Positions 1-64,000 of a stretch of DNA of 64,000 bases are shown one piece after another. Source of the stretch: Betaproteobacteria bacterium (GTDB lineage: Bacteria; Pseudomonadota; Gammaproteobacteria; Burkholderiales; Burkholderiaceae_C). Location: contig RGCL01000008.1 in the NCBI GenBank assembly GCA_009919175.1, positions 1 to 64,000 on the forward strand. Direction: 5' to 3'. The notes below the pieces were generated by a model, which saw only the letters and a program-made list of their open reading frames with translations, did no database searches and was not told where the DNA came from. A program made the translations under genes and the position numbers. Numbering within the stretch: position 1 is the stretch's first letter; every line of letters starts with the position of its first letter.

Positions 1-26
1 GCCGCCCCTAGGGGCGGCTTTTCGTT
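1..26 (+). terminator. Rho-independent terminator of an upstream gene
   Basis: A perfect 8-bp stem (GCCGCCCC / GGGGCGGC, positions 1-8 and 11-18) with a TA centre is followed by TTTTCGTTTT. This is a typical intrinsic terminator and probably ends a gene lying left of the window. It makes it likely that thrS has its own promoter in 27-137. Confidence 0.75.
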
Positions 27-137
27 TTCTAGGTCTCGGTAAGCCGATTTGAAGCGGAGGAAGAGCATGGGTTTTATGTGAAAATTTCAATCCTCAGCGG
101 TGCTCTCCGATGAGTTTCATCATTGCCAGATCCAAAC

Positions 138-2045
138 ATGATTCAAATTACTTTGCCCGATCAATCTGTTAGAACGTTTGAGTCTCCCCTGACGGTTGAG
201 GCGGTGGCGCAATCTATTGGCCCCGGATTGGCTAAGGCTGCCATTGCGGCCAGGATCAATGGCAAGCTCAGCGACTTGAGCGCCCTCATTTCCGAGAGTT
301 GTGATCTCTCCATAGTGACTGCCAAAGATAACGACGGATTGGAGGTCATTCGCCATTCCACGGCCCATTTGCTCGCCTACGCGGTCAAAGATCTACATCC
401 CACCGCACAAGTCACGATTGGTCCTGTCATTGAAAATGGCTTCTACTACGATTTTTCATACCACCGACCGTTCACACCCGAGGACTTGCAACTCATCGAA
501 GATCGCATGAGGTTGTTGGCTCAAAAGGATGAAAAGGTCATTCGCCAGGTTCTTCCCCGGGATCAGGCCGTTGAATTTTTTAAAAAGCAAGGCGAGTTGT
601 ACAAGGCTGAAATCATTGAATCGATTCCTGCCGGTGAGGATGTCTCGCTTTATTCAGAAGGTGCATTTACGGACCTTTGCCGTGGTCCACACGTACCCAG
701 CACTGGACGTCTGGGTCATTTCAAACTCATGAAGGTCGCGGGCGCTTATTGGCGTGGTGATCATCGCAACGAAATGTTGCAGCGCATTTATGGGACGGCT
801 TGGGCGAACAAGGAAGACCTCAAAAACCATCTCACACTTCTTGAAGAAGCCGAAAAGCGGGACCATCGAAAACTAGGTCGCGAGTTGGACCTCTTTCATA
901 TTGACGAGCATTCTCCAGGCACAGTCTTTTGGCATCCCAAAGGATGGGTGGTCTGGCAAGAGGTGGAGCAATACATGCGCCGTGTCTATCGTGACAACGG
1001 CTACTTTGAAGTCAAGGGGCCGCAGATTCTTGATCAGGGCTTATGGGAGAAAACGGGGCATTGGGACAAATATCGTGAAAACATGTTTGTCACGGAATCC
1101 GAAAAGCGCGACTATGCGCTCAAGCCCATGAATTGCCCGGGTCACATCCTGATTTACAAGCAAGGAGTCAAGAGTTATCGGGATCTTCCGTTAAGGTATG
1201 GTGAATTCGGTCAATGTCATCGCAATGAGCCTACAGGAGGCTTGCACGGCATCATGCGGGTCAGGGCATTCACCCAGGATGATGGACACATCTTTTGCAC
1301 CGAAGCTCAGATTCAATCCGAGGTGACAGCCTTCACTTCGCTGCTGCAAAGGGTCTATGCTGACTTTGGCTTTCACCAGATCATCTATAAGTTGTCGACT
1401 CGACCTGAAAAGCGAATTGGTACAGAGGAAAGCTGGGATCGAGCTGAGGCGGCTTTGGCTGCAGGCCTGAAGGCCTCAGGTTGTGAATTTGAATATTTGC
1501 CGGGTGAGGGCGCTTTTTACGGACCCAAGATCGAGTACACCCTAAAAGATGCCTTGGGTCGCGAATGGCAGTGTGGAACGATTCAGGTTGACCCTAATCT
1601 TCCAGAACGTCTCGACGCCGAGTATGTGGGGGAAGATGGAGCTCGTCACCGCCCCGTTATGCTGCACAGGGCCATTGTGGGAAGTTTGGAGCGGTTCATC
1701 GGCATTCTTCTGGAGCAACATGCTGGCGCCTTGCCGGTCTGGTTGGCGCCAGTGCAGGTTGTCGTCCTCAACATCACCGATTCGCAGCGCGAATACGCGC
1801 TGGATGTCGCAAATATGCTCAAAAATCAAGGTCTTAGGGTGGAATCAGACCTTAGGAATGAGAAAATCACCTATAAAATACGCGAACATGCCGTTCAGAA
1901 GCTCCCTTTCATCCTTGTCGTTGGTGACAAAGAAATGAGTCAAGGGGCCGTTTCTGTGCGAGCCAGGGGCAATCAGGATTTGGGCATCATGCCTGTCCAG
2001 GATTGCATTGAGCGCATTTGCGCGCAGGTTGCTTCAAGAAAGTAA
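138..2045 (+). CDS. thrS: Threonine--tRNA ligase
   Basis: Charges tRNA-Thr with threonine in the cytosol. The 635-residue protein has the full family layout: an N-terminal TGS domain beginning MIQITLPDQ, an editing domain with the HSTAH signature (about residue 73), a class II catalytic core with the zinc-site cysteine in MNCPGH and motif 2 around [17 protein letters not shown], and a C-terminal anticodon-binding domain starting near [10 protein letters not shown]. An in-frame TTG at 123 would add five residues. The ATG at 138 was chosen because family members begin at the equivalent of MIQITLPD; neither start has a clear Shine-Dalgarno sequence. It heads the infC-rpmI-rplT-pheST-ihfA run, as in many proteobacteria. 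Confidence 0.97.
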
Positions 2046-2069
2046 TCTTTTTTGATTGAGGTTTGAACC

Positions 2070-2666
2070 ATCGCTACTGAATTTCGTGACCGTCGCCAAC
2101 GCGAGGAACGCAAGCACCGTCTGAATCGTGAAATCACTGCTCCTGAGGTTCGCATCGTTGGACCCGACAATGAAGCCATGGGTGTCATGTCACTCATTGA
2201 TGCTTTGAGAAAAGCAGGTGATCTGGATGTTGATTTGGTGGAGATTTCCCCCACTGCTGTTCCCCCAGTTTGCCGACTCATGGATTACGGTAAGTTCAAG
2301 TACCAAGAGCAAAAGAAGGCTGCTGAGGCCAAGTCCAAGCAAAAAGTCATCGAGGTCAAGGAAGTTAAATTCAGACCAGGAACTGACGAGGGAGATTACA
2401 AGATCAAGATGCGCAACATTGTTCGCTTTCTTGATGACGGAGATAAGTGCAAGATCACGCTTCGTTTCAGGGGTAGAGAAATCACTCACCAGGAGCTAGG
2501 AATGGCCCTGTTGCAAAGGATTCGGGACGAACTCGCTGACACCATTGTGGTTGAGCAGTTTCCCAAATTGGAGGGGCGCCAGATGGTGATGATGATCGCC
2601 CCTGGCAAGAGGAAAACGGGTGGCGCCGCCAAACCCGTTGCAGAAACCGCACCGGCTTCTGCTTAA
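2070..2666 (+). CDS. infC: Translation initiation factor IF-3, ATC start codon
   Basis: IF-3 binds the 30S subunit and polices start-codon and initiator-tRNA choice. The reading frame encodes 198 residues when started at the ATC at 2070 (next residues [18 protein letters not shown]). The first in-frame ATG lies 108 nt later and would remove the conserved N-terminal segment [19 protein letters not shown] at 2058-2061 sits 8 nt before the ATC. IF-3 genes classically use rare AUU/AUC starts for autoregulation, so this start is expected from family knowledge. Both domains are present: the N-domain to about residue 75, then the C-domain with [17 protein letters not shown] and the [14 protein letters not shown] region. 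rpmI follows after 87 nt. Confidence 0.95.
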
Positions 2667-2753
2667 AAGGCGACGCACAACAAGTGTCACAAGGCCAACA
2701 AGTCTGCCGCTGGCTGCGGTAGCGCCTCATGTGCACAAAAACAGGAGCATTCA

Positions 2754-2957
2754 ATGCCCAAGATGAAAACCAAAAGTAGCGCCAAAAAGCGCTTTCGTGT
2801 CCGTCCTGGCGGAACTGTCAAGCGTGGCCAGGCTTTCAAGCGCCACATTCTGACCAAGAAGACCACCAAGAATAAGCGTCACCTGCGCGGTGCAGTGAAC
2901 GTTCATGAGACCAACATGGGCCACATGGCTCAGATGTTGCCCTCAGCCGGTCTTTGA
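2754..2957 (+). CDS. rpmI: 50S ribosomal protein L35
   Basis: Small, very basic 67-residue component of the large ribosomal subunit. The start [16 protein letters not shown] and the later [18 protein letters not shown] stretch are diagnostic for L35. A strong AGGAG (2743-2747) lies 6 nt upstream of the ATG. It sits between infC and rplT, the conserved IF3-L35-L20 arrangement, in which L20 is known in other bacteria to repress translation of the pair. No L20-binding structure was modelled here. Confidence 0.97.
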
Positions 2958-2983
2958 TCTGATCACCATCCAGGAGAAAAAAT

Positions 2984-3343
2984 ATGCCTCGCGTAAAACG
3001 TGGAGTGACAGCTCGAGCCCGTCACAAAAAAGTTCTTTCATTGGCCAAAGGTTTCCGTGGCCGTCGTGGCAATGTCTTCCGCATTGCCAAGCAAGCCGTC
3101 ATGAAGGCTGGGCAATATGCCTATCGTGACCGTCGTGCCCGCAAGCGTGTGTTCCGTCAGCTGTGGATCGCCCGCATCAATGCAGCTGCTCGTGAGTTTG
3201 GCTTGACCTACAGCCAGTTCGCCAATGGCTTGAAGAAGGCGGCCATCGAGATTGATCGTAAGGTTTTGGCCGATTTGGCTGTTCACGACAAGGCAGCCTT
3301 CGGTCAAATCGTCGATCAAGTCAAGGCCAAGCTCGCTGTCTAA
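2984..3343 (+). CDS. rplT: 50S ribosomal protein L20
   Basis: A 119-residue basic protein that binds 23S rRNA early in assembly of the large subunit. The sequence [18 protein letters not shown], followed by [13 protein letters not shown] and the later [17 protein letters not shown], is the L20 signature. An AGGAG lies just before the ATG and 26 nt separate it from rpmI, so the two are cotranscribed. The strong terminator at 3386 follows, so L20 marks the end of the first transcription block unless read-through into pheS occurs. Confidence 0.97.
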
Positions 3344-3385
3344 TCAATTTGCTTCCACTCTGTATTCGCGGGGTGGTTGCTCAGG

Positions 3386-3416
3386 GGTTGCAGCCTTGGC
3401 TGCAACCTTTTTTTTT
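3386..3416 (+). terminator. Intrinsic terminator or attenuator between rplT and pheS
   Basis: A perfect 10-bp stem (GGTTGCAGCC at 3386-3395, GGCTGCAACC at 3398-3407) is followed directly by nine T residues. The U-run ends only 11 nt before the chosen pheS ATG. It could end the rplT message or act as an attenuator for pheST, as is known for pheST in E. coli. No Phe-rich leader peptide was found in 3344-3386. Confidence 0.85.
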
Positions 3417-3427
3417 GAGTGAATCAA

Positions 3428-4465
3428 ATGAACGAGTTGGAAACCCTGGTGGCCAAAGCCAAGCAGCAGTTTGGTGAATGTACCAACCCTGCGGACCTTG
3501 AAAATGCCAAGGCTCTGTATTTAGGTAAGTCTGGCGAAATCACTGCTTTGCTTAAATCGTTGGCTCAACTCAGCGTTGAGGAGAAAAAGGCCAAGGGCGC
3601 ACTCATCAATCAAGCTAAGCAAGAAATCGAGTCGGCGCTTCAGTCGAGGCGAGAGCATTTATCCAACGTGGAATTGAACCGTCAGTTGGCATCTGAGGCC
3701 TTGGACGTCACCCTTCCTGGTCGAGTTCGGCATCGGGGAGGTCTTCACCCTGTTTCATTGACCTTGTCCAGGATCGAGGCCATCTTCCGCTCCATGGGTT
3801 TTGATGTAGCCCAAGGACCGGAGATTGAGACGGACTGGTTCAACTTCACTGCTCTCAATACACCAGCAGATCATCCAGCTCGATCCATGCATGACACCTT
3901 CTATGTAGAGGGGGGTAATCTGTTGAGGACGCATACCAGTCCCATGCAAATTCGCTATGCCATGGACCATGTTCAACATCATCAGGACGCACTGAAGTCG
4001 GGGCAACGCATCCCAGAAATCAGAGTCATCGCGCCAGGCCGAACCTATCGGGTTGACAGCGATGCCACCCACTCACCGATGTTTCACCAATGCGAAGGTT
4101 TGTGGTTAGGTGAAAACATCAGCTTCAAAGATTTGAAGGTGGTGTTCACAGAGTTTTGCAAGACTTTTTTTGAAACTGAGGACTTGAAGCTTCGCTTTCG
4201 CCCCAGTTTTTTCCCATTCACAGAACCCAGTGCTGAAATTGACATTCAATTTTCAAGCGGTCCACTGGCGGGCAGGTGGCTTGAGGTGGCGGGTTCTGGT
4301 CAGGTTCATCCCCAGGTGGTCAAAAACATGGGGTTGGATCCAGAAAATTACATCGGTTTTGCTTTTGGCATGGGGCCGGATCGCCTCACGATGCTTCGAT
4401 ATGGTGTCAACGACCTTCGCCTGTTTTTCGACGGCGACATGCGGTTTCTGCACCAATTCAACTGA
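3428..4465 (+). CDS. pheS: Phenylalanine--tRNA ligase alpha subunit
   Basis: Catalytic alpha subunit of the (alpha-beta)2 enzyme that charges tRNA-Phe. The 345-residue protein begins [15 protein letters not shown] with the N-terminal coiled-coil. Class II motif 2 is seen around [20 protein letters not shown] and motif 3 in [21 protein letters not shown] at 3419 is in frame, but the ATG at 3428 fits the family N-terminus. The only ribosome-binding candidate (GAGTG at 3417-3421) overlaps the region just after the terminator U-run, so initiation and termination signals are tightly packed. pheT follows after 14 nt. Confidence 0.96.
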
Positions 4466-4479
4466 TCAAAAGGTAAGTG

Positions 4480-6909
4480 ATGCAATTTCCTGAATCTTGG
4501 CTTCGCGAGTTCTGTGATCCGGCGATCACCAGAGAAGAGCTTGGTGATCAATTGACCATGGCTGGGCTTGAGGTGGAAGAGGCTCATGCTGTTGCGCCCA
4601 TGTTTGAGGGGGTGGTGGTTGGTCTCGTCTTGGAGGTGCAGCCTCATCCAGACGCGGATCGGCTTCGCGTTTGCAAAGTGGATGCCGGCCAAGCCAGTGT
4701 GCTTCAAATTGTTTGTGGAGCGCCCAATGTCAAAGAAGGCATCAAGGTGCCATGTGCTTTGGTCGGAGCCAAGCTGCCCTCCAAAGAGGGTGCTCCAGCC
4801 TTTCAGATCAAGACCAGTAAGCTCAGAGGCGTAGAAAGCCAGGGCATGTTGTGTTCTGCCAAGGAGTTGGGAGTTGGAGAGGGTGCAGACGGGCTGCTGG
4901 TCTTGTCTGACTCAGCCCAGGTGGGTGCCAATCTGCGTGCTCATTTGCAATTGGATGACACGATATTCACCTTGAAGCTGACTCCCAATCTTGCGCATTG
5001 CCTAAGCCTGCGCGGTGTTGCTCGCGAGCTCTCTGCCATCACAGGTGCTCCCTTGAAACCTGTGCAAGTTGGTTCATTGGCAGCAAAGATTCCGGATGTC
5101 CTCAAAGTTCATGTTCACGCCCAGGATTTGTGTGGTCGTTTCAGTGGCCGAATCATCAAAGGGGTGAATACCCGGGCTCGTACGCCCGAATGGATGGTTG
5201 AAAAACTGGCGCGATGCGGGCAGCGTAGCGTCACTGCCTTGGTTGATATTTCGAATTTCGTGATGTTCGAGCTGGGACAACCGACGCATATTTTTGATCT
5301 CGACAAAATCCACGGTGATTTGCATGTTCGCTGGGCCAAGCCAGGTGAATCGCTTGAGCTCTTGAATGGTCAGCGGGTCGATCTCGATGGCAATGTGGGT
5401 GTGATTGCCGATGATCAAAAGGTGGAATCCCTTGCAGGCATCATGGGTGGCAATGCCACTGCAGTGTCGGATGACACACAAAACATCTACATCGAGGCTG
5501 CATTTTGGTGGCCCCAGGCAGTGGCTGGACGTTCCAGGCGATTTAATTTTTCTACCGACGCTGGTCATCGCTTTGAACGAGGTGTAGATCCTCAACAAAC
5601 TCTGGAAGCCATTGAGCGCATCAGTCAATTGGTCCTCGAGATTTGCGGCACACCCAACAGCGTTTGCGGCCCAGTGGATGACCAAGTCATTCACCTGCCC
5701 AAGCGCGATCCCGTGAGCGTTCGGGTGTCCAGGGCTAATCGTGTTCTAGGGCTTGAGTTGTCAGCGGATCAGATGATGAATGCCTTGCGTCGCTTGGACC
5801 TTCATCCTGTATCCAAAGGGGACACCATTGAGATCACCCCTCCAAGCCGTCGATTCGATCTCAACATCGAAGAAGACCTCATCGAGGAAATTGCGCGCAT
5901 GGTGGGCTTCAATCAATTGCCTTCGACACCACCTGTGGCTCCCATAGTTCCCAGAGTGTTGGAAGAAGCAACTTGGTCACTCGATCGGGTCAAACTCCAG
6001 ATGGCTGCTATGGGCTATCAAGAAACCATCAACTTCAGCTTCATTGAAAAAGAGTGGGAAACGGATCTGCATGGCAATGCCGATCCCATCGCCGTCCTCA
6101 ACCCAATTGCCTCGCAAATGAGTGTCATGCGATCGAGCCTGCTGGGCTCGCTCTTGAGTGTTTTGAAATACAACATCGACCGTAAAGTTGAATCGGTTCA
6201 CGCATTTGAAGTGGGGCGCGTTTTCAAGAAAGACGCTCAGGTGGCCGATAGCTTGAAGGACGTGGGTGGGTTCGCCCAGCCTCTTCGAATCGCAGGCCTT
6301 TGTTATGGAAGTCATCAGCCCATGCAATGGGGACAAACGGCCAGGCCAGCTGACTTCTTTGACGTCAAGGCTGATGTGGAAGCACTCTTCATGGACCACG
6401 CACTGACATTCAAAGCCCAAGCTCATCCTGGCTTACACCCCGGGCGATCTGCCAGGGTGTACCGAAAAGGCCAGCCCATCGGGTGGATCGGTGAACTTCA
6501 TCCGGTTTGGCGTGCCAAATGGGGACTGACACAGTCGCCAGCCTTTTTTGAGCTTGATCTGGATGCTGTGATGGACAGGGGCTTGCCAAGCACCAGTCCC
6601 ATCTCTCGATTCCCTTCTGTGAGTCGCGATATTGCAGTGGTGGTCGCTGAGGAGGTCACCCATGACCAACTCATCCAAATGGCTTGGTCAGTTCAGCACG
6701 GCGGTATTTTGAAAGACATGACCTTGTTTGATGTCTATCGTCCTAAGGTGGCAGGTGAGCGCGGCTTGCAATTAGGGGAAAAAAGCATGGCAATCCGCTT
6801 GGTCATGAATGATATTCATGGCACTCTGACTGAAGAGCAAATTGAGCGAATTCGCATGGATGTCATCAATGTGTTGATGACCCAACTCAATGCAAGACTG
6901 CGTGACTAA
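4480..6909 (+). CDS. pheT: Phenylalanine--tRNA ligase beta subunit
   Basis: Beta subunit of PheRS, responsible for tRNA binding and editing of mischarged Tyr. The 809-residue protein carries an N-terminal tRNA-binding OB domain (VVVGLVLEVQPHPDADRLRVC), the B3/4 editing and B5 domains, a catalytically inactive class II core, and a C-terminal FDX-ACB anticodon-binding domain (SRFPSVSRDIAVVV). The ATG at 4480 has AAAAGG 6 nt upstream; a GTG immediately before it is in frame but less well placed. ihfA begins 12 nt after the stop. Confidence 0.96.
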   Translation: MQFPESWLREFCDPAITREELGDQLTMAGLEVEEAHAVAPMFEGVVVGLVLEVQPHPDADRLRVCKVDAGQASVLQIVCGAPNVKEGIKVPCALVGAKLPSKEGAPAFQIKTSKLRGVESQGMLCSAKELGVGEGADGLLVLSDSAQVGANLRAHLQLDDTIFTLKLTPNLAHCLSLRGVARELSAITGAPLKPVQVGSLAAKIPDVLKVHVHAQDLCGRFSGRIIKGVNTRARTPEWMVEKLARCGQRSVTALVDISNFVMFELGQPTHIFDLDKIHGDLHVRWAKPGESLELLNGQRVDLDGNVGVIADDQKVESLAGIMGGNATAVSDDTQNIYIEAAFWWPQAVAGRSRRFNFSTDAGHRFERGVDPQQTLEAIERISQLVLEICGTPNSVCGPVDDQVIHLPKRDPVSVRVSRANRVLGLELSADQMMNALRRLDLHPVSKGDTIEITPPSRRFDLNIEEDLIEEIARMVGFNQLPSTPPVAPIVPRVLEEATWSLDRVKLQMAAMGYQETINFSFIEKEWETDLHGNADPIAVLNPIASQMSVMRSSLLGSLLSVLKYNIDRKVESVHAFEVGRVFKKDAQVADSLKDVGGFAQPLRIAGLCYGSHQPMQWGQTARPADFFDVKADVEALFMDHALTFKAQAHPGLHPGRSARVYRKGQPIGWIGELHPVWRAKWGLTQSPAFFELDLDAVMDRGLPSTSPISRFPSVSRDIAVVVAEEVTHDQLIQMAWSVQHGGILKDMTLFDVYRPKVAGERGLQLGEKSMAIRLVMNDIHGTLTEEQIERIRMDVINVLMTQLNARLRD

Positions 6910-6921
6910 AGGAGTATGGTT

Positions 6922-7242
6922 GTGGAAATCAGTTTAGATTCGCTAGAAACCCCCGCATTGACCAAAGCCATGCTGGCTGATTTGCTGTTTGATGAAATTG
7001 GTCTCAACAAGCGCGAGGCCAAAGACCTCATTGACGCTTTTTTTGAGTTGATTACTCAAAGCCTGGTCAATGGCGAGGACGTCAAGATCACGGGTTTTGG
7101 TCACTTTCAATTCCGAACGAAGTCAGCTCGACCTGGCCGAAATCCCAGGACAGGCGAGATCATCCCCATTGAAGCGCGCAATGTCGTGACCTTCCACGCC
7201 AGCCAAAAACTCAAGGACAGTGTTCAAAACGGTCAGGCCTGA
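6922..7242 (+). CDS. ihfA: Integration host factor subunit alpha
   Basis: DNA-bending nucleoid protein that pairs with IHF beta and serves transcription (notably sigma-54 promoters), recombination and replication. The 106-residue protein has the HU/IHF fold, with [25 protein letters not shown] and the DNA-arm signature [18 protein letters not shown]. An ATG at 6916 lies 1 nt from the AAAGGAG at 6908-6914, too close to use. The GTG at 6922 has a 7-nt spacer and gives a family-like N-terminus ([15 protein letters not shown]), so it was chosen. pheT-ihfA linkage is conserved in proteobacteria. Confidence 0.95.
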
Positions 7243-7340
7243 ACCCGAATTTGTGTAAAAAATCCAAATACTTGCATAAGTTGTTTCACAATCGGCTTGA
7301 GTTCGTGTAACCTCCATCCTCCCGTTTTTTATCGAGTCTC

Positions 7341-7769
7341 ATGGAGAACGCCCTTCCGTCCATTCCTGCCAAGCGCTACTTCACCATCGGTGAGGTGAGT
7401 GAGTTGTGTGGCGTCAAACCTCATGTCTTGCGTTACTGGGAGCAAGAATTCACCCAGTTGCGTCCTATGAAACGCAGGGGCAATCGACGCTATTACCAAC
7501 ATCACGAAGTGTTGATGATTCGCCGTATTCGTGACCTCCTTTACGACCAGGGCTTCACCATCAGTGGTGCTCGCAATAAGTTGCAGGAGTTGGTTCAAAA
7601 CGAACGTGACAAAAAGCGTGCTGGCGAACGCCTCTTGAATGGTGTCGAGGACATTGCCTTGGACATGGATGGCCTTCAGGGCGTTGCCTTGAGCCAATTG
7701 CAACCCTCAGCCATGCTTTATTTGCGCCAGGAGTTGTTCGAAATTCGTGATTTGCTGGGCGGATATTGA
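7341..7769 (+). CDS. MerR-family transcriptional regulator
   Basis: A 142-residue protein with an N-terminal MerR winged helix (FTIGEVSELCGVKPHVLRYW, then RPMKRRGNRRYYQHHEV) and a short coiled-coil dimerisation region. No C-terminal metal-binding cysteine motif is visible, so it is not a classical mercury-type regulator. MerR-like proteins of this type commonly follow ihfA in beta- and gammaproteobacteria; their target is unknown. The 98-nt gap after ihfA contains no terminator, so cotranscription is possible. The tRNA-Pro gene lies 26 nt downstream. Confidence 0.88.
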   Translation: MENALPSIPAKRYFTIGEVSELCGVKPHVLRYWEQEFTQLRPMKRRGNRRYYQHHEVLMIRRIRDLLYDQGFTISGARNKLQELVQNERDKKRAGERLLNGVEDIALDMDGLQGVALSQLQPSAMLYLRQELFEIRDLLGGY

Positions 7770-7781
7770 TCGTTTAGCCGA

Positions 7782-7787
7782 TATAAT
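7782..7787 (+). promoter_or_regulatory. -10 box of the tRNA-Pro promoter
   Basis: A perfect TATAAT ends 8 nt before the mature tRNA 5' end, placing the start point at or just before the tRNA. No convincing -35 hexamer stands at 16-18 nt spacing, so the call rests on the -10 element and its position. Confidence 0.55.
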
Positions 7788-7795
7788 TTTGGCTT

Positions 7796-7872
7796 CGGCG
7801 TGTAGCGCAGCCTGGTAGCGCACTTGCATGGGGTGCAAGGGGTCGCGAGTTCGAATCCCGCCACGCCGACCA
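7796..7872 (+). tRNA. tRNA-Pro (anticodon GGG)
   Basis: A 77-nt cloverleaf: acceptor CGGCGTG (7796-7802) pairs with CACGCCG (7862-7868); D-arm GCGCAGCCTGGTAGCGC; anticodon stem CTTGC/GCAAG with loop ATGGGGT giving anticodon GGG; T-arm with GTTCGAATC; and an encoded ACCA end (7869-7872). It reads CCC and CCU proline codons. Confidence 0.97.
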
Positions 7873-7880
7873 TTTATACA

Positions 7881-7910
7881 AAGCCTCTGACCCATGTCAG
7901 AGGCTTTTTT
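7881..7910 (+). terminator. Terminator after tRNA-Pro
   Basis: An 11-bp stem (AAGCCTCTGAC / GTCAGAGGCTT) with a CCAT loop is followed by a T-run. It lies between the tRNA and the oppositely oriented feoB, whose stop is 13 nt further on. It may also serve feoB on the other strand, though the T-run on that side is short. Confidence 0.9.
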
Positions 7911-7922
7911 CTTTGGGCAATC

Positions 7923-9683
7923 TCAGGAAACAAAAATCAATGAGGTCTGGTAAAAAAGCCAAGTTGTCACCCATGCCAGACCCAGACCCAGCGCCACGCT
8001 CTGGACAACAAGTCGTGTGCTTTTTGACTCGGCTTTGAGGGTGGCCAGCGTGGATACACAGGGTGTATAGATCAGCGTGAAGATCATGAATGCGATGGCT
8101 TGCGTGGGTGCCAAATGGGTTGCAATGGCATCGGTCAGCGCCTGCCCCTCAAGGCCCATGACCACGGCCAGCGAACCCAGCACCACTTCTTTGGCGACAA
8201 ATCCAAACAACAAAGCAATCGTCAATTGAGGATCAATCCCAATGGGTTGCATCACGGGCTTGAGCCAATCACCCAGCTGAGCACCCCAGGTCAAAGCGGA
8301 GCCAGGTTGAACATCAAACGGGTAGTGCGTCAAAAACCACACCAATATCACACCCAACAAAATGAACCGCGTCGCACGTCGCAGGAAATGGCTCAATTCG
8401 TTCCATCCACGTTGCCAAATGTGAGCCAGTGAGGGTAGCCGATAGGGCGGCATTTCAAGAATGAAGGGCTCTGCACTTTTGCGATCTTTGCTCATGAGTA
8501 ATGCCACAACAAAGGCTGTGAGAAAACTCAGCGCATAAAGCCCCAGCAGGACCAAGGGGCCAGTGCTTGCAGAGAAAAGGGCGGCAATGAAAAAAGCAAA
8601 GACCTGTAACCTGGCAGAGCAAAGTGAAAACGGGATGATGAGCATGGTCAGCATCCTCTGGCGGGGCGATCGAATGATCCGTGTGCCCATCAAGGCTGGG
8701 ACATTGCATCCCATGCCCATGATCATCATGACAAAAGAGCGTCCATCCAGGCCCAGGCGAGCCATCGACGCGTCCATGAGAAAGGCTGCTCGGGACAAAT
8801 AGCCCATGTCTTCCACCAAGCCCATGGCCATGAAGAACAAAACAATCAAAGGGACAAAACTGGCTACGGTGGCCAATCCGTTGAAGACCCCATCAAGCAA
8901 AAGGCCTGAAATCCAGCTGGGTCCGCCCAGTACAGCCAGTCCTGGCTCAAGGGCAAGTTGACGAATGTCCTGACTCAGCAAGGCCAAGCCATCCTGAATG
9001 GGCTTGCCGATGGAAAAAACCAGTTGAAACATCAACAAGAGCAGCACAAAGAAGATGGGCAGACCCAAAACTCGATGCAACAGTATGCGATCCACCGCCT
9101 GGGTCCAGGGCGCCGATAGCAGGGCAGGTTGCTGTACGCACGATGCCATCAGGGCGTGTGCAGACCATTGTGGTGACGGGGGGGGAGTGGGGTGATCCGC
9201 CAGGTCACGCAGGACCTGATCTAGCGCGGGCAGTCCTTGATTCAGCCTTGCGCTGATGGGCACCAGGGGGATGCCCATGCGCTGGCTCAAAGCAGTGGCA
9301 TCAACGGTCACACCCAATTTGGTGGCCTCATCCATCATGTTGATCACCAGCGCCATGGGAATGCCAAGTGACTGCACCTGATGAACCAAGGGCAGTTGTC
9401 TGGCCAGCTGGGTGGCATTGGTCACGAAGAGGATTCCTTCTACCCCTTCCTGGTTCAGATGGCTGCAGACAATGCGCTCGTCCTCGGAATGCCCGTTGAG
9501 ATCGTGAATGCCAGGCAAATCTGCTAAATGGACCATGTGCCCGCCCACCAGGATGCGTGCCGTATGGATATCAATCGTGAGCCCCGGCCAGTTTCCAACG
9601 CGTGATTTTGAACCACTGAGTCGATTGAACAGCGTGGACTTGCCTGTATTGGGCATCCCAAGCATGACCCAGCGAAGGCTCAT
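7923..9683 (-). CDS. feoB: Ferrous iron transport protein B
   Basis: Inner-membrane Fe(II) transporter with a cytosolic G-protein domain. The 586-residue protein begins with G1 GMPNTGKST, has G3 DLPG and a G4-like NMMD, followed by two gate regions with multiple membrane helices. It is shorter than the about 770-residue E. coli protein, as in many betaproteobacteria. The start at 9683 was chosen because its ATG overlaps the feoA stop as ATGA, indicating translational coupling; an upstream in-frame start at 9713 would lie inside feoA. Transcription probably starts at the Fur-box region near 9935. Confidence 0.94.
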   Translation of the reverse strand: MSLRWVMLGMPNTGKSTLFNRLSGSKSRVGNWPGLTIDIHTARILVGGHMVHLADLPGIHDLNGHSEDERIVCSHLNQEGVEGILFVTNATQLARQLPLVHQVQSLGIPMALVINMMDEATKLGVTVDATALSQRMGIPLVPISARLNQGLPALDQVLRDLADHPTPPPSPQWSAHALMASCVQQPALLSAPWTQAVDRILLHRVLGLPIFFVLLLLMFQLVFSIGKPIQDGLALLSQDIRQLALEPGLAVLGGPSWISGLLLDGVFNGLATVASFVPLIVLFFMAMGLVEDMGYLSRAAFLMDASMARLGLDGRSFVMMIMGMGCNVPALMGTRIIRSPRQRMLTMLIIPFSLCSARLQVFAFFIAALFSASTGPLVLLGLYALSFLTAFVVALLMSKDRKSAEPFILEMPPYRLPSLAHIWQRGWNELSHFLRRATRFILLGVILVWFLTHYPFDVQPGSALTWGAQLGDWLKPVMQPIGIDPQLTIALLFGFVAKEVVLGSLAVVMGLEGQALTDAIATHLAPTQAIAFMIFTLIYTPCVSTLATLKAESKSTRLVVQSVALGLGLAWVTTWLFYQTSLIFVS

Positions 9684-9913
9684 GCCCGCTTCAACCTTTG
9701 CACACTGACACACTGGGCAAGGGCGGCACGCAGCAGCATTTCTGTGCCGCCCACCTGAACATGAAAGGGGCCGCTCCAGGGCGCACGTCGCAAGATTTGC
9801 AGCATTTGTCCGGGTCTGAGGCCAAATGCGCTCAAGCGCTCCACTTGGTCTGGACGGCCCTCCACCGCCAATATGATGGCTGGCTCGGACGGTTGGAGTT
9901 GATCGAGTTGCAT
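9680..9913 (-). CDS. feoA: Ferrous iron transport protein A (FeoA, SH3-like)
   Basis: A 77-residue cytosolic SH3-like protein thought to interact with FeoB and modulate Fe(II) uptake. It shows the FeoA pattern GRPDQVERLSAFGLRPGQML followed by GPFHVQVGGTEMLL. It overlaps feoB by 4 nt and is the first gene of the leftward operon. A Fur-box-like palindrome lies 12 nt upstream of its start codon. Confidence 0.92.
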   Translation of the reverse strand: MQLDQLQPSEPAIILAVEGRPDQVERLSAFGLRPGQMLQILRRAPWSGPFHVQVGGTEMLLRAALAQCVSVQRLKRA

Positions 9914-9924
9914 GGAGATGTCTT

Positions 9925-9945
9925 AAATGAGAACGATTCTCATCT
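9925..9945. promoter_or_regulatory. Fur-box-like palindrome between feoA and tonB
   Basis: ATGAGAA (9927-9933) and TTCTCAT (9937-9943) form a perfect 7-bp inverted repeat around CGA. This closely resembles the GAGAAT-type Fur operators of betaproteobacteria. It lies between feoAB (leftward) and the TonB-like gene (rightward), so one site could repress both when iron is replete. Confidence 0.75.
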
Positions 9946-9982
9946 TATCCCGGCCGAGGTACTCAACGATATGATTTAAGTC

Positions 9983-10804
9983 ATGGAATTGTCATTGCGT
10001 CGATTCGAGCCTGCCCCCCAACACCTGCAAAACTTGAAGGTGTGGGCAAGTGTTGCAGTCGTTCACGGTGTCTTGCTGTTGGGCTTGTCCCAATGGGTGC
10101 AGCCCAGCCAGGGTCCGAAACACCCCATGCCCCCTGCGTCCACCCCCTATGTGCTTTTGGAGTCATGGAGTCAGGTGACCCAGGCAACTCCGGCTTTGGC
10201 GTCTCCTGAACAAACAGCGCCTGGTTTGCCCTCGTTGCCTGCGGCCAAGTCCTCCTCTAGGTCTGCCATCGCAAGTCCCCCCGTTGGTGACGCTGACCCC
10301 AGCAAGGCCCTTGGAGAACAGGATGGTGCGCTCGCCGCGGCCACGATCACACTGCCTGCCGGGGTTGCATCGAACGCCAATGTCATGCCTGCGTCGTCGC
10401 CCGTGGATGTCGCACCAGGTCTGCATGTCACGGTGGACGCGCCGTCATCCGCGATCGATCTGGGGCGTAGCGCCGTCAAAGACAGTGCCGTCGCTAGATC
10501 TGCCGCAGCTCAAATGCAGCAAGATGCACTGAAATCTCTCAAACCCATCCACGCGCCGACGCCCACTTATCCTGCATTGAGCAAACAGTTGGGTGAGCAC
10601 GGCACGGTCTGGGTGTCCCTGGTCGTTGATGGGCGTGGCGTGCCCTCGCAAGTCCAGATCAAAGCGTCCAGCGGTTATGGCCGTTTGGATCAGGCGGCTT
10701 TGGTGGGGGTCAGGAATTGGCGTTTCCCGCCCTCAGACGCGCCCAACGTTGCCTTACTTCAGGTGGTGGAATTACCCGTCGTTTTCAAGTTTTCAGGCCC
10801 TTGA
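9983..10804 (+). CDS. TonB-like energy transducer
   Basis: A 273-residue protein with one N-terminal membrane helix (about residues 20-40, WASVAVVHGVLLLGLS), a long Pro/Ala/Ser-rich periplasmic spacer, and a C-terminal TonB domain (about 195-270, PTPTYPALSKQLGEHGTVWVS to VRNWRFPPSDAPN). Such proteins pass proton-motive-force energy to outer-membrane receptors for siderophores and similar ligands. No exbB or exbD is adjacent. It diverges from feoAB across a Fur-box-like site, which supports a role in iron uptake. Its last 12 nt overlap the convergent acetyltransferase gene. Confidence 0.85.
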   Translation: MELSLRRFEPAPQHLQNLKVWASVAVVHGVLLLGLSQWVQPSQGPKHPMPPASTPYVLLESWSQVTQATPALASPEQTAPGLPSLPAAKSSSRSAIASPPVGDADPSKALGEQDGALAAATITLPAGVASNANVMPASSPVDVAPGLHVTVDAPSSAIDLGRSAVKDSAVARSAAAQMQQDALKSLKPIHAPTPTYPALSKQLGEHGTVWVSLVVDGRGVPSQVQIKASSGYGRLDQAALVGVRNWRFPPSDAPNVALLQVVELPVVFKFSGP

Positions 10805-11362
10805 CACATCCCATTGGGATTTGGTCAGGCCGAAAAGCAGCATGTCATGGGTTTGCTCTGAATGCCAGATCTTGGCTTTCTGTGATCCCTCTTGCTGAAA
10901 CCCCAATTTCGTCAGCAATTGGATCGATGCATCATTGGCATGGCCCACATCGGCCTTGATGCGTTGGCTGTCGGGATGCTCAAAAATGGCCAAAATCACC
11001 GCATTCAAGGCTTCAGTGGCATAGCCTTGTCGCCAATGGTTGGACATCAGGCTGTAACCAATGCCCCATTCTGTCCAAGGCTGAATTTGTGGCCGCGTGG
11101 GATAGGCCTCGATTTCTCCTACGAAGTCACCAGAACTTCGCAAGCTCAGTCGCCACTTCCAATACATGCCCATCAACCTGAGTCGCTCGAATTGAGCAAG
11201 ACCCGCTGCGACCTCATCCAGCGAACCAACAGGATCAATGCCGGCCACTTGTGCCAAGGTAGGCGAAGACCACAGGGCATAAAAGTCGGCTGCATCGCGA
11301 GCCTGAACGGGCTCCAGATGCAGTCGCTCAGACATCAACACAGAGCGGCCAGACAATTTCAT
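10793..11362 (-). CDS. GNAT-family N-acetyltransferase (RimJ/RimL type)
   Basis: A 189-residue protein with the layout of RimJ/RimL-like acetyltransferases: SERLHLEPVQARDAADFYALWS at the N-terminus, EWGIGYSLMSNHWRQGYATEA covering the acetyl-CoA-binding region (QGYATEA), then NDASIQLLTKLGFQQEG. The acceptor cannot be predicted. A start at the second Met (nine codons later) would fit the family equally well. Its 3' end overlaps the tonB-like gene by 12 nt in convergent orientation. Confidence 0.85.
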   Translation of the reverse strand: MKLSGRSVLMSERLHLEPVQARDAADFYALWSSPTLAQVAGIDPVGSLDEVAAGLAQFERLRLMGMYWKWRLSLRSSGDFVGEIEAYPTRPQIQPWTEWGIGYSLMSNHWRQGYATEALNAVILAIFEHPDSQRIKADVGHANDASIQLLTKLGFQQEGSQKAKIWHSEQTHDMLLFGLTKSQWDVSRA

Positions 11363-11369
11363 GATGGAT

Positions 11370-12281
11370 TCAGGGGGTGGGTCGGGATTGTTTCAGCCGG
11401 ATCCGATTGGGCAAGGGGACACTCCTTTGGAGCACATGCTCGGACAACCACAAGGCCGATTGCTGTGCTCTGAGGGTGACCACATCGGGCTGGATTTGCT
11501 GGTAGTCGTCATTGAAGACCTCAAAGCTGTAGTCCCCGCGATAACCCATGGCGTAGAGCGATCGCACCAGTTGCGCCAAGGCTTCGCTGTGAACGCCCTC
11601 GCCTGGAAAGACCCTGAAGTGACGTGCTGTGGTGATGCGTTCTTCAAAAGTTGGAATCTCTTGCCACATGAAGTCGGCCAACTGCACAAGTTCAATTTTT
11701 TCAGGATCGATGAACTCCAGCTCTTCGAGGGTGGACTGGGCAGCAAACATGTGAAACGAATCGATGGCCAGGCCAAGGTTGGGCATGTCAGCTCGCGACA
11801 CCACATCCCATGCACCTTCATAGGTGTTGATGGTCCTGCCCCATGACAAGCCTTCATAGGCAATCCGAATGCCCTTGGGGATGGCCAACATCGCCAGCTG
11901 GCGAAGGTCTTTGGCCAGGTCATCAGGTTGTTGACTGGCATGGGTTGAGGTGGACGAGCAAGCCAGCAGCACCTTGGCGCCCACCGCCGAGCACATCTCC
12001 AGCATGGACTTGGCGATGTCGACTTTGTAGGCATGCAAGTGGCCACTGAGCCCCTCAAAATCACGCAAGACTTGAAAGCCAGTCACGCGCAAGCCGCTTT
12101 GTTTGACCAATTCGACAGCGGCTTCCCAGCCTTTGTCGTATTGAGTCAGGTCTTTTGCGGAAAGCATCACCTGCTGGAAACCGGCTGCCTTCATGGCGTT
12201 GAGTTTGATGTCCAGGGTGCCTGACAGGCTGATGGTGTCCATGCCGAAATCGGCAAAGTGGGGCAGGCGGTGTCGCAGCAT
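11370..12281 (-). CDS. Sugar-phosphate isomerase/epimerase-like TIM barrel, probable 3-dehydroshikimate dehydratase module
   Basis: A 303-residue xylose-isomerase-like TIM barrel (MDTISLSGTLDIKLNAMKAAG at the start; YEGLSWG, LAIDSFHM and VFPGEG in the barrel). In bacterial QuiC/QsuB-type 3-dehydroshikimate dehydratases this fold forms the N-terminal catalytic domain and is fused to an HPPD-like domain. Here the HPPD-like part is a separate upstream gene ending at 12284. The ATG at 12281 has AAGGA about 7 nt upstream; a TTG at 12287 is too close to that signal. With aroQ- and aroE-like neighbours it most likely turns dehydroshikimate into protocatechuate, but this is inferred from context. Confidence 0.75.
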   Translation of the reverse strand: MLRHRLPHFADFGMDTISLSGTLDIKLNAMKAAGFQQVMLSAKDLTQYDKGWEAAVELVKQSGLRVTGFQVLRDFEGLSGHLHAYKVDIAKSMLEMCSAVGAKVLLACSSTSTHASQQPDDLAKDLRQLAMLAIPKGIRIAYEGLSWGRTINTYEGAWDVVSRADMPNLGLAIDSFHMFAAQSTLEELEFIDPEKIELVQLADFMWQEIPTFEERITTARHFRVFPGEGVHSEALAQLVRSLYAMGYRGDYSFEVFNDDYQQIQPDVVTLRAQQSALWLSEHVLQRSVPLPNRIRLKQSRPTP

Positions 12282-12283
12282 GG

Positions 12284-13132
12284 TCAATCCTTATGGACCA
12301 GTTCAAAGCTCAGGCTGTGCATCCAGGTGGTGGTCAGCGCCCCTCGCTCTGCAGTGTGCAAGTGTGCCGAATCCACGAACTCAACCCCATTCTTTTCCAT
12401 GGCTTTGACCGTTTGAATCACATGCTGTGTACCCAAGCCCAGGCGATGGAAATGCTCATCTTCTTGCACATCCAAGACGCCAGGCTCGGGCTCGATGAGT
12501 TGAATGTGGAATTGACCGCAGGGGCTTCTCAAAATGCGGCCTTTGGGCAAGATGCCAAAGCGAAGGTCATCGGGCAGCGTTTGAAAGCCAAACAACACGT
12601 TATAGAACTCGGTCCAGTCTTCTGTTCTATCGTTGCCGATGTATTGAACCAAGCCAAAGACGCTCAGTGCGCTGTCGGACATCTGGTTTGCCGCCACAGC
12701 TGGGATGGGGATGAAGTCCACGTCATAGATGGAGAAATCCTGATGCCGATCGACAAAATAAATCCGGCTGTTGCCCACGCCGTGCACCGCTGGGATATTG
12801 AGCTCCATGACTTCGACTTGCGTGTGCACCGCCCATGCGCCCAGGTCCAATGCCCTGCGATAAGCGCTGGCCGCATCGCGAACCCGAAAAGCCACAGCTG
12901 CGATGCTGGGGGACTCCTGGGTGGCCTCATGCGCATTGACGATCAGGTTGATGTCACCCTGGCGGTACAGCATGACTTCCCTGGAGCGATGCCGGGCGAC
13001 GGGCTTGAAACCCATCAGCTCGAGCACTTGGCCCAGCGCCTGGGGCTTTGTTGTTGAATATTCAATGAATTCAACGCCAGCCATCCCAATCGGATTGGGG
13101 GACTCGTCCAGTGATTCACGATTGATGGGCAT
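12284..13132 (-). CDS. HPPD-like vicinal-oxygen-chelate protein, split partner of QuiC
   Basis: A 282-residue protein of the 4-hydroxyphenylpyruvate dioxygenase fold, with two VOC half-domains (MAGVEFIEYSTTKPQALGQVL, then LVQYIGNDRTEDWTEFYNVLFGF). A His in GTQHVIQTV and a Glu in SFELVHK match two of the three iron ligands. The first ligand position appears to read LVQYIGN, with Tyr where HPPD has His, so dioxygenase activity is doubtful. The ATG at 13132 has AAGGA 7 nt upstream; a longer in-frame start would run into the neighbouring gene. It is probably the detached C-terminal half of a QuiC-type dehydratase. Confidence 0.7.
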   Translation of the reverse strand: MPINRESLDESPNPIGMAGVEFIEYSTTKPQALGQVLELMGFKPVARHRSREVMLYRQGDINLIVNAHEATQESPSIAAVAFRVRDAASAYRRALDLGAWAVHTQVEVMELNIPAVHGVGNSRIYFVDRHQDFSIYDVDFIPIPAVAANQMSDSALSVFGLVQYIGNDRTEDWTEFYNVLFGFQTLPDDLRFGILPKGRILRSPCGQFHIQLIEPEPGVLDVQEDEHFHRLGLGTQHVIQTVKAMEKNGVEFVDSAHLHTAERGALTTTWMHSLSFELVHKD

Positions 13133-13145
13133 CGTCTGTCCTTTC

Positions 13146-14003
13146 TTAATGGGTGGGCTCAAGCTGGGCCAAATCACGCAGTCGTTGTGCGGTGGTCGAA
13201 GGTAGCCCAAAAAATTCAAGATAGGCGGGAATCATCTCAAACAGCATGTCGGTTCCCACCTGGATTGGGCAGCCTTTTTCTAAGGCCGCCGCCAGGAAAG
13301 GGGTGATGCGCTGGGTCATCACCACCTCGCCCACATGGGTGTGCGGCGAAAGCCGTGTCATGTCCATGGGCAGGGGGTCACCGGTCTTCATCCCAAGTGG
13401 GGTGGCGTTGACCACCAGATCCTGATCGCTGGGATCATCAGACCCGACGTCGATGTGCAAATCGGGATAGTGCTGAGCAAGCCGCTGGGCCAAAGCCTGG
13501 GTGTTGGGGGTATGCAAGTCAAAGAGCCGCAGGGAATCAACGCCTGCTGCCGCCAGCGACGCTGCAATGGCGCTGCCCACGCCGCCATTGCCAATCACCA
13601 AAGCACGCTTGCCCTTGAGGTCCAGGCCTTTGTTGATCAGGCCCAGGACAAAGCCCTGGCCATCGAACATGTCGCCCACCAATTTGCCGTCGGCAGATCG
13701 TTTGACCGCGTTGCAAGCGCCAGCCACCTGAGCCGTCACGCTGACTTCATCAAGCAAACCCAGGACACTCACCTTATGCGGCATGGTGATCAAGGCGCCC
13801 AATGCATTGGTGGCTTTGAAAAAAGCACGCAACATGGGCTCGAAGTGCTCAGTCTGACAACCCAGGGGGACCACCACTGCAGGAATGTTTTGCGCCGCGA
13901 AATAGGGGTTGTATATCAAGGGGGCTTTGAAACTGTGCGTGGGGTAGCCCAGGTGTGCAATCACCTGAGTGTGGCCATCAATGCGCAAAGAAGGCATCGA
14001 CAT
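13146..14003 (-). CDS. Shikimate/quinate 5-dehydrogenase-like protein
   Basis: A 285-residue member of the shikimate dehydrogenase family. The substrate domain shows GYPTHSFKAPLIYNPYF and the catalytic Lys in ITMPHKVSVLGLLDEV. The NAD(P) domain has VIGNGGVGSAIAASLAAAG, and NATPLGMKTGDPLP matches the usual NATPLGM motif. It differs enough from housekeeping AroE (AHLGYPTHSF instead of GHPVxHSxSP) to suggest a catabolic paralogue. It lies 3 nt downstream of aroQ and in the same operon as the split dehydratase, so a role in oxidising quinate or shikimate is likely. Confidence 0.85.
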   Translation of the reverse strand: MSMPSLRIDGHTQVIAHLGYPTHSFKAPLIYNPYFAAQNIPAVVVPLGCQTEHFEPMLRAFFKATNALGALITMPHKVSVLGLLDEVSVTAQVAGACNAVKRSADGKLVGDMFDGQGFVLGLINKGLDLKGKRALVIGNGGVGSAIAASLAAAGVDSLRLFDLHTPNTQALAQRLAQHYPDLHIDVGSDDPSDQDLVVNATPLGMKTGDPLPMDMTRLSPHTHVGEVVMTQRITPFLAAALEKGCPIQVGTDMLFEMIPAYLEFFGLPSTTAQRLRDLAQLEPTH

Positions 14004-14006
14004 GGC

Positions 14007-14456
14007 TCAAGCGTTTTTGCGGCCAAGGGCAGCCGAGTGGCCCGCACGCAAGGCCAGTTCATAGCTGTCGGCGCCAAAACCGCAGATCTGTCCCATGACG
14101 ATTTCTGCAAACACCGAGTGGTGCCTGAAGGCTTCACGCGCATGAATGTTGGACATGTGCAATTCCACGATGGGGCAGGTGAGGATGGCCAATGCATCCC
14201 GAATGCCGTAGCTGTAATGGGTCCAGGCTCCGGCATTGATCAGGACCATGTCCACCTGATCCCGATAGGCCTGATGGATGCGCTCGCACATGGCACCTTC
14301 GTCGTTGGTTTGAAAGCAATCAACGTTCACCCCCAGGGTCTTGCCCAAGTCATGTAGCCTCTGATTGATCTGGTCCAGAGTGATGGTTCCGTATTGCTTG
14401 GGATCTCTTTTCCCGAACATGTTGTGATTGATGCCATGCAACATCAGGGCTTTCAT
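14007..14456 (-). CDS. Type II 3-dehydroquinate dehydratase
   Basis: A 149-residue AroQ/QutE-type enzyme interconverting 3-dehydroquinate and 3-dehydroshikimate. Conserved pieces include NAGAWTHYSYGIRDAL, VELHMSNIHAREAFRHHSV and the N-terminal GKRDPKQYG. The start of the fold reads HGINHNMFG instead of the common NGPNLNLLG, so it is a divergent, probably catabolic, copy. The ATG at 14456 has GGAG about 7 nt upstream. It is the first intact gene of the cluster, 54 nt after the truncated TetR gene. Confidence 0.85.
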   Translation of the reverse strand: MKALMLHGINHNMFGKRDPKQYGTITLDQINQRLHDLGKTLGVNVDCFQTNDEGAMCERIHQAYRDQVDMVLINAGAWTHYSYGIRDALAILTCPIVELHMSNIHAREAFRHHSVFAEIVMGQICGFGADSYELALRAGHSAALGRKNA

Positions 14457-14510
14457 GGGTGACTCCAAAGGTGAGGGGTGAAGGGGTGAAGATGGGCCAT
14501 TGTCTTGAAT

Positions 14511-15008
14511 TCAATGGGGCATTGATGGGGATGGTTGAACCTTCAGAAAGCACACCATCATCTCAATGATGTGTTCCCGGCGCATTGCCATGTAGGAGGG
14601 CGAATGGGTTGGGACCTGAAAAATCATGCCAAAGGTGTAACGGTTGGACACGTTGTAAAAAGTGAGGGCTGAAATCGAGGCATGTATGTCAACGGGATTG
14701 AGCCCCGGACGAAACACCCCTTGATCAACGCCGCGCGAATAGATCGCACTCAAAATCGTCAGGGCAGGGCGGTTGAGGGCCTCGATCTGATCGCTTTTGG
14801 CCAGGGTGCGCCCGCGGTTCATGTTTTCTGACATGACCAAGCGGATGTAGTGTTCGTTGGCCACATGGTGATCAAAGTTGATGGCCACCAAGCGCCTGAG
14901 TGCCGCCTCCGGGTCCAGGACATCGAGGTGCAAATCCAATTCTTGGTCCCTGATTTTTTTATAGCTGGCTTCCAATGCGGCAAGGTACAAGCCCTCCTTA
15001 GCAACCAT
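14511..15008 (-). pseudogene. TetR-family regulator lacking its DNA-binding domain
   Basis: The 165-residue frame begins MVAKEGLYLAALEASYKKIR, where the KEGLY element normally closes the TetR helix-turn-helix. The remainder matches the C-terminal ligand/dimerisation domain of RutR(YcdC)-like TetR proteins. The preceding about 45-50 residues with the helix-turn-helix are missing: an in-frame stop occurs a few codons upstream and only a palindrome lies there. It is either a deletion pseudogene or a ligand-binding domain without DNA binding. It lies at the head of the quinate/shikimate-type cluster on the same strand and was presumably its regulator. Confidence 0.75.
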
Positions 15009-15015
15009 TTTTAGT

Positions 15016-15033
15016 ATTAACCATCTGGTTAAT
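15016..15033. promoter_or_regulatory. TetR/RutR-type operator palindrome
   Basis: ATTAACCATCTGGTTAAT is an 18-bp sequence with perfect 8-bp arms around TC. It resembles the RutR recognition pattern TTGACCA-N2-TGGTCAA. It lies 8 nt upstream of the truncated TetR gene and 121 nt before the divergent His-rich protein gene, as expected for the operator of this cluster. Confidence 0.7.
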
Positions 15034-15153
15034 TATAGGGGATTTGAGTCTGATTTCATCGAGCCATCAATTAAACGAGTGGTTACCTGAACCTGGGGTC
15101 AACGACCTGTGGCTGAACCCGTTAGAGACACAACTCCTCATGAAAGGGAAGTC

Positions 15154-15456
15154 ATGAACAAGTTCCTGCTCCTGTGCGCATTGCTGGTTGGCACCTCTGC
15201 CATGGCCCATGATGGTGGGCGTTACGGTGGTCCCGATCACTGGCGACGCCATCACCATCACCATCACAATTGGCAATGGACGGTCCCCGCTTTGGTCACA
15301 GGTGCCATTGTTTACCGCGCCATGGAGCCGGCTCCCCAGGTCTATGTTCAGCCCAGCTACCCCGGCTATGGTTTGCCCCCAACCCCCAACTGTGGTCCCT
15401 GGATTGAGTCCTTCAATGCAGATGGTTCACTGACGCGCAGTCGCACCTGCTATTGA
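15154..15456 (+). CDS. Small secreted His-rich protein of unknown function
   Basis: A 100-residue protein with a clear signal peptide (MNKFLLLCALLVGTSAMA, then HDGG). It is followed by a tract of six consecutive histidines (RRHHHHHHNW) and a Pro/Tyr-rich stretch (QVYVQPSYPGYGLPPTP); two Cys remain in the mature part. The ATG at 15154 has AAGGG upstream; an in-frame GTG at 15109 would destroy the signal peptide. It resembles small periplasmic or outer-membrane-associated glycine/histidine-rich proteins, but no family is recognised. Metal binding is plausible from the His tract only. Confidence 0.7.
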   Translation: MNKFLLLCALLVGTSAMAHDGGRYGGPDHWRRHHHHHHNWQWTVPALVTGAIVYRAMEPAPQVYVQPSYPGYGLPPTPNCGPWIESFNADGSLTRSRTCY

Positions 15457-15500
15457 TCGTGGGTTGACCGTGAGGATGCGGATGGCCTCACAATCCGAAC

Positions 15501-15872
15501 ATGATTCAAGGCTTGGTCATCCTTTTGCTGTTTCAGGGTTTGGGTGAGATCTGCTCCAAATTCCTCAAACTTCCCATTCCAGGTCCGGTTCTGGGCCTGG
15601 TCTTTTTGCTGTGCTTTTTTCATTGGAAGGCCAGCGTGCCCGAGTCTGTGGACACCGTGGCCAGCGGCATGACCCAGCATCTGGGTTTGTTGTTCATTCC
15701 TGCCTCAGTGGGGGTAGTCAAGTTCATGCCTCAACTTCAAGCCTGGGGGGGGCCAATCGCTTTGGTGCTCATCGCCAGCGTGACCTTGTCCATTGGGATG
15801 GTGGCCTGGATCCTCAAGCGCCTCGATGCTCATTCACCGCCTGAGGCCAACATGGAGGAGACGTCACCATGA
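15501..15872 (+). CDS. CidA/LrgA-family holin-like membrane protein
   Basis: A 123-residue protein with about four membrane helices and the family features QGLGEICSKFLKLPIPGPVLGL and LLFIPASVGVV. With the adjacent LrgB-like gene, which overlaps it by 4 nt, it forms the two-gene unit known from LrgAB/CidAB and related systems. That unit is linked to murein hydrolase control and, in several bacteria, to transport of small carboxylates such as pyruvate or glycolate. The substrate here is unknown. Confidence 0.88.
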   Translation: MIQGLVILLLFQGLGEICSKFLKLPIPGPVLGLVFLLCFFHWKASVPESVDTVASGMTQHLGLLFIPASVGVVKFMPQLQAWGGPIALVLIASVTLSIGMVAWILKRLDAHSPPEANMEETSP

Positions 15873-16618
15873 ACAGCATGGTGAACATGGTGGACCTCAA
15901 GGAAATCTGGGTGTATCTCAGTGGCTCACCGTTGCTGTCCTTGACGCTCACCCTCACGGCCTACCAGCTGGCCTTGAGTTTTCACCAGCGCATGAACAAG
16001 CATCCCATGACCAATCCGGTTGCGCTAGCGGTCCTCACCGTGGTGGCTGTGATCTCCTTGATGGACATGCCCTATGCCACTTATTTTGAGGGGGCGCAAT
16101 TTGTCCACTTCCTGCTTGGGACAGCCACCGTCGCCCTGGCTGTGCCCATTTACAAAGGCTGGTCCTTGATGAAGGGGCATGTGTGGTCCATGGGTTTTGC
16201 TCTGGTGTTGGGAGGGCTCAGCGCCATGGTGTTTGCCGTGCTGCTCTCGCGGCTCTTGAATGTCCCCACCGAACTCATCACCCCTTTGTATGCCAAATCA
16301 GTGACCGCTCCCATTGGCATGGGCATCGCACAAACCATTCACACTTCGCCAACCTTGACGGCCATTTACGCCGTCTTCACCGGCATTGCCGGTTCTGTGG
16401 TGGCGCCCTACGTGCTCAATGCCCTTGGCATCAAGGCCTGGTGGCAGCGTGGCTTTGCCATCGGGGTGTCCGCCCACGGCATTGGCACTTCCAGGGCGTT
16501 TTCTGTGCACCCCCAGGCGGGTGCCTTCTCCAGCATGGGCATGGGCATCAATGGCATCCTCGGAGCTTTGATCATCCCTAGCCTGGTTCAATGGTTGTCG
16601 CCCTTGCTGGGCGCCTGA
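15869..16618 (+). CDS. LrgB-family membrane protein
   Basis: A 249-residue integral membrane protein with about seven helices and the LrgB signatures LYAKSVTAPIGMGIAQ and FAIGVSAHGIGTSRAF. It starts inside the LrgA-like stop (ATGA), showing translational coupling, and acts with it. The following 158 nt to the aldolase gene contain no clear terminator; the short repeat CCTTCGCGGTTTCGCCCTTC seen there was not assigned. Confidence 0.9.
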   Translation: MNSMVNMVDLKEIWVYLSGSPLLSLTLTLTAYQLALSFHQRMNKHPMTNPVALAVLTVVAVISLMDMPYATYFEGAQFVHFLLGTATVALAVPIYKGWSLMKGHVWSMGFALVLGGLSAMVFAVLLSRLLNVPTELITPLYAKSVTAPIGMGIAQTIHTSPTLTAIYAVFTGIAGSVVAPYVLNALGIKAWWQRGFAIGVSAHGIGTSRAFSVHPQAGAFSSMGMGINGILGALIIPSLVQWLSPLLGA

Positions 16619-16776
16619 TCCTTTTGTTTGCCTTCCATCAAGGCGTGTCACCCAGGTGATGTCGCGCAAACTACCCTGTCCCCTTCGCGGTTTCGCCCTT
16701 CACCTTCACAATGCACATCAAGCTTGAATGTGCCCTATAGCTGTTCAATTCCGCCCCCCTCTCCAAGGAGCCTGCC

Positions 16777-17628
16777 ATGTCAGCCGTTCTCGAAAAAAAG
16801 CCCACCATCCACCTTGAAACCGATTTGGGCCAACGCGAATCCATTTATCAGCCCGAACAACCGGGATTGATCTTCCCCGAAACCCCTCATTTCACCGATG
16901 CGAAAGCCCATCGCCAGCACCTCAAGGAACGTCTGGTGGGTGCATGCCGGGCCTTTGCCTTGCAAGGTTTTGACTATGGTTTTGCCGGCCATCTCACGAT
17001 TCGCGATCCAGAACATCCAGATCTCTACTGGACCAACCCCATGGCTGTGCACTTTAACGATGTCAAGGTCTCCAACCTCATCCTCGCCGATCATGAGGGC
17101 AAGGTGGTCGAGGGTCGTCACGCCATCAACCGCGCTGGCTTTGTTCTTCATGCAGCAGTTCACCAAGCCCACCCTGACATCGTGGCCATGTGCCATGCAC
17201 ACACGGTCTATGGAACGGCTTATGCGTCCCTGGCCAAGCCCCTGGCACCCATCAGTCAGGATGCGTGTGCATTTTTTGAAGACCACGTGGTCATTGGCGA
17301 GTCGGCTGGGCAAGTGGCCGTGGAGGTCAAGTCGGGTCACAAGGTGGCCGATGCATTCAAAGGCGTCAAGGCTGCCATTCACCAAAACCATGGTCTGCTG
17401 ACTGCAAGCCGTCACAGCATCGATGCCGCAGCCTTCTGGTTCATTGCCCTCGAGCGCTGCTGCAAGCAGCAGCTCCTCATCGATGCCACAGGCATTGAGC
17501 CCATCCTGGTCAAGCCCGAGCGCGCCCGCTACAGCCGTGAGCATGTGGGCTCGGAATACATCGGCTGGCTGCACTTCCAAACCATTTGGGACAACCTGGT
17601 CAAAACCCAGCCCGACATGTTTGACTGA
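16777..17628 (+). CDS. Class II aldolase/adducin-family protein
   Basis: A 283-residue member of the class II aldolase family, with the zinc His pair in MCHAHTVYGTAYA and a third His in HQNHGLLTAS. The acidic residue of fuculose aldolases is replaced by the FALQGFDYGFAGHLTIRD context typical of the unassigned proteobacterial subgroup. AAGGAG lies 7 nt before the ATG. The substrate is unknown; such proteins are often annotated only as putative aldolases. No operon partner is evident. Confidence 0.85.
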   Translation: MSAVLEKKPTIHLETDLGQRESIYQPEQPGLIFPETPHFTDAKAHRQHLKERLVGACRAFALQGFDYGFAGHLTIRDPEHPDLYWTNPMAVHFNDVKVSNLILADHEGKVVEGRHAINRAGFVLHAAVHQAHPDIVAMCHAHTVYGTAYASLAKPLAPISQDACAFFEDHVVIGESAGQVAVEVKSGHKVADAFKGVKAAIHQNHGLLTASRHSIDAAAFWFIALERCCKQQLLIDATGIEPILVKPERARYSREHVGSEYIGWLHFQTIWDNLVKTQPDMFD

Positions 17629-17665
17629 GCCCAGGTTGAGGGTGGGCTGACCTCACCCTGACACC

Positions 17666-17681
17666 TGGCACGCCGCTTGCA
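17666..17681 (+). promoter_or_regulatory. Sigma-54 (-24/-12) promoter
   Basis: TGGCACGCCGCTTGCA matches the consensus TGGCACG-N4-TTGCA at every fixed position, with GG and GC exactly 10 nt apart. The expected start point is near 17692, about 70 nt upstream of the next gene. A perfect 7-5-7 palindrome (TGGTGCA-N5-TGCACCA, 17704-17722) lies just downstream of the start point. Confidence 0.75.
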
Positions 17682-17703
17682 CTGTTGGTGGCGACGGCTT
17701 GTG

Positions 17704-17722
17704 TGGTGCAAAGCATGCACCA
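17704..17722. repeat. Perfect 7-bp inverted repeat in the leader of the unknown gene
   Basis: TGGTGCA (17704-17710) and TGCACCA (17716-17722) flank AAGCA. The half-sites equal NtrC half-sites but point outward rather than inward, so this is not a consensus NtrC dyad. It could be an RNA hairpin or another operator. Confidence 0.6.
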
Positions 17723-17763
17723 ACATGAAGCTCTCGTTTCAACCAAGGTGGAGGAGGTGTGAC

Positions 17764-18177
17764 ATGGAAAACATCATCAGCAAGCATGAGGCCCGCCACA
17801 TCATGGCGGCCAAGGGTCGAGAGCGCGAATACGATGCCCTGGTGCATCGCATGCTGCCAGGCTTGGTGGAGGAGTGGGTATCCCAGGGCCTGGAAGTTTC
17901 GATCGAGCATTGCTTCATCCGCATCAATGGCGCTTGCAGCCTCAAGATCAGCTGCATTTCTCCCGCAGGAGAGGAATCTCATACAGTGTTGCTCAATGGC
18001 GATGCCGCGCTGTTTCCCATCTTTTGCTGCGGTCAGCTCAAAACCGTGGTGACCTCCAAACGGCTGAATTTGACCTTGAGTCAACTGGTCAAGGACAGTG
18101 CCATTCGACTTCACCATCGCCTCAAAGCCTCCAATGACGCCGGACTGGCTGCGCCCCAAACCAGTGCGGCCGCTTGA
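17764..18177 (+). CDS. Protein of unknown function behind a sigma-54 promoter
   Basis: A 137-residue soluble protein that I do not recognise. It begins MENIISKHEARHIMAAKGRE, has two Cys near the middle (FCCGQL and an earlier HCFIRINGACSLKISC region with three Cys) and ends in an Ala-rich tail. The ATG at 17764 has a strong GGAGGAGGTG upstream; longer in-frame starts have none. It lies 86 nt ahead of the Anbu operon, behind an apparently perfect sigma-54 promoter, which suggests expression under nitrogen limitation. It has no signal peptide or membrane segment. Confidence 0.75.
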   Translation: MENIISKHEARHIMAAKGREREYDALVHRMLPGLVEEWVSQGLEVSIEHCFIRINGACSLKISCISPAGEESHTVLLNGDAALFPIFCCGQLKTVVTSKRLNLTLSQLVKDSAIRLHHRLKASNDAGLAAPQTSAAA

Positions 18178-18183
18178 GCATCC

Positions 18184-18200
18184 TGCGCCAAATCGGGGCA
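18184..18200. promoter_or_regulatory. NtrC-like dyad upstream of the Anbu operon
   Basis: TGCGCC-AAATC-GGGGCA matches the NtrC pattern TGCACC-N5-GGTGCA at 10 of 12 positions, with correct spacing and symmetric deviations. It is centred about 52 nt upstream of the predicted start point, closer than usual for an enhancer. Confidence 0.45.
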
Positions 18201-18217
18201 AATTCGCCCTCAGATCT

Positions 18218-18233
18218 GGGCACGGGGATTGCT
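18218..18233 (+). promoter_or_regulatory. Sigma-54 (-24/-12) promoter of the Anbu operon
   Basis: GGGCACGGGGATTGCT fits TGGCACG-N4-TTGCT except for G in place of the first T. The -24 GG (18219-18220) and -12 GC (18231-18232) are exactly 10 nt apart. The start point would fall near 18244, 20 nt before the ATP-grasp gene. Confidence 0.65.
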
Positions 18234-18263
18234 CATTCAGGCTAGGTTACAGAGAGCAGTCCC

Positions 18264-19676
18264 ATGTCGATTTATTCGGAGTTCAACGGTTTTGGTGATT
18301 CACCCCGTCCCGCGTGGACGGGTTTGAACACCTGGTTTCAGCAAACCCCCGCCGAGATCCTTCAAGCCAAGCAAGAGCAAGCCAGGCTGGCTTTTTTCAG
18401 GGAAGGCATCACCTTCTCACTGGCCGGCGATGCATCAGGCGTGGAGCGCGCCATCCCCTTTGACATCCTGCCCCGAGTGCTCACCCAGTCAGAGTGGCAG
18501 TACCTCAGCCGAGGCTTGGCGCAGCGTGTGCAAGCCCTCAACCTCTTTCTTCAAGACGTCTACAACGATCAACGCATCCTGCGCGACGGCATCATCCCCA
18601 GCGAGGTGATCCTGGGCAACAGCCAGTACCGACAGGAAATGAAAGGCATTCAGGTCCCGCTGGGTGTGTATGCCGCTATCTCGGGCATTGACCTGGTTCG
18701 CACCGACGAATTGAGCTTTTATGTGCTCGAGGACAACCTGCGTGTGCCTTCGGGTGTGAGCTACATGCTGGAAAACCGCCGCATTCTTTCGCAGATCGAA
18801 CCGGAGCTCTTCGAACGCCATGGTGTAGCGCCCATTTCGCATTACCCGCACATGCTGGACCTGACCTTGCGTGAACTGGCCCCGGTCCACACCGATGACC
18901 CGGTGATGGTGGTGCTGACCCCCGGTCCTTACAACAGCGCCTATTTCGAGCATGCCTTTCTTGCGCAAAGCATTGGTGCCGAGCTTGTGGAGGGGCAGGA
19001 CTTGTTTGTCGAAGATGGCTTTGTCTACATGAAGACCATCCGGGGTCCACAGCGCGTTGATGTCATTTATCGGCGCATCGACGATGACTTTCTGGATCCA
19101 CTGGCCTTCAGACCCGACTCCATGCTGGGCGCCAGTGGATTGGTGGATGCCATGAGCCGGGGCCATGTCAGTGTGGTCAATGCCGTGGGCACCGGTGTGG
19201 CCGATGACAAGTCCATCTACCCCTACGTCCCCGACATGATCCGCTATTACCTGAGCGAGGAGCCCTTGCTCAACAACGTGCCCACCTACGTCTTGTCCGA
19301 CCCCAAGGTGTGTGACCATGTCCTGGCCAACCTGTCCGAACTGGTGGTCAAGGAAGCCCAAGGAGCGGGTGGCTATGGCATGTTGATCGGACCCAAGGCG
19401 AGCAAGGCCGAACTGGAAGCCTTTGCGCTCAAGATCAAGGCTCACCCGGACAAATACATTGCCCAACCCACCTTGGCCTTGTCCACGTGCCCCACCTTGG
19501 TCGATGAGGGCATTGCGCCTCGGCATGTGGACCTCAGGCCCTATGTGCTGCAAGGGCGCGAGGTGCGCATGGTGCCTGGAGGCCTCACCCGTGTGGCCCT
19601 CAGACAGGGCAGTTTGGTGGTCAACAGCAGCCAGGGTGGTGGAACCAAAGACACCTGGGTCTTGCAGGATGAATGA
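18264..19676 (+). CDS. Circularly permuted ATP-grasp protein of the Anbu operon
   Basis: A 470-residue protein of the circularly permuted ATP-grasp type 2 family (former DUF404/DUF407). Typical features are VERAIPFDILPRVLTQSEW near the start, QDVYNDQRILRDGIIP, VSYMLENRR, NAVGTGVADDKSIYPYVPDM and VVKEAQGAGGYGM. Members are predicted to form a peptide-like bond at the cost of ATP and regularly accompany alpha-E and Anbu genes. The product is unknown. The stop overlaps an early upstream codon of the alpha-E gene, so the two are tightly coupled. A sigma-54-like promoter lies just upstream. Confidence 0.9.
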   Translation: MSIYSEFNGFGDSPRPAWTGLNTWFQQTPAEILQAKQEQARLAFFREGITFSLAGDASGVERAIPFDILPRVLTQSEWQYLSRGLAQRVQALNLFLQDVYNDQRILRDGIIPSEVILGNSQYRQEMKGIQVPLGVYAAISGIDLVRTDELSFYVLEDNLRVPSGVSYMLENRRILSQIEPELFERHGVAPISHYPHMLDLTLRELAPVHTDDPVMVVLTPGPYNSAYFEHAFLAQSIGAELVEGQDLFVEDGFVYMKTIRGPQRVDVIYRRIDDDFLDPLAFRPDSMLGASGLVDAMSRGHVSVVNAVGTGVADDKSIYPYVPDMIRYYLSEEPLLNNVPTYVLSDPKVCDHVLANLSELVVKEAQGAGGYGMLIGPKASKAELEAFALKIKAHPDKYIAQPTLALSTCPTLVDEGIAPRHVDLRPYVLQGREVRMVPGGLTRVALRQGSLVVNSSQGGGTKDTWVLQDE

Positions 19677-19690
19677 TTGAGGAGATCAAG

Positions 19691-20689
19691 ATGTTGTGTC
19701 GCACGGCTTCAGATTTGTTTTGGATGGGACGCGCTGTGGAACGTGCGGAGGCCATGGCGAGGTTGCTGGATTTAGCGCGCCGCTTGTCCGCCTTGCCGAG
19801 TTTGCGCGATGACTCAGGTGCTCACAAGGCCTGGACCGTGCCTTTGCTGGCCACGGGAAGTCTGCCCTCGGGCATGGCCGTTCGGTCGCTGCGGCGCGAG
19901 GACATCCTGCATCAGTGCGTGCTGGATCGCGAGAATCCGGGTTCGGTGATCTCCTGCCTGCAAATGGCGCGTGACGCAGCCCGCAATCAGCGCTCAGTGG
20001 TCCCCACCGAGGTGCACGCCAGCTTGCAAAGCATGCTCTCGCGCATTGGCAACCTCAATTCGCGCTCATGGCATCAAAGTGCGCTGGGTCAAACCATTTT
20101 GGACATTCAGACCTTCTCCGACATGTTCAGGGGCGTGGGCTTTGCCACCATGCTGCGCAATGAGTCCTGGCATTTCATGCGCCTGGGCACGTTTTTCGAA
20201 CGCGCGGATGCCTCAATCCGCTTGTGGTCCACCCAGGCTGACCCCGATTTCGACTGGCTGGAGTCTGAAAGCGATGGCCCCAATGCCGCCTTTCACCGTG
20301 TGGCTTTGCTGGAGTCGGCATCGGCGCTCATGCCCTTGCGTCGCTTGCGCGGCGAGGCCAATCTGGATGGTGTGACCGAAATGCTGTTGCGCCGGATCGA
20401 TTTCCCCCGCTCGGCCAGTTACTGCTTGTTCGAGGCCTCGCGCCACCTCCAGGCCTTGCAAGTCGATGCCAGCGAGCCGGTGTCGCGTGCCTTGGGCAAG
20501 GCCCAGGCGGGCGTGTCTTATGCCGATGCAGGGCATTCCTCCAAGGCCATGTTTGCCTTTGGTGCAGCGCGTTTGGCCGACATCGCAGGCGCACAGCAGG
20601 CACTGTCACAGCGGTTCTTTGTGGCCAACCTGTCGGACCGCAGAATGCAGGTAGCCAATTCCTCTTTTCCTCAACTCAAAGCAGCCTGA
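19691..20689 (+). CDS. Alpha-E domain protein of the Anbu operon
   Basis: A 332-residue all-helical alpha-E domain protein (COG2307 type). The start MLCRTASDLFWMGRAVERAE is the family hallmark, which is why the ATG at 19691, with GAGGAG upstream, is preferred to the in-frame ATG at 19673. The protein is a constant partner of circularly permuted ATP-grasp proteins; its biochemical role is not established. Anbu follows after 15 nt. Confidence 0.88.
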   Translation: MLCRTASDLFWMGRAVERAEAMARLLDLARRLSALPSLRDDSGAHKAWTVPLLATGSLPSGMAVRSLRREDILHQCVLDRENPGSVISCLQMARDAARNQRSVVPTEVHASLQSMLSRIGNLNSRSWHQSALGQTILDIQTFSDMFRGVGFATMLRNESWHFMRLGTFFERADASIRLWSTQADPDFDWLESESDGPNAAFHRVALLESASALMPLRRLRGEANLDGVTEMLLRRIDFPRSASYCLFEASRHLQALQVDASEPVSRALGKAQAGVSYADAGHSSKAMFAFGAARLADIAGAQQALSQRFFVANLSDRRMQVANSSFPQLKAA

Positions 20690-20704
20690 CGCCCTGGAGC
20701 CTTT

Positions 20705-21448
20705 ATGACCTATTGTTGTGCGGTGATGCTCAATGCTGGCCTGGTGTTCGCATCAGACAGCCGCACCCATGCCGGCGTGGACAACGTGGGCTGTTTCAGC
20801 AAGTTGCATGTGCTGGAGATTCCCAACGACCGCGTCATCACTTTGCTCACTGCGGGCAACCTGAGTGTTTCCCAGGGCGCCATCGAGCATTTGCACCGCT
20901 GCGTTCGTGAAAACCATGCCCAGAATTGGACCAACGTCCAAAGCCTGTCGGATGTGGCCATGCTTTTGGGTGACGCCATGCGGGCTGTGGTTGCCCGGGA
21001 TGGTCCCTCCCTCAAACAAAGTGGCATCGATGCCAGCGCCAGTTTTTTGCTGGGTGGCCAAATCGGAACAGAACGTCCGCGGCTTTTTCTGGTGTATTCC
21101 GAGGGCAATGCCATTGAAGCCACGCCAGAGACCCCGTTTTTGCAGATTGGTGAAATCAAATATGGCAAACCCATTCTCGACCGTGTCATCCGCTCGGAGA
21201 TCAGTTTGCTTGAGGCCACCAAATGTGTGATGGTGAGTTTTGACTCCACCATGCGCAGCAATGTGTCGGTTGGCTTGCCCATTGATTTGCTCATCCTGCC
21301 GCGCAACCGGCTCAAGGCCGACCTGCGCTATCGGGTGGACGATCAGGACGCCTACTTTCGAGAATTGTCCGAGCGCTGGGCAAGGGGCTTGCGCCGGGTT
21401 TTCTCCGAGTTGCCACCGCCTCACTGGTATCCTGACGGACAGCAGTGA
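20705..21448 (+). CDS. Anbu, proteasome-like peptidase
   Basis: A 247-residue Ntn-hydrolase of the Anbu family, an ancestral relative of HslV and 20S proteasome subunits. The sequence MTYCCAVMLNAGLVFASDSRTHAGVDN is nearly diagnostic: after Met removal Thr2 would become the N-terminal nucleophile, and SDSRT belongs to the active-site region. The substrate is unknown; the operon partners suggest it processes a product of the ATP-grasp/alpha-E pair. The transglutaminase-like gene common in such operons is absent. ureD starts only 21 nt later, so urease genes are probably on the same transcript. Confidence 0.92.
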   Translation: MTYCCAVMLNAGLVFASDSRTHAGVDNVGCFSKLHVLEIPNDRVITLLTAGNLSVSQGAIEHLHRCVRENHAQNWTNVQSLSDVAMLLGDAMRAVVARDGPSLKQSGIDASASFLLGGQIGTERPRLFLVYSEGNAIEATPETPFLQIGEIKYGKPILDRVIRSEISLLEATKCVMVSFDSTMRSNVSVGLPIDLLILPRNRLKADLRYRVDDQDAYFRELSERWARGLRRVFSELPPPHWYPDGQQ

Positions 21449-21469
21449 TCCTGGAAAGTCTGTCCCGCC

Positions 21470-22372
21470 ATGCTTGCACCTGTCCAACGTCCTCCATCGA
21501 CCGAGACCTCGGGATGGCTGGCCAAACTGGACCTGCGATATGTGAAAAAAGCAGACCAGACTGTGCTTCACCACGCTCACCAAGGGCCGCTTCGCGTGCT
21601 CAAGAGCCTCTACCCCGAGCAGCCTTCGGTTTGCCACAACGTCTTGGTTCACCCCCCATCGGGGCTGATTGGATCGGACCGCATCGATGTGCAGATTCAT
21701 GTGGAAGAGGGCGCTCATGGCCTCATCACTACACCCGGTGCCACGCGCTTTCTGGGTCGATCCTCCCAGTGGGCGCGGCAAACGGTGCACATGCGATTGG
21801 CGTCCCGCGCACGCCTGGAATGGCTGCCCCTGGAGACCCTGGTCTACAACGGTGCCTGGGCCAGCAATCGGCTGGTGTTTGAACTGGCGCCACAGTCCTC
21901 GCTGATGTGCTGGGATGTGTATGCCTTGGGCTTGGCGGCCTCGCACCTGGCATTCGAGGCGGGCGCGCTGGAAGTCCAGTGCGAATGGCCTCAGCGCTGG
22001 CAAGAGCGCGCCCTGATCCAGGCCACCGACTCCGTGTTGCTCGATGGACCGCTGGGCTTGCAAGGCCGACGCACCCTGGGACAGATGGTGCTGGCCTGGG
22101 ACGCGTTGGCGCATTTGGACAGCCTTCATGGTCTCGAGGCCATGCTCGACGACAGCCGAGCGCTGCTCACCCGCCTGAGCGATGCCCCTGGTACACCTCA
22201 AGCGCCAGCTTGGGTGTGGGGTCTCACGGCATCACAGCCTGGCCTCTTGCAACTGAGGGTCCTGGCCGATCATGCCCACCAAATCCACACTGTTTTTCAA
22301 TCGGTCTGGGCGCTGTGGCGCGCCAAGGCCTGGGACATGCCGGCGGTGGCCTGCCGCTCCTGGCAACTTTGA
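21470..22372 (+). CDS. ureD: Urease accessory protein UreD
   Basis: A 300-residue chaperone that binds apo-urease with UreF and UreG during nickel insertion. Family features are GWLAKLDLRYVKKADQTVL, HPPSGLIGSD, TPGATRFL and the WLPLETLVYNGAWA segment. It opens the ureDAJBCEFG operon and lies 21 nt after Anbu. No promoter is visible in that gap, so expression probably depends on read-through from the Anbu promoter or on an internal promoter. Confidence 0.93.
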   Translation: MLAPVQRPPSTETSGWLAKLDLRYVKKADQTVLHHAHQGPLRVLKSLYPEQPSVCHNVLVHPPSGLIGSDRIDVQIHVEEGAHGLITTPGATRFLGRSSQWARQTVHMRLASRARLEWLPLETLVYNGAWASNRLVFELAPQSSLMCWDVYALGLAASHLAFEAGALEVQCEWPQRWQERALIQATDSVLLDGPLGLQGRRTLGQMVLAWDALAHLDSLHGLEAMLDDSRALLTRLSDAPGTPQAPAWVWGLTASQPGLLQLRVLADHAHQIHTVFQSVWALWRAKAWDMPAVACRSWQL

Positions 22373-22393
22373 GACAAGCGAGAAAGGAACATC

Positions 22394-22696
22394 ATGGACC
22401 TGAGTCCCCGTGAGAAGGACAAGCTGCTGATTTTCACTGCAGCCCTGGTGGCCGAGCGGCGAAAAGCCAGAGGCCTCAAGCTCAATCACCCCGAAGCCGT
22501 GGCCTTGATCAGCGCCGCCATCATGGAAGGCGCGCGCGATGGCAAGACCGTTGCACAGCTCATGCAAGAGGGGCGCACCTGGCTCACCGTGGCCGATGTC
22601 ATGCCAGGCGTGGCCGACATGATTCCCGACATCCAGGTTGAAGCCACGTTTCCCGATGGCACCAAACTGGTCACGGTCCATCAACCCATTGTTTGA
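22394..22696 (+). CDS. ureA: Urease gamma subunit
   Basis: A 100-residue structural subunit of the nickel enzyme that hydrolyses urea to ammonia and carbamate. The start [18 protein letters not shown] and the core [20 protein letters not shown] are strictly typical. GAAAGGAAC precedes the ATG. The gamma and beta subunits are separate genes here, as in most bacteria. Confidence 0.97.
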
Positions 22697-22715
22697 TATC
22701 CCGGAGTCTTTCATC

Positions 22716-23312
22716 ATGCGTTCATCTTTTCTTTTTCGCACTGTCGTGGCCTTGGCCGTGCTCGTGTGTGCCGCGCAGGCGCAAGCCCATGAGGGGCACG
22801 GCATGGTCACCCTCTTTGCAGCGGGCTTGCTGCATCCCTTCTCTGGTGTGGACCACCTCATGGCCATGCTGATGGTGGGCGTGTGGTGCTGGGCAAGGCC
22901 TGCCAAGGCTGTCTGGGTCCCCCTGGTCTTCATGACGGGGCTGATGGTCGGCGCAGGCCTGGGCTTGAACGGATCTGATTCCCTTTTGGCCGAACGCCTC
23001 ATCGCCCTGTCCTTGATGGCCTTGGGCGTCATGGTGTGGAGAATGCCCCAAATCCAAGGCCGCACCTGGTGGCTGGGTTTGGTGGCCATGGCTGGTTTTG
23101 GTCTGGTCCACGGCCATGCGCATGGGGTGGCCTTGCAAGCCAGCGCCAGTCACCTGGGGCTGATCGGCATGGTGTGCGCCAGCGCGTTGCTGCACGCCAC
23201 TGGCTGGGCAGTTGGCAAGTGGGCGATGCCTCGCCATGTGCACCTCAGGGTCTTCACCGCCATGGCGTCGCTGGGCCTTGGGGGCTGGTTGCTCACCGGC
23301 CTGGCCGGATGA
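22716..23312 (+). CDS. ureJ: HupE/UreJ-family membrane protein
   Basis: A 198-residue membrane protein with a cleavable or first helix ([19 protein letters not shown], then AHEGHG), about six further helices and the conserved [13 protein letters not shown] and GLVHGHAHG motifs. HupE/UreJ proteins are linked to nickel uptake, and this position between ureA and ureB is typical of betaproteobacterial urease operons. The ATG at 22716 has GGAG upstream; longer in-frame starts would run into ureA. Confidence 0.9.
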
Positions 23313-23322
23313 GGGGCACATC

Positions 23323-23649
23323 ATGATTCCGGGTCAATACTTCATCGACGAGGGGGAGTTGCCCCTCAATCCCGCACGCGCCACCCTGGAGTTGACGGTC
23401 GCCAATTCGGCGGATCGTCCCATCCAGGTGGGGTCGCACTATCACTTTGCCGAGGTCAATGCCGCCTTGCAATTCGATCGGGTGGCTGCCAAGGGCATGC
23501 GCCTGAACATCGCATCGGGCACGGCCATTCGCTTTGAACCTGGCCAGCAACGCCGGGTTCAGTTGGTGGCCTACCAAGGCCTGAGGCAAGTGTTTGGCTT
23601 CAGAGCCCACGTGCAAGGTCCTTTGGACCGCGCCAAGGAGTCGTCATGA
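23323..23649 (+). CDS. ureB: Urease beta subunit
   Basis: A 108-residue structural subunit of urease. It begins [16 protein letters not shown] and contains [18 protein letters not shown] and [17 protein letters not shown], all family constants. Its stop overlaps the ureC ATG by 4 nt, securing stoichiometric translation. Confidence 0.97.
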
Positions 23650-25364
23650 GCCACATCCACAAAAAAGCCTATGCCGACATGTATGGTCCCACGGTGGGTG
23701 ACCGCGTTCGACTGGCCGATACCGAGCTCATCCTGGAGATCGAGCAGGACTACACCCTCAGGGCGGGGGGCTATGGCGAGGAGGCCAAGTTCGGGGGAGG
23801 CAAGTCCATCCGCGATGGCATGGCTCAGTCGCAACTCAGTCGCGCTCAAGGCGCCTGTGACACCGTGCTCACCAATGCCATGGTCCTGGACCATTGGGGC
23901 ATCGTCAAAGCCGACATCGGGCTCAAGGACGGGCGCATCGTGGGCTTGGGCAAAGCTGGCAATCCCGACACCCAAAACGGTGTGGACCTCATCATTGGTC
24001 CTGGTACTGAAATCATCAGCTGCGAGGGCTTGATCGTCACAGCGGGTGCCATCGACACCCACATCCATTTCATTGCACCCCAGCAAATCGATGAAGCCCT
24101 GGCCAGTGGGGTCACGACCATGATTGGCGGCGGCACCGGACCCGCCACGGGCACTTTTGCCACCACCTGCACACCGGGTCCCTGGCATTTGGGCCGCATG
24201 CTGCAAGCGGCCGATGCGTTCCCCATGAACCTGGGCTTCCTGGGCAAGGGCAATGCCTCGCGCCCCGATGCCCTGATGGAGCAAATCCGGGGTGGCGCGA
24301 TTGGCCTGAAGCTGCATGAGGACTGGGGCACCACACCCAGCGCGATTGATCAATGCCTGAGCGTGGCCGAATTGACCGATACCCAGGTTGCCATCCACAC
24401 CGACACCCTCAACGAATCGGGCTTTGTGGAGGACAGCATTGCCGCCTTCAAAGGCCGCACCATCCACACCTTCCACACCGAAGGTGCGGGCGGCGGCCAT
24501 GCGCCCGACATCCTCAAGGTGGTGGGCGAGCTCAATGTCTTGCCCTCATCGACCAACCCAACCCGCCCCTACACCATCAACACCCTGGACGAGCATGTGG
24601 ACATGCTCATGGTCTGTCACCACCTCGATGCCTCCATCCCCGAGGACCTGGCCTTTGCCGAGAGCCGCATTCGCCGCGAAACGATTGCGGCAGAGGACAT
24701 CCTGCATGACCTGGGCGCGATCAGCATCTTCAGCTCGGACAGCCAGGCCATGGGCCGTGTGGGCGAGGTCATCATTCGCTGCTGGCAAACCGCCCACAAG
24801 ATGAAAGTGCAGCGCGGCAGCCTGCCTGGTGACTCGGCTCGCAATGACAACCAGCGCATCAAGCGTTACCTGGCCAAGCTCACCATCAATCCGGCCATTG
24901 CGCATGGCATAGCCCATGAGGTGGGCAGCATCGAGTCGGGCAAGCTGGCTGACCTGGTCTTGTGGAAGCCAGCCTTCTTTGGGGTCAAGCCTTATCAGAT
25001 CCTCAAAGGCGGCTGCATTGCCCTGGCCGCCATGGGCGACCCCAATGCCTCCATTCCCACACCTCAGCCCGTGCACATGCGCCCCATGTTTGGGGCCTTT
25101 GGCGGGGCTTTGGCTGCCACGTCATTGACCTTTGTGTCGGGTGCAGCCTTGCAGGCTGACGTTGCTGCGCAATGGGGTTTGCGCAAACCCTTGAGTGCCG
25201 TCAAAGGCATTCGCTCGGTGACCAAGCGCGCCATGATCCACAACGATTGGCTGCCTCACATGGAGGTGGATGCCCAGACCTATGCGGTGCGCGCCAATGG
25301 TGAGTTGCTGACTTGTGAGCCCGCCCAGGTGCTGCCCATGACCCAGCGCTACTTTCTTTTTTGA
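23646..25364 (+). CDS. ureC: Urease alpha subunit (catalytic)
   Basis: A 572-residue amidohydrolase carrying the dinuclear nickel site. The ligand motifs are all present: DTHIHF (two His), GLKLHEDWG (carbamylated Lys), [13 protein letters not shown] and [15 protein letters not shown] (two His), and [12 protein letters not shown] (Asp). The flap carries MVCHHLD with the mobile Cys and catalytic His. Length and motifs indicate a functional enzyme. It is translationally coupled to ureB and followed by ureE after 2 nt. Confidence 0.98.
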
Positions 25365-25366
25365 TC

Positions 25367-25900
25367 ATGCGCCTCTTCACACACCGCATTGTTCAAGGCA
25401 AGGGGCTCGCTGCCGTGCTGCTCAAGCGCGCTGCCTCCGTGAGCCTCTCCTGGGACGTGCGACAAAAAAGCCGCTTCCATGCCACCGACCTTCAGGGCAA
25501 GCCCCTGGCCGTCAGTCTGCCTCGTGGGCAGGTGATTCGCGGCGGTGATGTCTTGGTGGGCGAGGGCAACGAACTGCTCGTTGTTCATGCAGCACCACAG
25601 CCCTTGATGCAAGTCACGCCATGCCCCACGCATGGTCAGGCTTTTGACCTGTTGCGCGCGGCCTACCACCTGGGCAATCGGCATGTGAGCCTGCAGCTCA
25701 CACCCGAGGCGATTTATTTGGAGCACGACCCGGTCTTGCATGACCTGTTGCTGCGCATGCACATGGAGGTGGCGCTGATCGAGGCCGCCTTTGAGCCTGA
25801 ATCGGGCGCCTATGCCGCTGCACATGGACAGGGCCACGATCATGGCCATCGACACGATCATGGCCACGATCACGGTCATGGGGCACATCGTCATGACTGA
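25367..25900 (+). CDS. ureE: Urease accessory protein UreE, nickel chaperone
   Basis: A 177-residue metallochaperone that delivers nickel to the UreDFG-apourease complex. The N-terminal domain is followed by CPTHGQAFDLLRAAYHLGNRH and a metal-binding C-domain. The tail is strikingly His/Asp-rich (GHDHGHRHDHGHDHGHG), as in Klebsiella-type UreE that store several nickel ions. The ATG at 25367 was preferred to an in-frame TTG at 25361. Its end overlaps ureF by 8 nt. Confidence 0.95.
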   Translation: MRLFTHRIVQGKGLAAVLLKRAASVSLSWDVRQKSRFHATDLQGKPLAVSLPRGQVIRGGDVLVGEGNELLVVHAAPQPLMQVTPCPTHGQAFDLLRAAYHLGNRHVSLQLTPEAIYLEHDPVLHDLLLRMHMEVALIEAAFEPESGAYAAAHGQGHDHGHRHDHGHDHGHGAHRHD

Positions 25901-26585
25901 GCCCTTGCCACCCCAGACCCTGCTGGGTTTGCTTCACCTGTCCTCACCAGCCTTGCCCGTGGGTGCGTTTTCCTACTCCGAAGCCCTGGAGGCAGCGGTG
26001 CAGGCGGGTTGGGTCAGCGATGAGGCCTCCGCCTTGACCTGGCTGAGCGATGCCCTGGAGCTGGGCATGGTGCGCTGTGACTGGCCGTATGTGGATGCGC
26101 TCATGCAAGCCTGGTCCGATGGGGACCTGGCTCGCGTGGCGGACCTCAATCAGCGCTACCTCATCACGCGGGAAACCCAGGAAATCCGCCAGCAAACCCT
26201 GCAAATGGGGCATGCCATGCTCAAGTGGCTGGACAACCATCCCGATGTCCCTCAAGCGCAGCGATCGGCCTTGGACTTGTCCAACACCTGTTGGCCTGTG
26301 GCCTTCACCCTGGCGCACTTGCAATACAGCACACCCACTGTGCTTGTTCGATTGAGCCTGGCTTTTTCTTGGCTTGAAAATCAGGTTCAGTCGGCCATGA
26401 AGGCCGTGCCTTTGGGGCAAAAGTCAGGGCAGCGCCTCATCCACGCCATGAACCAGCGCATCCTTGATGCCCACGCCCTGTATGTGTCGCATCCCGTCAC
26501 CCCTGAGCCCATCAGTTTTTCGCCCGGTCTGGCCATCCTGTCATCCCGGCATGAACATCAGTACACAAGGATTTTTCGATCATGA
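25893..26585 (+). CDS. ureF: Urease accessory protein UreF
   Basis: A 230-residue protein acting with UreD and UreG in urease activation, where it regulates the GTPase step. Features are [21 protein letters not shown] near the start and the C-terminal [11 protein letters not shown]. The ATG at 25893 lies within the end of ureE; longer in-frame starts would lie deep in the His-rich ureE tail. It overlaps ureG by 4 nt. Confidence 0.94.
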
Positions 26586-27232
26586 GCACCACGTCACCTC
26601 GCACCAAAGCACTGCCCCCTTTGCGCGTGGGCATTGGCGGACCCGTCGGGTCGGGCAAAACCACGTTGCTGGAGATGCTGTGCAAATCCATGCGGGATCG
26701 CTGGGATCTGATTGCCATCACCAACGACATCTACACCAAAGAGGACCAGCGCCTCTTGACCATCAGCGGGGCATTGCCCCCCGAGCGCATCATGGGCGTG
26801 GAGACGGGGGGGTGTCCGCACACAGCGATTCGCGAAGATGCCAGCATCAACCTTGAAGCGATTGATCAGATGCTGTCGCGCTTTCCCCAGGCCGACATCG
26901 TGTTCATTGAAAGCGGCGGGGACAATCTTGCGGCCACCTTCAGCCCCGAGCTCAGCGACCTCACGATTTATGTCATCGATGTGGCTGCAGGTGAAAAAAT
27001 CCCGCGCAAAGGGGGGCCTGGCATCACCAAGAGCGACTTGTTTGTGATCAACAAAACCGATCTTGCCCCCATGGTGGGTGCCGACCTGGACATCATGCGG
27101 GCGGATACCCAGCGCATGCGGGGCCCCGCCAGCGGCGAGAAGCCCTTTGTCATGACCAACCTCAAGACCCAGGAGGGGCTGGCCGAGGTGGTGCGCTTCA
27201 TCGAGCGCAAGGGTTTGTTCCAGGACCTTTAA
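26582..27232 (+). CDS. ureG: Urease accessory GTPase UreG
   Basis: A 216-residue SIMIBI-class GTPase powering nickel insertion. P-loop [16 protein letters not shown], the metal-site CPH in [28 protein letters not shown] and the NKTDL guanine-specificity motif are present. It ends the urease operon. Its stop codon shares the palindrome TTAA with that of the convergent urtE, so no intergenic DNA separates the two operons. Confidence 0.97.
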
Positions 27233-27924
27233 ATCGACACCAGGGCGCGGATGTTTTGTTCGCGCATCTGATCTGCGCCCTCACCACTGGCCACCACTTC
27301 ACCACGTTCCATCACCACAAAGTGGTCGGCCAGCTGTTGGGCAAAGTCGTAGTACTGCTCGCACAGCAAAATGCCCATGCCTTTTTCGTGGGCAAGCCAC
27401 TGGATGATGCGCCCCATGTCTTTGATGATGTTGGGCTGAATCCCCTCGGTCGGTTCGTCCAGGATCAGCATCTTGGGTTGTGAGGCCAAAGCCCGCGCAA
27501 TCGCCAACTGTTGCTGCTGGCCACCCGAGAGGTCACCGCCGCGTCGATGCAGCATCTCGCCCAGCACGGGAAACACGCTCAGGATCTCCTGCGGCAAAGG
27601 TTCTCGGCCTGGGCGCGTGGCCATGCCCATGCGCAGGTTGTCTTCCACGGTGAGCCGATTGAAGATTTCACGGCCTTGTGGCACATAGCCCAAGCCCATG
27701 CGCACCCGCTGTTCGGGCTTGAGCCCCACGAGCGACTGCCCATCCATGAGCATCTCGCCTGAGCGGGGATGCACCAGGCCCATGAGGGTTTTGAGCAGGG
27801 TGGTCTTGCCCACGCCATTGCGCCCCAGCAGCACGGTGATCTGTCCCGGGTGAACGGTGAGGTTCACGCCACGCAAAATGTGGGAGCCACCATAGTATTG
27901 ATGCAGTTGTTCGATTCTCAGCAT
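27229..27924 (-). CDS. urtE: Urea ABC transporter ATP-binding protein UrtE
   Basis: A 231-residue ABC ATPase of the branched-chain amino acid (LivF) type, with Walker A GRNGVGKT, signature [15 protein letters not shown] and Walker [12 protein letters not shown]. It works with UrtD as the motor of the high-affinity urea importer UrtABCDE. The ATG at 27924 lies 3 nt after the urtD stop; a TTG 6 nt earlier is less likely. It is the last gene of the leftward operon. Confidence 0.93.
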
Positions 27925-27926
27925 GG

Positions 27927-28802
27927 TCAACGCCCCAAATACACTTCAATCACCGATTCATTGGATTGCACCTCTTGCATGGTGCCCTGAGCCAGAACCC
28001 GCCCCTCGGCCAGAACGGTGACGATGTCGGAAATGGCCGAGACAAAAGACATGTCGTGCTCGACCACCATCATGGAGTGCTTGCCCTTGAGCGATAAGAG
28101 CAATTGGGCTGTGCGCTCGGTTTCCTGATCCGTCATGCCTGCCACTGGCTCGTCGAGCAACAGCAATTTGGGCTCTTGCATGAGAAGCATGCCAATTTCC
28201 AGCCATTGTTTTTGGCCATGGCTGAGCTCGCCCGCTAGCCGATGGCGATGGTCTTGCAGGTGAATGGTTTGAAGCATTTCATCCATGCGCTGCCGGAGCT
28301 CGGCATTCAAGGTCTGCCGCACGGCAGACCAGGGCGATTTGTGGCCTTTGGCCGCCAGCTCCAGGTTGTCCATCACGCTGAGCATTTCAAACACCGTGGG
28401 TTTTTGGAATTTGCGGCCAATGCCCAGGTTGGCAATGTCAGATTCACTGCGACCCAGCAAGTCGATGGTGCTGCCGAAAAACACCCGGCCTGCATCTGGT
28501 CTGGTTTTGCCCGTGATGATGTCCATCATGGTGGTTTTGCCAGCTCCGTTGGGGCCAATGATGCAGCGCAATTCGCCCACGCCAATGTCCAGGTTCAGGC
28601 CCTGGATGGCCTTGAAGCCGTCAAAGCTCACGCTCACATCTTCCAGGTAGAGGATGCGGCCATGGGTGACATCGAGTTGTCCCGGTGCGTGGATGCGACC
28701 ATAGCTGGCGGAGCGACCACCCGATCCGCCCTCAATGTCAGTTTGCAGTTTGGCCTGATACGCCTCGTAGCGGGCTGCGCCTTGTTCGAGCAAGTCTTTC
28801 AT
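27927..28802 (-). CDS. urtD: Urea ABC transporter ATP-binding protein UrtD
   Basis: A 291-residue LivG-type ABC ATPase. It has a family-specific N-terminal extension of about 50 residues (MKDLLEQGAARYEAYQAKLQ), Walker A GPNGAGKTT, signature LSHGQKQWLEIGM and Walker B LLLLDEPVAGMTDQ. The ATG at 28802 overlaps the urtC stop (ATGA), which decides the start. Confidence 0.93.
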   Translation of the reverse strand: MKDLLEQGAARYEAYQAKLQTDIEGGSGGRSASYGRIHAPGQLDVTHGRILYLEDVSVSFDGFKAIQGLNLDIGVGELRCIIGPNGAGKTTMMDIITGKTRPDAGRVFFGSTIDLLGRSESDIANLGIGRKFQKPTVFEMLSVMDNLELAAKGHKSPWSAVRQTLNAELRQRMDEMLQTIHLQDHRHRLAGELSHGQKQWLEIGMLLMQEPKLLLLDEPVAGMTDQETERTAQLLLSLKGKHSMMVVEHDMSFVSAISDIVTVLAEGRVLAQGTMQEVQSNESVIEVYLGR

Positions 28803-29890
28803 GAAGGCCTCACCTTGTTCTTTCTGGCATCCAGCCACTGGTTCAACAGGCCGACAATGCCTTTGGGCAAAAACAGGGTGATGGCAATGAACAACAACCC
28901 CAGCAAGTACAGCCAGTATTCGGGTGCAAGGACCGTCATCCAGCTCTTGCCGAGGTTCACGAGGAACGCGCCGATGATGGGACCAGACAAGGTGCCGCGA
29001 CCCCCAACGGCCACCCAGATTGCCATCTCAATCGACTGGGCTGGTGCCATTTCACTAGGATTGATGATGCCCACCTGCGGTACATACAGCGCGCCAGCGA
29101 TGCCGCACAGGATCGCCGACAACACCCAGGCGCTGAGTTTGTAGCCCAGGGTGGCGTAGCCGAGGAACAAGGTGCGGCTTTCTGCATCGCGAATGGCTTG
29201 CAGCACGCGCCCGTACTTGGTTTGCATGAGCCAGCGCGTGCCCAGCCAGGCCGCAAAGAGTGTGCAGCCGCTCAGGAGGAACAAACTGTTGCGCATGCCT
29301 GAGGTCGCAATGGGCAGGTCCAGCAATCGCTTGAAATCGGTGAAGCCATTGTTGCCACCAAAGCCCATTTCATTGCGGAAAAACAGCAGCATGGCGGCAT
29401 AGGTCAGGGCCTGGGTGATGATGGAGAAATACACCCCTTTGATGCGTGAGCGAAAGGCAAAGAAGCCAAACACCAGCGCCAGCACGCCTGGGACCAGCAC
29501 GACCAGCAGCAGCGTCGCGCCAAAACTGTCGCTCAAGGTCCAATGCCAGGGCAGGGTTTTCCAATCCAGAAAAACCATGAAGTCAGGCAAATCGGATTGG
29601 TACACGCCATCGCGTCCAATCTGACGCATCAGGTGCATGCCCATCACATACCCCCCCAAGGCAAAAAACAGCCCATGCCCAAGGGACAGCACGCCAGCAA
29701 ATCCCCAAATGAGGTCCAGCGCCAGGGCACACAGGGCGTAGCAGGCGATCTTGCCCATGAGGTTGATCCAGAAATCGCTCACGTGCAGCCAATGGGTTTC
29801 GGGCAACCATTCGTTGGAAGCGGCCAGCCCGAACAACAGGACCAGCAGACCCAGAGAAAGCCAATGCAAAGGGGGGAAAGTGCGTGACAC
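28799..29890 (-). CDS. urtC: Urea ABC transporter permease UrtC
   Basis: A 363-residue LivM-type permease with about nine to ten membrane helices, including LDLIWGFAGVLSLGHGLFFALGGYVMG and the AIRDAESRTLFLGY coupling loop. The GTG at 29890 has GGAG 8 nt upstream and lies 2 nt after the urtB stop. A longer in-frame start at 30016 would lie well inside urtB and is not credible. Confidence 0.92.
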   Translation of the reverse strand: MSRTFPPLHWLSLGLLVLLFGLAASNEWLPETHWLHVSDFWINLMGKIACYALCALALDLIWGFAGVLSLGHGLFFALGGYVMGMHLMRQIGRDGVYQSDLPDFMVFLDWKTLPWHWTLSDSFGATLLLVVLVPGVLALVFGFFAFRSRIKGVYFSIITQALTYAAMLLFFRNEMGFGGNNGFTDFKRLLDLPIATSGMRNSLFLLSGCTLFAAWLGTRWLMQTKYGRVLQAIRDAESRTLFLGYATLGYKLSAWVLSAILCGIAGALYVPQVGIINPSEMAPAQSIEMAIWVAVGGRGTLSGPIIGAFLVNLGKSWMTVLAPEYWLYLLGLLFIAITLFLPKGIVGLLNQWLDARKNKVRPS

Positions 29891-29892
29891 GA

Positions 29893-31464
29893 TCAGTTCT
29901 CCAGGCTGCGGCCCTTGAGGGCAAACAAACCTTGTGGTCGTTTTTGAATGAAGGCGATGACGATCAGCAGAACGCAGACCTTGGCCAGCACAGCCCCTGA
30001 ATAGCCCTCGATCCATTTCGAGGCCAGGCCTAAACCCAGGGCGGCGTAAACCGTTCCTGCGAGTTGTCCCACGCCGCCGAGCACCACCACCATGAATGAA
30101 TCCACGATGTAGCCCTGTCCCATTTCAGGACCGACGTTGCCAATCTGGCTGAGTGCGCAGCCCGCTAGGCCTGCGATGCCAGAGCCCAGGGCAAAAGCCA
30201 TGTTGTCGATGCGGCGGGTGTTGACCCCCATGCAGGCCGCGATGGGGCGGTTTTGCGTCACACCGCGCACAAACAGGCCCAGCCGGGTTTTGGCGATCAA
30301 GGCCGATAAGCCCAACAGCACCAGCAGGGCAAAACCCAGAATGATCAGCCGGTTCCAGGGTACGGTGAGGGTGCCCATGAGGGTCACCGAGCCGCTCATC
30401 CAGCTAGGGTTGCTGATGGCCACGTTTTGCGCACCAAAGATGGAGCGCATGGCCTGGATCAGGATGAGGCTGATGCCCCAGGTTGCCAACAAGGTTTCAA
30501 GTGGACGGCCATACAAATGCCTGAGCACGGCATATTCCAGGACAGACCCTGTGACCGCGGCGGCCAGGAATGCCAAGGGCAAAGCCGCTGGCAAATACCA
30601 GTTGATGGCTTCGGGGAACCAGGCCGCAAAGATGGATTGCGTGACATAGGTGGCATATGCACCGATGAGCATGAGCTCACCATGGGCCATGTTGATGATG
30701 CCCATGAGGCCGTAGGTGATGGCCAAGCCCATGGCGATGAGCAACAGGATAGAACCCTGACTCAGGCCGGTGAAGAGCACCCCCAGCCGCTCGCCCCATT
30801 GCAATTGGGCTGAGATGAGGCTCATGGCGCGATCGATTTCAGCTTTGACGGCGGGATCGGTTTCCAGATTCAGGCGTTGTTTGAGCATGGTGACCGAAGT
30901 CGCCTGGGACCATTCGCCTAGGGTGCGCGCGGCCTGGATGCGGGTGCTGGGGCGTTCATCGTTGAGTTGGATGCTGGCCAGGGCAATGTCCATCCAACGC
31001 TGCAAATCGGGGACGGTTTCTTTCTGTCGAGCCAGCATCAGCACCTGGGTACGCGAGGGGTCAGGTTCCTGAATCAGGGCCTGGACCGACTTGAGTCGCT
31101 CGTTGGCATCGGGATTGAACAAGTTGAGGGCGGCCAGCGCGGATTCGATTTCGCTGCGCATGCGGTTGTTGTTGACCACCTCAAGCGCTGCATCGGGCAG
31201 GGCCTCGGGTGCGCCTGTCACGGCATTGACGGTTTGATCAGGACCTACACGCCAAACGCCTTGGTCGGTGTAGCGGATTTCATCGTCCAACAGAGCCTGG
31301 AGAAACGCCCTCAAACGCGGGTTGGGCTCGACCATGTTGGCTTGCAAGGCGTGAACACGATCGTCAACGTCCCCTTTGACCAGGGGCAAGAGTTGATCGG
31401 CGTTCCAAGCCCAGGCGAAGTGGCTGAGGCAAAGCAAAGACAAGAGGGTGAGAAGGCGTTTCAT
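29893..31464 (-). CDS. urtB: Urea ABC transporter permease UrtB
   Basis: A 523-residue LivH-type permease with the long periplasmic N-terminal extension typical of UrtB. It has a signal peptide MKRLLTLLSLLCLSHFAWA, about 200 residues of helical soluble domain with HEAT-like segments (STRIQAARTLGEW), then the membrane domain starting near LGVLFTGLSQGSILLLIAMG, with INMAHGELMLIGAY. The ATG at 31464 is preferred to a TTG three codons upstream. Confidence 0.92.
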   Translation of the reverse strand: MKRLLTLLSLLCLSHFAWAWNADQLLPLVKGDVDDRVHALQANMVEPNPRLRAFLQALLDDEIRYTDQGVWRVGPDQTVNAVTGAPEALPDAALEVVNNNRMRSEIESALAALNLFNPDANERLKSVQALIQEPDPSRTQVLMLARQKETVPDLQRWMDIALASIQLNDERPSTRIQAARTLGEWSQATSVTMLKQRLNLETDPAVKAEIDRAMSLISAQLQWGERLGVLFTGLSQGSILLLIAMGLAITYGLMGIINMAHGELMLIGAYATYVTQSIFAAWFPEAINWYLPAALPLAFLAAAVTGSVLEYAVLRHLYGRPLETLLATWGISLILIQAMRSIFGAQNVAISNPSWMSGSVTLMGTLTVPWNRLIILGFALLVLLGLSALIAKTRLGLFVRGVTQNRPIAACMGVNTRRIDNMAFALGSGIAGLAGCALSQIGNVGPEMGQGYIVDSFMVVVLGGVGQLAGTVYAALGLGLASKWIEGYSGAVLAKVCVLLIVIAFIQKRPQGLFALKGRSLEN

Positions 31465-31527
31465 GCAACACAAAGGTGAGGGTGGAAAGAGGAGGAGAGC
31501 CAGGCCGCATGGCCTGGCTTACTCGGA

Positions 31528-32805
31528 TCAGCTCTTGCCAGCAGGCGCGTCAGGCTTGCCTGCGTTGCCAGGGATGAAGGGGCTCCAGGGCTGCGCCTTC
31601 ACAGGACCGGGCGTTTTCCACACCACTTGGAATTGACCATCCGCCTTGATCTCGCCAATGAAGACCGATTTGTGCAGGTGATGGTTGTTGGGGTCCATCT
31701 TGGACGTGATGCCGCTGGGCGCGGTGAAGGTTTGGCCGCCCATGGCTGCGATCACCTTGTCCACTTCCACTGATTTGGCTTTTTCTGCGGCCTGTTTCCA
31801 CATGTGAATGCCGATGTAGGTGGCCTCCATGGGATCGTTGGTCAGCGGCTTGTCTTTGTGACCCGCAATGCCTTTGGCCTTGGCGTAGTCGCTCCAGGAC
31901 TTGATGAAAGCCGTGTTGGTGGGGTTCTTGATGCTCATGAAGTAATTCCATGCAGCCAGATGACCGACCAAAGGCTTGGTGTTCACGCCGCGCAACTCTT
32001 CCTCGCCCACCGAGAAGGCCATCACAGGAATGTCTTTGGCCTTGATGCCAGCATTGCCCAATTCCTTGTAGAAGGGCACATTGGAGTCACCATTGATGGT
32101 GGACACCACGGCCGTCTTGCCGCCTTGGGAGAACTTCTTGATGTCGGCCACAATGGTTTGATAGTCGGAGTGACCAAACGGGGTATAGGTCTCCATGATG
32201 TCTGACTCTTTCACGCCCTTGCTCTTGAGGTAGGCGCGAAGGATTTTGTTGGTGGTCCTGGGGTAGACATAGTCGGTGCCTAGCAACACCCAGCGCTTGG
32301 CTGAGCCGCCATCTTTGCCCATCAGGTAGTCCACCGCAGGGATGGCCTGTTGGTTGGGGGCAGCACCCGTGTAGAAGACGTTTTTGGAGAGTTCCTCGCC
32401 TTCGTACTGAACGGGGTAGAACAGCAAGCCGTTGAGTTCTTCCACCACGGGCAGAACCGATTTGCGGCTGACTGAAGTCCAGCAACCAAAAATCACAGCC
32501 ACTTTGTCTTGCGTGATCAGTTGGCGGGTTTTCTCGGCGAACAAGGGCCAGTTGGAGGCGGGGTCCACCACCACAGGCTCGAGCTTTTTACCCAGCACGC
32601 CGCCGGATTTGTTGATTTCCTCAATCGCCATGAGGGCTGTGTCTTTCAACACAGATTCAGAAATGGCCATGGTGCCCGAGAGCGAGTGAAGAATGCCCAC
32701 TTTGATGGTGTCAGCGGCGAGGGCTGCGACACTCATGGTCATGGTGCCAGTGGCCACCATGGAGGCAAGCACCAGTGATTTGAGGTGATGACGACGAGAC
32801 TGCAT
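31528..32805 (-). CDS. urtA: Urea ABC transporter substrate-binding protein UrtA
   Basis: A 425-residue periplasmic protein of the Peripla_BP_5 type with a signal peptide ending near SVAALAADTIKVGI. UrtA features include LHSLSGTMAISE, FGCWTSVSRKSVLPVVEE, LNGLLFYPVQYEGEE and NHHLHKSVFIGEI. AGGAG stands 9 nt before the ATG. It heads the urtABCDE operon, 63 nt upstream of urtB. A sigma-54 promoter and NtrC-like sites lie upstream. Confidence 0.95.
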   Translation of the reverse strand: MQSRRHHLKSLVLASMVATGTMTMSVAALAADTIKVGILHSLSGTMAISESVLKDTALMAIEEINKSGGVLGKKLEPVVVDPASNWPLFAEKTRQLITQDKVAVIFGCWTSVSRKSVLPVVEELNGLLFYPVQYEGEELSKNVFYTGAAPNQQAIPAVDYLMGKDGGSAKRWVLLGTDYVYPRTTNKILRAYLKSKGVKESDIMETYTPFGHSDYQTIVADIKKFSQGGKTAVVSTINGDSNVPFYKELGNAGIKAKDIPVMAFSVGEEELRGVNTKPLVGHLAAWNYFMSIKNPTNTAFIKSWSDYAKAKGIAGHKDKPLTNDPMEATYIGIHMWKQAAEKAKSVEVDKVIAAMGGQTFTAPSGITSKMDPNNHHLHKSVFIGEIKADGQFQVVWKTPGPVKAQPWSPFIPGNAGKPDAPAGKS

Positions 32806-32851
32806 GTTGTTTACTCCTGTGAGGTGAGGCGAAAACTGCCTACTGGGTTAT

Positions 32852-32867
32852 GGCAAACCCTGTGCCA
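32852..32867 (-). promoter_or_regulatory. Sigma-54 (-24/-12) promoter of urtA
   Basis: On the minus strand TGGCACAGGGTTTGCC matches TGGCAC-N5-TTGC, with GG and GC 10 nt apart. The start point would be near 32841, about 36 nt upstream of the urtA ATG. Confidence 0.75.
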
Positions 32868-32904
32868 GCTCTTGAGGGGTGTTTTGTCCTGATTCGGTGC
32901 TGGC

Positions 32905-32921
32905 TTCACCAATTGGGTGCA
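32905..32921. promoter_or_regulatory. NtrC-like enhancer site upstream of urtA
   Basis: Read toward urtA, TGCACC-CAATT-GGTGAA matches the NtrC dyad TGCACC-N5-GGTGCA at 11 of 12 positions. It is centred about 72 nt upstream of the predicted start point. A weaker second match (GCACC-ACGTT-GGGTC, 32929-32943) is centred 23 nt further out. The rest of the 205-nt gap up to the quinone oxidoreductase gene shows no other clear element. Confidence 0.6.
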
Positions 32922-33010
32922 CCAGCTCGCACCACGTTGGGTCTCGACGGGTTTGATTAAACTGGGATACACCCTGTATTCACCAGCGCTTTCCAAAAGG
33001 TTTCATCCCC

Positions 33011-34039
33011 ATGACACAGCCCCTGCCCACTTCCATGCGTGTTGTCCTTCACGATGCCGGAGGTCCGCCGACGTGCATGCATGTGGGCACTGTGCCAGTG
33101 CCAGAGCCCAAGGACGACGAAGTCCTGATTCGCGTGGCCTACGCCGGTGTGAATCGCCCCGATTGTTTGCAGCGCTCCGGACGCTACCCACCCCCACCAG
33201 GCGCTTCACCGTATCTGGGTCTGGAGGTCGCTGGCGAGGTGGTTGCGGTGGGTAATAAGGTCACTTCATGGCGAGCGGGTGATCGGGTCTGTGGATTGGC
33301 AAACGGTGGCGCCTATGCCGAATACGTGGCGATCCCTCATGGACAAGTGCTGCCTGTGCCCAAGTGCTTGAGCTTGCTACAGGCTGCGGCCTTGCCCGAA
33401 AACTATTTCACGGTCTGGACCAATGTCTTTGAGCGCGGCCGACTTCAGCCCCATGAATGGATCCTGGTGCACGGCGGTTCTTCTGGCATCGGACTGACGG
33501 CCATTCAGCTCGCGCATGCGCGGGGCGCAAAGGTGATTTGCACCGTGGGCGATTCGACCAAGGCTCAGGCTTGTCTCTCGCATGGCGCAGACCATGCCAT
33601 CGTCTATCGCACCCAGGACTTTGTGGAGGAAGTCAAATCCATCACCCAGGGGCAAGGTGTGAACCTGATTCTGGACATGGTGGGTGGACCTTATCTTCAG
33701 CGCAACCTGGCCTCGCTGGCGCTCGAAGGCCGCCTGGTTCAAATTGCCTTTCTCCAAGGTCCCAAGGCCGAGGTGGATTGGTCCAGCTTGATGACGCGTC
33801 GCCTGACCTTCACGGGCTCCACCCTCAGACCCCGCACTGCAACTGACAAAGCCGCCATCGCGAAGTCCCTTCGCCAGGAGGTCTGGCCTTTGCTGGAAAG
33901 TGGGCAAGCATTGCCGCACATCCATGCTACTTTTGCACTAAAAGAGGTGGTTGAGGCCCATGCCTTGATGGAGTCCTCGCTTCACATTGGCAAGATCATG
34001 TTGCAAGTGACTGAAAACAACGACTTTTCCAATCTTTAG
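33011..34039 (+). CDS. NAD(P)H quinone oxidoreductase, zinc-less MDR family (PIG3 type)
   Basis: A 342-residue medium-chain dehydrogenase/reductase without the structural or catalytic zinc cysteines. The sequence NRPDCLQRSGRYPPPPGAS, GLEVAGEVVAVG, the nucleotide-binding VHGGSSGIGLTAIQLA and LRPRTATDKAAIA indicate the PIG3/QOR subgroup that reduces quinones with NADPH. AAAAGG precedes the ATG at about 11 nt. It diverges from urtA. Bactofilin follows after 67 nt behind a possible -10 TATGAT at 34062-34067. Confidence 0.88.
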   Translation: MTQPLPTSMRVVLHDAGGPPTCMHVGTVPVPEPKDDEVLIRVAYAGVNRPDCLQRSGRYPPPPGASPYLGLEVAGEVVAVGNKVTSWRAGDRVCGLANGGAYAEYVAIPHGQVLPVPKCLSLLQAAALPENYFTVWTNVFERGRLQPHEWILVHGGSSGIGLTAIQLAHARGAKVICTVGDSTKAQACLSHGADHAIVYRTQDFVEEVKSITQGQGVNLILDMVGGPYLQRNLASLALEGRLVQIAFLQGPKAEVDWSSLMTRRLTFTGSTLRPRTATDKAAIAKSLRQEVWPLLESGQALPHIHATFALKEVVEAHALMESSLHIGKIMLQVTENNDFSNL

Positions 34040-34106
34040 ATGAATTTCCGCTTTCAGCGGGTATGATGCGCCGTAAATCATCCATTGGTTTTCATAAGGA
34101 CTTTTC

Positions 34107-34466
34107 ATGGCCACGAATCCTGAGTCATCCAACAACCTCATCATTGGTCAAGGTGTGGTGTTCAAGGGCTCTTTGTCAGTTCCCAATAAAGCCACCGTGT
34201 ACGGTACGGTCGATGGTGACCTGACAGCTGACGAAATCTATGTGGGCAGCTCAGGAACCATCACGGGAGTGATCAAGGCTCGTTCCATCGAAGTCGAAGG
34301 CGGCCTGCATCAGTCCATCGAGTGCAGCGAGCACCTCTACATCCGCTCCACGGGCCGTGTGTCTGGCAAGCTGGATTACAGCCAGATCCAGATCGACCGC
34401 GGCGGTGAGTTCGAAGGCGAGATGAAGCAAACCAAAACGCCTGGCAGCATGCCCCGTCTGGGCTGA
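34107..34466 (+). CDS. Bactofilin (polymer-forming cytoskeletal protein)
   Basis: A 119-residue protein with the right-handed beta-helix core of bactofilins: QGVVFKGSLSVPNKATVYG, GDLTADEIYVGSSGTITGV and GRVSGKLDYSQIQID. Bactofilins self-assemble without nucleotides and act in cell shape and envelope patterning. AAGGA lies about 7 nt before the ATG. A strong terminator follows, so this may be a single-gene unit. Confidence 0.92.
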   Translation: MATNPESSNNLIIGQGVVFKGSLSVPNKATVYGTVDGDLTADEIYVGSSGTITGVIKARSIEVEGGLHQSIECSEHLYIRSTGRVSGKLDYSQIQIDRGGEFEGEMKQTKTPGSMPRLG

Positions 34467-34488
34467 TTCCCGCTCAGCGCCTCAACGC

Positions 34489-34524
34489 AACCACACCCCT
34501 TTTATGAGGGTGTGGTTTTTTTTT
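34489..34524 (+). terminator. Terminator after bactofilin
   Basis: A 10-bp stem AACCACACCC / GGGTGTGGTT with a 9-nt loop is followed by seven or more T residues. It lies between the bactofilin gene and the convergent exonuclease gene. Confidence 0.88.
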
Positions 34525-34544
34525 GCCCGAATGCAATGCAGCAT

Positions 34545-35483
34545 TCAGACTGGCGCACTGGGCAGCGGCACCATCTGCTTGTGACCCTCGCGTTTGGAGT
34601 AGCGATGTGTGGGACCTTGCTCCTCCACCAAGACCTGGGCTTTGCGACCTCCAAATACATGTCGCGCAAGCCAGCTCAACTCGCTGTCGAGTTCCTCTTG
34701 TGAAGACATGTCGCGCCACCAGCTGCGCACATCGGGGTTCCATCGGTAATTGCGGGCTTTGAGGGCATCTTTTTGATCAAACGGTGCCTGGGTCGCGAAG
34801 AGCCGCCAGCGAGGCCGGTTGAGGCCCTCGAGCAAGGCAAGCAAAGCACGTTGCTGGCACTCGGGCAACACAAAGTCCAGCAACTGAATCAAGGCCCAGC
34901 AATCGGATTGCGCGCGATGGGCTTCATAAAACAGACCTTGAGACGCCAGAAGGTATTCGAGCTTGGCCGAGCCAAAGCCCTCTTGCCGCCAATCGATGTC
35001 TTTGAGGGTGCAAGCCCATCGCAGGGTTTCAAATGCTGGCCAACGGGCTTCGACAAAGGGACGATCAAAGCCAGCGTTGTGCGCAATCACCACCTCGACA
35101 TCCCGAAGAAAGGCGTGGACTTGGTTGTCATCGATGCGAAGCCCTTGGACCATGTCGTCTGTGATGTGGTGAACCGCCGTGGAAGCGGGTGGGATGGCAA
35201 AGCCTGGATCTTCCAGTTCATCGAACACTTGCCCCACACTCAAGATGTGACCCGTTTGTGGATCGAATTCAAAACGGATCATGCCCAGTTCGATCACGCG
35301 GTCGTCTTCCAGGGACATGCCAGTGGTCTCGGTGTCGAGCACAACGCCCACACAGCGTCGCCCTGACTGTGTGTCAAGCCAATGTCCAGCACGGTGCTGC
35401 AAGCGACGCAGGATGCGGTAGTCAGGATGTTGCTCCAGGGCTTGCGCCATGAGCTCGGGCGGTGGCATGAGGCTTTCGTTCAT
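34545..35483 (-). CDS. DEDDh 3'-5' exonuclease, DNA polymerase III epsilon-like
   Basis: A 312-residue protein with an RNase T/DnaQ-type exonuclease domain: Exo I LDTETTG (Asp, Glu), Exo II in IAHNAGFDRPF (Asp) and Exo III HRAQSDCWA (His, Asp). The C-terminal about 90 residues (RWRLFATQAPFDQKDALKARNYRWNPDVRSWWRDM) form an extra domain seen in the stand-alone proteobacterial proteins of this group. It is distinct from DnaQ, being longer and lacking the DnaE-binding tail. A role in repair or nucleic-acid trimming is inferred. Confidence 0.85.
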   Translation of the reverse strand: MNESLMPPPELMAQALEQHPDYRILRRLQHRAGHWLDTQSGRRCVGVVLDTETTGMSLEDDRVIELGMIRFEFDPQTGHILSVGQVFDELEDPGFAIPPASTAVHHITDDMVQGLRIDDNQVHAFLRDVEVVIAHNAGFDRPFVEARWPAFETLRWACTLKDIDWRQEGFGSAKLEYLLASQGLFYEAHRAQSDCWALIQLLDFVLPECQQRALLALLEGLNRPRWRLFATQAPFDQKDALKARNYRWNPDVRSWWRDMSSQEELDSELSWLARHVFGGRKAQVLVEEQGPTHRYSKREGHKQMVPLPSAPV

Positions 35484-35514
35484 GGGGTCATTTTGCCTTG
35501 AGTAAGATGAGTTG

Positions 35515-36057
35515 ATGACTCATTTCATTCTTCGTTCTGTCCTGGTGTGTGCCTTGGCTGTGTCCAGCTGGCACATGCCTGTCCTGGCCAAAGACGCGAC
35601 CTCGACGCAGGCGCAAATCATTGGTGCATATTTCAGTCCACCCGATAACGCCGCCAAGGCCATCATTGAGCAAATCAATGCCAGCCAGAAAGAGTTGCTG
35701 GTCCAGGCCTACGGGTTCACCCACAACGCCATTGCCCAGGCCTTGGTCCAGGCGCAAAAACGCGGCGTCAAGGTCCAGGTGATCATGGATGCCAAGAGTG
35801 AAAAAACCAACCGCTATGTGGTGGAGATCCTGGATCGAGAGCGCATTCCCTACCGGTGGGATGGCAAGCACGCCATCGCGCACAACAAGGTCATGGTGAT
35901 TGATCAGGAGGTGCTCATCACAGGCAGCTTCAACTTCACCAACTCAGCCCAAACCCGCAATGCCGAAAACGTGTTGATTCTTCGCTCCGTTCCCCTGGCT
36001 ACGGAGTACCGTCAGAACTGGCAGGACCACTGGAACCACAGTCGAGAAAAACCCTGA
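35515..36057 (+). CDS. Secreted phospholipase D-like endonuclease (Nuc family)
   Basis: A 180-residue protein with a signal peptide (MTHFILRSVLVCALAVSSWH, cleavage near LAKDA) and a single HKD motif HNKVMVID followed by GSFNFTNSAQTRNAEN. This is the pattern of Nuc-type dimeric nucleases of the PLD superfamily. It is predicted to be periplasmic and to degrade DNA, or less likely phospholipid. The ATG at 35515 was preferred to the TTG at 35512. It diverges from the exonuclease gene with 31 nt between the starts. Confidence 0.88.
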   Translation: MTHFILRSVLVCALAVSSWHMPVLAKDATSTQAQIIGAYFSPPDNAAKAIIEQINASQKELLVQAYGFTHNAIAQALVQAQKRGVKVQVIMDAKSEKTNRYVVEILDRERIPYRWDGKHAIAHNKVMVIDQEVLITGSFNFTNSAQTRNAENVLILRSVPLATEYRQNWQDHWNHSREKP

Positions 36058-36166
36058 TGACGGTTGCGGACTGAGGCCTTGTTCCTGGGGATTCGCCTCA
36101 GGTTCGCACAGGCTTCTCCAGAGGCCTTAGACTAAACTTCGGGCATCGAAAAAGCTCCTCTATGCC

Positions 36167-36778
36167 ATGAACCTCACACCCGAACAAATGATGGCCGCGC
36201 ACAAGGCCAATGTCCAAGCCCTGGTGGGCATGACCCGCCAAGCGTTCACCGGCATGGAGCAACTCATGGAGTTGAACCTGAGCCTGACCAAGACGGTCCT
36301 GGCCGATGCGCATCAACTCAGCCTGGATTCCCTCACCGTCAAAGACTCGCAAGAGTTGCTGGTTTTGCAAACCAGTCTGCTCGCGCCCATGACGCAAAAA
36401 ATCATGGCCTACCAGCAAGAACTTGCGCACATGGCTCAGTCCTTGGGTGGCGACCTGGGGCATCAGGCCCAGGCTCAAATCGCGCAGGGGCAGGCGCAGT
36501 TCCAGCAGTGGCTGGCCACATCCAGTCCATCAGATGCCAAAGGTGGTGAGTCCATGTTCAACGCCTTCAAGGCTGCTGTTGACACCGGCACCCGCGCCAT
36601 GGAAACCATTCAGCAGGCCTTGCAAGGGGCTTCTTCTGTGGTGCAAGACCACATGCAGACCCAGCGCACGACAACCAGCAGCCAACCCAAAACGGCCAAA
36701 GCCTCTAGCAAAACAGTCCGCAAAACGGCCAGCAAAACGGCCAGCAAAAAGGCTGCCAAATCCACGGCCAGACGTTGA
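36167..36778 (+). CDS. Phasin-family protein with a basic C-terminal tail
   Basis: A 203-residue protein with an N-terminal phasin domain (MNLTPEQMMAAHKANVQALVGMT; helical throughout, Gln/Ala-rich). Phasins coat polyhydroxyalkanoate granules. From about residue 170 the tail is Lys/Thr/Ser-rich with AxKxAxK-like repeats (KTASKTASKKAAKSTARR). This resembles PhaF/PhaM-type histone-like tails that bind DNA and help segregate granules. No pha genes are adjacent. The preceding 109 nt contain a TGAGGC/GCCTCA inverted repeat without a T-run. Confidence 0.85.
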   Translation: MNLTPEQMMAAHKANVQALVGMTRQAFTGMEQLMELNLSLTKTVLADAHQLSLDSLTVKDSQELLVLQTSLLAPMTQKIMAYQQELAHMAQSLGGDLGHQAQAQIAQGQAQFQQWLATSSPSDAKGGESMFNAFKAAVDTGTRAMETIQQALQGASSVVQDHMQTQRTTTSSQPKTAKASSKTVRKTASKTASKKAAKSTARR

Positions 36779-36828
36779 GGCCTGCCTTGACTGTGCCAGC
36801 CCACCCACCCATGCGAGGTCAACACTGA

Positions 36829-37965
36829 ATGGATGCGGTTCGGGGTGTGGTGATTGGCGCGGGGGTGGTGGGTCTTGCGGTCGCCCGACACCTTTCACTC
36901 ACGGATCCCGAACGCCATGATCAGTGGTTGATCCTCGAGCAGTGTGAGGCCATTGGCACCCAAACCAGCTCGCGCAACAGCGAGGTCATCCACGCGGGCA
37001 TGTATTACCCCCAGGGTTCCAACAAGGCCAAGTGGTGTGTGCGTGGTCGGGAATTGTTGTATGCGTACCTGGCGGCTCGCCATGTGCCGCATCGACGCTG
37101 CGGCAAACTGATCGTGGCCACCCAGCCCGCACAGCAAGCTGTCTTGCATGAGTTGCAGCGCAAAGCCCTGGCCAATGGTGTGATGGATTTGCAGTGGTGG
37201 GATGCCGCCGAGGTGGCTCGTCGCCAGCCTGAACTCAGGGCCTGTGCCGCCTTGTGGTCACCGAGCACCGGCATTTTGGACAGCCATGCCTACATGCTCA
37301 GCCTGCAAGCCGACTTCGAACATCAGGGCGGCTTGGTGGTGTTTCACACCGCCTTGGAGCGCGTCACGGCCGCTGGGGATGCACTCGAACTCCAATTGAG
37401 CGATGGCACCCTGCTGCAAACCCAATACCTGGTGAATGCCTCGGGTTTGTGCGCCCCACAGCTGGCCTTGTCCATGTCCATGTATCCGCGCGAGCTGGCA
37501 CCCCCCATGCACTTTGCCAAGGGCAATTACTTTGCCTTGACCTGCAAGTCACCGTTCCAGCACCTGGTGTATCCCGTTCCCGAATCGGCAGGGCTGGGCG
37601 TTCACCTCACACTGGACATGGGCGGGCAGGCGAAATTTGGCCCTGATGTGGAGTGGGTGGATTCGCCCACTGACTTGCAAGTCAACCCAGCGCGGCTGTC
37701 GGCCTTTGAAGCGGCCATCCGTGACTATTGGCCAGGGCTGCCTGACCAGGCATTGCAACCTGCGTATGCGGGCATGCGTCCCAAGATCAGTGGACCAGGG
37801 CGGGCAGCGGCCGACTTCATGCTCCAGGGTCCGGCTGAGCACGGGATCAAAGGCCTGGTGCAGCTCTTTGGCATTGAGTCACCTGGCCTCACCAGCAGCC
37901 TGGCCATCGCAGAGGCCGTGTCCAAGTCCTTGTTTGGGGTCGATGCGCCTCACCGACTCACTTGA
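36829..37965 (+). CDS. FAD-dependent oxidoreductase, L-2-hydroxyglutarate oxidase-like
   Basis: A 378-residue DAO-family flavoprotein with an N-terminal FAD site [16 protein letters not shown]. The segment [24 protein letters not shown] is typical of LhgO-like enzymes. The C-terminal part has [18 protein letters not shown] and [17 protein letters not shown]. Known relatives oxidise L-2-hydroxyglutarate or similar 2-hydroxyacids at the membrane; the substrate here is not proven. Its last 16 nt overlap the convergent pyrD. Confidence 0.85.
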
Positions 37966-39017
37966 GCCAGGGCTTGTGCCACCTCTCGCACCAACGGCGG
38001 ACCCTTGTAAATCAGGCCGGTATAGATTTGCACCAGATCAGCCCCGGCTGCGCGCTTGCTGATCGCATCCGCGCCACTGAGCACACCCCCCACACCCATG
38101 ATGGGGAAGTCGGTGCCCAGGGCCTGTCGCATGGCCTGGATCACGCGGTTGCTGGCCGCCAGCACAGGCTGCCCCGATAAACCACCGGTTTCGCTGGCGT
38201 GGGTGTGCCCTGCGACTGCATCGCGCGCCACCGTGGTGTTGGTGGCAATCAGTCCCCAGCGCCCCGTGCTCTGGCTCTGGACACGGGCTTTGAGGCTGTG
38301 GGCAATGACCGCAATCCCTTCCTCATCCAGATCGGGCGCAATTTTCAGAAAGAGAGGCACTTGGCGATGGTGACGCTCCTGCAGGGCATGTCGGCGCTCA
38401 TCCAGCGCCAACAACAACTGATTCAAGGCTTCGTCGGATTGCAGGCTGCGCAGGTTTTTGGTGTTCGGGCTGGAGATGTTGATGGTCACGTAGTCGGCGT
38501 AGGGGAACACACCCTCCAGGCCCAACAGGTAGTCGTCGAGCGCGCGCTCGATGGGGGTGGCGGCATTCTTGCCAATGTTCAAGCCCAGGATCATCTTGGA
38601 ATCGGGCCGGTTCCTCACCCGGCTGCGTTGGACGTTGGCAATGAATTGCGCCAGCCCCAGGTTGTTAAAGCCCAGGCGATTGATCAAGGCTTTGTGTTCG
38701 GCGAGGCGGAACATGCGGGGTTTGGGGTTGCCGGGCTGAGCCAGCGGCGTCACCGTGCCCACCTCCACAAAGCCAAATCCCATGGCAGCAAAGGCATCGA
38801 TGCAGGCTGCATTCTTGTCCAGCCCTGCGGCCAGCCCCACGCGGTTGGGAAAGCGCAGTCCGGCGATGTCCACCGGGTCATGGACCAGGGGCTGGGCATA
38901 CAAGGCTTGAAGGGGCGTGTTTTGAAAGCGCTGCAAGGCACCCAGGGTCAGGTCATGGGCTGCCTCGGGGTCGAGGGAAAACAGGCCGCAGCGGGCGATG
39001 TCATATAAAGAGGGCAT
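37950..39017 (-). CDS. pyrD: Dihydroorotate dehydrogenase (quinone), class 2
   Basis: A 355-residue membrane-associated flavoenzyme catalysing the fourth step of pyrimidine synthesis. It begins [28 protein letters not shown] (N-terminal quinone-tunnel helices). It contains [37 protein letters not shown] with the catalytic Ser region and [11 protein letters not shown]. The ATG at 39017 matches the family N-terminus; a longer in-frame start is possible but not family-like. Confidence 0.96.
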
Positions 39018-39068
39018 GGTGATGCGGCAGGATAATGAGGGTTGACCAGATGAAAAGGATTGTCCCTC

Positions 39069-39755
39069 ATGAACGCGCCCACACCGACCCAAGACGAGCT
39101 CAAAGCCATGGTGGCTCAGGCGGCACTTGCCCATGTCCCCCCCCATGCGTGGATTGGCGTGGGCACGGGTTCAACGGTCAACCTGTTCATCGATGCCCTG
39201 GGTCAAAGTGGCATTCCCATTCGAGGTGCGGTCTCCAGCTCAGTGGCCTCCACCGAGCGCATGCGCGCCCTGGGCATACCGGTCTTCGAGACGCAGGAGG
39301 TCGAGTCGTTGGCGGTCTACATCGACGGGGCAGATGAAATCGATCCCATGGGGCACATGATCAAAGGCGGTGGCGCAGCGCTCACCCGCGAAAAAATCGT
39401 GGCAGCCATGGCGCGTGAGTTTGTCTGCATCGTGGACGCCAGCAAGCGCGTTGAGGTGTTGGGCCAATTTCCCTTGCCGGTGGAAGTCATCCCCATGGCA
39501 GCGCCCATGCTGATTCGCCGCTTTGCCCAGCTGGGCGGAGAGGCTGCGCTTCGACTCAAAGATGCTCAGCCCCTCAAGACCGACAACGGTCAACACATCC
39601 TCGACGTCAAGGGTTTGCGCATCACCCATCCGCTGGAGTTTGAAGACCAGGTGAGCCAGTGGCCAGGCGTGGTCACGGTGGGTGTGTTCGCCCATCAGAA
39701 GGCACAGGTCTGCCTCATGGGCACACCCACGGGTGTGCAAACCCTGCGCTACTGA
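39069..39755 (+). CDS. rpiA: Ribose-5-phosphate isomerase A
   Basis: A 228-residue enzyme of the pentose phosphate pathway interconverting ribose-5-P and ribulose-5-P. Motifs [33 protein letters not shown] with catalytic Asp/Glu, and [14 protein letters not shown] with catalytic Lys are present. The ATG at 39069 has AAGGA 9 nt upstream. It diverges from pyrD and overlaps the convergent oligopeptidase gene by 7 nt. Confidence 0.97.
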
Positions 39756-41797
39756 AGGGCCTCGCTCATCCCGTTGTGGCGCAACAGGGCTTCCATGCTG
39801 GGCTTGCGTCCTCTGAAGGCCAGAAAATTGTCCATGGCGGGCTTGGAGCCGCCCACTTCGAGGATGGTTTCTCGAAAGCGCCGGCCAGTGGCGGGTGAAT
39901 GCTGGCTGGCTTCACCTTGGGTTTCCTCGAAAGCCGCATAGGCATCGGCTGACAAGACCTCAGCCCACTTGTAGCTGTAGTAGCCCGCTGCGTAGCCACC
40001 TGCAAACACATGGCCAAACGAGTGGGGCATGCGGTTGTAGGGCGTGGTGGGCAACACCGCCACTTCTTCGCGCACAGCGTTGTAGACGGCCATGACATCT
40101 GCACTGGCTTGCTGGGCGTGGGTGTGGATCATCATGTCAAACAGCGCAAATTCGACCTGCCTCAAGGTTTGCAAGCCACTTTGAAAATGCTTGGCCGCCA
40201 GCATGCGCTCGAACAGGGCGCGGGGCAGGGGGGCGCCTGTCTCGACGTGAGCGGTCATGGATTCAATGACGGGCCATTCCCAGCAGAAGTTCTCCATGAA
40301 CTGGCTGGGCAGCTCCACCGCATCCCATTCCACGCCGCTGATGCCCGAGACATCGCGTTCATTGACTTGGGTGAGCAGGTGGTGCAGGCCGTGGCCACAT
40401 TCGTGAAAGAGGGTGATCACATCGTCATGGGTCAACAAAGGCGGTTGACCAGCCACGCCGTCTGAGAAGTTGCACACCAGGTGAGCGATGGGTGTTTGCA
40501 GTGCGCGGTCATCCGGGCGCAGCCAGCGCGCACGCACATCGTCCATCCATGCCCCAGCGCGCTTGCCTTCGCGGGCGATGGGGTCCAGGTAGAAATGCCC
40601 CACCAGTTGTCCGTGCCGCTCGATGCGGAAGAACTTCACACAGGCATGCCAGGTGGGGGCGACGTCCTCGGTGATGTGCACCTCAAAGAGGTTTTCAACG
40701 ATGACAAATAGGCCAGCGAGCACTTTGGGCGCAGTGAAATAGCGCTTGACCTCTTGCTCGCTGAAGGCATAGCGGTGTTCCTTCAAGCGCTCGGCGATGA
40801 AGGTCCAGTCCCAGGGCTGGGGATGGGCAAGGCCCAGGTGCTCCGCTGCAAAGGCACGCATCTGCGCCACATCCCGCTGGGCATAAGGCCTTGCGCGCTG
40901 GGCAAGCTCACGCAAAAAGCGCAGCACCTCGTCGGGAGAGGGTGCCATTTTGGTGGCCAGCGACACCTCGGCGTGGTTGGCGTAGCCCAGCAGTTGCGCT
41001 TCTTCCTGGCGCAAGGCGAGGATGTCGCGGATGACGGGGCTGTTGTCCAGTTTGTCGCGTTGCTCCAATTCAGACTGCTCAGAGGCTCGCGTCACATGGG
41101 CGCGGTAGAGCCGCTCACGCAAGGCCGAAGAAGTCGCTGTTTGCATCACGGGCAAATAGACGGGCATCTTGAGGCTGAGCCAGTGGCCATGCAGTTGCCG
41201 CGCCTGGGCAGCCTGGGCCGTGGCCAGCAACACCTCTTGGGGGACCCCGTCGAGTTCCTGGGCTTGAACCAGCAGACCCCATTGGTCGGTGGCATCGAGC
41301 ACATGCTCGCTGAACTGCTGGCTCAGCGCCGCGAGGCGCTCCTGGATCTGTGCAAACCGCGCTTTGGACTGGCCTTGCAGCTCAGCGCCAGAGAGCACAA
41401 AGTTTTTCAACGCCAATTGCAAGGCGCGGGCTTGCTCGGGGTTGAGTCGCTTGGGGTCCATGGCCTTGTACTTGGCATAAAGCCGTTCATCGCTGCCCAG
41501 CCGGGTCCAGAAGTCGGTCACCAGGGGCAGGCATTGGGTGTAGGCCTCGCGCAGCGCAGGGGTGTCCACCACGGCGTGCAGGTGTCCCACCATGCCCCAG
41601 GCGCGCGAGAGGCGCTCGGTGGCCACGTCCAGGCAAGCCGAGAGTGCCAGCCAGTCGGCTGGGAAGGCTTCATCGGTGACCTGGGTCAGGGCGGCATCGG
41701 CCTGTTTGATCAAGGTCTCAATGGCAGGTTGAACATGCTCGGGCTTGACCGCATCAAAGCGGGGCAGCGCAGAAGGCATCAGCAAAGGGTTGTCCAT
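39749..41797 (-). CDS. prlC: Oligopeptidase A (M3 zinc metallopeptidase)
   Basis: A 682-residue M3 peptidase that degrades short peptides in the cytosol, including cleaved signal peptides in E. coli. The zinc site HECGH occurs in [17 protein letters not shown], with the third ligand in the following [13 protein letters not shown]. The start [21 protein letters not shown] is typical. folD lies 39 nt upstream on the same strand, so both may be cotranscribed. Confidence 0.95.
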
Positions 41798-41836
41798 GGT
41801 GGGGGGTATGGGTCGCGTTGAGGTCGAAGGGGGTGT

Positions 41837-42688
41837 TCAGGACAGGCTGCGCTGGGCAGCTTGCAAGGTGTTGTCGAGCAACATGGTAATGGTCATGGGG
41901 CCAACCCCACCTGGAACAGGGGTGATGTAGGAAGCCACCTGGCGAACCCCTTCAAAGTCCACATCGCCGCACAGCTTGCCCTGATCGTCCCGGTTCATGC
42001 CCACATCGATGACCACCGCGCCAGGTTTGACCATGTCGGCAGTCACCACATTGCGCCGCCCCACAGCGCTCACCACCACATCGGCTTGGCGCACATGCGA
42101 GGCCAAATCCTGCGTGGCGCTGTGACACAGGGTCACGGTGGCATCTTGCTGGAGCAGCATCATGGCCATGGGTTTACCCACGATGTTGCTGCGGCCAATC
42201 ACCACCGCATGCCGCCCACGCAGCTTGTAGCCAATCGACTCGAGCATCTTCATGCAGCCATGCGGGGTGCAAGGCCAAAAGCCGGGCAGCCCAGTCATGA
42301 GGGCGCCGGCGCTGGAGACATGAAAGCCATCCACATCCTTGTCGGGAGAAATCGCCTCGATCACCCGCTGGGCGTTGAGGTGAGCAGGCAAGGGCAGTTG
42401 GACCAGGATGCCATGGGTGCCTGGGTCGCCATTGAGCGCTGCAACCCGCTCGAGCAACTCGGCCTCGCTCAATTGGGCGGGGTGACGTTCCAGTCGGGAG
42501 TGAAACCCCACCTCTTCACAGGCCTTCACCTTGTTGCGCACATAGACCTGGCTTGCCGGGTCTTCGCCCACCAGGATGACGGCCAGGCCTGGGGTCACAC
42601 CCTTGGTTTGTAGCAGCGCAGTTTGTTCCTTGATGCGCTGGCGCATTTGGCGGGACAGGTCCACGCCGCTGATCAGTTGTGCAGACAT
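41837..42688 (-). CDS. folD: Bifunctional methylenetetrahydrofolate dehydrogenase/cyclohydrolase
   Basis: A 283-residue enzyme of one-carbon metabolism making formyl-THF. Signatures: [14 protein letters not shown] (catalytic Lys), [36 protein letters not shown] and [14 protein letters not shown]. The ATG at 42688 has GGAG upstream; the longer in-frame start overlaps that signal. Confidence 0.97.
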
Positions 42689-42698
42689 GCTTCTCTCC

Positions 42699-42726
42699 AA
42701 AATGAAACGCCCGCATCAGCGGGCGC
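42699..42726 (-). terminator. Terminator after the FixJ-like regulator
   Basis: On the minus strand a 7-bp stem CGCCCGC / GCGGGCG with a TGAT loop is followed by TTTCATTTT. It lies 20 nt past the response regulator stop and just ahead of folD. The T-run is interrupted by CA. Confidence 0.6.
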
Positions 42727-42745
42727 TTCGAACAGGGTGGGGCAC

Positions 42746-43372
42746 TCAGGGCTTGCCAGCGGTGGGGCCAAGCGCAATTTTGAGCAAGTCGGCCACGGTG
42801 TTGGCGTTGAGTTTTTCCATGATGTTGGCCCGGTGGGCTTCCACCGTCTTGATGCTGATGCCAAGGTCATCAGCAATTTGCTTGTTGAGTCGTCCGGCCA
42901 CGATGCGCTCGAGCACCTGGGCTTCGCGCGAGGTGAGCTTGGACATGAGGGCATCGCGATTGGCGGCTTGCTGGTATTCGGCAAACGAATCCTTGGCGTG
43001 TTCGAGCATGCGGTCGACCAGGGACACCAGCTCTTCTTCCTTGAAGGGCTTTTGAATGAAGTCCATGGCACCTTTTTTCATGGTGGTCACGGCCATGGGC
43101 ACGTCGCCATGGCCGGTGATGAAGACCACGGGCAAGGGGGAGCGGTGTTCGATGAGGCGGTCTTGCAATTCCATGCCCGACATGCCGCCCATGCGCACAT
43201 CCACGATCAAACAGGCCACCTCGCGGGGGTCGTAGCGGTTGAGAAAGGTTTCTGCCGAATCAAAGCAGCGGACACGAAAGTCTTTGCCTTCGAGCAACCA
43301 TTGAAGGGAGTCACGGACTGCTTCATCGTCGTCGACAACGTAAACCGTGCCTTTTTTGGGGATCAAACTCAT
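42746..43372 (-). CDS. FixJ/LuxR-type response regulator
   Basis: A 208-residue two-domain regulator: a receiver domain (VYVVDDDEAVRDSLQWLL, phosphoacceptor Asp in LIVDVRMGG, Lys in FIQKPF) and a C-terminal LuxR helix-turn-helix (LTSREAQVLERIVAGRLNKQIADDLGISIKTVEAHR). It starts immediately after the stop of the PAS histidine kinase gene, so the two form a pair. The receiver/HTH arrangement is that of FixJ/TodT-like regulators. The target is unknown; the pair is divergent from the pyruvate dehydrogenase operon. Confidence 0.92.
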   Translation of the reverse strand: MSLIPKKGTVYVVDDDEAVRDSLQWLLEGKDFRVRCFDSAETFLNRYDPREVACLIVDVRMGGMSGMELQDRLIEHRSPLPVVFITGHGDVPMAVTTMKKGAMDFIQKPFKEEELVSLVDRMLEHAKDSFAEYQQAANRDALMSKLTSREAQVLERIVAGRLNKQIADDLGISIKTVEAHRANIMEKLNANTVADLLKIALGPTAGKP

Positions 43373-45913
43373 TCAAGACTCCATGATGGGTGCGCTCTTG
43401 GAAGGCTGGCTGGCTGGTGCGGCTGGGCCTGACACCACCGGTAGCCAAAAAGAAAAGCAGCATCCCGTTATCTCTGAACCATTGTAGAGGTTCTCGGCTT
43501 TCATCCTGCCCTGATGGGCTTCGATGATGGTACGGCACAAATTCAGGCCAATGCCCATGCCTTCTCGCTTGGTGGTGAAGAAGGCTTCGAACACCCGATC
43601 CATGACTTCGTCGGACAACCCGCGCCCGGTGTCGGTGACGCTGAACTGCACCACGGGAGTGCCTTCGTTCTGGATCAGTTGCACCTTGAGTTGCACACGC
43701 CGATCCAGTGCCTGGCGGTTGGCGGCATCGATGGATTCCGCAGCGTTTTTCAACAAGTTGATCAGGACCTGCTCGATCAGGATGCGGTCCACCAACAGAT
43801 CAGGCAAGCCAAATTGAATGTCCTGGTGGATGCGAACCATGCGGCGGCGCAGTTCGATGTCGGCGAGTTCCAGCATCTCGGCAATCATCACCGCCACGGG
43901 GGTGAACTGGCGATTGGATTCACTGCGTTGCACAAAACTGCGGATGCGATGAATGACTTGTCCTGCGCGCTGAGCCTGGTGGGCGGTTTTCTCCAGGGCT
44001 GGGATCAGGTCTTCGGCCTGAACTTGTTTGGCTTTGATGCGACTCACCATGCCCGTGCAGTAATTACTGATGGCGGTCAGAGGTTGATTGAGTTCGTGGG
44101 CCACGCTCGAGGCCATTTCACCCATGGTGATCAATCGGCTGGCCGACTGCGCTTTTTCAGCCTGGCTTTCTGCTTGCTGTTCGGCCAGGCGGCGTGGCGT
44201 GATGTCGGTGGCAATGACCATCTGAGCGAGGCTGCCGTCCACCCAGTTGAGGTAGCGTGACCGCACCTCCAGCCACTTCTTGAGCTCGGGCATGTAGATC
44301 TCGGCGTTTTCGGCGCTGGTTTCTGTGAGCCCCGAGGTGGGAAATCCCGCCAAATCGTCGTCACCCGAACCGCTGTGCTCGCTGCGGATGCTGCCGGCTT
44401 GCTTCACCAGTTCCAAGTGGCTTTCGCTGCGATTGCCAAACCACTGGCGAAACAGTTTGTTGGAAAACAGCAAGTCGGTGCTGCCCAAAGGTGCCACGGA
44501 CACTGAAGCATCCAGGGCTTCGAGCACGGTGGTGAAGCGTGCATGGGATGCAGCGAGCTGATCACGAATTTTGTTGGGCTCGGTGATGTCGGTCATGGAC
44601 GTCATCCAGCCGGTTTGTTCACCTCGGGCATCAATGAGGGGCGAGAAGTACATGCGCGCGTCAAATTGGGTGCCGTCCTTGCGCTGCACCCGCATTTGCG
44701 TGCCGCCAGCCAGTGATCGGCCTTGCAGCTCATCGGCCATGCGTGCCCACAGTTGTTCGTAATCCTCTGGTGGCCAATAGGCAAAGGGCGGCGTGGCTCC
44801 CACAAGCTCTTCCTCTGACCACCCGGTCATCTGACAAAAAGCCGCGTTGACGTAAGTGATGCGACCATTGAGGTCCATGGCGCGCATGCCTGTGAGCATG
44901 GAGTTTTCCATGGCGCGCCTGAAATTGGTTTCAGCCACCAAGTCGCGCTGCGCCTTGAGTCGTCGGCGCGTGTGTCGCCAGCTGGCATAGAGCAACCAAG
45001 TGGTCATGGCACTGAGCACGGCCACCAGCCACAAGAGGCCGTTGCCAATCACCGCATCGGTGGTGCGATAGGGCTGGGCGTTGAGCCACAGGCTGTTGCC
45101 CACCGGCGCAATGGGGATGCGATAGTCGTTGTCCGATTGATCAAATGGCAACCAGGACAACAGCCTGGAGCGCTGGCCTGACTGTAGGCCTGCGAGCAGC
45201 TTGCCATGCGAGTCCACGATGGACATGGCCAGACGGGCATTGATCTCGGGCGGCACGGCATAGCGCAGCAAGCCCTCGATGTTGTAGGCCACTAGGATGG
45301 CGCCCATGAACTGGCTTCGATCCAGGACGGGCACCATCAGGTAAATCAGCACATTGAGGTCGTTGGATCCATTGAGCCTTTGCAATGGGGCGCTGAATAC
45401 GGGTTGCTTGAGGTCTTTGACCAGATTGAAGGTGTTGCGCAATTCGGCGTTGTTCAGCCGTTCCCCGGTTTTCATGAGCAAGGCCAGTGGTTGGCTGGCT
45501 GAGGCGTAGGAGGTCACCACCTGACCCGCAGCATTGACCCAAGTGGTGGCCACGACTTCAGGGAATGCCACCACCATGCTTTCTGCGTCTTCAAGGAAAT
45601 CCTGGCGGCTGATTTGTTTGCTGCCCAATTGCCGTGCGGTTTGAAGCACGCGCTCTTCACGCTCGCTCACCCGCAATCGGATGCGCTGTTGTGCGTACTC
45701 CAGGTCACGCCGCACACTCTCGCGTTCCCTGTCCACTTCCTCTAGCCTGAAGTAGGTGAGGCTGGCCATCATCGTGATCAAGAACAGGACCACCGCCACC
45801 AGTGGTGCCAACACCGCATAGCGGTCTTGTCGGCTTGGGGTTTGGCGGCGCCACCAGGTGGCCACCTTATTTTTTGTGGCTTCCCAAAGGGCGTTTCGAT
45901 GGGGCTGGGTCAT
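43373..45913 (-). CDS. Membrane-bound PAS sensor histidine kinase
   Basis: An 846-residue kinase with a membrane helix at about residues 33-55, a large periplasmic sensor region, and a second helix near 295-315 (LLWLVAVLSAMTTWLLYASW). A PAS domain follows (NSMLTGMRAMDLNGRITYVNAAF), then a second PAS-like region. HisKA has the phosphoacceptor in SSVAHELNQPLTAISNY, and HATPase has NLLKNAAESID and GRGLSDEV. The layout is FixL/DctB-like, with C-terminal similarity to DctB. The periplasmic domain suggests an external small-molecule signal. It is cotranscribed with the following response regulator and its start faces aceE. Confidence 0.9.
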   Translation of the reverse strand: MTQPHRNALWEATKNKVATWWRRQTPSRQDRYAVLAPLVAVVLFLITMMASLTYFRLEEVDRERESVRRDLEYAQQRIRLRVSEREERVLQTARQLGSKQISRQDFLEDAESMVVAFPEVVATTWVNAAGQVVTSYASASQPLALLMKTGERLNNAELRNTFNLVKDLKQPVFSAPLQRLNGSNDLNVLIYLMVPVLDRSQFMGAILVAYNIEGLLRYAVPPEINARLAMSIVDSHGKLLAGLQSGQRSRLLSWLPFDQSDNDYRIPIAPVGNSLWLNAQPYRTTDAVIGNGLLWLVAVLSAMTTWLLYASWRHTRRRLKAQRDLVAETNFRRAMENSMLTGMRAMDLNGRITYVNAAFCQMTGWSEEELVGATPPFAYWPPEDYEQLWARMADELQGRSLAGGTQMRVQRKDGTQFDARMYFSPLIDARGEQTGWMTSMTDITEPNKIRDQLAASHARFTTVLEALDASVSVAPLGSTDLLFSNKLFRQWFGNRSESHLELVKQAGSIRSEHSGSGDDDLAGFPTSGLTETSAENAEIYMPELKKWLEVRSRYLNWVDGSLAQMVIATDITPRRLAEQQAESQAEKAQSASRLITMGEMASSVAHELNQPLTAISNYCTGMVSRIKAKQVQAEDLIPALEKTAHQAQRAGQVIHRIRSFVQRSESNRQFTPVAVMIAEMLELADIELRRRMVRIHQDIQFGLPDLLVDRILIEQVLINLLKNAAESIDAANRQALDRRVQLKVQLIQNEGTPVVQFSVTDTGRGLSDEVMDRVFEAFFTTKREGMGIGLNLCRTIIEAHQGRMKAENLYNGSEITGCCFSFWLPVVSGPAAPASQPSKSAPIMES

Positions 45914-45953
45914 GAGCTTAGTTTAGGGTTGTTTTTGTGAAAGAGGCCTTGTA

Positions 45954-45970
45954 ATTTCAATATATGAAAT
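45954..45970. promoter_or_regulatory. Palindrome between the kinase gene and aceE
   Basis: ATTTCA (45954-45959) and TGAAAT (45965-45970) form a perfect 6-bp inverted repeat around ATATA; a partial copy, TATTTGAAAT, occurs about 10 nt further on. This AT-rich 151-nt gap is the only regulatory space for both the two-component system and the aceE operon. Confidence 0.4.
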
Positions 45971-46064
45971 AGGCATCCAGTATTTGAAATTTTTGGAGAA
46001 CTGTGAAAAAATCCGCCCACGTTTGATCCAATGGCAATACAAAACGTCGATCAAGGAGACAAGA

Positions 46065-48773
46065 ATGGCCGACCCCCAAAACGATCCAAAGACCTTTGCC
46101 CTCAATGACATGGACAGCCAGGAAACGCGTGAATGGATGGACGCGCTGTCTGCGGTGATTGAAAAAGAAGGTGCTGGGCGAGCACACTACCTGCTGGAAC
46201 AACTGCTTGAGCATGCGCGCGAAAACAGCATCGACATGCCGTTTTCGGCCACCACGGGCTACGTCAACACCATCGAACCCCATCAGGAAGCCCATTGCCC
46301 TGGCAACATTGAAATTGAAGAGCGCCTGCGCGCCTACATGCGCTGGAATGCCATGGCCATGGTGGTCAAAGCCAATCGCCACAACCCTGAGGACGGGGGC
46401 GATCTGGGCGGTCACATTGGATCGTTTGCGTCGCTGGCGCACATGTTTGGCGCCGGGTTCAACCACTTTTGGCACGCCGAGAGCGACAACCACGGTGGCG
46501 ACTGCATCTACATCCAGGGGCATGTGGCGCCTGGCGTGTACGCCAGGGCTTATCTTGAAGGCCGCCTCACTGAAGAACAGTTACTGCACTTTCGCCAGGA
46601 GGTCGAGGGCAAGGGACTGTCGAGCTACCCCCATCCCAAGCTCATGCCCGAGTTCTGGCAATTTCCCACCGTCTCCATGGGGCTTGGACCGTTGATGGCC
46701 ATCTATCAAGCCCGTTTCCTCAAGTACCTGCACGCCCGTGGCATTGCCAACACTGAAAACCGCAAGGTCTGGGTGTTTTGCGGTGACGGCGAAATGGACG
46801 AAGTGGAGAGTCTGGGCGCCATTGGTTTGGCCGCTCGTGAAAACCTGGACAACCTCATCTTCGTCATCAACTGCAACTTGCAGCGCCTCGATGGCCCGGT
46901 GCGTGGCAACGGCAAGATCATTCAGGAACTCGAAGGCGAATTCCGGGGCGCTGGCTGGAACGTCATCAAATGCTTGTGGGGCTCGAACTGGGATCCCTTG
47001 CTGGCACGCGACAAGGATGGTGCCCTGCGTCGCATCATGATGGAAACGCTGGACGGCGACTTCCAGGCCTTCAAGGCCAACGACGGTGCCTACGTTCGCA
47101 AGCATTTCTTTGGCCGTGATCCCAAGGCCCTGGAGCTGGTTGCGCACATGAGCGACGACGACATCTGGAACCTGCGCCGTGGTGGTCATGACCCGCAAAA
47201 GGTCTACGCGGCCTATCACGAGGCCGTGAACCACAAAGGCCAACCCACGGTGCTGCTCATGAAAACCGTCAAAGGCTTTGGCATGGGCAAGGCGGGCGAG
47301 GGCAAGAACACGGTTCACCAGACCAAAAAACTCACGGACGATGACATCCGCTACATGCGCGATCGCTTCAACATCCCCATTCCCGACAGCGAGTTGCCCA
47401 AGATCCCGTTCTACAAGCCAGCCGACGACACGCCCGAGATGAAGTACTTGCACGAGCGTCGCAAGGCCTTGGGCGGCTACTTACCGCATCGCCGCACCCG
47501 TGCCGATGAGAGCTTCACCGTCCCCTCGCTGGAGACCTTCAAGGCCGTGCTCGAGCCCACCGCTGAAGGCCGAGAAATCTCCACCACCCAGGCCTATGTG
47601 CGCTTCCTCACGCAGTTGCTGCGTGACCAGGCCCTGGGGCCGCGTGTGGTGCCCATCCTGGTCGATGAGGCGCGCACTTTCGGCATGGAAGGCCTGTTTC
47701 GCCAGGTGGGGATTTACAACCCGGCTGGCCAGCAATACACCCCGGTCGACAAAGACCAGGTCATGTATTACAAGGAAGACAAGGCTGGACAAATCCTGCA
47801 AGAGGGCATCAACGAAGCCGGTGGCATGTCCAGCTGGATTGCCGCTGCCACCAGCTACAGCACCAGCAACCGGATCATGATCCCGTTCTATGTGTACTAC
47901 TCGATGTTTGGTTTCCAGCGCATTGGCGACCTGGCCTGGGCAGCGGGCGACATGCAAGCGCGCGGCTTCCTGCTGGGGGGCACATCCGGGCGCACCACGC
48001 TCAATGGCGAAGGTTTGCAGCACGAAGACGGCCACAGCCACATCCTCGCGGGCACCATCCCCAACTGCATCTCTTACGACCCCACCTTTGCCCACGAAGT
48101 GGGGGTGATCCTGCACCACGGCTTAAAGCGCATGGTGGAAAAGCAGGACAACGTCTATTACTACCTCACCTTGCTCAACGAGAACTACGCCATGCCAGGC
48201 CTCACACCTGGCACGGAGGAGCAAATCATCAAGGGCATGTACTTGTGCAAGCCGGGTGCCGAGGGCAAGAGCCGGGTTCAGCTGCTGGGCTCGGGCACGA
48301 TTCTTCGTGAATCCCTGGCTGCTCAAACCCTGCTCGCCGCCGACTGGGGCATTCAGGCCGATGTGTGGAGCTGCCCGAGCTTCAACGAACTCGCCCGCGA
48401 TGGGCAAGCCGCCGAGCGCCATAACCTGCTCAACCCCACCGACAAAAAGCCCAAGCAGTCGTTCGTGGAGCAACAACTCGCTGGCCATGCCGGCCCGGTG
48501 ATTGCAGCCACCGACTACATGAAGAACTATGCCGAACAAATCCGGCCGTTCATGCCCAAGGGGCGCACCTACAAAGTGTTGGGCACCGATGGCTTTGGCC
48601 GCTCCGACTTCCGCAGCAAATTGCGCGAGCACTTCGAGGTCAACCGGCACTACATCGTGATCGCTGCCCTCAAAGCCCTGAGCGAGGAGGGCACCGTGCC
48701 GGCTGCCAAGGTGGCTGAGGCCATCAAGAAGTACGGCATCAAGACCAACAAAGTCAATCCGCTTTACGCTTGA
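46065..48773 (+). CDS. aceE: Pyruvate dehydrogenase E1 component, homodimeric type
   Basis: A 902-residue thiamine-diphosphate enzyme that decarboxylates pyruvate and acetylates lipoyl-E2. It contains HIGSFASLAHMFGAGFNHFWH, the ThDP motif GDGEMDE...INCNLQRLDGPVRGNG, and TGRTT-region counterparts typical of AceE. The ATG at 46065 has AAGGAGA at the right spacing; a longer in-frame start at 45984 lacks one and extends into the AT-rich control region. aceF follows after 17 nt. Confidence 0.97.
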   Translation: MADPQNDPKTFALNDMDSQETREWMDALSAVIEKEGAGRAHYLLEQLLEHARENSIDMPFSATTGYVNTIEPHQEAHCPGNIEIEERLRAYMRWNAMAMVVKANRHNPEDGGDLGGHIGSFASLAHMFGAGFNHFWHAESDNHGGDCIYIQGHVAPGVYARAYLEGRLTEEQLLHFRQEVEGKGLSSYPHPKLMPEFWQFPTVSMGLGPLMAIYQARFLKYLHARGIANTENRKVWVFCGDGEMDEVESLGAIGLAARENLDNLIFVINCNLQRLDGPVRGNGKIIQELEGEFRGAGWNVIKCLWGSNWDPLLARDKDGALRRIMMETLDGDFQAFKANDGAYVRKHFFGRDPKALELVAHMSDDDIWNLRRGGHDPQKVYAAYHEAVNHKGQPTVLLMKTVKGFGMGKAGEGKNTVHQTKKLTDDDIRYMRDRFNIPIPDSELPKIPFYKPADDTPEMKYLHERRKALGGYLPHRRTRADESFTVPSLETFKAVLEPTAEGREISTTQAYVRFLTQLLRDQALGPRVVPILVDEARTFGMEGLFRQVGIYNPAGQQYTPVDKDQVMYYKEDKAGQILQEGINEAGGMSSWIAAATSYSTSNRIMIPFYVYYSMFGFQRIGDLAWAAGDMQARGFLLGGTSGRTTLNGEGLQHEDGHSHILAGTIPNCISYDPTFAHEVGVILHHGLKRMVEKQDNVYYYLTLLNENYAMPGLTPGTEEQIIKGMYLCKPGAEGKSRVQLLGSGTILRESLAAQTLLAADWGIQADVWSCPSFNELARDGQAAERHNLLNPTDKKPKQSFVEQQLAGHAGPVIAATDYMKNYAEQIRPFMPKGRTYKVLGTDGFGRSDFRSKLREHFEVNRHYIVIAALKALSEEGTVPAAKVAEAIKKYGIKTNKVNPLYA

Positions 48774-48790
48774 ACCCCAGGGAGACAAAC

Positions 48791-50122
48791 ATGGCATTGG
48801 TCGAAGTCAAAGTCCCGGACATCGGGGATTTTTCTGAAGTGGCAGTGATCGAACTGCTGGTCAAACCCGGCGACAGCGTGAAGGCTGAGCAGTCCTTGAT
48901 CACCGTTGAGTCCGACAAAGCGTCGATGGAAATCCCCTCCAGCCACGCTGGGGTGGTCAAGGAACTCAAGGTCAAGATCGGCGACAAGGTCAGCGAAGGC
49001 GCCCTGGTGCTGATGCTCGAGGCGGATGCAGCGAGCGCTGCGCCCGCACCTGAACCGGCACCCGCAACTTCAGCAGCACCTCAAGCTGCTGCACCTGCAC
49101 CTGCTCCAGCGCTGGCGGCGTCGCCTGCACCCACGCCAGTGGCCGCCGCAACGCCTGCGCCCGCGCACAACCCCACGGTCGCGCCCTCAACGGGTCTGCC
49201 GCATGCCTCCCCATCGGTGAGGAAATTTGCCCGAGAGCTGGGCGTGCCCTTGGACGAAGTGCAAGGCTCAGGTCCCAAAGGCCGCATCACCGCACTGGAC
49301 ATCCAACAATTCACCCAATCGGTGATGAATGGGGCCAAACAGACCAAGGCCCAAGCCGCCAAAGCGCCAGCCGGTGGTGGGGGTGCAGGTTTGGATTTGC
49401 TGCCGTGGCCCAAGGTCGATTTCGCCAAATTCGGTCCCATCGAAACCCGGCCGCTGTCGCGCATCAAGAAAATCTCTGCTCAAAACCTCGCTCGCAACTG
49501 GGTCATGATCCCGGCAGTGACCTATCACGAGGACGCTGACATCACCGAGCTCGAAGCCCTCAGGGTGCAGCTCAACAAGGAAAACGAGAAGTCCGGGCTC
49601 AAGGTCACCATGCTGGCCTTTTTGATCAAGGCCTGCGTCAAGGCCTTGCAAAAGTTCCCCGAGTTCAATGCGTCCTTGGACGGTGACAACCTCGTCCTCA
49701 AGCACTACTTCAACATTGGTTTTGCAGCTGACACGCCCAATGGCCTGGTGGTGCCCGTCATCAAGCATGCCGACCAAAAATCGGTGTTTGAGATTGCCCA
49801 GGAGTCGGGCGACCTCGCCAAAAAGGCCCGTGACGGCAAACTTGGCCCTGCCGACATGCAAGGCGCATGTTTCACCATCTCCAGCCTGGGCGGCATTGGC
49901 GGCACTTATTTCGCCCCCATCGTGAACGCGCCAGAAGTGGCCATCCTGGGTGTGAACAAGAGCGCCATGAAGCCCGTTTGGGACGGCAAGCAGTTTGTAC
50001 CCCGCCTGACCCTGCCTTTGTCGCTCACCGCAGATCACCGTGTGATCGACGGCGCTTACGCCACGCGCTTTAACGTCTATCTTGCGCAGTTGTTGGCCGA
50101 TTTCCGGAGGGTTGCACTGTGA
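48791..50122 (+). CDS. aceF: Dihydrolipoyllysine-residue acetyltransferase (E2)
   Basis: A 443-residue E2 with one N-terminal lipoyl domain (lipoylated Lys in [13 protein letters not shown]), a long Ala/Pro linker, a peripheral-subunit-binding domain ([28 protein letters not shown]) and the catalytic core ending with [20 protein letters not shown] (catalytic His/Asp). Many relatives have two or three lipoyl domains. The ATG at 48791 is preceded by GGAGA. Its stop overlaps the GTG start of lpd. Confidence 0.96.
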
Positions 50123-51939
50123 GCCTCATCGACATTCGTGTGCCCGACATCGGCGACTTTGCCGAAGTGGCCGTGATCGAGTTGCTGGTCAAACCCGGCG
50201 ACACCATCAAGGCCGAGCAATCGCTCATCACCGTGGAGTCCGACAAAGCCTCCATGGAAATCCCGTCGTCTCATGCGGGCGTGGTCAAGGAACTCAAGAT
50301 CAAGCTCGGCGACAAGGTGAGCGAAGGCTCGGTGGTCTTGTCGCTGGAGGTGAGTGAGGCCGCAGCCTCCGCTGCACCTGCTGCACCCGCAGCAGCAGCC
50401 AGTGCGCCACCCGCCGCCGCAGTGGCAGCAGCGCCAGCCCCCATGGCGGCCAGCTTTGCAGGCAGCGCCGATCTGGACTGTGATGTGGTGGTCCTGGGCG
50501 GTGGGCCTGGTGGCTACAGCGCGGCCTTCCGTGCAGCCGATCTGGGTCTCAAAGTGGTCATCGTCGAACGCTATGCCACCCTGGGTGGCGTGTGCCTCAA
50601 CGTGGGTTGCATTCCCTCCAAAGCTTTGTTGCACGTGGCCGCAGTGATGGACGAAGTGGCCCACATGGCCGACCTGGGCGTGGATTTTGGCAAGCCCGCT
50701 GTGAATGTGGACAAGCTGCGCGGCCACAAGGACAAAGTCATTGGCAAGCTCACCGGTGGTTTGGCGGCCATGGCCAAGATGCGCAAGGTCACCCTGGTGC
50801 GAGGTTACGGCCACTTTGTGGGCGCCCATCACCTGGAGGTGGAGGAGACCACCGGCAGCGCGCAAGACAAGACCGGCGGCAAGAAGGTGGTGGCCTTCAA
50901 ACGCGCCATCATCGCGGCAGGTTCGCAAGCCGTTCGCCTGCCCTTCATGCCAGATGACCCACGCGTGGTGGACAGCACCGGAGCCTTGGCCTTGGCCAGC
51001 GTGCCCAAAAAGATGCTCATTGTGGGCGGCGGCATCATCGGCCTGGAAATGGGCACGGTCTACAGCACCCTGGGCGCACGCCTGGATGTGGTGGAAATGA
51101 TGGACGGCCTCATGCAAGGCGCGGACCGTGACCTCGTCAAGGTCTGGGAAAAGATGAACAAGCACCGCTTTGACCAGATCATGCTCAAGACCAAGACCGT
51201 GGGCGCTCAAGCCACGGCGCAAGGCATCAAGGTCCAGTTCGAAGGCCTGGACGGCACAAAGAGCGAGGGCACCTATGACCTGGTGCTGCAAGCTGTGGGT
51301 CGCACGCCCAACGGCAAGAAGATCGATGCCGACAAAGCCGGCGTGGCCGTGACGGACCGCGGCTTCATCCACGTCGACATCCAGATGCGTACCAACGTGC
51401 CGCACATCTTCGCCATCGGCGACATCGTGGGTCAGCCCATGCTGGCGCACAAGGCCGTGCACGAAGCCCACGTGGCTGCCGAGGTGATTGCAGGCGAACT
51501 GCAAGGGAACCAGGAATTGGCTGCCGCTGCGTTCAATGCACGCGTCATCCCCAGCGTGGCTTACACCGATCCCGAGGTGGCCTGGGTGGGCTTGACCGAA
51601 GACCAGGCCAAGGCGCAGGGCATCAAGGTCAAAAAGGGCTTGTTCCCCTGGAGCGCATCGGGCCGTGCGATTGCCAATGGCCGCGACGAAGGCTTCACCA
51701 AGCTGTTGTTTGACGATTCACCCGAGGCCCATGGCCACGGCAAGATCCTGGGCGGTGGCATGGTGGGCACACACGCGGGCGACATGATTGGCGAGATCGC
51801 ACTCGCCATTGAAATGGGTGCCGACGCCGTGGACATCGGCAAAACCATCCACCCGCACCCCACGCTGGGCGAAAGCATCGGCATGGCAGCGGAGGTGGCG
51901 CATGGCAGTTGCACCGACGTGCCGCCGGCCAAGCGCTGA
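50119..51939 (+). CDS. lpdA: Dihydrolipoamide dehydrogenase (E3) with N-terminal lipoyl domain
   Basis: A 606-residue flavoprotein reoxidising dihydrolipoamide. Residues 1-80 are a lipoyl domain ([13 protein letters not shown] again), followed by an Ala/Pro linker. From about 115 comes the FAD domain [21 protein letters not shown], the redox disulfide [16 protein letters not shown] site [12 protein letters not shown] and the C-terminal [15 protein letters not shown] with the catalytic His. The start is the GTG at 50119, overlapping the aceF stop with GGAGG upstream. The lipoyl-E3 fusion is typical of Burkholderiales and Neisseria-type complexes. Confidence 0.96.
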
Positions 51940-51959
51940 ACCTGTCTTGTCGGAGTTGA

Positions 51960-53072
51960 TCAGCGACGCCGCACCGCCTGCTGCACCCGCGCGATGTCTT
52001 CATCGGTGACGGCTCGCTCAAACGATCGAAATCCAGCAAGCCTGAAGCCATGTTTGCGGGCCATGCGTGCGGTTTCTTCTGCCTGAGCGACGCTCACCTC
52101 CTTGCCCAGCGTAAAAGGCTCGAAACGGTTGTCCAAGGCCAGCATCATGGTTTCAGACATGCAGGCATAGGCTGTCCCGGGGGGAAACCCAAAGCTAAAG
52201 GGCTGGGGCTTGTCGACCGTCCCGTTGCCATTGGTTTTGCAAATCCGCATCTCACCAGGCACAGCCACCACGCCGCCCTCCATGATCAGCACGTCATTGC
52301 GCTCCTGGGCCACACGGACCGACACATCCCTTGGGCGAGCTACATCGCACACCACGGCACCTCGCTTGAGGTGTTGGGGGTGGATGACAGCATCCACGGC
52401 TGAGGTCACGGTCACCACCACATCAGCCGATTGCAGCCCCTGGTCGATGTTGTCCGTCACCGTGACTTCGGCGTGGCCTTGATGCTGGAGGGCTTGAGCC
52501 ACCGGCATGAGCTTGTTCACATTGCGCCCAATGAGGGTGAGGCGCGCGGCCTCCCGCTCCAACAAGGTGGCGCAGGTTCGGCCAATGCTGCCCGCTGCGC
52601 CCACAATCGCCACATGAGCTTTTGACAGAGACATGCCCATCAATTCCACCTCGCGCCGAGCGCCTTCCACTGCAGTGGCCACGGTGTAGGAGTTGCCGGT
52701 GGTGACGGCAATGTCCAGGGCACGCTGGATGGTGATGCCACCATCACCGACCACCGAGGTCAATGCGCCCAGCCCCACGATGCCAGCCCCCAGACTTTGG
52801 GCCAGGTTCCCACACTGAATCAGTCGACCGTACACCTCATCGACCGGCAGCGTGAGCAGCTGCTGGGGAGACAGCGGGCATGCGATGAACCAGCCCTCTG
52901 TTTCCACACCGGTGATGGAGCGAATGCCCGTGAGGTGCGCCACCACCATGGGCGGGACATGACGCATGGCTGCTGACACCAGCGATTCAGGCATGTAGCG
53001 AGCAATGGGGAATTTCTTGGCGATGTCCCGACGAATGTCCAGGGGATGGACGATGAATGCAAACTTGTTCAT
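51960..53072 (-). CDS. Acyl-ACP reductase-like dehydrogenase (COG5322 type)
   Basis: A 370-residue protein with a Rossmann site VAIVGAAGSIGRTCATLLE. Its pattern recalls cyanobacterial long-chain acyl-ACP reductase: GLGALTSVVGDGG, TTGNSYTVATAVE, SKAHVAIVGA, EGGVVAVPGE and FPPGTAYACMSETMMLALD. Cys304 in YACMSE occupies the place of the catalytic Cys in FACFAE of that enzyme. It could make fatty aldehydes from acyl thioesters, but proteobacterial members of this group are uncharacterised and often called predicted amino acid or shikimate dehydrogenases. The ATG at 53072 has AAGGA about 8 nt upstream. It converges on lpd with 20 nt between stops. Confidence 0.65.
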   Translation of the reverse strand: MNKFAFIVHPLDIRRDIAKKFPIARYMPESLVSAAMRHVPPMVVAHLTGIRSITGVETEGWFIACPLSPQQLLTLPVDEVYGRLIQCGNLAQSLGAGIVGLGALTSVVGDGGITIQRALDIAVTTGNSYTVATAVEGARREVELMGMSLSKAHVAIVGAAGSIGRTCATLLEREAARLTLIGRNVNKLMPVAQALQHQGHAEVTVTDNIDQGLQSADVVVTVTSAVDAVIHPQHLKRGAVVCDVARPRDVSVRVAQERNDVLIMEGGVVAVPGEMRICKTNGNGTVDKPQPFSFGFPPGTAYACMSETMMLALDNRFEPFTLGKEVSVAQAEETARMARKHGFRLAGFRSFERAVTDEDIARVQQAVRRR

Positions 53073-53108
53073 GGCAGTTCCTTGGTTGAAAAAATGAACC
53101 GCCATTAG

Positions 53109-53121
53109 TGAATTGAATTCA
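53109..53121. repeat. Palindrome TGAATT-G-AATTCA upstream of the reductase-like gene
   Basis: A perfect 6-1-6 inverted repeat lies 37 nt upstream of the minus-strand gene start and before the plus-strand leader region. It may be an operator for either side; the rest of 53122-53244 shows no clear element. Confidence 0.35.
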
Positions 53122-53244
53122 AACCAAGTAAATTCGAGATTGATGACTTATGGATTCATGGTCGTGCAAACAAAAAAATGCACGGGCCTCTTCACTGCAA
53201 TCGACCGCCATCAAGCCACTTTCAAAATCGATTACCATTCGCCC

Positions 53245-53352
53245 ATGTCTTCGATCCATTCCTTCAACGCCATCGCACGAGCTGCACGAGCTGCACGAGC
53301 CCGTCGCGCCTTGCCGTGCGCCGCGTGTGAGAGGAACCTGATCCCAAGCTGA
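53245..53352 (+). CDS. Candidate Arg/Ala-rich leader peptide
   Basis: A 35-codon frame (MSSIHSFNAIARAARAARA, then RRALPCAACERNLIPS) with Arg codons CGA, CGA, CGA, CGT, CGC in a short run, encoded by three tandem copies of GCACGAGC[T/C] (53275-53301). It ends 21 nt before a strong terminator that itself precedes an acetylornithine-aminotransferase-like gene. This is the geometry of a transcription attenuator sensing arginine. There is no strong Shine-Dalgarno sequence before the ATG, and a longer frame is open upstream, so the start is uncertain. Confidence 0.4.
   Translation: MSSIHSFNAIARAARAARARRALPCAACERNLIPS
53275..53301 (+). repeat. Three tandem 9-bp repeats GCACGAGC[T/C]
   Basis: Copies at 53275-53283, 53284-53292 and 53293-53301; the last ends in C. 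Within the leader frame each encodes Ala-Arg-Ala. Because the unit is 9 bp, expansion or contraction would keep the frame. Confidence 0.85.
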
Positions 53353-53373
53353 CCCCCGATTCGATTCCCCACC

Positions 53374-53404
53374 AGGCCACGGCTCACCCCCGTGGCCTTT
53401 TTTT
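53374..53404 (+). terminator. Strong terminator ahead of the aminotransferase gene
   Basis: A 9-bp stem AGGCCACGG (53374-53382) / CCGTGGCCT (53390-53398) is followed by a T-run to 53404. The gene ATG comes 29 nt later. GCCGTG at 53313-53318 could pair with CACGGC (53378-53383) as an alternative antiterminator helix. Confidence 0.88.
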
Positions 53405-53432
53405 CGTCCCCGTGCTTTTGAAAGGAGCCACC

Positions 53433-54683
53433 ATGTCCCAGCCCAGCAACCCCTTGACGTCATCTCGTCATCTCATGTCGATCAACCCGCGCCCCCAGCA
53501 CGCCTTTGTGCGTGGCGAAGGTGCCTGGCTGTGGGATCAGGCCGGCCGTCGCCACTTGGACTGGTTGCAAGGCTGGGCGGTGAATGCCCTGGGCCACTGC
53601 CCAGCGGTGATCACGCAAGCCTTGGCTGAGCAGTCCACCCGCTTGCTCACGCCCAGCCCGGCGTTTCACAACCTGCCTGCACTGGACTTGGCCCAGCGCC
53701 TGTGTGAGGCCAGTGGCATGGATCAGGTCTTTTTTGGCAGCACGGGGGCAGAGGCCAATGAGACGGCGATCAAGCTGGCACGCAAATGGGGACGGCAGGC
53801 GCGGGCGACAAGCGCATCTGCACCGGGGCGAGCCCGTCGGGCGGGGGCGCATGAGGTCATCACCTTTGACAATGCCTTTCATGGCCGCAATTTCGCCACC
53901 ATGGCTGCGAGTGGCAAACCGGGCTGGGAGGCCTTATTCCCGCCCAACATGCCTGGCTTTCCCAAGGCCAAGCTCAACGACATGGCTTCGGTGTTGGCGG
54001 TGCTCTCAGACCAGACGGTGGCGGTGATGCTCGAGCCGATTCAGGGCGAGGCGGGGGTGAGACCTGCTTCGGCCAGCTTTCTGAGGGCGTTGCGCGCCTT
54101 GTGCGACGAGCAGGGCTTGTTGCTCATCTTTGACGAAGTGCAGACCGGCTGCGGCCGTTTGGGGACTTTGTTTGGTCATGAGCATTGGGGCATCACACCG
54201 GACATCATGACCCTGGGCAAAGGCTTGGGTGGTGGCGTGCCCATCTCGGCGGTGTTGGCCAAGGCGCATTGCAGTGTGTTCGAGCATGGAGACCATGGCG
54301 GTACCTACGCGGGCAACCCCTTGATGTGTGCGGTGGCCTTGGCGGTGTTTGAGGAACTCAGCCAGCCCAGCTTGTTGGCCAATGTGCGTGCCTGCGGCCA
54401 AGCGCTCAGGCAAGGCCTGGAGGCCTTGTCCACCACCTGGGGCTTGGGTGAAGTGCGCGGCGAGGGCTTGCTGTTGGCTTTGGAGCTGGGATCGGATCAG
54501 GCTGCGAGCGTGGTGGCCGCAGCCCAGGAGGTGGGCTTGCTGGTCAATGCGGCCAGGCCCCATTGCTTGCGATTCATGCCCCGGCTCAACAGCAACTTGC
54601 AAGAAATCGAATTGGGCCTGAGCCTGCTGGCGCAGGCGTTGGAGCAGGTGTATGAGCAACGCCCGCAGGCACTCAGCGTGTGA
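53433..54683 (+). CDS. Acetylornithine aminotransferase-like class III transaminase
   Basis: A 416-residue PLP enzyme of the ArgD/ornithine aminotransferase group. Features: GAWLWDQAGRRHLDWLQGWAVNALGH, STGAEANETAIKLAR, NAFHGRN, LEPIQGEAGV, LLIFDEVQTGCGR and the PLP-Lys motif LGKGLGGGVPI. It probably converts N-acetylornithine and 2-oxoglutarate in arginine synthesis; activity on succinyl-diaminopimelate or related substrates cannot be excluded. The ATG at 53433 has AAAGGAG at 6 nt. An Arg-rich leader frame and terminator precede it. It overlaps the convergent asparaginase gene by 11 nt. Confidence 0.88.
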   Translation: MSQPSNPLTSSRHLMSINPRPQHAFVRGEGAWLWDQAGRRHLDWLQGWAVNALGHCPAVITQALAEQSTRLLTPSPAFHNLPALDLAQRLCEASGMDQVFFGSTGAEANETAIKLARKWGRQARATSASAPGRARRAGAHEVITFDNAFHGRNFATMAASGKPGWEALFPPNMPGFPKAKLNDMASVLAVLSDQTVAVMLEPIQGEAGVRPASASFLRALRALCDEQGLLLIFDEVQTGCGRLGTLFGHEHWGITPDIMTLGKGLGGGVPISAVLAKAHCSVFEHGDHGGTYAGNPLMCAVALAVFEELSQPSLLANVRACGQALRQGLEALSTTWGLGEVRGEGLLLALELGSDQAASVVAAAQEVGLLVNAARPHCLRFMPRLNSNLQEIELGLSLLAQALEQVYEQRPQALSV

Positions 54684-55677
54684 GCGTGAACACGGGGCGT
54701 CGATGCCCCACCACCCAACCCCTGGCGTTGATGAGGTCAGTGGCTGCCCAGGGTGCCAGGGCTTGGCGTTGAGCCGGGCTTGACCAGCCGAGTTGGTCCA
54801 GGGCGGCCACCGTGGCGGCGAACAGGGCGGGCTTGTTGCCGTCGATGATTTTGATGGCCAAGGCCTCACCCCGGCTTTTGCTGGCCACCACCTGAACGCC
54901 GTCCGCGCCCACCTTGGTGACCCAGTCCCCTTGGCCGATGCGCATGAAGTCGGCGTCGTTTCGGTCTGTGCCCGAGACCAGCTCTGGATGCTGGGTCATG
55001 GCCGAGGCGAGCAAGCCAAAGGCCTCACCAAACTGGGCATCGCGCTCGCCGCTGGCCAATCGCGCATAGCCCAGCGCCAGTTTGGACAAGGGCATGGCGT
55101 AATTGGGCGCTGAACAGCCGTCCAGCCCCATGGGCATGGCGTGCTCGTCCATGTGACAGGCCTGTGCCACGGCCTGGCGGATGCCTTGCTGCAAGGGATG
55201 GTCTGGCGCGATGTAGTCCTCGGTGCGCCAGCCTTGGTGCACACATGCAGCCAGAAAGCCGGCGTGTTTGCCGCTGCAATTGTTGTGGCGCTCGTCGTAG
55301 TGCAGGTTGGCGGGCGGCAGGGCGCTGGTGTAGACGTAGCGCAAGGGCAGGTGGCATCCGCACGCCAGGCGCTGGTAGCTCAGCCCAGCCTTGTCCAGCA
55401 TGGACTGCACTTGCTGCACGTGCATGTCCTCGCCGTTGTGGCTGGCGCACACCATGGCCAGGTCCCGTGCGTCAAAGCCCAGCGCCTGCGCCGCACCGCT
55501 GGTCATCAAGGGCAGCGCCTGCAAGGCCTTGAGGGTGGATCGGGTGAAGGTGAGCAGGTGCGGGTCCCCCGCTTGCGCCACCAACTGGCCGCGCGCATTG
55601 ACCACCGCCAGGCTGCCCAAGTGCCAGCATTCAGGGGTTTGTCCACGGGTGGTTTCAATCAGAGGGATGTAGTTCAT
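54673..55677 (-). CDS. L-asparaginase, Rhizobium type (AnsA/COG4448)
   Basis: A 334-residue asparaginase of the thermolabile rhizobial class, unrelated in fold to E. coli AnsA/AnsB. Characteristic stretches are FTRSTLKALQALPL (Ser/Lys pair), VCASHNGEDMH, LACGCHLP, HNNCSGKHAGFL and GLDGCSAPNYAMPL. It hydrolyses asparagine to aspartate and ammonia, probably in the cytosol as no signal peptide is seen. It thus adds another ammonia-releasing enzyme to the window. The 114 nt upstream contain no obvious promoter. Confidence 0.88.
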   Translation of the reverse strand: MNYIPLIETTRGQTPECWHLGSLAVVNARGQLVAQAGDPHLLTFTRSTLKALQALPLMTSGAAQALGFDARDLAMVCASHNGEDMHVQQVQSMLDKAGLSYQRLACGCHLPLRYVYTSALPPANLHYDERHNNCSGKHAGFLAACVHQGWRTEDYIAPDHPLQQGIRQAVAQACHMDEHAMPMGLDGCSAPNYAMPLSKLALGYARLASGERDAQFGEAFGLLASAMTQHPELVSGTDRNDADFMRIGQGDWVTKVGADGVQVVASKSRGEALAIKIIDGNKPALFAATVAALDQLGWSSPAQRQALAPWAATDLINARGWVVGHRRPVFTLTR

Positions 55678-55791
55678 GGTGGGCAGGTGTTGAGGGGGTG
55701 ACAGGTCAAACCCGGCAGGGGCTGGCGGGCAGCCTACTTTATGGGATCATGCGCCCCGTTCGGGTCATTCATCGTTTCCAGAAACCTTCTT

Positions 55792-56403
55792 ATGGCTTTA
55801 CCTGTTCAATTCAAAGGCTCTCGCATTGCTCAAACCGTGTTGCGCTGGCTGGGGTGGTCTTATCGCTTTGATGGCTTGCCAACCCGGCAAGGCGTGGTGG
55901 TGGTGTATCCGCACACCAGCAACTGGGACTTTGTGATTGGCATTTTGCTCAAATGGGCGATGGGCATCGAGGCCCATTTCTGGGCCAAGGACACCTTGTT
56001 CCGGGTGCCTTTGCTGGGGCCATGGATGCGCTGGTTGGGGGGCATCCCGGTCTATCGCCAATCTTCCAACGGCCTGGTGGGCGACACCATTGAGCGCATC
56101 GCATCCAGCCGTGAACGTGACGAGGTGCTGTGGCTGGCGGTCGCGCCCGAGGGCACGCGCAGCCTCACCCCAGGCTGGCGCACCGGTTTTTATCAAGTGG
56201 CTTTGGGCGCCAAGGTGCCCGTGGGCGTTGCCCGCTTTGACTGGAAAAGCAAATGCCTGGATCTGACCCACTTCTTTGAGCCCACCGGCGACATGGAGAG
56301 GGACTTTGCCCACATGGCGCATTTGCTCGACGGTGTTCAGGCCGCTCGACCAGCTCAGGCGGGTCCCGTGCGAGCCTTGATCAAAACCCCCCGCACCGAA
56401 TGA
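55792..56403 (+). CDS. 1-acylglycerol-3-phosphate acyltransferase-like protein
   Basis: A 203-residue PlsC-family acyltransferase with motif I HTSNWD (HX4D) in VVVYPHTSNWDFVIG and motif III APEGTRS. It probably acylates lysophosphatidate or another lysolipid at the inner membrane. It is short and without clear membrane helices, like the PlsC-like minor paralogues. The ATG at 55792 gives MALPVQFKGS; a longer in-frame start at 55741 is less family-like. Confidence 0.82.
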   Translation: MALPVQFKGSRIAQTVLRWLGWSYRFDGLPTRQGVVVVYPHTSNWDFVIGILLKWAMGIEAHFWAKDTLFRVPLLGPWMRWLGGIPVYRQSSNGLVGDTIERIASSRERDEVLWLAVAPEGTRSLTPGWRTGFYQVALGAKVPVGVARFDWKSKCLDLTHFFEPTGDMERDFAHMAHLLDGVQAARPAQAGPVRALIKTPRTE

Positions 56404-56410
56404 TTGCCCC

Positions 56411-56487
56411 ATGGCCATGGAACTCAAGCAGCTTCGCATGTTTGTTCGCGTGGTCGACCTGGGCAGCATCAGTCGCGCGGCGCGCAG
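56411..56487 (+). pseudogene. Remnant of a LysR-family regulator (N-terminus only)
   Basis: After the ATG at 56411 (or 56417) the frame reads MELKQLRMFVRVVDLGS then ISRAA, a clear LysR winged-helix start. It switches after about 24 residues to unrelated sequence with no recognition helix or effector domain. The break lies near 56485. The rest of the gap up to the next gene at 56574 contains nothing recognisable. This is the stub left by a deletion of most of the regulator gene. Confidence 0.75.
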
Positions 56488-56573
56488 GCCCTGGTTCAAT
56501 GCCCCGGTTTGGTTAACATCCGCCCCGTTCTGTCCTGGAGGCGTGCTCCAGATTCATTCAAGCGAGGGCCAGC

Positions 56574-57776
56574 GTGCTGCACCATCCGCGTCGACGATTT
56601 CTGACAACGGCCTTGCCTCTGGTGGGCATGGGTTTGGGTTTGGGCCTCTGTGGTTTGGCCAGGGCTGCCACCGAAGCCATACGCATCGGCAACACCAATC
56701 CTTATTCAGGTCCCGCTGCGGCCTGGGGTGCTGCCGGCAAGGCCATGACGGCCTATTTCCGCATGCTCAACGAGCAAGGCGGGATCCAGGGTCGCCCCAT
56801 TGAGTTTTTATCGCTGGACGATGGCTACTCGCCCTCCAAAACCGTAGAGGCCACGCGCCGCCTGGTCGAGCAGGATCGGGTGCTGTTGATGTTTGGCGCT
56901 TTGGGCACCGCCACCAACATGGCTGTGCAGGCCTACCTCAATGAACGCAAGGTGCCCCAGTTGTTTGTCCAGTCTGGGGCTTCACGCTGGAACAACCCCC
57001 AGCAATTCCCCTGGACCATGGGGTGGTCGCCCAGTTACCTCAGCGAGGGGCGCATTTATGCCAAAGCCATCCTGAGCGAGCAGCCTCAGGCCAAGGTGGC
57101 CGTGCTCTACCAGAACGATGACTTTGGCAAGGATTACCTCAACGGTTTGCGCGATGGACTGGGTGCGCAAGCCAGCCGCATCGTGGCCATGGCCAGCTAC
57201 GAAGTCACCGATGCCACGGTGGATTCGCAACTCATCGCGCTCAAGACCTCAGGCGCGGATGTGCTGGTCAACTTTGCCGCCCCCAAATTTGCAGCCCAGG
57301 CCATCCGCCGCCTGGCAGAAATGTCCTGGCGGCCTGTGCACTACCTCAATGTCACTGCCAACTCCATCAAGTCGGTGCTGGAAGTGGCCGGTCTGGACCT
57401 GTCCAAAGGCCTGATCTCGGCGGCGTATTACAAGGACCCCAGTGATCCGCGGTGGCAGGGCACGCCTGAGCTCAAGGCCTATCGCGAGTTCATGGCCCGC
57501 TACATGCCCCAGGCCGATGTCAACGACGTCTTTTATGTGGCGGGTTACTGCAATGCCCAGACGCTGGAGCAGGTCCTGCGGCAGGCGGGATCCGACTTGA
57601 GTCGGGCCAATGTGATGCGTCAGGCCGCCAACCTGCGGGACCTCAAACTGCCCATGCTTTTGCCTGGCATCACGGTCAACACCTCAGAGCAGGATTACGC
57701 ACCGATTCAGGCCATGCAATTGCAACGCTTTGACGGCCAGCGCTGGCACTTGTTTGGGTCGATTTATGGGCGTTGA
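56574..57776 (+). CDS. Branched-chain amino acid-type ABC transporter substrate-binding protein
   Basis: A 400-residue Peripla_BP_6-type protein with a twin-arginine-like signal (RRRFLTTALPLVGMGLG, cleavage near ARAATEAIRIG). The core has GNTNPYSGPAAAWGAAGKAMTAYF, VEATRRLVEQDRVLLMFGALGT and VLYQNDDFGKDYLNGLRDGL. The start codon is GTG. No permease or ATPase genes are adjacent, so this is a solitary binding protein, as is common in Burkholderiales. The ligand is unknown. Its last 13 nt overlap the convergent NlpC/P60 gene. Confidence 0.88.
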   Translation: MLHHPRRRFLTTALPLVGMGLGLGLCGLARAATEAIRIGNTNPYSGPAAAWGAAGKAMTAYFRMLNEQGGIQGRPIEFLSLDDGYSPSKTVEATRRLVEQDRVLLMFGALGTATNMAVQAYLNERKVPQLFVQSGASRWNNPQQFPWTMGWSPSYLSEGRIYAKAILSEQPQAKVAVLYQNDDFGKDYLNGLRDGLGAQASRIVAMASYEVTDATVDSQLIALKTSGADVLVNFAAPKFAAQAIRRLAEMSWRPVHYLNVTANSIKSVLEVAGLDLSKGLISAAYYKDPSDPRWQGTPELKAYREFMARYMPQADVNDVFYVAGYCNAQTLEQVLRQAGSDLSRANVMRQAANLRDLKLPMLLPGITVNTSEQDYAPIQAMQLQRFDGQRWHLFGSIYGR

Positions 57777-58306
57777 GGCCGGGGGTCGGCTGAATCGCTG
57801 TGCACACGGCGAGCGCCATTGAAGCGCTTGGCCCAATAGCTGTCGCTCATGTTTTCCACCCGCACCTGTTTGCCGGGGCGAGGCGAGTGGATGAACTGGT
57901 CATTGCCCAGGTAGATGCCCACATGGCTGTAGGCGCGTCGCATGGTGTTGAAAAACACCAGGTCACCGGGTTGCAACTCCGTGGCCTCGATGGGGTCGGT
58001 GGCCTTGGCCTGTTCAAGTGCGCTGCGCGGCAGGATCAGGCCCAGGGTATTGGCATAGACGGTTTGCACAAAGCCACTGCAATCAAAGCCCTTGTCGGTG
58101 GTGCCGCCCTTGCGGTAGGGCGTGCCCAGGTAACCCATGGCGTCCGAGATCAGGTCATTGGCCTGATCCACCCACTTGCGCGACACACCGGTCATGACCT
58201 CCATGCTCTGCGACCAGATCGAGGGCGCAGGGGCAAAGGCCGGTGCCGTGGGTTGAGCCCAGCAGGCACCAGAACAGAGCATCACGGTGAGCAACAATCG
58301 CTTCAT
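57764..58306 (-). CDS. NlpC/P60 family cell-wall hydrolase
   Basis: A 180-residue secreted peptidase with a signal peptide MKRLLLTVMLCSGACWAQ. The NlpC/P60 domain has catalytic Cys76 in GFDCSGFVQ, His128 in YSHVGIYLG and a third polar residue His140 in FIHSPR. It is predicted to cleave gamma-D-Glu-diaminopimelate bonds in peptidoglycan in the periplasm. The cysteine at position 15 (GAC) might suggest a lipoprotein, but a full lipobox is not present. Confidence 0.9.
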   Translation of the reverse strand: MKRLLLTVMLCSGACWAQPTAPAFAPAPSIWSQSMEVMTGVSRKWVDQANDLISDAMGYLGTPYRKGGTTDKGFDCSGFVQTVYANTLGLILPRSALEQAKATDPIEATELQPGDLVFFNTMRRAYSHVGIYLGNDQFIHSPRPGKQVRVENMSDSYWAKRFNGARRVHSDSADPRPQRP

Positions 58307-58321
58307 GGGGGCGCATCATAG

Positions 58322-58339
58322 TGTCCCTTTGCAGGGACA
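58322..58339. repeat. Inverted repeat between nlpC-like and acuI-like genes
   Basis: TGTCCCT (58322-58328) and AGGGACA (58333-58339) flank TTGC, a perfect 7-bp dyad 38 nt before the acuI-like ATG. It may be an operator for either divergent gene or a leader hairpin. Confidence 0.5.
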
Positions 58340-58376
58340 ATGCCGCCATGGCATCCAAATTGAAAAGGAATTTCGT

Positions 58377-59348
58377 ATGAAAGCCTTGTTACTCAGTAAA
58401 AACCCCGAATTCACTGCGGCGGTGACCGAGGTGAATGAAGACCAGTTGCCCAAGGCCGACGTGCGGGTGAGGGTGACGCATTCCACCCTCAACTTCAAAG
58501 ATGGATTGGCCATCACCAACAAAAGCCCGGTGGTGAGGCAGTGGCCCATGGTCGCGGGCATCGATGGCTCTGGCGAAGTCCTGTCCTCCACCCACCCCGA
58601 CTGGAAGCCCGGCGACGCCTTCATCCTCAATGGCTGGGGCGTGGGCGAAACGCATTGGGGTTGTCTGGCTGAGCAAGCCAGCCTCAAGGCCGAATGGCTG
58701 ATTCGCCGCCCCGCCCAGCTCGATGCCTGGCAGGCCATGGCCTTTGGAACAGCCGGTTACACCGCCATGCTGTGTGTGATGGCCTTGCAGGACCAGGGGC
58801 TGCAACCCGGTGATGGTGAAGTCCTGGTCACCGGCGCAACGGGTGGCGTGGGCAGTGTGGCGGTGGCCTTGCTCAGTGGCCTGGGCTATCGGGTGGTGGC
58901 GCTCACGGGCAAGCCCGAATCGCGGTCTTACCTGAGCTCGCTGGGTGCGCACGAGGTGATGGACCGTGCCGCCTTGTCCGAGCCGGGCAAGCCCCTGCAA
59001 AAGGAACGCTGGGCTGGGGTGGTTGATGCCCTGGGTTCGCACACCCTGGCCAATGCCCTGGCACAGACCCGCTATGGCGGCGTGGTCGCGGCCTGCGGTT
59101 TGGCGCAGGGCATGGACTTGCCCACCTCGGTCATGCCCTTCATCCTGCGCGGGGTCAAGCTCATTGGCGTGGATTCGGTCATGGCCCCGCTCGCGCGCCG
59201 CCAAGTGGCCTGGGATCGCCTTGCACGAGAATTCAACCTGTCCTTGTTGCCCAGCATGACCCAGACCATTGGCCTGGATCAGGCCATCGACAAGGCTCAC
59301 GCCCTCATGGCAGGGCAAGTACAAGGCCGTTGGGTGGTGAAAACATGA
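58377..59348 (+). CDS. AcuI-like acrylyl-CoA reductase (YhdH/YhfP MDR family)
   Basis: A 323-residue zinc-independent MDR enzyme. Features: THSTLNFKDGLAITNKSPVVRQWPMVAGIDGSG, LNGWGVGETHWGC, AFGTAGYTAMLCV and GATGGVGSVAVALLSGLGY. Relatives reduce acrylyl-CoA to propionyl-CoA with NADPH, which detoxifies acrylyl-CoA from DMSP or 3-hydroxypropionate metabolism. The ATG at 58377 has AAAAGGA upstream. Its stop overlaps the next gene's ATG (ATGA). A propionyl-CoA synthetase gene nearby, though broken, fits a propionate link. Confidence 0.88.
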   Translation: MKALLLSKNPEFTAAVTEVNEDQLPKADVRVRVTHSTLNFKDGLAITNKSPVVRQWPMVAGIDGSGEVLSSTHPDWKPGDAFILNGWGVGETHWGCLAEQASLKAEWLIRRPAQLDAWQAMAFGTAGYTAMLCVMALQDQGLQPGDGEVLVTGATGGVGSVAVALLSGLGYRVVALTGKPESRSYLSSLGAHEVMDRAALSEPGKPLQKERWAGVVDALGSHTLANALAQTRYGGVVAACGLAQGMDLPTSVMPFILRGVKLIGVDSVMAPLARRQVAWDRLAREFNLSLLPSMTQTIGLDQAIDKAHALMAGQVQGRWVVKT

Positions 59349-59944
59349 TGATTCAAGCTGAACTCAGCCAGTTGTTGCTTGTGGATTGGCAACCCCGTTT
59401 GATCGCTGCCTTGCACGATGGGCAAGCGGCGCTGGCCAATGCCATTCGCCTGGCCACGGCCGCACAACGCCTGCAGGTGCCCGTCTGGGGGACCGAGCAA
59501 AACCCCAGCAAGCTTGGCGAATTGGTGCCCGATCTGCGTGGTCGTTGCCAGCAGACCCTGGCCAAGATGCGTTTCAGCGCCGCCAGCCCGCAATTGCAGT
59601 CCTGCCTCATGCCGCGCCCAGCGGGCAATGCTCGCAGCCTGCCGCGCCACTTGCGCGCCCAGCAAGGTGAAGCAGAACCCAGCCGCCCCATGGTGGTCAT
59701 TTCGGGCTGCGAAGCCCATGTGTGCGTGCTGCAAACGGCGCTGGACCTGCTCGAGCAGGAGCAGTGGGGCGTGTGGCTGGTCACCGATGCCTGTGCTTCC
59801 CGAACCGAACGCAACCGCGATGCGGCCTATGACCGTCTGGCCTCGGCGGGTGCTGAGCTGGTGAGCACCGAGATGGTCTTGTTCGAGTGGCTGGGCACGG
59901 CCGATCACCCTGAATTCAAAGCCGTTCAAGCCCTGATCCGCTGA
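59345..59944 (+). CDS. Isochorismatase-family hydrolase
   Basis: A 199-residue cysteine hydrolase of the YcaC/nicotinamidase-like group. The catalytic Asp occurs in LLLVDWQPRLI, Lys in LAKMRFSA and Cys in ISGCEAHVCVLQTA. The substrate is unknown. Translation is coupled to the acuI-like gene through an ATGA overlap, so both probably serve one process. The following 151 nt before prpE hold an AT-rich stretch (CATAATTATGAATTTT) that could be a promoter, but no clear -35/-10 pair. Confidence 0.85.
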   Translation: MMIQAELSQLLLVDWQPRLIAALHDGQAALANAIRLATAAQRLQVPVWGTEQNPSKLGELVPDLRGRCQQTLAKMRFSAASPQLQSCLMPRPAGNARSLPRHLRAQQGEAEPSRPMVVISGCEAHVCVLQTALDLLEQEQWGVWLVTDACASRTERNRDAAYDRLASAGAELVSTEMVLFEWLGTADHPEFKAVQALIR

Positions 59945-60095
59945 TCCGCGCCCATCCCGTTGGTCTGACTTGGCACTTGGCTGGGGCGAGTCAGGATGAC
60001 GCAAGACCCCTGTCCATAATTATGAATTTTGAGAGATGGGCCACCCCAGCGATGTGGCGCATCGGCACGGACATTCACCCCGCAGGAGACCAGAC

Positions 60096-61929
60096 ATGGG
60101 CAGCTACGCTGATTTTTACAAGCGCTCCATCACCGATCGCGATGCCTTTTGGACCGAACAGGCCGCGCTCATCGATTGGCACAAGCCCTTTGACCAGGTG
60201 TGTGACCACAGCAAGCCGCCCTTTGCCACCTGGTTCAAAGGCGGGCAGACCAACCTGTGTCACAACGCGGTGGACCGTCACCTCAAGGACCGCGCCGATC
60301 AAAACGCCCTGATCTTTGTTTCCACCGAGACGAACACCGAGAAAACCTACAGCTTTCGCGAGCTGCACACCGAGGTCCAGCGCATGGCCGCCGTCCTTCA
60401 GGCGCAAGGGGTCAAGCAGGGTGACCGTGTGCTCATCTACATGCCCATGATTGCCGAGGCCTGTTTTGCCATGCTGGCCTGCGTTCGCATTGGAGCCATT
60501 CACTCCGTGGTCTTTGGCGGATTTGCCAGCCACTCGCTGGCCAGCCGCATTGATGACGCCCAGCCCAAGGCCATCGTGAGCGCCGACGCGGGCATGCGCG
60601 GCGGCAAGGCCGTGCCCTACAAACACCTGCTCGACGAGGCCATCTCCCTTGCGCAGCACAAGCCGGCCAAGGTCATCATGGTCAACCGGGGGCTGGCCGA
60701 TTTGCTGCCTGTTGCTGGCCGCGATGTGGACTATGCCGCCGAGCGCGCCAAGGTGATGGATGCGCAAGTGCCTTGTGTCTGGGTCGACAGTGACCACCCC
60801 AGCTACATCCTCTACACCTCGGGCACCACGGGCAAGCCCAAGGGTGTGCAGCGCGACACGGCTGGTTACGCCGTGTCCTTGGCGGCCTCCATGCGCCACA
60901 TTTACATGGCCAATCCGGGCGAAACCTATTTCTCCACCTCGGACATCGGCTGGGTGGTGGGTCACAGCTACATCATCTACGGACCCCTGATCAATGGCAT
61001 GGCCACCATCATGTACGAAGGCCTGCCCACGCGCCCGGATGCGGGCATCTGGTGGAGCCTGGTCGAGAAATACAAAGTCAGCGTGATGTTTTCAGCGCCC
61101 ACAGCGGCACGGGTCCTCAAAAAGCAGGATCCGGCCTTCCTCACTCGATACGATTTGTCCAGCCTCAAGGCCTTGTTCCTGGCGGGCGAGCCGCTGGACG
61201 AACCCACCGCCTCCTGGATTGGCGGTGCCATCAGCAAGCCCATCATTGACAACTACTGGCAGACCGAGACCGGTTGGCCCATCATGGCCATTTGCAATGG
61301 CATCGAAGCAGCCCCCACCAAGTACGGCTCGCCCGGCAACCGACCAAAAGGGCGTGATTGCGGTTGAAGGGCCGTTACCCCCGGGCTGCCTGCAAACCGT
61401 GTGGGGGGATGACGATCGCTACGTCAAAACCTACTGGACCAGCATCCCCGGCAAGCAGATGTACTCCACCTTCGACTGGGGCGTGAAAGACAAGGACGGC
61501 TATTTCTACATCCTGGGTCGCACCGACGATGTGATCAACGTGGCCGGACACCGCCTGGGCACGCGCGAGATCGAGGAGAGCATCTCCAGCCACCCCAATG
61601 TGGCCGAGGTGGCCGTGGTGGGCGTGGCCGACCAGCTCAAAGGCCAGGTGGCTGTGGGCTTTGCCGTGCTCAAAGACCCCAGCAAAGTCGATTCGCCCGA
61701 GGCCGCGCTCAAACTCGAGGGCGACATCATGAAGGTGGTGGACAGCCAACTGGGCGCTGTGGCCCGACCGGCGCGTGTGCGGTTTGTCACCCTGTTGCCC
61801 AAAACCCGCTCGGGCAAGGTCTTGCGCCGTGCCATCCAGGCGGTGTGCGAAGGGCGCGACCCCGGTGACCTCACCACCATCGACGACCCGTCGGCCTTGC
61901 AGCAAATCGTCGATTTGCTCAAAACCTGA
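60096..61929 (+). pseudogene. prpE: Propionyl-CoA synthetase gene disrupted by a small deletion and frameshift
   Basis: Two frames together match the propionate:CoA ligase PrpE. Frame one starts GSYADFYKRSITDRDAFW, includes the ATP site ILYTSGTTGKPKGV and DNYWQTETGWP, and runs to KYGSPG near 61338. The protein then continues in another frame from QKGVIAVEGPLPPG (about 61350) through GRTDDVINVAGHRLGTREIE and the acyl-CoA-ligase Lys motif KTRSGKVLRR to the stop. About 20 residues (the usual PMYGY segment between these parts) are missing and the frame shifts, so the first frame ends at a TGA at 61365-61367. It is either a real knock-out or a sequencing/assembly error. AGGAG precedes the ATG. Confidence 0.85.
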
Positions 61930-62086
61930 GTTTTGTAAGTTTGAGGCGGGTCAGTGCATGGCACAATCCGCCCACACATTCGGCCCTTCCCAGCCACTGT
62001 CGCATCCGCCAACCGGTTCAGCCGTGACGCGGAAGGTAGTTTCAACCAACTAATGTTCTCTTCAGGAGAACGGAGGTAGCGAGTCA

Positions 62087-64000
62087 ATGAGCGAGACCAA
62101 ATCCGTCTACGCGGCCTATTCGGCCAACACCCATCTCTTTGGGGGCAATGGCCCTTACGTCGAGGAGATGTACGAAAACTACCTGGCCAATCCAGGCAGC
62201 GTCCCCGACAACTGGCGTGATTACTTTGACGCCCTCCAGCATGTCCCCGCAGTCGACGGCTCCAACGCCAAAGACGTCCCCCACCTCCCTGTGATCAATG
62301 CCTTTGCCGACCGCGCCAAGCAAGGCGGCACCCGTGTGGTCATGGCCAGTGCCGATGTCGAAATGGGCCGCAAGCGCACCGCCGTGCAACAGCTCATTGC
62401 TGCTTACCGCAATGTGGGTGCACGTTGGGCTGATCTGGATCCCTTGAAGCGCACCGAGCGACCCAACATCCCCGAGCTGGAGCCCTCGTTCTACGGCTTC
62501 ACCGATGCCGATCACGAAACGGTGTTTGACACCTCCAACACCTTCTTCGGCAAAGACCGCATGAGCCTGCGCGAGATCCTCAATGCGCTCAGAGAAACTT
62601 ATTGCGGCACGGTCGGTGCGGAGTTCATGTACACCACCGACATGGTGCAAAAGCGCTGGTGGCAGCAAAAGCTCGAGAGCATCCGCAGCAAACCCAATTT
62701 CAGCGTCGAAAAGAAAAAGCACATCCTTGAACGACTCACAGCGGCAGAAGGCCTTGAGCGTTACTTGCACACCAAGTACGTCGGTCAGAAGCGCTTCTCC
62801 CTCGAAGGCGGCGAGAGCTTCATTGCCTCCATGGACGAACTCATCCAGCGCGCAGGCGAGCAAGGCGTGCAGGAAATCGTGATTGGCATGGCGCACCGTG
62901 GCCGCCTCAACGTGTTGGTCAACACCCTGGGCAAGCTGCCCGGCATGCTGTTTGCCGAGTTTGACCACACCGCACCCGAAGAGCTGCCCGCTGGCGACGT
63001 GAAATACCACCAGGGTTTCAGCTCCGATGTGGCCACCCCTGGCGGTCCGGTTCACCTCTCCTTGGCCTTCAACCCCTCTCACCTTGAAATCGTCAACCCC
63101 GTGGTCGAAGGCTCGGTGCGTGCCCGCATGGACCGCCGTGGCGATGCCAAAGGCAGCCAGGTCCTGCCGGTGCTGGTGCATGGCGATGCGGCTGTGGGCG
63201 GGCAGGGCGTCAACCAGGAAACCCTGTGTCTGGCGCAAACCCGTGGTTACACCACGGGTGGCACGGTCCACATCATCATCAACAACCAGATCGGTTTCAC
63301 CACCTCGGATCCGCGCGACCTGCGCTCCACCGCGTTTTGTACCGACATCTTCAAGATGGTCGAAGCCCCGGTGTTGCACGTCAATGGCGACGATCCCGAG
63401 GCCGTGGTGCTTGCCACCCAGTTGGCCCTGGAATACCGCATGCAGTTCAGCGCCGATGTGGTGGTGGACATCACCTGTTTCCGCAAGCTTGGCCACAACG
63501 AGCAAGACACCCCCAGCCTCACTCAGCCGCTGATGTACAAGAAGATCAGCTCTCACCCTGGCACCCGCCGCCTCTACGCCGATAAGCTCTCGGCTCAGGG
63601 CCTGGGTGAAAGCCTGGGTGAGGACATGGTCAAGGCCTACCGCGCCGCCATGGACGCGGGCAAGCACACCAGTGACCCGGTCATCACCAACTTCAAGAGC
63701 AAGTACGCGGTGGACTGGTCACCCTTCCTGGGCAAGAAATGGACCGATGCCTCCGACACCGCCATCCCGCTCAGCGAGTGGAAGCGCTTGGCCGAGAAGA
63801 TCACCACCTTGCCCGCCAATGTGACCCCGCACCAGTTGGTCAAGAAGGTCTATGACGACCGCGCTGCCATGGGTCGTGGCGATGTCAACGTGGACTGGGG
63901 CATGGGCGAACACATGGCCTTTGCCTCGCTGGTGGCCAGCGGCTATCCGGTGCGCCTCTCGGGTGAGGACTGCGGTCGCGGCACCTTCACCCACCGTCAC
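62087..64000 (+). CDS. odhA: 2-oxoglutarate dehydrogenase E1 component (3' end outside window)
   Basis: The first 638 codons of the thiamine-diphosphate E1 subunit of the 2-oxoglutarate dehydrogenase complex of the TCA cycle; the family is about 950 residues long. The N-terminus SANTHLFGGNGPYVEEMYENYLANP, then VIGMAHRGRLNVLVNTLGK, HGDAAVGGQGVNQETL, INNQIGFTTSDPRD, VNGDDPEAV and CFRKLGHNEQD are diagnostic. GGAGG lies 10 nt before the ATG at 62087. It follows the broken prpE after a 157-nt gap without a recognisable terminator. odhB and lpd are expected to follow beyond the window. Confidence 0.97.
   Translation, partial: MSETKSVYAAYSANTHLFGGNGPYVEEMYENYLANPGSVPDNWRDYFDALQHVPAVDGSNAKDVPHLPVINAFADRAKQGGTRVVMASADVEMGRKRTAVQQLIAAYRNVGARWADLDPLKRTERPNIPELEPSFYGFTDADHETVFDTSNTFFGKDRMSLREILNALRETYCGTVGAEFMYTTDMVQKRWWQQKLESIRSKPNFSVEKKKHILERLTAAEGLERYLHTKYVGQKRFSLEGGESFIASMDELIQRAGEQGVQEIVIGMAHRGRLNVLVNTLGKLPGMLFAEFDHTAPEELPAGDVKYHQGFSSDVATPGGPVHLSLAFNPSHLEIVNPVVEGSVRARMDRRGDAKGSQVLPVLVHGDAAVGGQGVNQETLCLAQTRGYTTGGTVHIIINNQIGFTTSDPRDLRSTAFCTDIFKMVEAPVLHVNGDDPEAVVLATQLALEYRMQFSADVVVDITCFRKLGHNEQDTPSLTQPLMYKKISSHPGTRRLYADKLSAQGLGESLGEDMVKAYRAAMDAGKHTSDPVITNFKSKYAVDWSPFLGKKWTDASDTAIPLSEWKRLAEKITTLPANVTPHQLVKKVYDDRAAMGRGDVNVDWGMGEHMAFASLVASGYPVRLSGEDCGRGTFTHRH

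Follow-up and report, generated by a model that had tools for sequence, protein, structure and literature searches.

A small undescribed protein family that mostly retains a sigma-54-type promoter and is probably nitrogen regulated

Background

Among described systems, the NtrC/sigma-54 nitrogen-limitation regulon, which comprises glnA, urt, ure and the Anbu operon, is one of the closest to the locus considered here. PMC5491218 describes urease, urt, xanthine dehydrogenase, a transglutaminase-domain cluster and ABC transporters as NtrC targets in Burkholderia cenocepacia. Two reports on Pseudomonas putida (PMC5666114, PMC7801951) present the Anbu operon (CP_ATPgrasp, Alpha-E, transglutaminase, and Anbu) as nitrogen-induced.

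The locus lies in a window of 64,000 nucleotides (the whole stretch of DNA that was analysed) from a Betaproteobacteria bacterium, and its central gene encodes a protein of 137 residues. The family of this protein resembles the regulon in its -24/-12 element with the right spacing and, in several members, in NtrC-type palindromes and nitrogen-related neighbours. It differs in that the protein is undescribed and the -24 part is degenerate in most relatives; the window gene differs further in lacking a clear NtrC site. No description of the family was found in the predominantly subscription-free literature on Anbu, NtrC, and sigma-54 that was covered. The features of the locus are as follows.

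17666..17681, + strand: sigma-54 (-24/-12) promoter TGGCACGCCGCTTGCA of the 137-aa gene; exact consensus; element with up to two mismatches present in 18 of 21 family members including the window
17704..17722, no strand assigned: perfect inverted repeat TGGTGCA-AAGCA-TGCACCA, TGGTGCAAAGCATGCACCA; in the relatives with the most similar promoters, only the right arm (TGCAC) is found again
17716..17732, + strand: weak NtrC-like site TGCACCAACATGAAGCT, which departs from the pattern at 3 of 12 specified bases and shares sequence with the right arm of the palindrome; not above chance alone
17764..18177, + strand: gene of the 137-residue protein, undescribed family (open reading frame, family alignment, model with mean pLDDT 83.5)
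18184..18200, + strand: NtrC-like site TGCGCCAAATCGGGGCA before the Anbu operon; 2 mismatches
18218..18233, + strand: sigma-54-type promoter GGGCACGGGGATTGCT of the Anbu operon; 1 mismatch
18264..21448, + strand: CP_ATPgrasp, Alpha-E, and Anbu genes (Pfam PF14403, PF04168); outside the conserved context of the family

The 137-residue protein and its family

The open reading frame starts at 17764, just behind GGAGGAGGTG. A reading made from the sequence alone (the sequence-only reading) could not place its product, and the searches bear this out: it is a real gene, and its family is undescribed. Neither Pfam nor NCBIfam gave a match to the window protein at E up to 1, and PHROGs and PADLOC gave none at the thresholds used. 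PDB sequences likewise gave no match to the 21 members at E up to 1, and Pfam, NCBIfam, PHROGs, and PADLOC gave them nothing convincing (isolated matches in one or two of the 21, best E 0.0025).

A first contig scan with the window protein alone retrieved no relative. A single-sequence search recovered three relatives in another genus of the same family (41-47% identity) and two distant relatives within the host genus, and these five together with the window protein constitute a six-row profile. Profile search of 84 host-genus genomes located the family in 16, host included, of which two carry two copies; the count falls from 17 to 16 because the match in G500 was dropped as spurious (E 0.009, 42 residues inside a 253-residue open frame). 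In the samples of the taxonomic family (399 genomes), the protein occurs in the host and in three genomes of one other genus. In the order sample (399 genomes, six-row profile A1), the host was accompanied by three weak partial matches, discarded for internal stop codons (two) or a position within a much longer frame (one), and in the class sample (274 genomes) only the host was found. A mobile or phage origin was considered and rejected, with no match to the window protein in plasmids or phages and none to subfamily B in viral contigs.

Mean pairwise identity among the 21 aligned members is 27%, and they are 16-48% identical to the window protein. Invariant positions are M1, E9, R19, E22, and L34, the only polar ones being E9, R19, and E22. 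The family is small and fast-evolving, and among the samples searched it was found only in two genera of one family.

The sigma-54 element ahead of the gene

In a pattern scan, TGGCACGCCGCTTGCA matches the sigma-54 consensus TGGCACGN4TTGCW with 0 mismatches, with GG at -24, GC at -12, and the fixed spacing, exactly as had been claimed for its fixed bases; PMC12316311 also gives the consensus as TGGCAC with TTGCT. The last base of the element is followed by 82 nt before the ATG, and the leader measures about 72 nt from the expected start point, which agrees with the distance of about 70 nt proposed earlier. The element is the sole exact match in the window (both strands scanned) and one of 4 in the 2.93-Mb host genome, where rpoN is also present (TIGR02395 scores above its cut-off in G000). 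When up to one mismatch is allowed, the host genome contains 31 matches versus 16 with the reversed pattern, and the window contains 3 versus a mean of 1.89 in shuffles, which is near chance for the pattern alone. As the pattern is no commoner in the window than in shuffles at this stringency, relatives are needed to decide, and it is its position and its conservation in relatives, not the bare match, that make the window element convincing. Sigma-54 control of the 137-aa gene is well supported.

Within 200 bp upstream (173 nt in one case and 74 nt in another, G475a), an element with up to two mismatches to TGGCACGN4TTGCW is present in 18 of the 21 members. In the control set of 151 neighbouring genes, each 150 aa or longer, 5 have one. 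One of the five belongs to the window Anbu operon, and the other four to ABC transporter or amidase operons that run divergently from a family member; for this reason they are probably true sigma-54 promoters too. The members without such an element are G021 (3 mismatches), G026a (none in 200 bp), and G475a (74 nt upstream only). After removal of one member from each of four pairs that are more than 80% identical, 14 or 15 of the remaining 17 keep the element, depending on whether G021 or G031 is dropped. The gene, its family, and the conservation of the promoter element are direct observations.

The element is exact in three members (window, G184, and G017), and five keep both GG and GC (the same three, G275, and G406). 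The first G of the -24 GG is kept, but in 13 of the 18 elements A, T or C takes the place of the second, an unusual feature among sigma-54 promoters; CA(C/T) and TTGC are kept in all 18. The element stands 50-55 nt before the start in the two larger groups, A and B, and 98-135 nt ahead of the ATG in the window, the other genus, and G017. A relaxed pattern, TGNCAYN5TTGCW, was worded after the family sequences had been viewed, so the counts with the textbook consensus are the fair ones. By these counts, most relatives keep a sigma-54-type element though their sequence and neighbours have changed almost wholly, and its retention down to 16% identity to the window protein suggests that the gene is probably nitrogen regulated. 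The sequence-only reading had named loss of the -24/-12 elements in close relatives, or homologues unconnected with sigma-54 or nitrogen genes, as what would speak against it; the family mostly behaves otherwise, the exceptions being G021, G026a, and the degenerate -24.

The operon divergent from group A members (L005:4209, L035:4672, L037:4690, and L036:6421) has a sigma-54 element of its own, TGGCACAGCAGTTGCA, which is identical in four genomes and precedes ABC transporter or amidase genes. With an element on the divergent side as well, one NtrC palindrome may serve both directions.

NtrC-type sites and gene neighbourhoods

The genes glnA, ntrB, and ntrC are present in the host genome. Upstream of glnA lies TGCACTGAATCAGTGCA, followed 145 nt on by the sigma-54-type element TGGCACAGTTTCTGCT (2 mismatches), and on the basis of these sites TGCAC-N7-GTGCA was taken as the NtrC operator. 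The enteric NtrC operator consensus agrees with this pattern. The host genome contains 3 exact copies, one of them before glnA with the sigma-54-type element; for the other two, no nitrogen gene was established as the target.

Perfect copies of TGCAC-N7-GTGCA are located upstream of G027, G019, G482, and G481, and copies with one mismatch before G471, G480, G275, G406, and G033, those of G275 and G406 being downstream of the sigma-54 element. With TGCACCN5GGTGCA and up to two mismatches, sites were found at 7 of the 21 members versus 3 of the 151 neighbours. The best NtrC-like matches of the window gene, at 17427, 17557, and 17716, have 3 mismatches each, and the last is downstream of the promoter. 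Given perfect palindromes at relatives and only such sites at the window, NtrC control is likely across the family but not established at the window gene. The earlier suggestion that the gene is probably nitrogen-regulated is strengthened by the sigma-54 elements, NtrC-type palindromes, and nitrogen neighbours of the family, although no good NtrC site was found at the window gene itself.

Neighbours were grouped across members, with flanks of up to 6.5 kb (several contigs being shorter) and ten representatives domain-scanned. Group A has an NMT1-type ABC transporter in four loci, two of them also with an amidase, while in group B an amidohydrolase is upstream in 9 of 9 loci, with ABC transporter parts or an FAD monooxygenase beyond it in several. 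A molybdopterin oxidase of the xanthine/aldehyde dehydrogenase type neighbours G026a and G475a, a methionine-synthase-like gene is near G275 and G406, and an ion channel adjoins G017. In the window, a class II aldolase is encoded upstream, and ATP-grasp, Alpha-E, Anbu, and then urease genes follow downstream. A nitrogen theme among the neighbours is frequent, though not universal: no obvious nitrogen neighbour was seen at G017, G275, and G406, and the upstream neighbour of the window gene is the aldolase.

Elsewhere in the window, the region 32805-32921 (minus strand) is likely another NtrC/sigma-54 promoter, with TGGCACAGGGTTTGCC at 32852 and the NtrC-like TGCACCCAATTGGTGAA at 32905. It is located just upstream of a urtA-like gene (31528-32805, minus strand), named by eye for its resemblance to UrtA, the urea-transporter binding protein.

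The adjoining Anbu operon

The Anbu operon adjoins the 137-aa gene, is encoded on the same strand, and possesses a separate sigma-54-type promoter (18218-18233). Anbu itself gave only E 0.025 against the Proteasome model and owes its name here to its position in the operon. Of the 84 host-genus genomes, 60 have the ATP-grasp gene, and 30 loci, the window included, were examined. A sigma-54-type element with up to two mismatches lies within 330 bp in 19 of the 30 (0.65 in single-base shuffles, the control used here), and an NtrC-like site with up to two mismatches is found at 14 of the 30 (0.375 in shuffles); the best site has the GG/GC core in 27 of the 30, again with the window, and as the loci are related, these counts are not independent. 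The window operon is divergent (Alpha-E about 30-35% and ATP-grasp about 56-66% identical to genus homologues), and its Anbu gene stands directly after Alpha-E.

The 137-aa gene had been put forward as a candidate member of the Anbu system, a proposal that the comparison does not support. Of the 30 Anbu loci, that of the window is alone in having the gene next to it: the remaining 29 lack it (within flanks of some 1.5 kb or less), and the other 20 members have no homologue of the window ATP-grasp or Alpha-E among their neighbours (flanks up to 6.5 kb, several shorter). The separate promoter of the operon points the same way. Membership in the Anbu system is rejected for the loci seen; the gene is not a conserved partner, and its link to the system is positional only. 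In the flanks available, the genome-context search proposed for Anbu and urease operons placed no other member beside ATP-grasp or Alpha-E, but did place nitrogen-compound genes beside several.

Predicted structure and possible function

AlphaFold2 models reached a mean pLDDT of 83.5 for the window protein and 82.7 for a member of subfamily B; the five models of each ranged from 67.5 to 83.5 (varying) and from 81.1 to 82.7 (steady), respectively. These two divergent members share the same predicted order of a short strand, two helices, five strands forming a meander, and a helix, with the invariant E9, R19, and E22 in the first helices. The structure prediction called for earlier has yielded this order in two members, but no convincing relative of the fold. 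No close known fold relative emerged from structure searches of the PDB (best Foldseek E 0.35 for the window protein and 0.48 for the relative) and of viral models (best E 0.049). In VIA-align, CapZ and Mediator chains gave Z of 7.9-8.0 with the window protein and 8.4-9.6 with the relative, near the level that the tool calls common, and UEV domains about 5.5. The chain from 4h62 is presumably Med17C, to go by its title. The alpha plus beta-meander folds of Mediator (Med17C), CapZ, and UEV type resemble the family protein in helix/meander order and differ from it in sequence (3-15% identity; best Foldseek E in the PDB 0.35). Middling Z values being common, kinship with them is not shown; PsiB, Tsg101 UEV, UFC1, and others were also discarded as fold relatives, with middling or low Z only. 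No obvious catalytic set was found in the predicted fold. This, the fold itself, and the three invariant polar residues in the first helices are the reasons for guessing, tentatively, that the protein may have a binding or adaptor role in nitrogen starvation.

Alternative explanations

The TGGCACGCCGCTTGCA-type element might be a chance match or a relic, the relatives with TG(A/T/C)CAC really using a sigma-70-type promoter. That 13 of 18 elements have another base in place of the second -24 G is in line with this, as are TTGACA- or TATAAA-like words noticed by eye in some leaders, but the window and four other members keep GG, GC, and the exact spacing, all 18 elements keep CA(C/T) and TTGC, and in 14 members the element lies 50-55 nt from the start codon; this reading is quite improbable. 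Another reading concerns the perfect TGGTGCA-N5-TGCACCA that the sequence-only reading rightly noticed between promoter and gene (17704-17722), which could serve a separate DNA-binding regulator as operator or, in the RNA, form a hairpin that controls translation. Its perfect 7-bp arms within the leader are infrequent by first-order simulation of the 82-nt leader (0.7% for a 7-N5-7 repeat, 3.8% for 7-bp arms with any gap of 3-8); the whole window contains 8 perfect 7-N5-7 repeats and 66 with a gap of 3-8. Against it, the left arm was not seen by eye in G184, G275, G406, and G017, the four members with promoters most like that of the window, and the leader as RNA is not unusually stable versus shuffles (z -0.78). 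The palindrome appears not to be conserved, and with the left arm unseen in those four members and the fold unremarkable, the case for a conserved operator or hairpin is unsupported and its probability low.

Since sigma-54 also serves flagella in the host genome, the activator could be another protein, and the promoter might belong to a flagellar or motility regulon under a flagellar enhancer-binding protein instead of NtrC. Host sigma-54 sites precede a sigma-54 activator near fliF/fliG/flagellin-like genes (named by eye), exact or near sites also precede flgB- and flgF-like genes (by eye), flhA, and a FliK-domain gene, and the site of the latter, TGTCACGCTTCTTGCT, recurs letter for letter as the element of five family members. 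However, inspection by eye of the genes around the members (ten scanned) revealed no flagellar gene, NtrC-type palindromes and nitrogen-compound genes stand beside several members, and FlhA is found in 74 of the 84 genus genomes, the family in only 16. With FlhA in 74 and RpoN in 79 of the 84, the presence of flagella is uninformative about that of the family and was discarded as its explanation; we consider flagellar control of the gene improbable. A functional role for the gene as an accessory to the Anbu/ATP-grasp/Alpha-E peptide system is suggested by its position directly upstream of the operon on the same strand and by the sigma-54-type promoters of both units, yet the other 20 members have no ATP-grasp or Alpha-E homologue nearby in the flanks available, and the gene is missing from the 29 further Anbu loci examined. 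As a general rule, such a role is already refuted for the loci seen, and it is very improbable.

The host flagellar regions have two further peculiarities. Two divergent sigma-54-type elements stand 16 bp apart between flhA and the FliK-domain gene (C1:71575-71622; L072, L073), and in the latter of the two, TGTCACGCTTCTTGCT, the -24 GG is missing its second G, as in many family members. A 1783-aa flagellin-like protein (by eye) is encoded beside a sigma-54 activator at L096:6138-11489.

A nitrogen-limitation unit and its meaning

In the reading that we favour, the region would form a transcription unit with a single gene and belong to the nitrogen-limitation response. Under nitrogen shortage, sigma-54 RNA polymerase at 17666-17681 would be activated by phosphorylated NtrC, and the soluble 137-residue protein would be made. 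This regulatory part is reasonably probable, with NtrC as the presumed activator. The family sits at different places from genome to genome, mostly with its own sigma-54-type promoter and often beside genes for nitrogen uptake or breakdown, and the protein would most likely bind or adapt a partner used in nitrogen scavenging. More speculatively, and unlikely as it stands, NtrC-switched adaptors may have been copied with their own promoter to several nitrogen-scavenging clusters and diverged to fit the local partner. If true, the lineage would possess small nitrogen-stress helpers of its own, with their own fold, whose partner might be a transporter, an amidohydrolase, an oxidase, or a peptide system.

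For the neighbouring operon, most of the Anbu loci that were examined in one genus have sigma-54-type promoters with NtrC-like sites, which extends the report from Pseudomonas putida and makes the role of Anbu easier to test. For the family itself, the kept promoter probably marks the 137-residue protein as a nitrogen-shortage protein. A regulon of textbook type would thereby gain an undescribed protein family, and nitrogen shortage would be the testable condition to which a protein of unknown role is tied.
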